Source: Alphaproteobacteria bacterium UBA3439
GTDB lineage: Bacteria; Pseudomonadota; Alphaproteobacteria; Puniceispirillales; Puniceispirillaceae
Assembly (NCBI GenBank): GCA_002378605.1
Contig: DFSK01000044.1
Span: forward strand, 1-13,615
Direction: 5' to 3'
DNA length: 13,615 nucleotides
The notes beneath the pieces are model-generated. The model ran no database searches. It saw only the letters and a list, made by a program, of their open reading frames with translations, and had not been told where the DNA came from. Position 1 is the stretch's first letter, and each line of letters begins with the position of its first letter. This document shows positions 1 to 13,615 of this stretch, in pieces. The position numbers and the translations under genes were made by a program.

Positions 1-107
1 GCGATAAAGCTGCGAAGCTTTTCATCAGCAATCGCTTCGGCAGCTTCGTTTGATTCGGCGTCAATTTCGATAAGACCATCAATAATCCATTGAACTTTAA
101 CTATCAT
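1..107 (-). CDS. Unknown protein, N-terminal part only
   Basis: An open frame starts with ATG at 107 and runs off the left edge of the window, giving about 35 codons. The visible start reads MIVKVQWIIDGLIEIDAES and continues with an alanine- and glutamate-rich stretch. The start is supported by a GAAGG ribosome-binding site at 113-117, five bases upstream. It overlaps the end of the Sel1-repeat gene by 11 bases, so the two are probably translated from one message. There is no signal peptide in the visible part. I do not recognise the family, and too little is visible to assign a function. Confidence 0.6.
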   Translation of the reverse strand, partial: MIVKVQWIIDGLIEIDAESNEAAEAIADEKLRSFI

Positions 108-774
108 TTTTGCCTTCTTTGCCTGTGGCTGGCAATGGTTTGAATTTATATTTGTCAAAAAGGGTCTGGGTTTTCATTTGCAATTCGACAAGATTCTTGC
201 TGTCGATTTGAGATTCGGCATCGTCACGCGCATCGCTTGTCTCGGGCAGATTGATCGCGGCGGCAATTGAATACCAGATATAGGCATTGCCATAATCGGG
301 TTCGGCGAGAATGGTTAAATGATAATTGGCAAATTGCGGAATTGCGTTTAGATCGTTGGCGTCGATGCGCGCTTGTAATGCCTCGCCAACGCGGCTACGC
401 ACTTCATCCGCCACTTTTGGCGGCAGCAAATCAACAATATCATTGGCCAAATCTTCGGCATCTTCAATGCCGCCAAGCTGGGCCTGCCATGACCAGAACA
501 GCGCATCAACATAATTGCGAGGGCGGCCCTTGCCAGCATTCAGCAAGACCGCAAGATTATGCTGCGCGTCATGGCGTGCCATTTTGGCCTGTGCTTCAAA
601 CAGGGTTATGGCATGGGCGTAATTTCGGTTTTTGACCGCCTTTACCGCTTCTTTGAAAGCCTTGTTTTCCATCTGGGTCTGCGGGTCGCTGGCGCTGACA
701 GGCAGGCCGAAAAGGCAGTTAGCAATCACAAAAAGGCTGAAAAATATGCGTTTTAGTGGGGCGAAACGGGTCAT
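97..774 (-). CDS. Secreted Sel1/TPR-like repeat protein
   Basis: A 225-residue protein. Residues 1-29 look like a signal peptide: basic start (RFAPLKR), hydrophobic core, and a cleavage-like VSASD. Two helical-repeat units of Sel1 type can be seen: one around residues 70-105 (AQHNLAVLLNAGKG ... ALFWSWQAQLGG) and one around 160-205 (YGNAYIWYSIAAA). The repeats are known as protein-protein interaction scaffolds, so a periplasmic adaptor role is likely. The ATG at 774 overlaps the TGA of the upstream gene by one base (TGATG), pointing to translational coupling; a GTG at 777 is also open but less likely. Vibrio MotX, a T-ring protein, is likewise a secreted Sel1-repeat protein of similar size. 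Given the H-ring genes in this window a MotX-like role is possible, but I see no diagnostic MotX feature. Confidence 0.8.
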   Translation of the reverse strand: MTRFAPLKRIFFSLFVIANCLFGLPVSASDPQTQMENKAFKEAVKAVKNRNYAHAITLFEAQAKMARHDAQHNLAVLLNAGKGRPRNYVDALFWSWQAQLGGIEDAEDLANDIVDLLPPKVADEVRSRVGEALQARIDANDLNAIPQFANYHLTILAEPDYGNAYIWYSIAAAINLPETSDARDDAESQIDSKNLVELQMKTQTLFDKYKFKPLPATGKEGKNDS

Positions 775-1160
775 CACCGCCCCGCCATCATCACCAACTG
801 CAAATACAGAACGCGAATTTTGAATTTTGAATTTGGCCGCTGTTCATAAACAACAATCCGCGGGCGATCCACATTTTGGCGCTGGAATTCAATCAACATA
901 TTTTCAGGCAGAAATACGCCATGGCTTTCTAACGTGCCGCATGGATCTTTATCAAACGCGGTACGAAAATCAGCGTCAATCCATGTGCGGGCAAGCGCCT
1001 TGCCAAGAATATCCGGCAAAAATTCACGCACATCTTCACGGCTGGTGAAATGTCGCTCGCCGTCATAGAGCGAAAATGATGGCTTGCTCGTTTCGGCGGG
1101 GCGGGTTGCGGGCAATTGTTTTGCCACGGGAACCAGCGATGTGTTTTGTTGCTTTGCCAT
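774..1160 (-). CDS. NHLP / nitrile hydratase alpha-like small protein
   Basis: A 128-residue protein with no signal peptide or membrane segment. After a low-complexity start (about 1-28), residues 48-108 resemble the nitrile hydratase alpha-subunit N-terminal domain and the derived NHLP leader of RiPP precursors: ARTWIDADFRTAFDKDP, then an LESHGVFLPE turn, then a beta strand ending VVYEQRP. This matches the family pattern of helix, W-D-x-x-F, D-P, G-x-x-L-P, V-x-E. The metal-binding Cys cluster of real nitrile hydratase is absent, and there is no Gly-Gly site or core peptide as in RiPP precursors; the tail ends in a basic/hydrophobic stretch. The start has an AAGG site at 1167-1170, six bases upstream. 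It heads a minus-strand operon with the Sel1 protein and a truncated gene, divergent from a hook/rod gene. The fold assignment is by eye; the function is unknown. Confidence 0.75.
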   Translation of the reverse strand: MAKQQNTSLVPVAKQLPATRPAETSKPSFSLYDGERHFTSREDVREFLPDILGKALARTWIDADFRTAFDKDPCGTLESHGVFLPENMLIEFQRQNVDRPRIVVYEQRPNSKFKIRVLYLQLVMMAGR

Positions 1161-1252
1161 TCTCTGCCTTCGCTTAACAATCTGATAATATGCTGCATTA
1201 GCAACGGCTAAACAAGTTGAATTTTAAGCGTGGCGATTTGCCCAAGACATTG

Positions 1253-1285
1253 ATGCTTGGTTGCCCGCAAAAATTGGCCAAGCAT
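1253..1285. repeat. Inverted repeat in divergent spacer, possible operator
   Basis: The 8-base arms ATGCTTGG (1253-1260) and CCAAGCAT (1278-1285) are exact reverse complements separated by 17 bases. A smaller TTGC-CC-GCAA palindrome lies inside the loop at 1261-1270. The repeat sits between two divergent genes and ends 18 bases before the -24 element of the sigma-54-like promoter at 1303. It is not followed by a T-run and lies upstream of both genes, so an activator or repressor binding site is more likely than a terminator. No specific regulator can be named. Confidence 0.35.
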
Positions 1286-1302
1286 GATGATGATGACGGC
1301 TT

Positions 1303-1318
1303 TGGCATAAAATTTGCT
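1303..1318 (+). promoter_or_regulatory. Sigma-54-like promoter of the hook/rod gene
   Basis: The sequence is TGGCAT-AAAAT-TTGCT, with GG and GC exactly ten bases apart, against the sigma-54 consensus TGGCAC-N5-TTGCA. The ATG of the downstream gene is 33 bases further on. Mid-class flagellar genes in polar-flagellated proteobacteria are commonly sigma-54 dependent. Confidence 0.75.
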
Positions 1319-1350
1319 CAGAAAGGGCGAAGCAAACTACGTTAGGTCTA

Positions 1351-2157
1351 ATGATCATGATTTCGGTAATTCGCAGCGGTATGTCGGCAGCCTTGAGTGA
1401 CCTTGATGTTACGTCAAATAATATCGCCAATGCTGGAACAACCGGCTATAAAAAGCGTGAAGCCAGCTTTGTGGATGTTTACGCTGATACGGTTGCCATC
1501 GGTGTTGGTAACAAGGTTGGATCGGGCGTAACAACGCCTGAAATGCGGATTATGCGATCGCAAGGCGAATTAAAGCAAACCGGCACCGTTCTTGATTTGG
1601 CTGTTGAAGGCGAGGGAATGTTCACGCTTCGCAATGGCAGTAATTTGGGCGATGTTCTTTATACGCGCGACGGCTCTTTTTCGATTGATTTGAATGGCGA
1701 GATTGCGACGAGTGAAGGTCATAAAGTCATGTCGGCAAATGGCATGGCAATTACGGTTCCGATGCGCGCCGCCGGCATTGTTACGCAAAACGGTGTCGAA
1801 CGGCTCGGCTCGGCGGCGTTAACCAGTGTAAATATCCAGTCAGATGGAACCGTTGAGGCCACCTATGGCGGCACGAACATTGTTGCTGTTGGAAAAATTG
1901 GCCTTGCGACGTTTGCTGATGCGAATCGTCTAACTGCGGTTGGCAATAATATGTTCCGCGAAAATGCAAGATCTGGGCCGGGAAATCTGGGGCAGGCGGT
2001 AAAGGACGGCCGCGGTAAAATCCATTCGGGCGCTTTGGAAATGTCAAATATCGACATGACGGGTGAATTGGCCAAGCTGATCCGCGCGCAACAGGCCTTT
2101 TCCGGAACATCACGCCTGCTTCAATCTGAAACCGAAATGGTGCGTAAATTCCTGTAA
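1351..2157 (+). CDS. Flagellar hook-basal body protein (FlgE/F/G family)
   Basis: A 268-residue axial protein of the rod/hook family. The N-terminal signature is clear at about residues 8-36 (SAALSDLDVTSNNIANAGTT followed by GYKK). The central part contains LDLAVEGEGMF and YTRDGSFSIDLNGEI, typical of this family. The C-terminus has the partner helix SNIDMTGELAKLIRAQQAF. These terminal helices form the coiled-coil core of rod and hook. At about 270 residues it fits FlgF or FlgG (about 250-260) better than a full hook protein, but the C-terminal helix is somewhat hook-like, so I leave the symbol blank. It is a single gene behind its own sigma-54-like promoter with a weak hairpin after it, rather than part of a flgF-flgG operon. 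The start could be 1351 or the in-frame ATG at 1357, which is better spaced from the TAGG at 1343-1346. Confidence 0.9.
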   Translation: MIMISVIRSGMSAALSDLDVTSNNIANAGTTGYKKREASFVDVYADTVAIGVGNKVGSGVTTPEMRIMRSQGELKQTGTVLDLAVEGEGMFTLRNGSNLGDVLYTRDGSFSIDLNGEIATSEGHKVMSANGMAITVPMRAAGIVTQNGVERLGSAALTSVNIQSDGTVEATYGGTNIVAVGKIGLATFADANRLTAVGNNMFRENARSGPGNLGQAVKDGRGKIHSGALEMSNIDMTGELAKLIRAQQAFSGTSRLLQSETEMVRKFL

Positions 2158-2158
2158 T

Positions 2159-2178
2159 TGACCTTTGGTCATTTATTT
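2159..2178 (+). terminator. Weak intrinsic terminator after the hook/rod gene
   Basis: A short hairpin, TGACC-TTT-GGTCA (2159-2171), begins two bases after the hook/rod stop codon and is followed by TTTATTT. The stem is only five base pairs, so efficiency is uncertain. It lies in the narrow gap between convergent genes and reads well only on the plus strand. Confidence 0.4.
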
Positions 2179-2586
2179 AAGCGGAATTGTCCAGACTAGA
2201 TTTGTGATTGCCGCATCAACTGGCGGATCAATAAACAAAATCCCATTATAATCAACCGATAGCGGCTTGTCTAATGTCGTCAATAGATTGATTGGGCGTG
2301 GCCCCGACTGGCGCAGCTTTTGCGCCAAATCATCAAATGGTTTTTGCGCCAGCGATATTGTTGCCTGCATCACGGCACGATCGGCCGGAATATGCAGGGC
2401 ACCAACAAATGACGGCGCGCGTTGCCCATCAGGGCGGATGATCATTTTGCATGATCCGCGGGCAATCGATACCAAGGATAGCGATAGATGCAGCTGTTCT
2501 TGAAAAGGATTATGCTGCAGATGATGTTCGGCAAGCTGCAATGACATCTGAATTTCGGTAATTTCGTTGAATTCAGATGCGGCCAT
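2173..2586 (-). CDS. Unknown protein, last gene of the flhA operon
   Basis: A 137-residue soluble protein with no signal peptide or membrane segment. I do not recognise the family. The N-terminal 50 residues are rich in Gln, His and Leu (e.g. MSLQLAEHHLQHNPFQEQLH), then comes an alternating hydrophobic, beta-like stretch, a central helix (ISLAQKPFDDLAQKLRQ) and a final beta-like region ending NLVWTIPLK. The ATG at 2586 lies two bases after the fliA stop, with no obvious ribosome-binding site of its own, so it is probably translated by coupling to fliA. A TTG at 2592 overlapping the fliA stop is the other possible start. Its place at the end of flhA-flhF-flhG-fliA suggests a flagellar role, possibly linked to FliA or motility control; that is inference from position only. 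Confidence 0.75.
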   Translation of the reverse strand: MAASEFNEITEIQMSLQLAEHHLQHNPFQEQLHLSLSLVSIARGSCKMIIRPDGQRAPSFVGALHIPADRAVMQATISLAQKPFDDLAQKLRQSGPRPINLLTTLDKPLSVDYNGILFIDPPVDAAITNLVWTIPLK

Positions 2587-2588
2587 GA

Positions 2589-3314
2589 TCAATCAATATG
2601 CTGTGATTTAGAGATATAGGAACGCAGATTGGCAATCGCTGACTTCTTGATCTGCGAGACGCGGCCAGTCGAAACCTCCAGCACTGCCGCGATCTCAAAC
2701 ACGTTTAACTCTTCGACATAATAGAGCTGGATTACCAGCGCTTCTTTTTCGCTTAGCTCATGAAGCGCCAGTTTCAGCAATCCTTGCAATTGATGCTGGT
2801 TCAGCTTTTCTTCTGGCGAATCCTCATCTGAGGCATACCAGATCGAATATTGGTCATAAACACTATCCAGCGAGTCATGTGCATTCGCCTGAAACGCATG
2901 TTCCCATTCTTGAAGCTCGGTTTCAGACATGCTCATGGCAACGCTGAGTTCGGTAACCGTTGGCTGGCGCATCAATTTGCTTTGAAGCTGGCTTTGCGCC
3001 TTATTATAGCGCTTTTTCATCTGAATCGTTGTGCGGCAAAGATTTGAGCTTTTGCGCAGATAATCGATGATTGCGCCTTTAATGCGGATGCTGGCGTAAG
3101 TGCCAAAAGTGGCACCTTCTTTGCGCGTATATTGCTGGGCGGCGTTTACCAGACCGGTAAAGCCAACCTGCATGATATCTTCGATTTCGGTTGTATGGCG
3201 TGTTCGGCCGTGAATTTGCCAAGCGATTTTCCGAACCAAATCACTATGTGTTTTGATTAGTTCATCAACATCTATTTTCTGATTGGCATAATGATCACGC
3301 GCTGCCATGTTCAT
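2589..3314 (-). CDS. fliA: Flagellar sigma factor FliA (sigma-28)
   Basis: A 241-residue sigma-70-family factor that directs RNA polymerase to late flagellar genes (flagellin, motor, chemotaxis). Region 2 covers about residues 20-90, with the core-binding EIEDIMQVGFTGLVNAAQQY and the -10-reading FGTYASIRIKGAIIDYLR. Region 3 follows at about 100-150, and region 4 is at about 185-235, including the helix-turn-helix NVFEIAAVLEVSTGRVSQIK. The length is typical of FliA. Absence of region 1.1, and the ASIRIKGAIIDYLR sequence after GTYA, fit FliA rather than RpoD or RpoH. The start ATG overlaps the flhG stop (TAATG), a sign of coupling. Its predicted anti-sigma factor, FlgM, is encoded in this window at 10642. 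Confidence 0.95.
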   Translation of the reverse strand: MNMAARDHYANQKIDVDELIKTHSDLVRKIAWQIHGRTRHTTEIEDIMQVGFTGLVNAAQQYTRKEGATFGTYASIRIKGAIIDYLRKSSNLCRTTIQMKKRYNKAQSQLQSKLMRQPTVTELSVAMSMSETELQEWEHAFQANAHDSLDSVYDQYSIWYASDEDSPEEKLNQHQLQGLLKLALHELSEKEALVIQLYYVEELNVFEIAAVLEVSTGRVSQIKKSAIANLRSYISKSQHID

Positions 3315-4096
3315 TAACTCGTCCCGTCAAAAAATTTCACCGCATCATGCGTGCTTTTTTGGGCCTTCATCAAATGCCGCGCAAGTGACTCATAGTTTTC
3401 CGCCAGCGTTGATTTTGGCTGGCTAACACTGATCGGCTTGCGCTGGATAATCGACTGCCGGATAGCTGTTGATTGCGGTATCATACCGGCGTAATGCAAT
3501 TTTACGTCCAAAAACCGCATTGCGATGTCACGAAATTTTTTAAAGTTGGCTTCGGCAGTTTTTGAGTTCTCGGCCATATTCACCATGATTGAAAATTCGG
3601 TGATGTTTTTTTCAAGATATGCGGCCTTTAACAGCGCATAGGCATCCAAAAAGCTTGTCGGTTCGGCCACCAAAACAACCAATGCAATATCAGCCGCATT
3701 AACAAAAAATAATGTGCTATCAGAAGCGCCAGCCGGACAATCAACGATCAGATAGTCAATTTCAGACTGCAGACTAGATAAGCCAGCCAACATGCGATAG
3801 CGCGCCTGATTATCAAGATTAAGCAGTTCAATCAGTCCCGAACCGCCAGAAATGAAGTTCAGCCCAAGCGGCGCTGGCGTCATGGTTTCGGCCATGCTGG
3901 CTTTGCCCGCCAAAAAATCAGCGGTTGTGGTTTTGGGGTTGGTGCCAAGCAGAACATGGGCATTGGCAAGGCCGAAATCGGCATCAAAAAGAATGACCCG
4001 TTTGCCAAGTCGACACAGGGTAGTTGCCAGATTGACCGCCGTGTTGGTCTTGCCAACCCCGCCTTTACCGCTGGTGACTGCAATGGATGTTGCCAT
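3314..4096 (-). CDS. flhG: Flagellar number regulator FlhG (FleN/MinD-like ATPase)
   Basis: A 260-residue ParA/MinD-type ATPase. Visible motifs are the deviant Walker A SGKGGVGKT (9-17), the A' motif DADFGLANAH (38-47) and Walker B YLIVDCPAG (115-123). Family members limit flagellar number and act with FlhF; many FlhG proteins also restrain the sigma-54 activator. The protein begins only eight residues before Walker A, so the N-terminal DQAxxLR-type segment that stimulates FlhF GTPase in studied homologues is missing. The frame upstream of 4096 has no ATG, GTG or TTG nearby and encodes nothing like that motif. The C-terminus (EAL-poor, ending VKFFDGTS) lacks a convincing long membrane-targeting helix, though the last 30 residues contain a basic helix. 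It lies five bases after flhF and overlaps fliA. Confidence 0.93.
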   Translation of the reverse strand: MATSIAVTSGKGGVGKTNTAVNLATTLCRLGKRVILFDADFGLANAHVLLGTNPKTTTADFLAGKASMAETMTPAPLGLNFISGGSGLIELLNLDNQARYRMLAGLSSLQSEIDYLIVDCPAGASDSTLFFVNAADIALVVLVAEPTSFLDAYALLKAAYLEKNITEFSIMVNMAENSKTAEANFKKFRDIAMRFLDVKLHYAGMIPQSTAIRQSIIQRKPISVSQPKSTLAENYESLARHLMKAQKSTHDAVKFFDGTS

Positions 4097-4101
4097 AATA
4101 T

Positions 4102-5262
4102 TTACTCTGAACCCGTACCTGTTGGCATGATTGCTTCGTGATTGCTGAAATTCTCTTTAAGATACTGCAATAAGATGTTTTCCGAAGCAAATATTGACGC
4201 TCCGATCACTGATTTTGTTCCTGACAGAATGCTGATGCGCGCACCTTGTTCAACATAGGCAGAAAATTCACTTGCTGTTGTTTCACATTCATCAAGCTTG
4301 GTCAGCGCGATCATTGGTTCCAGATCGGCAAAACGCTGCATGGTCAATTCGATCATGGCGCGGCTTGTGCTGCCCGGAATTGTGGCGATAATGCCAATCT
4401 CCTTGGCGCCGACATGCGCCTTGATTTCGGCAATTTTCTGGCTGGCCTCATCAGGCATCGCGGTTACATCAATCACCATGATATCATAATCAGTCATTTT
4501 GTTGAAATCAGTGACTGGTGTTGCCAAAGAAAGCGCGCAGACCGGTACATTCAGCAATCGGCCAAAACCTTGCAAGGACTGGTTATTTGATGCGTTCTGC
4601 CCATGCAAACTAGCAGCAATAATTTCCTTTCTCGGATGCGCCTCGCGAAGCATCGCGGTTAATTTTGCCACCATTGTCGTGCGGCCAGTACCGGTGGCAC
4701 CAACAACGAAAATCAACCTTTTTGACAATAATGCTTCGGCATGGGGATGGGCTAGCTTTTCCGCCATGCCGCCAAGAAAGGCATCACAGCCATCACCATA
4801 GGCAAGGCCAGCATAACGGGCTTTAAGAAGGTTTAGCGATGCGGCAGAAAATCCGGCGCGTTGCAATTCCAATCTCGTGCTTGCTGACAGGCTGGGATTA
4901 ACCCCATCAAGGTCGGTTAGCACCAGGCCTGACAGCATATTTTGCATTTGCGCGATATCACGGCGAAGCGCAGCGATATCGGCACCTGCAGCAGCAGGAA
5001 TTGGCATTTGTCCGTCATTCGGCGCGTTGCCAGCTTTTGCTGTTGCCGCAGGTTTAGCCAGCATTTGGCCTTTGAAAATATCGCTAAATCCGGCCTCAAC
5101 AGACGGTGCCATGGCTGGTTTAGCGCCGTCAGTCGTCGCTTCCATAACAATGCGGCCATTGCGCTTGCTGGTCGATATTATCATCGCATCTGGGCCAAGC
5201 TTTGCCCAGATTTCGTCCATTGCGGTTGCAGAATCTGCGGCTTGTACGGTTATCGTTGGCAT
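4102..5262 (-). CDS. flhF: Divergent FlhF (SRP-type GTPase, degenerate motifs)
   Basis: A 386-residue protein in the flhF position. An N-terminal B-type region (1-50, with DEIWAKLGPDAMIISTSKRNG) is followed by an Ala/Pro-rich linker, an N helical domain (about 95-175) and a G domain (181-386). FlhF normally marks the pole for flagellar assembly through a GTP-dependent dimer. Here the P-loop reads GATGTGRTT (188-196): Lys is replaced by Arg194. The G2 DTxR motif is gone (AASLHGQNASNN in its place) and G3 DTAG is IDVTAMPDE (264-272). G4 TKLD (321-324) remains, while the closing loop has SGT instead of the usual GQ. The frame is intact with no stop or shift, so the protein is probably made but may not hydrolyse GTP normally. 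A strong GGAGG site precedes it, and the gene sits between flhA and flhG. Confidence 0.9.
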   Translation of the reverse strand: MPTITVQAADSATAMDEIWAKLGPDAMIISTSKRNGRIVMEATTDGAKPAMAPSVEAGFSDIFKGQMLAKPAATAKAGNAPNDGQMPIPAAAGADIAALRRDIAQMQNMLSGLVLTDLDGVNPSLSASTRLELQRAGFSAASLNLLKARYAGLAYGDGCDAFLGGMAEKLAHPHAEALLSKRLIFVVGATGTGRTTMVAKLTAMLREAHPRKEIIAASLHGQNASNNQSLQGFGRLLNVPVCALSLATPVTDFNKMTDYDIMVIDVTAMPDEASQKIAEIKAHVGAKEIGIIATIPGSTSRAMIELTMQRFADLEPMIALTKLDECETTASEFSAYVEQGARISILSGTKSVIGASIFASENILLQYLKENFSNHEAIMPTGTGSE

Positions 5263-5269
5263 TGTTCAT

Positions 5270-5274
5270 CCTCC
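5270..5274 (-). promoter_or_regulatory. Strong ribosome-binding site of flhF
   Basis: GGAGG on the minus strand, seven bases before the flhF ATG at 5262, fixes that start. It lies in the 42-base gap after flhA, so flhF has its own ribosome entry rather than relying on coupling. Confidence 0.8.
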
Positions 5275-5304
5275 TTTTTTGGATGACGGCAAAAGCGCCG
5301 GATC

Positions 5305-7434
5305 TTATTTATCTTCAAGCTTATTGTCGGCATCACCGCTGATTGTCGCGATGACATTGATTTTCCGATTGTCAGGCAATTCGGTGAAGCCAAGAACCGC
5401 CAGATCGTCAATATGCTGGCGCATGATTGTTGATAATTGGCGACGGATTTGCGGCGAGACCACCAGGACGGCTTGACGGCCATCGGCTGATGTTTTTTCG
5501 CTGGCCTGCGCAACTGATTTGATCAATCGCTCGGCAAGACCACTATCAAGAAGTAGCCCGCCATCATTGCTTTGGCGTGACATTGAAATCAGCATATGTT
5601 CCAGCTCAGAACTGAGCGTAATCACGGGCAGGGGCTGATTTAACGGGGCAATTTGCTGGATCAAAAGACCGGCAAGGCCCGGACGCAAAGCTTCGGCAGA
5701 TTCGATGATGCCAAGATTACGACCAGCCAAATTGGCAAGCGTTTCCAAAATTTTGCGGAGATCGCTGATCGGTACACGCTCGGCCAGAAGCTCGCTTAAA
5801 ATTCCCGTCAACGCATGAAGCGGTACCAACTTGGGAACCACTGATTCAACAAGGCTTGGCGATGTCTGCGCCAGATTATCAAGAAGGACTTTGACATCAT
5901 CTTGGCCGATTAACTCATGCGCAAATTTATACATTACCTGCGAAATATGCGTTGCCAGAACTGATTCAGGCTCGACAACAACATAGCCATTGCTCTCGGC
6001 TTCGGCCTCTTTATGACGGTCAATCCAGATGGCATCCATGCCGAATGTTGGGTCTTTTACCTCGACTCCGGCAATCTTTACACTTGTTGAGTCACCTGGA
6101 ATAGCCAGTTTCAGGTCGGGGTAGACCTGATCTTCGCCAACAATCGTCTGGCCAATCCGAATGCGGTAATCATTCGCTTTCAAGGCCATATCATCGCGAA
6201 CCCGCACGGGCGGAATAACAAAGCCAAGCGCCTTGGAAACCTGTTTGCGAATGCCGGTGATCCGGTTCACAAGTGGCCCGCCAGTGGCCTCATCAACCAT
6301 GCCAATAAGGCCATAGCCGAGCTGTACTGAAACGGCCGAATTATCGGTAACATCGGTCAAATTGATCTGGTCAGGTGATTCCTTGCTGTCATCTTCAAGC
6401 AGCGCTTCGGCGCCAGGCTGTTGCTGCGCTTCAAGGTCGCTTTCGCCTTGTTCTCTTTTTCGCATCAAAAATCCGGCAAGACCAGCAATGGCAGCCGCTG
6501 CTAAAAACAGAAAATTCGGCATGCCCGGAACAAAACCGATCAATAGCAATACAGCCGAAACCGGAATCCAGGCGCGTGACAGGCTAATCTGCTTGCCAAT
6601 ATGCGCGGCCATATCCTCGGTTGTTGAAACGCGGGTTACGATAATGGCTGTGGCAATGGCCAGCATCAGCGATGGAATTTGCGCGACAAGCCCATCACCG
6701 ATCGACAATAGAATATAGGATTCTGAGGCGCTGGAAAATGACATATCATGCTGGGCAACGCCGATGATCAGACCGCCAATGATATTGATTGCAAGAATCA
6801 AGATACCGGCAATCGCATCACCTTTAACAAATTTCGATGCACCATCCATAGCGCCGTAGAAATCGGCTTCCTTGGAGATATCTTCACGGCGGATCTTGGC
6901 CTCGTCATTCGTCAGAACGCCAGCGTTCAAATCGGCGTCAATCGCCATTTGCTTGCCGGGCATCGCATCAAGAGTGAAACGGGCTGTCACTTCCGACACG
7001 CGGCCAGCACCTTTGGTGATCACGACCAGATTGATAATCACAAGAATGACAAAGACGAAAATACCAACAGCATAATTGCCAGCAATAACAAAGGCGCCAA
7101 ATGCCTCGATCACCTTACCTGCGGCCGATGTTCCTTCATGGCCATTACCAAGAATGATCCGCGTCGACGCTACATTCAGGCCAAGCCGCAGAACGGTGGC
7201 AATCAATAGCAAGCTTGGAAAGCTGGAGAAATCAAGCGGGCGATAGGTATGCAAAGCCACCATCAGCACCAGAAGCGAGACCAAAATATTGGTCACAAAG
7301 AAAGTATCTAGAAGGAAAGCGGGAAGGGGCAGAACCATCATCGCCACCAGCACCAAAATGCCAACCGGCATGACCAGCGTCGACAAAAAGCCAGCCGCAT
7401 TGCCAAACCCAAATCTTGTTAGCGTCATATTCAT
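5305..7434 (-). CDS. flhA: Flagellar type III export gate protein FlhA
   Basis: A 709-residue inner-membrane protein, the usual length for FlhA. The N-terminal half (about 15-330) holds several hydrophobic segments, with conserved stretches LLIATVLRLGLNVASTR and, in the cytoplasmic loop, FTLDAMPGKQMAIDADLNAG, the signature of the FHIPEP family. After an acidic linker (about 335-370) comes the cytoplasmic domain that docks export substrates and chaperones, ending in a charged tail. FlhA and FlhB form the export gate of the flagellar type III secretion apparatus, powered by proton motive force. The start at 7434 is preceded by AGGG some ten bases upstream; an in-frame ATG at 7428 is the alternative. 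It heads the minus-strand operon with flhF, flhG and fliA, behind a predicted sigma-54 promoter. Confidence 0.97.
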   Translation of the reverse strand: MNMTLTRFGFGNAAGFLSTLVMPVGILVLVAMMVLPLPAFLLDTFFVTNILVSLLVLMVALHTYRPLDFSSFPSLLLIATVLRLGLNVASTRIILGNGHEGTSAAGKVIEAFGAFVIAGNYAVGIFVFVILVIINLVVITKGAGRVSEVTARFTLDAMPGKQMAIDADLNAGVLTNDEAKIRREDISKEADFYGAMDGASKFVKGDAIAGILILAINIIGGLIIGVAQHDMSFSSASESYILLSIGDGLVAQIPSLMLAIATAIIVTRVSTTEDMAAHIGKQISLSRAWIPVSAVLLLIGFVPGMPNFLFLAAAAIAGLAGFLMRKREQGESDLEAQQQPGAEALLEDDSKESPDQINLTDVTDNSAVSVQLGYGLIGMVDEATGGPLVNRITGIRKQVSKALGFVIPPVRVRDDMALKANDYRIRIGQTIVGEDQVYPDLKLAIPGDSTSVKIAGVEVKDPTFGMDAIWIDRHKEAEAESNGYVVVEPESVLATHISQVMYKFAHELIGQDDVKVLLDNLAQTSPSLVESVVPKLVPLHALTGILSELLAERVPISDLRKILETLANLAGRNLGIIESAEALRPGLAGLLIQQIAPLNQPLPVITLSSELEHMLISMSRQSNDGGLLLDSGLAERLIKSVAQASEKTSADGRQAVLVVSPQIRRQLSTIMRQHIDDLAVLGFTELPDNRKINVIATISGDADNKLEDK

Positions 7435-7593
7435 GACATTTGCCCTGTCTCAAGCGTAAAACGGCACAATAAATTGACAGCATGTTTTGTGAATATTGTG
7501 TGTTTCAACCGGTAACCCTCTGATTAAAAATGCTTTCCTTTGCCGTTATCCAAATGCCATTGAGGCGGCCAGATGCGGGCTATAGCTGGTAAA

Positions 7594-7609
7594 GGCAAAA
7601 TTCATGCCA
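7594..7609 (-). promoter_or_regulatory. Sigma-54-like promoter of the flhA operon
   Basis: On the minus strand the sequence is TGGCAT-GAATT-TTGCC, with GG and GC exactly ten bases apart. It lies about 160 bases upstream of the flhA start, implying a leader of roughly 150 bases. It has the same TGGCAT -24 element as the promoters at 1303 and 12942, which supports it. Confidence 0.65.
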
Positions 7610-7728
7610 ATCATGTGATTTGCCGAAAGCTTGTGATGTGGATGGTGTTTTGCTTGCCTGGCCTGAATTGGTCGGGTTTTGTCCCTTATTGATAGCGGCA
7701 CGGCAGGGTGCGGCGATCGTGAACTGGT

Positions 7729-7744
7729 TGGCACAAAAAATGCA
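7729..7744 (+). promoter_or_regulatory. Sigma-54-like promoter of the flgP operon
   Basis: The sequence TGGCAC-AAAAA-ATGCA has a perfect -24 half and one mismatch in the -12 half of TGGCAC-N5-TTGCA; GG and GC are exactly ten bases apart. The flgP ATG is 45 bases downstream, with a GGAG ribosome-binding site at 7779-7782. Confidence 0.85.
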
Positions 7745-7788
7745 TAATTGGGCGAGGTACCTAAATTTTTGACGAAACGGAGCTCAAA

Positions 7789-8304
7789 ATGCGCAAGATT
7801 TTCAAGACAGCCGTGGTCTGCGGCCTTGGCATCGGGTTTTTGACAGCATGCCAGCATAACGGCACAGCAAGCCTCGACATGGCCGGCACATCCAAAATGG
7901 CAGCGGTCGAAGCCTCACAAACCCAGACAATTGTAAATTTAAAAGACGTTCTTGATGCCAGTGCGGAAAATATTCCAACGCTGACAGCTGTTGGCTATGC
8001 GGTGACATCATCGCAGCCGGGCCGTGGTGAGGCGCAAAAACGTTTGATGGCGATCCGGTCTGCCCGTATGGCGGCGATGCGCGATCTGGCCGAACAGATC
8101 CATGGTTTGCAGGTGGATTCAAGCACAACCGTGATTGATCTTGTCGTGCAGAATGATACGTTTCGCGGTGTTGTGAATGGCACCATCCGCGGCGCGCGCA
8201 CCGTTCGTATCAACCCAACCGGCACTGATACTTATGAGGTAGTGCTGGAAATTGATCGCGAAACCATCAGCTATCTTCTGACGACGGCGCGTAAGACGGT
8301 TTAA
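7789..8304 (+). CDS. flgP: Outer-membrane lipoprotein FlgP (LPP20 family)
   Basis: A 171-residue lipoprotein. A basic start and hydrophobic stretch lead to the lipobox LTAC with Cys21, so the mature protein is lipid-anchored. Residues about 65-155 match the LPP20 domain: TAVGYAVTSSQPG, a helix with RSARMAAMRDLAEQIHGLQVDS, then IRGARTV and a final beta strand. In Vibrio FlgP is part of the outer-membrane-associated H ring, and in Campylobacter it forms the large basal disk around the flagellum. It is the first gene of the operon, behind a strong sigma-54-like promoter with GGAG six bases before the ATG. Its stop overlaps the next start by one base. The neighbour FlgT supports FlgP over an unrelated LPP20 protein. 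Confidence 0.9.
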   Translation: MRKIFKTAVVCGLGIGFLTACQHNGTASLDMAGTSKMAAVEASQTQTIVNLKDVLDASAENIPTLTAVGYAVTSSQPGRGEAQKRLMAIRSARMAAMRDLAEQIHGLQVDSSTTVIDLVVQNDTFRGVVNGTIRGARTVRINPTGTDTYEVVLEIDRETISYLLTTARKTV

Positions 8305-9437
8305 TGATGTCTAAGCGGGTCATCACATGGTTTTTTGCCACGATCTTTGCCCTGTTAACTGGCACGCATGCGCTTGCTGGTGACGGTTTGCGCATGGTGA
8401 CGGCAACAGGACGTGCGGTGATCAATGATCAGGCAGCCTTGCATGAAGCAAAAAATATTGCGCTTGAAGATGCGCTATATCTTGCAGCGTTGAAAGGTGG
8501 CGCCAAGATTGACGGGTTTTCCTCGGTGCAAGCCGATACGAGCCTTGATGATCATTTCGTGGTGCGCCCTTCAAGTGAAATCCTTGATTATCGCATTATA
8601 AATGAGATCAAGGATGACCTTCATTATGAAGTGACTGTCGAAGCCGCCGTTGGCAAGATCGCCGAGCCTGCATGCCATGATCGTGCGGTTGGCCATTTAA
8701 CAATGTTTGCGCCAACAATGTCGATGACACGGTCGGTTCCGGGTTGGCTATCGACAATGCCGTCAATGATGATGGCTGATCTTTATCGGCAGCTGGAAAA
8801 TACCGCCAACCTGACATTATATAATGAAGCGGCGACAGTTCTTGATCCGGTAAAGATGAAACGCGATGCACGTTATGATTATAATGCGCTAATGAATGGC
8901 AAAGTGTCGATCCGTGATGGTGATTTTGCCTTTGTGACCAATATTGCGTTTGAAAGTTTCAGCGCCGATTTTGGGCTTGGCCAAAGTCAGCATTTGCGTG
9001 CCATCATCACAACCAGCCTTTATGCAGGCAGTCAGCTGACGCCGCTTGGCGAGGTTCGTGACGAGATCAAGTTGAAACTTGGCGATCGGTCACCAAGCCT
9101 GCTGATCAGCAAATTAAGCACAACTAAACGTGATGTAGTTAAGGCAGCTTTACTGAGCGGGCTTCAAAACCACGCCAAGGCGATTGCTTTGGCCACTTTA
9201 TGCTTGCCGCTGAAGGCTGTAATCAAATTAGAGAATGATAAGCTGCATGTTGACCTTGGGATGCGACAGGGCATTCAGGTTAACCGTCTGGCGATGGTTT
9301 CGGGCGTTGGCAGTAAATGGTCGGTTTTGCGGGTAATCGAGGCTGGTGATGGGCATTCAATTCTTGAGCCGCTTAGTCGCCAACGCAAGCCAGCCGATTT
9401 AAACGGCAAGCTTGCGACGTTTCTGGAGATGAATTGA
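8304..9437 (+). CDS. flgT: Flagellar H-ring protein FlgT
   Basis: A 377-residue secreted protein with a signal peptide ending at about Ala25 (THALA). Residues about 30-117 fit the FlgT N-terminal domain: VTATGRAVINDQAALHEAKN, then ALEDALYLAALKGGAKIDGF, and later ILDYRIINE and YEVTVEAAV. A middle domain (about 125-290) follows, with an APTMSMTRSVPGW segment, and the last 80 residues are beta-rich, ending in an SH3-like part (VDLGMRQGIQVNRLAMV). In Vibrio FlgT builds the periplasmic H ring and helps the T ring and stator assemble for fast sodium-driven rotation. The length is close to the Vibrio protein. The ATG overlaps the flgP stop (TAATG); a second ATG follows at once. Confidence 0.9.
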   Translation: MMSKRVITWFFATIFALLTGTHALAGDGLRMVTATGRAVINDQAALHEAKNIALEDALYLAALKGGAKIDGFSSVQADTSLDDHFVVRPSSEILDYRIINEIKDDLHYEVTVEAAVGKIAEPACHDRAVGHLTMFAPTMSMTRSVPGWLSTMPSMMMADLYRQLENTANLTLYNEAATVLDPVKMKRDARYDYNALMNGKVSIRDGDFAFVTNIAFESFSADFGLGQSQHLRAIITTSLYAGSQLTPLGEVRDEIKLKLGDRSPSLLISKLSTTKRDVVKAALLSGLQNHAKAIALATLCLPLKAVIKLENDKLHVDLGMRQGIQVNRLAMVSGVGSKWSVLRVIEAGDGHSILEPLSRQRKPADLNGKLATFLEMN

Positions 9438-9874
9438 TGCGCTATTTGATGTTTGTAATTCCATGCCTTTTCAGCATTGCCATGAATACAGCTATGGCCG
9501 AGCCGATTGTCGTGCTGACCTATGGGGCGCGTGACAATGGCGGTGTTGAAGATGCCGCAAGTTCACATCCATTTCGTATGGATCCGGATTATTCGGAAAT
9601 GCATGAAGTGGCGCAGGATGAAACCCTTGGCCATATTATGAATGACTATTATGGCGGCAGCGGCATGAATATGAAATTTGTGGAAATGGCCATCGTTCAG
9701 GTGAACCGTCATGCCTTTGTGCGGGGCAATCCGAATTTTCTCTATGCTAAGAAAACCATTCGCCTGCCATCCTTGAACCAGATCAAGGCCTTGGTAACCG
9801 GCGCAAAGCCTGAAAACAGCCCATCACAAGGTGGTAGTGGACGGACAAATGAAATCTATTTCTTTGGTGGGTAA
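9437..9874 (+). CDS. Small periplasmic protein with FimV-type LysM motif
   Basis: A 145-residue secreted protein. Residues 1-21 are a signal peptide ending AMA. Residues about 54-112 match the peptidoglycan-binding LysM segment found in FimV/HubP: HEVAQDETLGHIM, then EMAIVQVNRHAFVRGNPNFL, then KKTIRLPSLNQI, which fits the FimV-like pattern V-x-x-x-(D/E)-T-L ... A-I-x-x-x-N-x-x-A-F-x-x-G-N ... R-L-P. There is no second membrane segment and no cytoplasmic domain, so this is not a full HubP. The start ATG overlaps the flgT stop (TGATG) and is served by GGAG at 9425-9428; a TTG at 9434 is less likely. Between flgT and flgA, it probably helps seat the ring in or on peptidoglycan. The function is inferred from domain and position only. 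Confidence 0.85.
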   Translation: MRYLMFVIPCLFSIAMNTAMAEPIVVLTYGARDNGGVEDAASSHPFRMDPDYSEMHEVAQDETLGHIMNDYYGGSGMNMKFVEMAIVQVNRHAFVRGNPNFLYAKKTIRLPSLNQIKALVTGAKPENSPSQGGSGRTNEIYFFGG

Positions 9875-10598
9875 ATCTGCGCGCATTTTTGGATTTTATG
9901 CAGGCCTGTGCCTTGCCAGCAATCTGGCTATGGCAAGCCAAACCTTATCAGGCGCGATGATCAAAGCCGAAATTCAATCATCCTTGGCCTCACTTGGCAT
10001 CGCTGCCGACCCTGCGATCAATCAGGATCGGCAATTCCTGCCTTGTGCTGCTGGTTTGACGATTGAACCAATGTTTGGCAGCTATAAGACGGTTCGCGTT
10101 TCATGCAGTGATCCAGATGGTTTTTCGATTGCGGTTCGAACGCAGATTCAAACAGATAGCCCTGTTTCCATTTTGGGCGATAACGCCGCAGACGCATTGC
10201 AACCATCAAATGAGGTGGCAAAAATTGTCAAGCTTTCGCGCAGCCTGCGTCGCGGCGAAGTCATCACCAATGATGACCTGGTGCTGGTAGCAAGCCCCGA
10301 TCACCGCCTTGTCGGGTATTTTGAAAAGCTGGATGATGTTATTGGTCGTAAAACAAACCGGTCATTGAGCGTCAATCAAGCCGTACGAAACCGGCATCTT
10401 GAAATGGATTGGCTGGTTCAAAAAGACCAGACAGTCACCATCGAAACACAGATCGGTGGCGTCACAGTTGCAGGTTCTGGCCTTGCTTTAGACAATGCCC
10501 AAATGGGTGATTTGTTGAAGGTTTTGAACCAATCAAGTAAGGTGATTGTTGAAGGTCGCGTGGTGTCAGAAAAAAAAGTTAAAATAATTACTAAATAA
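9849..10598 (+). CDS. flgA: P-ring assembly chaperone FlgA
   Basis: A 249-residue periplasmic protein with a signal peptide ending at about Ala29 (SNLAMA). The N-terminal domain (30-115) contains two cysteines, Cys66 and Cys86, that could pair. A SAF domain follows at about 123-185 (LSRSLRRGEVITNDDLVL ... VIGRKTNRSLSVNQAV). The C-terminal beta domain carries the typical VQKDQTVTIET and NQSSKVIVEGRVVS. FlgA assists assembly of the FlgI P ring around the rod. I chose the ATG at 9849 over the GTG at 9831 because it gives a clean signal peptide and follows a GGACGGAC purine stretch. It overlaps the previous gene by 26 bases, so coupling is likely. Confidence 0.93.
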   Translation: MKSISLVGKSARIFGFYAGLCLASNLAMASQTLSGAMIKAEIQSSLASLGIAADPAINQDRQFLPCAAGLTIEPMFGSYKTVRVSCSDPDGFSIAVRTQIQTDSPVSILGDNAADALQPSNEVAKIVKLSRSLRRGEVITNDDLVLVASPDHRLVGYFEKLDDVIGRKTNRSLSVNQAVRNRHLEMDWLVQKDQTVTIETQIGGVTVAGSGLALDNAQMGDLLKVLNQSSKVIVEGRVVSEKKVKIITK

Positions 10599-10627
10599 AT
10601 TCGTACTCATGTCGTTAGTGGTATATC

Positions 10628-10632
10628 GGAGG
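10628..10632 (+). promoter_or_regulatory. Ribosome-binding site that sets the flgM start
   Basis: GGAGG lies nine bases before the ATG at 10642. It falls inside the longer open frame from 10609, so the shorter FlgM starting at 10642 is preferred. Confidence 0.8.
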
Positions 10633-10641
10633 TCAACTAAA

Positions 10642-10941
10642 ATGGTTGGTATAGTAAAAAACACTGTTAGTCGTATGGAGCCACGCAAGGTCGCTGTTCC
10701 TGATCGGGTATCACAAGAGGCGACCAAAGTTTCGTCTGCCGCAGCTGCAAATGCTAGCGACAGTGTCGAACTGAAGTCTGCCGATGTGCCGTCATCGATC
10801 AAACAGATGGCATCATCAGCGCCAATTGATGAGGTGAATGTAAATCGGATTAAAGACGCCATCAAGCGTGGCGAATACCCGATCAACATTGATCGCATTT
10901 CAGAAGCATTGATGGACGCGTATAGGGAGTTAAAGACTTAG
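10642..10941 (+). CDS. flgM: Anti-sigma-28 factor FlgM
   Basis: A 99-residue protein. The first 55 residues are low-complexity (Ala/Ser/Val rich) and probably disordered, as in known FlgM. Residues about 58-98 carry the sigma-binding segment: SSAPIDEVNVNRIKDAIKRG, then YPINIDRISEALMDAYRELK, matching the family pattern. FlgM binds FliA until the hook-basal body is complete and is then exported, releasing late gene expression. The start at 10642 follows a clear GGAGG; an upstream GTG/ATG at 10609 would add 11 residues but covers that site. It lies 43 bases after flgA and 20 before the flgN-like gene, an order also seen in Vibrio (flgA-flgM-flgN). Confidence 0.93.
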   Translation: MVGIVKNTVSRMEPRKVAVPDRVSQEATKVSSAAAANASDSVELKSADVPSSIKQMASSAPIDEVNVNRIKDAIKRGEYPINIDRISEALMDAYRELKT

Positions 10942-10949
10942 GATCAGAC

Positions 10950-10953
10950 GAGG
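10950..10953 (+). promoter_or_regulatory. Ribosome-binding site of the flgN-like gene
   Basis: GAGG ends eight bases before the ATG at 10962. It overlaps the GTG at 10953, which would otherwise be a possible earlier start, so 10962 is preferred. Confidence 0.7.
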
Positions 10954-10961
10954 TGTCTGTG

Positions 10962-11252
10962 ATGGGGTCTTTACTATCGACAATAGAAATCATCGAGCGT
11001 GTCGAGCTGATGCTTGACGCGCTCTTTGTGCCCAATTTATCGGCAAAGGAATTTGCGGATGGATGTGCGGCGCTTGAAGTGTTTCTGGCAACGCATGGCG
11101 ACAGCTTGTCGCAAACTGAAAAGCTAGATGATGCGGCCCGCGGCCGTGTCGTCGCGGTGATTGCGCGCCTTGATCAATTGCAAAAGCGGGCTGCCGTCAA
11201 AGCGGCGATGCCTGGCGAATTGCAAAAATATATTGCCGATAACGACGATTAA
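10962..11252 (+). CDS. Probable flagellar chaperone FlgN-like
   Basis: A 96-residue, mostly helical, soluble protein. Visible helices are LLSTIEIIERVELMLDALFV, a middle stretch around EFADGCAALEVFLATHG, and a third, RVVAVIARLDQLQKRAAVKA, before a short acidic tail. Small all-helical proteins directly after flgM are usually FlgN, the export chaperone for hook-associated FlgK and FlgL, which is about 140 residues in enterics. This one is short, and I do not see strong sequence identity, so the assignment rests mainly on position and helical character. The start is discussed with its ribosome-binding site. It ends the flgP operon, 55 bases before the DUF2802 gene. Confidence 0.6.
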   Translation: MGSLLSTIEIIERVELMLDALFVPNLSAKEFADGCAALEVFLATHGDSLSQTEKLDDAARGRVVAVIARLDQLQKRAAVKAAMPGELQKYIADNDD

Positions 11253-11253
11253 C

Positions 11254-11269
11254 CGGCATAATAAAAGCG
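11254..11269 (+). promoter_or_regulatory. Weak sigma-54-like site before the DUF2802 gene
   Basis: CGGCAT-AATAA-AAGCG keeps GG and GC ten bases apart but loses the leading T of -24 and the TT of -12. It begins just after the flgN-like stop and lies about 40 bases before the ATG at 11308. A promoter here is possible; read-through from flgP is the alternative. Confidence 0.3.
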
Positions 11270-11307
11270 TTAGGCTATTTACCGGTTTCGTTTAAAGGTT
11301 TTATCAA

Positions 11308-11748
11308 ATGGCAGATATGGCCAGTTTTTTCCAAAATCCCTTTATCATTGTGGTTCTGACAGCGTTGGCTGTGGTGCTGTTGCTGGTTGGGTTTGTGGCT
11401 GCCAAAATTCTGCTCAATCAACGTCTTGCTGATCGGCGTGTCGCGACAGTTGCTGATAATCTCGCGCAAATCGGTGATACAGTCATCCGGCTTCATCTCA
11501 GCCTTGAAACAATTGGCGAGCGGCTTCGTGATATTGAGAAAAAGACCGGTGGTTTGGCCGAAGGCTTTGATCAAAGCCGACAAGAGCTTGCCGATCTGGC
11601 GCAAAATTTCAGTGGTGACAAGCAAATGAGTCGGGCCATTGAACTGGCGCGAAACGGTGCGGCGGCAAATGAATTAACGCTGGCAACAGGCATTGGCCAA
11701 GATGAGGCCGAAGCCATTGTCAAATTTCACGGGCCTGCCAAAGCCTAG
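11308..11748 (+). CDS. FipA-like polar protein (DUF2802)
   Basis: A 146-residue inner-membrane protein. One membrane segment covers about residues 11-34 (IIVVLTALAVVLLLVGFVAA). It is followed by a charged helical region (38-100) likely to form a coiled coil, and a C-terminal DUF2802 domain (about 105-143) with MSRAIELARNGAAANELTLA and GIGQDEAEAIVKFHG. In Vibrio, Pseudomonas and Shewanella, FipA has exactly this architecture and recruits FlhF to the cell pole together with the landmark HubP/FimV. Here flhF is encoded in the same window. An AAAGG site precedes the ATG by nine bases. Domain assignment is by eye but the C-terminal pattern is clear. Whether it can bind this divergent FlhF is unknown. 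Confidence 0.85.
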   Translation: MADMASFFQNPFIIVVLTALAVVLLLVGFVAAKILLNQRLADRRVATVADNLAQIGDTVIRLHLSLETIGERLRDIEKKTGGLAEGFDQSRQELADLAQNFSGDKQMSRAIELARNGAAANELTLATGIGQDEAEAIVKFHGPAKA

Positions 11749-11779
11749 TCGCTTTATTCAGCCCCAATTCCAACAATGC

Positions 11780-12121
11780 TTACATGGTGAAAATGCTGCG
11801 CTCGCACGCTAGGCGGGCAAATCGCGTGCCGCGGCTAATCTTGACGCTGCCATCATTGCGATCCAGCTCTAGATTCATGCGGCTGGCTTCAACTTCGATA
11901 TGATCATCACTAATGGCTTTGATGGTTGCTGTTTTTTCACTGCCATAGCCAATGATTTTGACTTCACCGCCAATGTTCGTGTCATTCACGATAATTGATT
12001 CAAGATCAAAGCTGACGCTTTTACACAAATATTTTTCGTGCCGGAACCGTTCCGCTGGACAAGCGGCAAGGCCAAAGGCAATGGCAAACCAGATTGCGGT
12101 TTTGCCAGCACGATAAATCAT
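11780..12121 (-). CDS. Small unknown lipoprotein
   Basis: A 113-residue protein with a basic start, a hydrophobic stretch and a lipobox-like LAAC with Cys21, so it is probably a lipoprotein (or at least secreted). The rest is beta-rich and has Cys33 and Cys105, which could pair; the stretch TNIGGEVKIIGYGSEKTATI looks like strands of a small barrel. I do not recognise the family. Its ATG overlaps the stop of the acidic protein by four bases (ATGA), so the two are co-transcribed and translationally coupled. Convergent with the DUF2802 gene, with only 31 bases between them and no terminator visible. A flagellar link is inferred from location. Confidence 0.75.
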   Translation of the reverse strand: MIYRAGKTAIWFAIAFGLAACPAERFRHEKYLCKSVSFDLESIIVNDTNIGGEVKIIGYGSEKTATIKAISDDHIEVEASRMNLELDRNDGSVKISRGTRFARLACERSIFTM

Positions 12122-12921
12122 GTCTTGTCATCCATATTGTCTGATAGGTCGTTATCAGGTGAAAGTGGCTGTTCGGCCTCGGCGGTGGTGGCATCTTCAC
12201 TGGCGGCCTGATCCGCGGCGACCATCGCCGGTTGTTCGTCACTTGCTGCCTCGGCGGTTTGTTCGCCTGTCACATCTGATGACGCATTTTCGTCGGGTTC
12301 AGCACTATCGCCATCATTCGGTTCACTGTCGTCATTTTCATCCTCGACACGATCTTCAGCCTCTGCGGCAGAACCGGCCTCGTCTTGATTGTCAAAATCA
12401 TCTTCATGAAATTCGATGATATTGCCATTTTCATCAACGCGAACAGCTTTTCCCGACCGGATCAGCTTTTCGGCATCTTCAGGTTTGGCATCAATGATTG
12501 CGCCTGATAAGAAGCGCACACCTTGAACTTCGCCTGTTGAGGTCATTTTAAGACGTGCCCAGCCATCTTCAATTTCGGTAACAACCTCATCATCATCATC
12601 ATTGACGGCATTCATATTTTCGCCGCCAAGATCAAGCGCGCCAACATTGATTTCCGAAATATCGGTCAGTGATGGGTCACGGTTAAAATCCTGAAGATTG
12701 GCGATGCGCGTCCGTAGCAGAAAGATGCGCGCGGCCAAAATGCCGATCCGCCGCAATTCATTTTGCTCAGTGGCAAGAGCTGTATTCATAAAATGGTTCA
12801 TTTCATCCAGCGGCTCGCCAGTGAATTTTTCAATTAGCGCGTTACGCACCTTAATTGTTTCAGGTGCCAGTGAAATTGATGACCCCGGACCGCCACCATT
12901 TTGGAGGGAAACTCTGCTCAT
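12118..12921 (-). CDS. Unknown protein with long acidic tail
   Basis: A 267-residue soluble protein with no signal peptide. Residues about 20-80 are helical (MNHFMNTALATEQNELRRIG, then LAARIFLLRTRIANL). Residues about 118-170 form a beta-like domain (WARLKMTSTGEVQGVRFLSG ... AVRVDENGNIIEFHEDDF). From about 172 to the end the chain is Asp/Glu/Ala/Ser-rich with almost no basic residues, hence probably disordered. I do not recognise the family. The start at 12921 follows GGAG with six-base spacing; the ATG at 12933 would cover that site. It is divergent from flgB with a candidate sigma-54 promoter on its side, and coupled to a lipoprotein gene. Acidic tails of this type often bind basic partners or metal ions, but no function can be claimed. 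Confidence 0.8.
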   Translation of the reverse strand: MSRVSLQNGGGPGSSISLAPETIKVRNALIEKFTGEPLDEMNHFMNTALATEQNELRRIGILAARIFLLRTRIANLQDFNRDPSLTDISEINVGALDLGGENMNAVNDDDDEVVTEIEDGWARLKMTSTGEVQGVRFLSGAIIDAKPEDAEKLIRSGKAVRVDENGNIIEFHEDDFDNQDEAGSAAEAEDRVEDENDDSEPNDGDSAEPDENASSDVTGEQTAEAASDEQPAMVAADQAASEDATTAEAEQPLSPDNDLSDNMDDKT

Positions 12922-12927
12922 TTTTTG

Positions 12928-12931
12928 CTCC
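12928..12931 (-). promoter_or_regulatory. Ribosome-binding site that sets the acidic-protein start
   Basis: GGAG on the minus strand lies six bases before the ATG at 12921 and overlaps the upstream ATG codon at 12933, so translation most likely begins at 12921. Confidence 0.7.
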
Positions 12932-12941
12932 ATGTCTATTT

Positions 12942-12957
12942 TGGCATCCTATTTGCA
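12942..12957 (+). promoter_or_regulatory. Sigma-54-like promoter of flgB
   Basis: TGGCAT-CCTAT-TTGCA has a perfect -12 half and one mismatch in the -24 half; GG and GC are exactly ten bases apart. The flgB ATG is 71 bases downstream. The spacer contains no stronger candidate on the plus strand. Confidence 0.8.
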
Positions 12958-12969
12958 AAATTTACACCA
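12954..12969 (-). promoter_or_regulatory. Possible divergent sigma-54 promoter sharing a -12 element
   Basis: On the minus strand the sequence is TGGTGT-AAATT-TTGCA: a perfect -12 half, GG at -24 with weaker flanks, and the exact ten-base spacing. Its -12 half is the reverse complement of the flgB -12 half, because TTGCAA (12953-12958) is a palindrome. It would start transcription about 23 bases before the acidic-protein ATG. Confidence 0.45.
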
Positions 12970-13027
12970 AATCGCAGGTTCATGACCACTAATTTAACAA
13001 ACAGCCTAGGACGGATTTCGTAGAAAA

Positions 13028-13414
13028 ATGAATAAGATCGGCTCATATTTGAATTTTCATGCACAGGCGCTCGAACTGCGTTCGCGCCGCAATGAAATTC
13101 TGGCTTCGAACATTGCCAACGCCGCTACGCCTAACTTTAAGGCGCGAGATCTTGATTTTGATTCAGAAATAAAACGGCATGTTGGTATCGGCCCCTTACA
13201 GACAACAAATGAGCAGCATTTTCCAACAACGGTTGCCGCAACTGGCAACAAAATGCTGTTTCGCGAGCCGATTAACCCGTCACTTGATGGCAACACAGTT
13301 GAATTGAGTGTCGAGCAGATGGAATTTTCGGAAAACGTGACCCGTTATCAGACGACTTTAACCTTTCTCAATAACCGGATTACCGGATTGATGTCGGCGA
13401 TTAGGGGCGAATAA
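13028..13414 (+). CDS. flgB: Flagellar proximal rod protein FlgB
   Basis: A 128-residue axial protein of typical FlgB length. The N-terminal signature at about 13-42 (ALELRSRRNEILASNIANAA then TPNFKARDLDF) and the C-terminal helix at about 96-125 (SVEQMEFSENVTRYQTTLTF ... RITGLMSAIRG) are both present. FlgB joins the MS ring region to the rod with FliE, FlgC and FlgF. No strong ribosome-binding site is seen before the ATG. It is the first gene after a sigma-54-like promoter, and its stop overlaps the flgC start by one base (TAATG), the common flgB-flgC arrangement. Confidence 0.95.
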   Translation: MNKIGSYLNFHAQALELRSRRNEILASNIANAATPNFKARDLDFDSEIKRHVGIGPLQTTNEQHFPTTVAATGNKMLFREPINPSLDGNTVELSVEQMEFSENVTRYQTTLTFLNNRITGLMSAIRGE

Positions 13415-13615
13415 TGAGTGAAATCAAAAACATTTTTGATATTTCAGGCCGGGCGATGGCGGCGCAGCTGGTTCGATTGAATACGGTTGCCAGTAATCTG
13501 GCCAATGCAGGCACGATTGCCAGCACGAAAGAAGAGGCGTTTCGCGCGTTAAAACCAGTATTTCAAACAACCTATGCCGATCAATTGAAGCATTCGGGTG
13601 TTTCAACGGTTGATG
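13414..13615 (+). CDS. flgC: Flagellar proximal rod protein FlgC, N-terminal part
   Basis: The open frame starts at 13414 and runs off the right edge after 67 codons. The visible N-terminus has the rod-protein signature: IFDISGRAMAAQLVRLNTVA followed by SNLANAGTIAST. This and its place directly after flgB identify FlgC, the second proximal rod protein (normally about 135 residues), so roughly half is missing. The SNLANAGT motif pairs with a C-terminal helix outside the window. Confidence 0.92.
   Translation, partial: MSEIKNIFDISGRAMAAQLVRLNTVASNLANAGTIASTKEEAFRALKPVFQTTYADQLKHSGVSTVD

Follow-up and report, generated by a model that had tools for sequence, protein, structure and literature searches.

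How can FlhF still serve a bacterium once the motifs of its GTPase have gone? The purpose of GTP hydrolysis by FlhF is itself unsettled, published mutants being in disagreement, and a flhF gene of the Puniceispirillales (SAR116) raises the question in natural form. The gene lies in a stretch of 13,615 nucleotides of Alphaproteobacteria bacterium UBA3439 (our assembly G000, 1.84 Mb and 81% complete; contig C118, 1-13615), which was analysed whole and is called the window below. A first-pass annotation had described an FlhF with degraded GTPase motifs in an intact frame. Its coordinates (4102-5262) and 386 codons stand, to which it must be added that flhF is encoded by the minus strand (many stops interrupt the plus strand when it is read from 4102); the strong ribosome-binding site that it described is present (Table 1). 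The translation also bears out Arg194 in GATGTGRTT, the missing DTxR, and IDVTAMPDE where DTAG would stand. The names G1 to G5 and the motif roles are those generally used for SRP GTPases. Within the G1-G4 set (K, DTxR, DTAG, TKxD) the window FlhF has only TKLD complete, as had been claimed, but the claim that nothing else survives goes too far, the Asp of DTAG being retained as Asp265.

Table 1. Features of the window that bear on FlhF, with the evidence for each
Feature	Position	Strand	Evidence
flhF, pseudo-GTPase form, 386 aa	4102..5262	-	ORF translation; SRP54 and TIGR03499 matches; AlphaFold2 model; fold matches to FlhF 8r9r and 2px0
FID (FliG-interaction domain), FlhF residues 1-44, strand-helix-strand-strand	5131..5262	-	Secondary structure of predicted model
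N and G domains, SRP-type fold, FlhF residues 128-377	4132..4881	-	pLDDT about 90 over most; solved-structure matches
P-loop GATGTGRTT, Arg194 in place of Lys	4675..4701	-	Translation and alignments
Former G2 motif (DTxR) site, motif gone	4582..4611	-	Alignments; variability above domain average
G3, Asp265 retained, remainder of DTAG gone (IDVTA)	4459..4473	-	Alignments
G4 TKLDE retained	4288..4302	-	Alignments
flhF ribosome-binding site AGGAGG, 7 nt 5' of ATG	5270..5275	-	Sequence
flhG, MinD-like ATPase, nine residues before P-loop, without DQAxxLR helix	3314..4096	-	Family models
flhA	5305..7434	-	Family models
fliA, sigma-28	2589..3314	-	Family model
fipA-like gene, 146 aa, predicted N-terminal membrane helix and DUF2802	11308..11748	+	PF10975 36.1 bits; syntenic homologues
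LPP20 lipoprotein and FlgT_N protein (flgP/flgT-like)	7789..9437	+	Family matches; in same cluster of relatives

The order flhA-flhF-flhG-fliA fits membership of the FlhF family. Pfam SRP54 matches the protein above its cut-off (35 bits against 22.7), and the NCBIfam FlhF model TIGR03499 matches it at 6e-18 with 65.7 bits, below a cut-off of 174.15 bits that no more than 3 of the 386 class genomes exceed. An AlphaFold2 model has a mean pLDDT of 73.9, with most of the NG domain near 90, and the best Foldseek matches are the FlhF structures 8r9r and 2px0, both at probability 1.00. Strands at residues 3-8, 27-34 and 37-43 and a helix at 11-22 give the β-α-β-β order of the FID, a domain defined in Shewanella putrefaciens FlhF in the excerpted text of PMC11236974, and the alignment agrees.

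Several smaller genes of the window are recorded here in their own right. Between flgT and flgA, within the flagellar cluster, a 146-aa protein (9434-9874, plus strand) has a weak, sub-threshold match to FimV_core (TIGR03505, 4.8e-6), a polar-landmark family. At 774-1160 (minus strand) a 128-aa protein adjoining a Sel1-repeat protein bears a weak likeness, below cut-off, to NHLP-type RiPP leader peptides (TIGR03793), and by eye ORFs resembling it and of like size adjoin flgF in L041, a locus of the sister family f2. The 139-aa protein after fliA (2173-2592, minus strand) matches none of the Pfam families over cut-off and has homologues at the matching place in the seven f11-type records described below. 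Two proteins beside fipA (12118-12933 and 11780-12121, minus strand), likewise without a Pfam family match, are found again in the same position at most of the order's loci that we examined and in the f11-type records. A search of the PDB with the window FlgT protein gave no match.

The plainest explanation of such a sequence would be a decaying gene in a lineage that is losing its flagella, or an assembly artefact, and we consider this refuted in the main and give it next to no credence. FlhF is indeed absent from some of the order's nearly complete genomes (e.g. G006, G007 and G015), FliG is found in 8 of the 12 f2 genomes with three of >90% completeness lacking it, and flhF of G010 is split into two frames, which overlap in locus L141 (G010:C8). 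On the other side stand a whole flagellar cluster, FliG in G000, and 263 homologues of the window FlhF (E <= 1e-5), which come from several sources and of which the closest, among the best 120 of 263, are 95-100% identical; the frame is uninterrupted in 78 of 79 rows of the table described below. Ratios of dN to dS are low, at 0.11-0.13 in three close pairs: G000/G004 (0.054/0.413 over the whole gene, 0.032/0.450 in the G domain and 0.019/0.321 in the FID) and two further pairs (0.057/0.541 and 0.068/0.513). A far pair gives 0.18 (0.350/1.933), and the closest, G003/G008, gives 0.31 on few changes (0.015/0.048). Together the homologues, the 79 rows and the dN/dS values rule out sequencing error and a pseudogene, and on this point the first-pass annotation was right.

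The motif loss is conserved throughout the order. Out of 136 Puniceispirillales genomes searched with profiles, 82 carry an NG-bearing FlhF and 79 FlhFs were tabulated, the table omitting the contig-end fragments G030, G462 and G474 and a second copy in G455; the G010 row is truncated and without G3-G5 letters, so that later columns have n = 78, and the rows of G019 and G499, from short loci, have no N-terminus. DTxR stands at the aligned G2 place in none of the 79. A loose text pattern for DTxR matched two rows, and the aligned G2 letters of both are without the motif. The single-copy error that would have left close relatives intact thus fails as an explanation, as the relatives share the loss, and the suggestion of a rewired protein gains accordingly. 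The glycine of DxxG is present in 1 of 78 FlhFs and gone from the other 77. Other positions have hardly moved: Asp265, Lys322 and Asp324 are each found in 78 of 78, position 321 is Thr in 75 and Ser in 3, Thr or Ser occupies 195 in all 79, and the P-loop Gly and Thr residues are almost invariant. At 194 the P-loop Lys persists in 56 of 79 and is Arg in the remaining 23, Arg being fixed among tabulated rows in the window's genus (11 of 11), g10 (7), g4 (2) and g5 (1) and found in two of the three rows of family f3; the Lys/Arg state requires three changes on the FlhF tree.

For contrast we examined 40 FlhFs, one per genome, that come from 35 family codes outside the order; as the best scorers of an intact-FlhF model among 386 class genomes, they are a set biased towards intact motifs. 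They resemble the window FlhF in having the NG domain, a FID match in every case, and flhG within the fetched stretch at 35 of 40 loci. They differ in that all 40 have the P-loop Lys and DxxR/K and 33 have DxxG (39 and 32 for G2 and G3 under stricter patterns), that G4 is often TRLD (19 of 40), and that their genomes contain no PF10975 match; their FlhF and FlhA sequences fall on branches separate from the window type. DGQ in the closing loop occurs in only 5 of the 40, so that the altered GQ loop pointed out earlier is real in the window, yet with 35 comparison FlhFs also lacking DGQ it is not specific to this lineage.

The flagellar cluster of the window also carries a gene for a candidate receptor. 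FipA of Vibrio parahaemolyticus, as described in excerpts of PMC11620751, is a membrane protein with a DUF2802 domain that binds FlhF and helps its recruitment to the pole. The fipA-like product of the window exceeds the PF10975 cut-off of 33.5 bits and has a single membrane helix, predicted by reading the sequence, and one DUF2802 domain. Among 386 genomes of the class, 12 contain a PF10975 match (E <= 0.001; four over the family cut-off), and all 12 carry the degenerate FlhF while none belongs to the 40 comparison genomes (Fisher p 5e-12, kinship ignored). The association is drawn from related genomes and is phylogenetically not independent, and PF10975 absence from the comparison genomes may in part reflect sensitivity, because the same model failed to detect the syntenic FipA of G042. 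A profile built from the order's own FipAs had matches (E <= 0.001) in 48 of the 289 class genomes, mostly through weak partial matches in other proteins; strong matches outside the order number five (four in family f11, one in f20). Within the order a strong match (E <= 4e-14) occurs in 68 of 136 genomes, 65 of them with an NG-bearing FlhF, and in the other three (G501, G465 and G515), which are incomplete assemblies, FlhF was not seen.

Restriction of this FlhF to the Puniceispirillales was ruled out. FipA searches led to the same type of FlhF in six f11 and two f20 genomes outside the order, whereas in three other f20 genomes searched FlhF was not found, and seven marine single-cell or MAG records related to f11 share the cluster along with its FipA and this form of FlhF. 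In a quick tree of 86 rows (at least 330 aa, at most four per genus of the order) the degenerate FlhFs form one side of a single branch with SH-aLRT 100, and FlhA, a separate protein, gives the same split over a very long branch, whose length leaves the deeper relation unsure. Most f11 rows have DxSG at G3, that is DxxG is present while G2 is gone, and these states suggest that G2 may have been lost first, then G3, and then the Lys. A related cluster lies on plasmid pOA238_118 of Octadecabacter arcticus, where a 'hypothetical protein' after flhA (OA238_RS27095; L280, 18135-19583) matches the FlhF profile at 1.9e-34; it has a P-loop, no G2, the Asp alone of G3 and no TKLD, and neither flhG nor fliA is annotated beside it. 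A plasmid search with the window FlhF gave no match at E 1e-5, and at the place on the Octadecabacter plasmid that matches fipA (P0162) neither our profile nor Pfam found a FipA. FlhA matches on plasmids are Octadecabacter at 63%, followed by alpha- and gammaproteobacterial sequences at 46-48%. The very long branch sets the FlhA of this cluster type apart from the remaining alphaproteobacterial FlhAs in the comparison, so a separate, transferred flagellar system is possible, and a gammaproteobacterial origin of the cluster was considered in view of FlgT, the FlgP-like protein, FipA and the long FlhA branch.

The sister family f2 has gone further. Between flhA and flhG, at the place of flhF, 8 of its 12 genomes encode a protein of about 350 aa (e.g. 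AB8880_08225 of isolate LSUCC0684, to which the G037 protein is 100% identical) in which a FID and a short helix lead into a long coiled coil at 114-201, followed by a probable membrane helix at 208-224 and then by a sandwich domain. This last domain matches DUF3426 weakly (20.7 bits, below the 27.7 cut-off), and many homologues of the protein are labelled PF11906. The model is modest (mean pLDDT 70.7, pTM 0.31) and found only weak, unrelated-looking matches among solved structures; its FID has the same elements at the same residues as that of the window FlhF. The f2 protein is thus like the window FlhF in FID, short following helix and gene order, and unlike it in having a coiled coil, membrane helix and DUF3426-like domain in place of the NG domain and no fipA in the slot. 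Four f2 loci extend across the fipA slot. In each of them an ORF of about 100 aa comes after flgM, occupying the flgN position (its name is from position alone), and the next genes stand after it with no fipA, against fipA in its slot at all 11 of the NG-bearing loci that we examined. A strong FipA match is missing from all eight genomes that encode the fusion protein. One f2 genome, G515, does carry fipA, on a contig that stops before the flhF place. An SRP54 search counted exactly two SRP GTPases in 8 of the 12 f2 genomes and 3, 0, 4 and 1 in G049, G060, G515 and G516; such counts are weak proof that f2 has no FlhF GTPase, the search having also missed the FlhFs of G003 and G059, and the argument rests instead on the gene at the flhF place. 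In the FlhA tree f2 falls among the NG-bearing families of the order, and therefore its loss of the NG domain looks derived.

Does what is left of the window's GTPase domain still hold a nucleotide? Ten kept positions of the P-loop, G3 Asp and G4 have a mean entropy of 0.05 bits among 58 homologues, where the NG domain averages 0.88, and of 0.14 against 1.96 within the order; none of 20,000 random position sets was as conserved in either data set. As the ten were chosen from the classical motifs after the alignments had been seen, lost positions being excluded by design, the test speaks for constraint on that part of the pocket and not for function of the whole. The five positions of the G2 place lie above the domain average, at 1.58 bits among the homologues and 2.87 within the order. 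The earlier proposal of a nucleotide-independent polar marker consequently has less support than its alternative: with P-loop, Asp265 and TKLD kept far better than the NG average, binding of nucleotide without a hydrolysis cycle seems likelier than no nucleotide at all, and only f2, which lost the GTPase domain, suggests independence from the domain itself. The kept positions could serve folding alone, and if so the NG domain would be a fully nucleotide-free scaffold, its P-loop and TKLD residues holding the fold only. Arg for Lys in 23 of 79 FlhFs and at more than one place in the tree, an f2 that manages without the domain, and a plasmid relative that has dispensed with G4 all fit such a scaffold; the conservation of the remaining pocket so far above the domain average, with the Walker A Lys in the majority of FlhFs and Asp265, Lys322 and Asp324 in every readable row, does not, and we regard it as unlikely. 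A GTPase that is still active, its catalytic residues relocated or completed in trans by FipA or FlhG, appears less likely again. Residues elsewhere might substitute for the lost ones, migrated residues being possible in pseudoenzymes according to the excerpted text of PMC10211241, and the low G-domain dN/dS and the retention of Asp265 and Thr195 are in keeping with activity, while the variability of the G2 place above the domain average and the loss of the domain in f2 argue against it.

The reading that we favour, and hold to be probable, is that the window FlhF is a pseudo-GTPase that probably still binds nucleotide and serves not as a GTP switch but as a constitutive tether. Its FID would bind the C-ring protein FliG. 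The NG domain has preserved its fold and a large part of the nucleotide pocket but not the residues that drive hydrolysis, nor, in the window's genus, the P-loop Lys, and it therefore probably holds nucleotide as a structural ligand that would not be hydrolysed. FlhF would in this way tie FliG to a receptor at the pole or in the membrane, for which FipA, with its gene 6 kb off in the cluster, is the likeliest candidate; release and control of number would come from FlhG or from turnover in place of GTP hydrolysis. In f2, a FID fused to its own membrane anchor would do the same job, NG domain and FipA having both been lost.

Published alleles, all cited from excerpts of the sources, bear on this tether. 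In Pseudomonas aeruginosa FlhF, K222A is hydrolysis-defective, R251G GDP-locked and D294A binding-defective, and all three retained FliG binding in a two-hybrid assay (PMC6855561); by spacing only, K222, R251 and D294 would fit the residues that are here replaced, lost and kept, respectively. The P. aeruginosa G domain directs polar location and the B domain flagellar assembly (PMC12713375). These alleles and domain roles point to a tether without a clock, in which nucleotide is held and not split. A dead FlhF is not simply interchangeable with a live one, however, as R251G is dominant-negative for swimming (PMC6855561) and in Vibrio mutating the GTPase motifs of FlhF leads to loss of polar localization and of flagella (PMC6092412). 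In disagreement with the allele test of PMC6855561, GTP-bound FlhF is also reported to bind FliG and hydrolysis to weaken the binding (PMC12713375).

The neighbouring FlhG is a MinD-like ATPase, with GKGGVGKT, matches to the ParA and MinD models, and a gene adjoining flhF. Excerpts describe a DQAxxLR helix of FlhG that stimulates the FlhF GTPase (PMC12826062) and a P. aeruginosa FleN without it (PMC12713375). The helix is missing in the window FlhG, and we rejected its loss as a change of the partner of a dead GTPase: it is equally absent from 35 of 35 FlhGs outside the order, as from FleN, and lends the tether no specific support.

The degenerate FlhF and the f2 swap suggest that flagella can be positioned without a GTPase switch. 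In a natural clade that includes cultured strains the switch motifs are gone, while the protein, its FliG-binding domain and mostly also FipA are kept under selection; together with f2, it separates the tethering role of FlhF from its switch role and yields predictions for free-living marine isolates. The FipA-like gene, found in Alphaproteobacteria, occurs there only alongside the degenerate FlhF in the genomes searched. More tentatively, and with slightly less than even confidence, we propose that marine Alphaproteobacteria lost hydrolysis and arrived at a fixed FliG-FipA tether, and that f2 then grafted the FID to a membrane anchor and discarded both GTPase domain and FipA, giving GTPase-free placement by one protein. 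In the literature searched we found no publication joining FlhF and SAR116 or joining FipA, FlhF and Alphaproteobacteria, and among the matches listed nothing pertinent to a degenerate or inactive FlhF; the main texts of two SAR116 papers make no mention of flagella or motility.

Among known systems, the FlhF of S. putrefaciens (8r9r) shares FID and NG fold with the window FlhF and that of Bacillus subtilis (2px0, 2px3) shares the NG fold; both, however, are active GTPases, whereas in the window FlhF DTxR and DTAG are missing and Arg replaces the P-loop Lys. FipA of V. parahaemolyticus, Pseudomonas putida and S. putrefaciens, in the excerpted account of PMC11620751, has an N-terminal membrane helix and DUF2802 and accompanies flhF and flhG, as does its counterpart here. 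The putative FipA of the window differs from these in its alphaproteobacterial host and in being paired with a degenerate FlhF.
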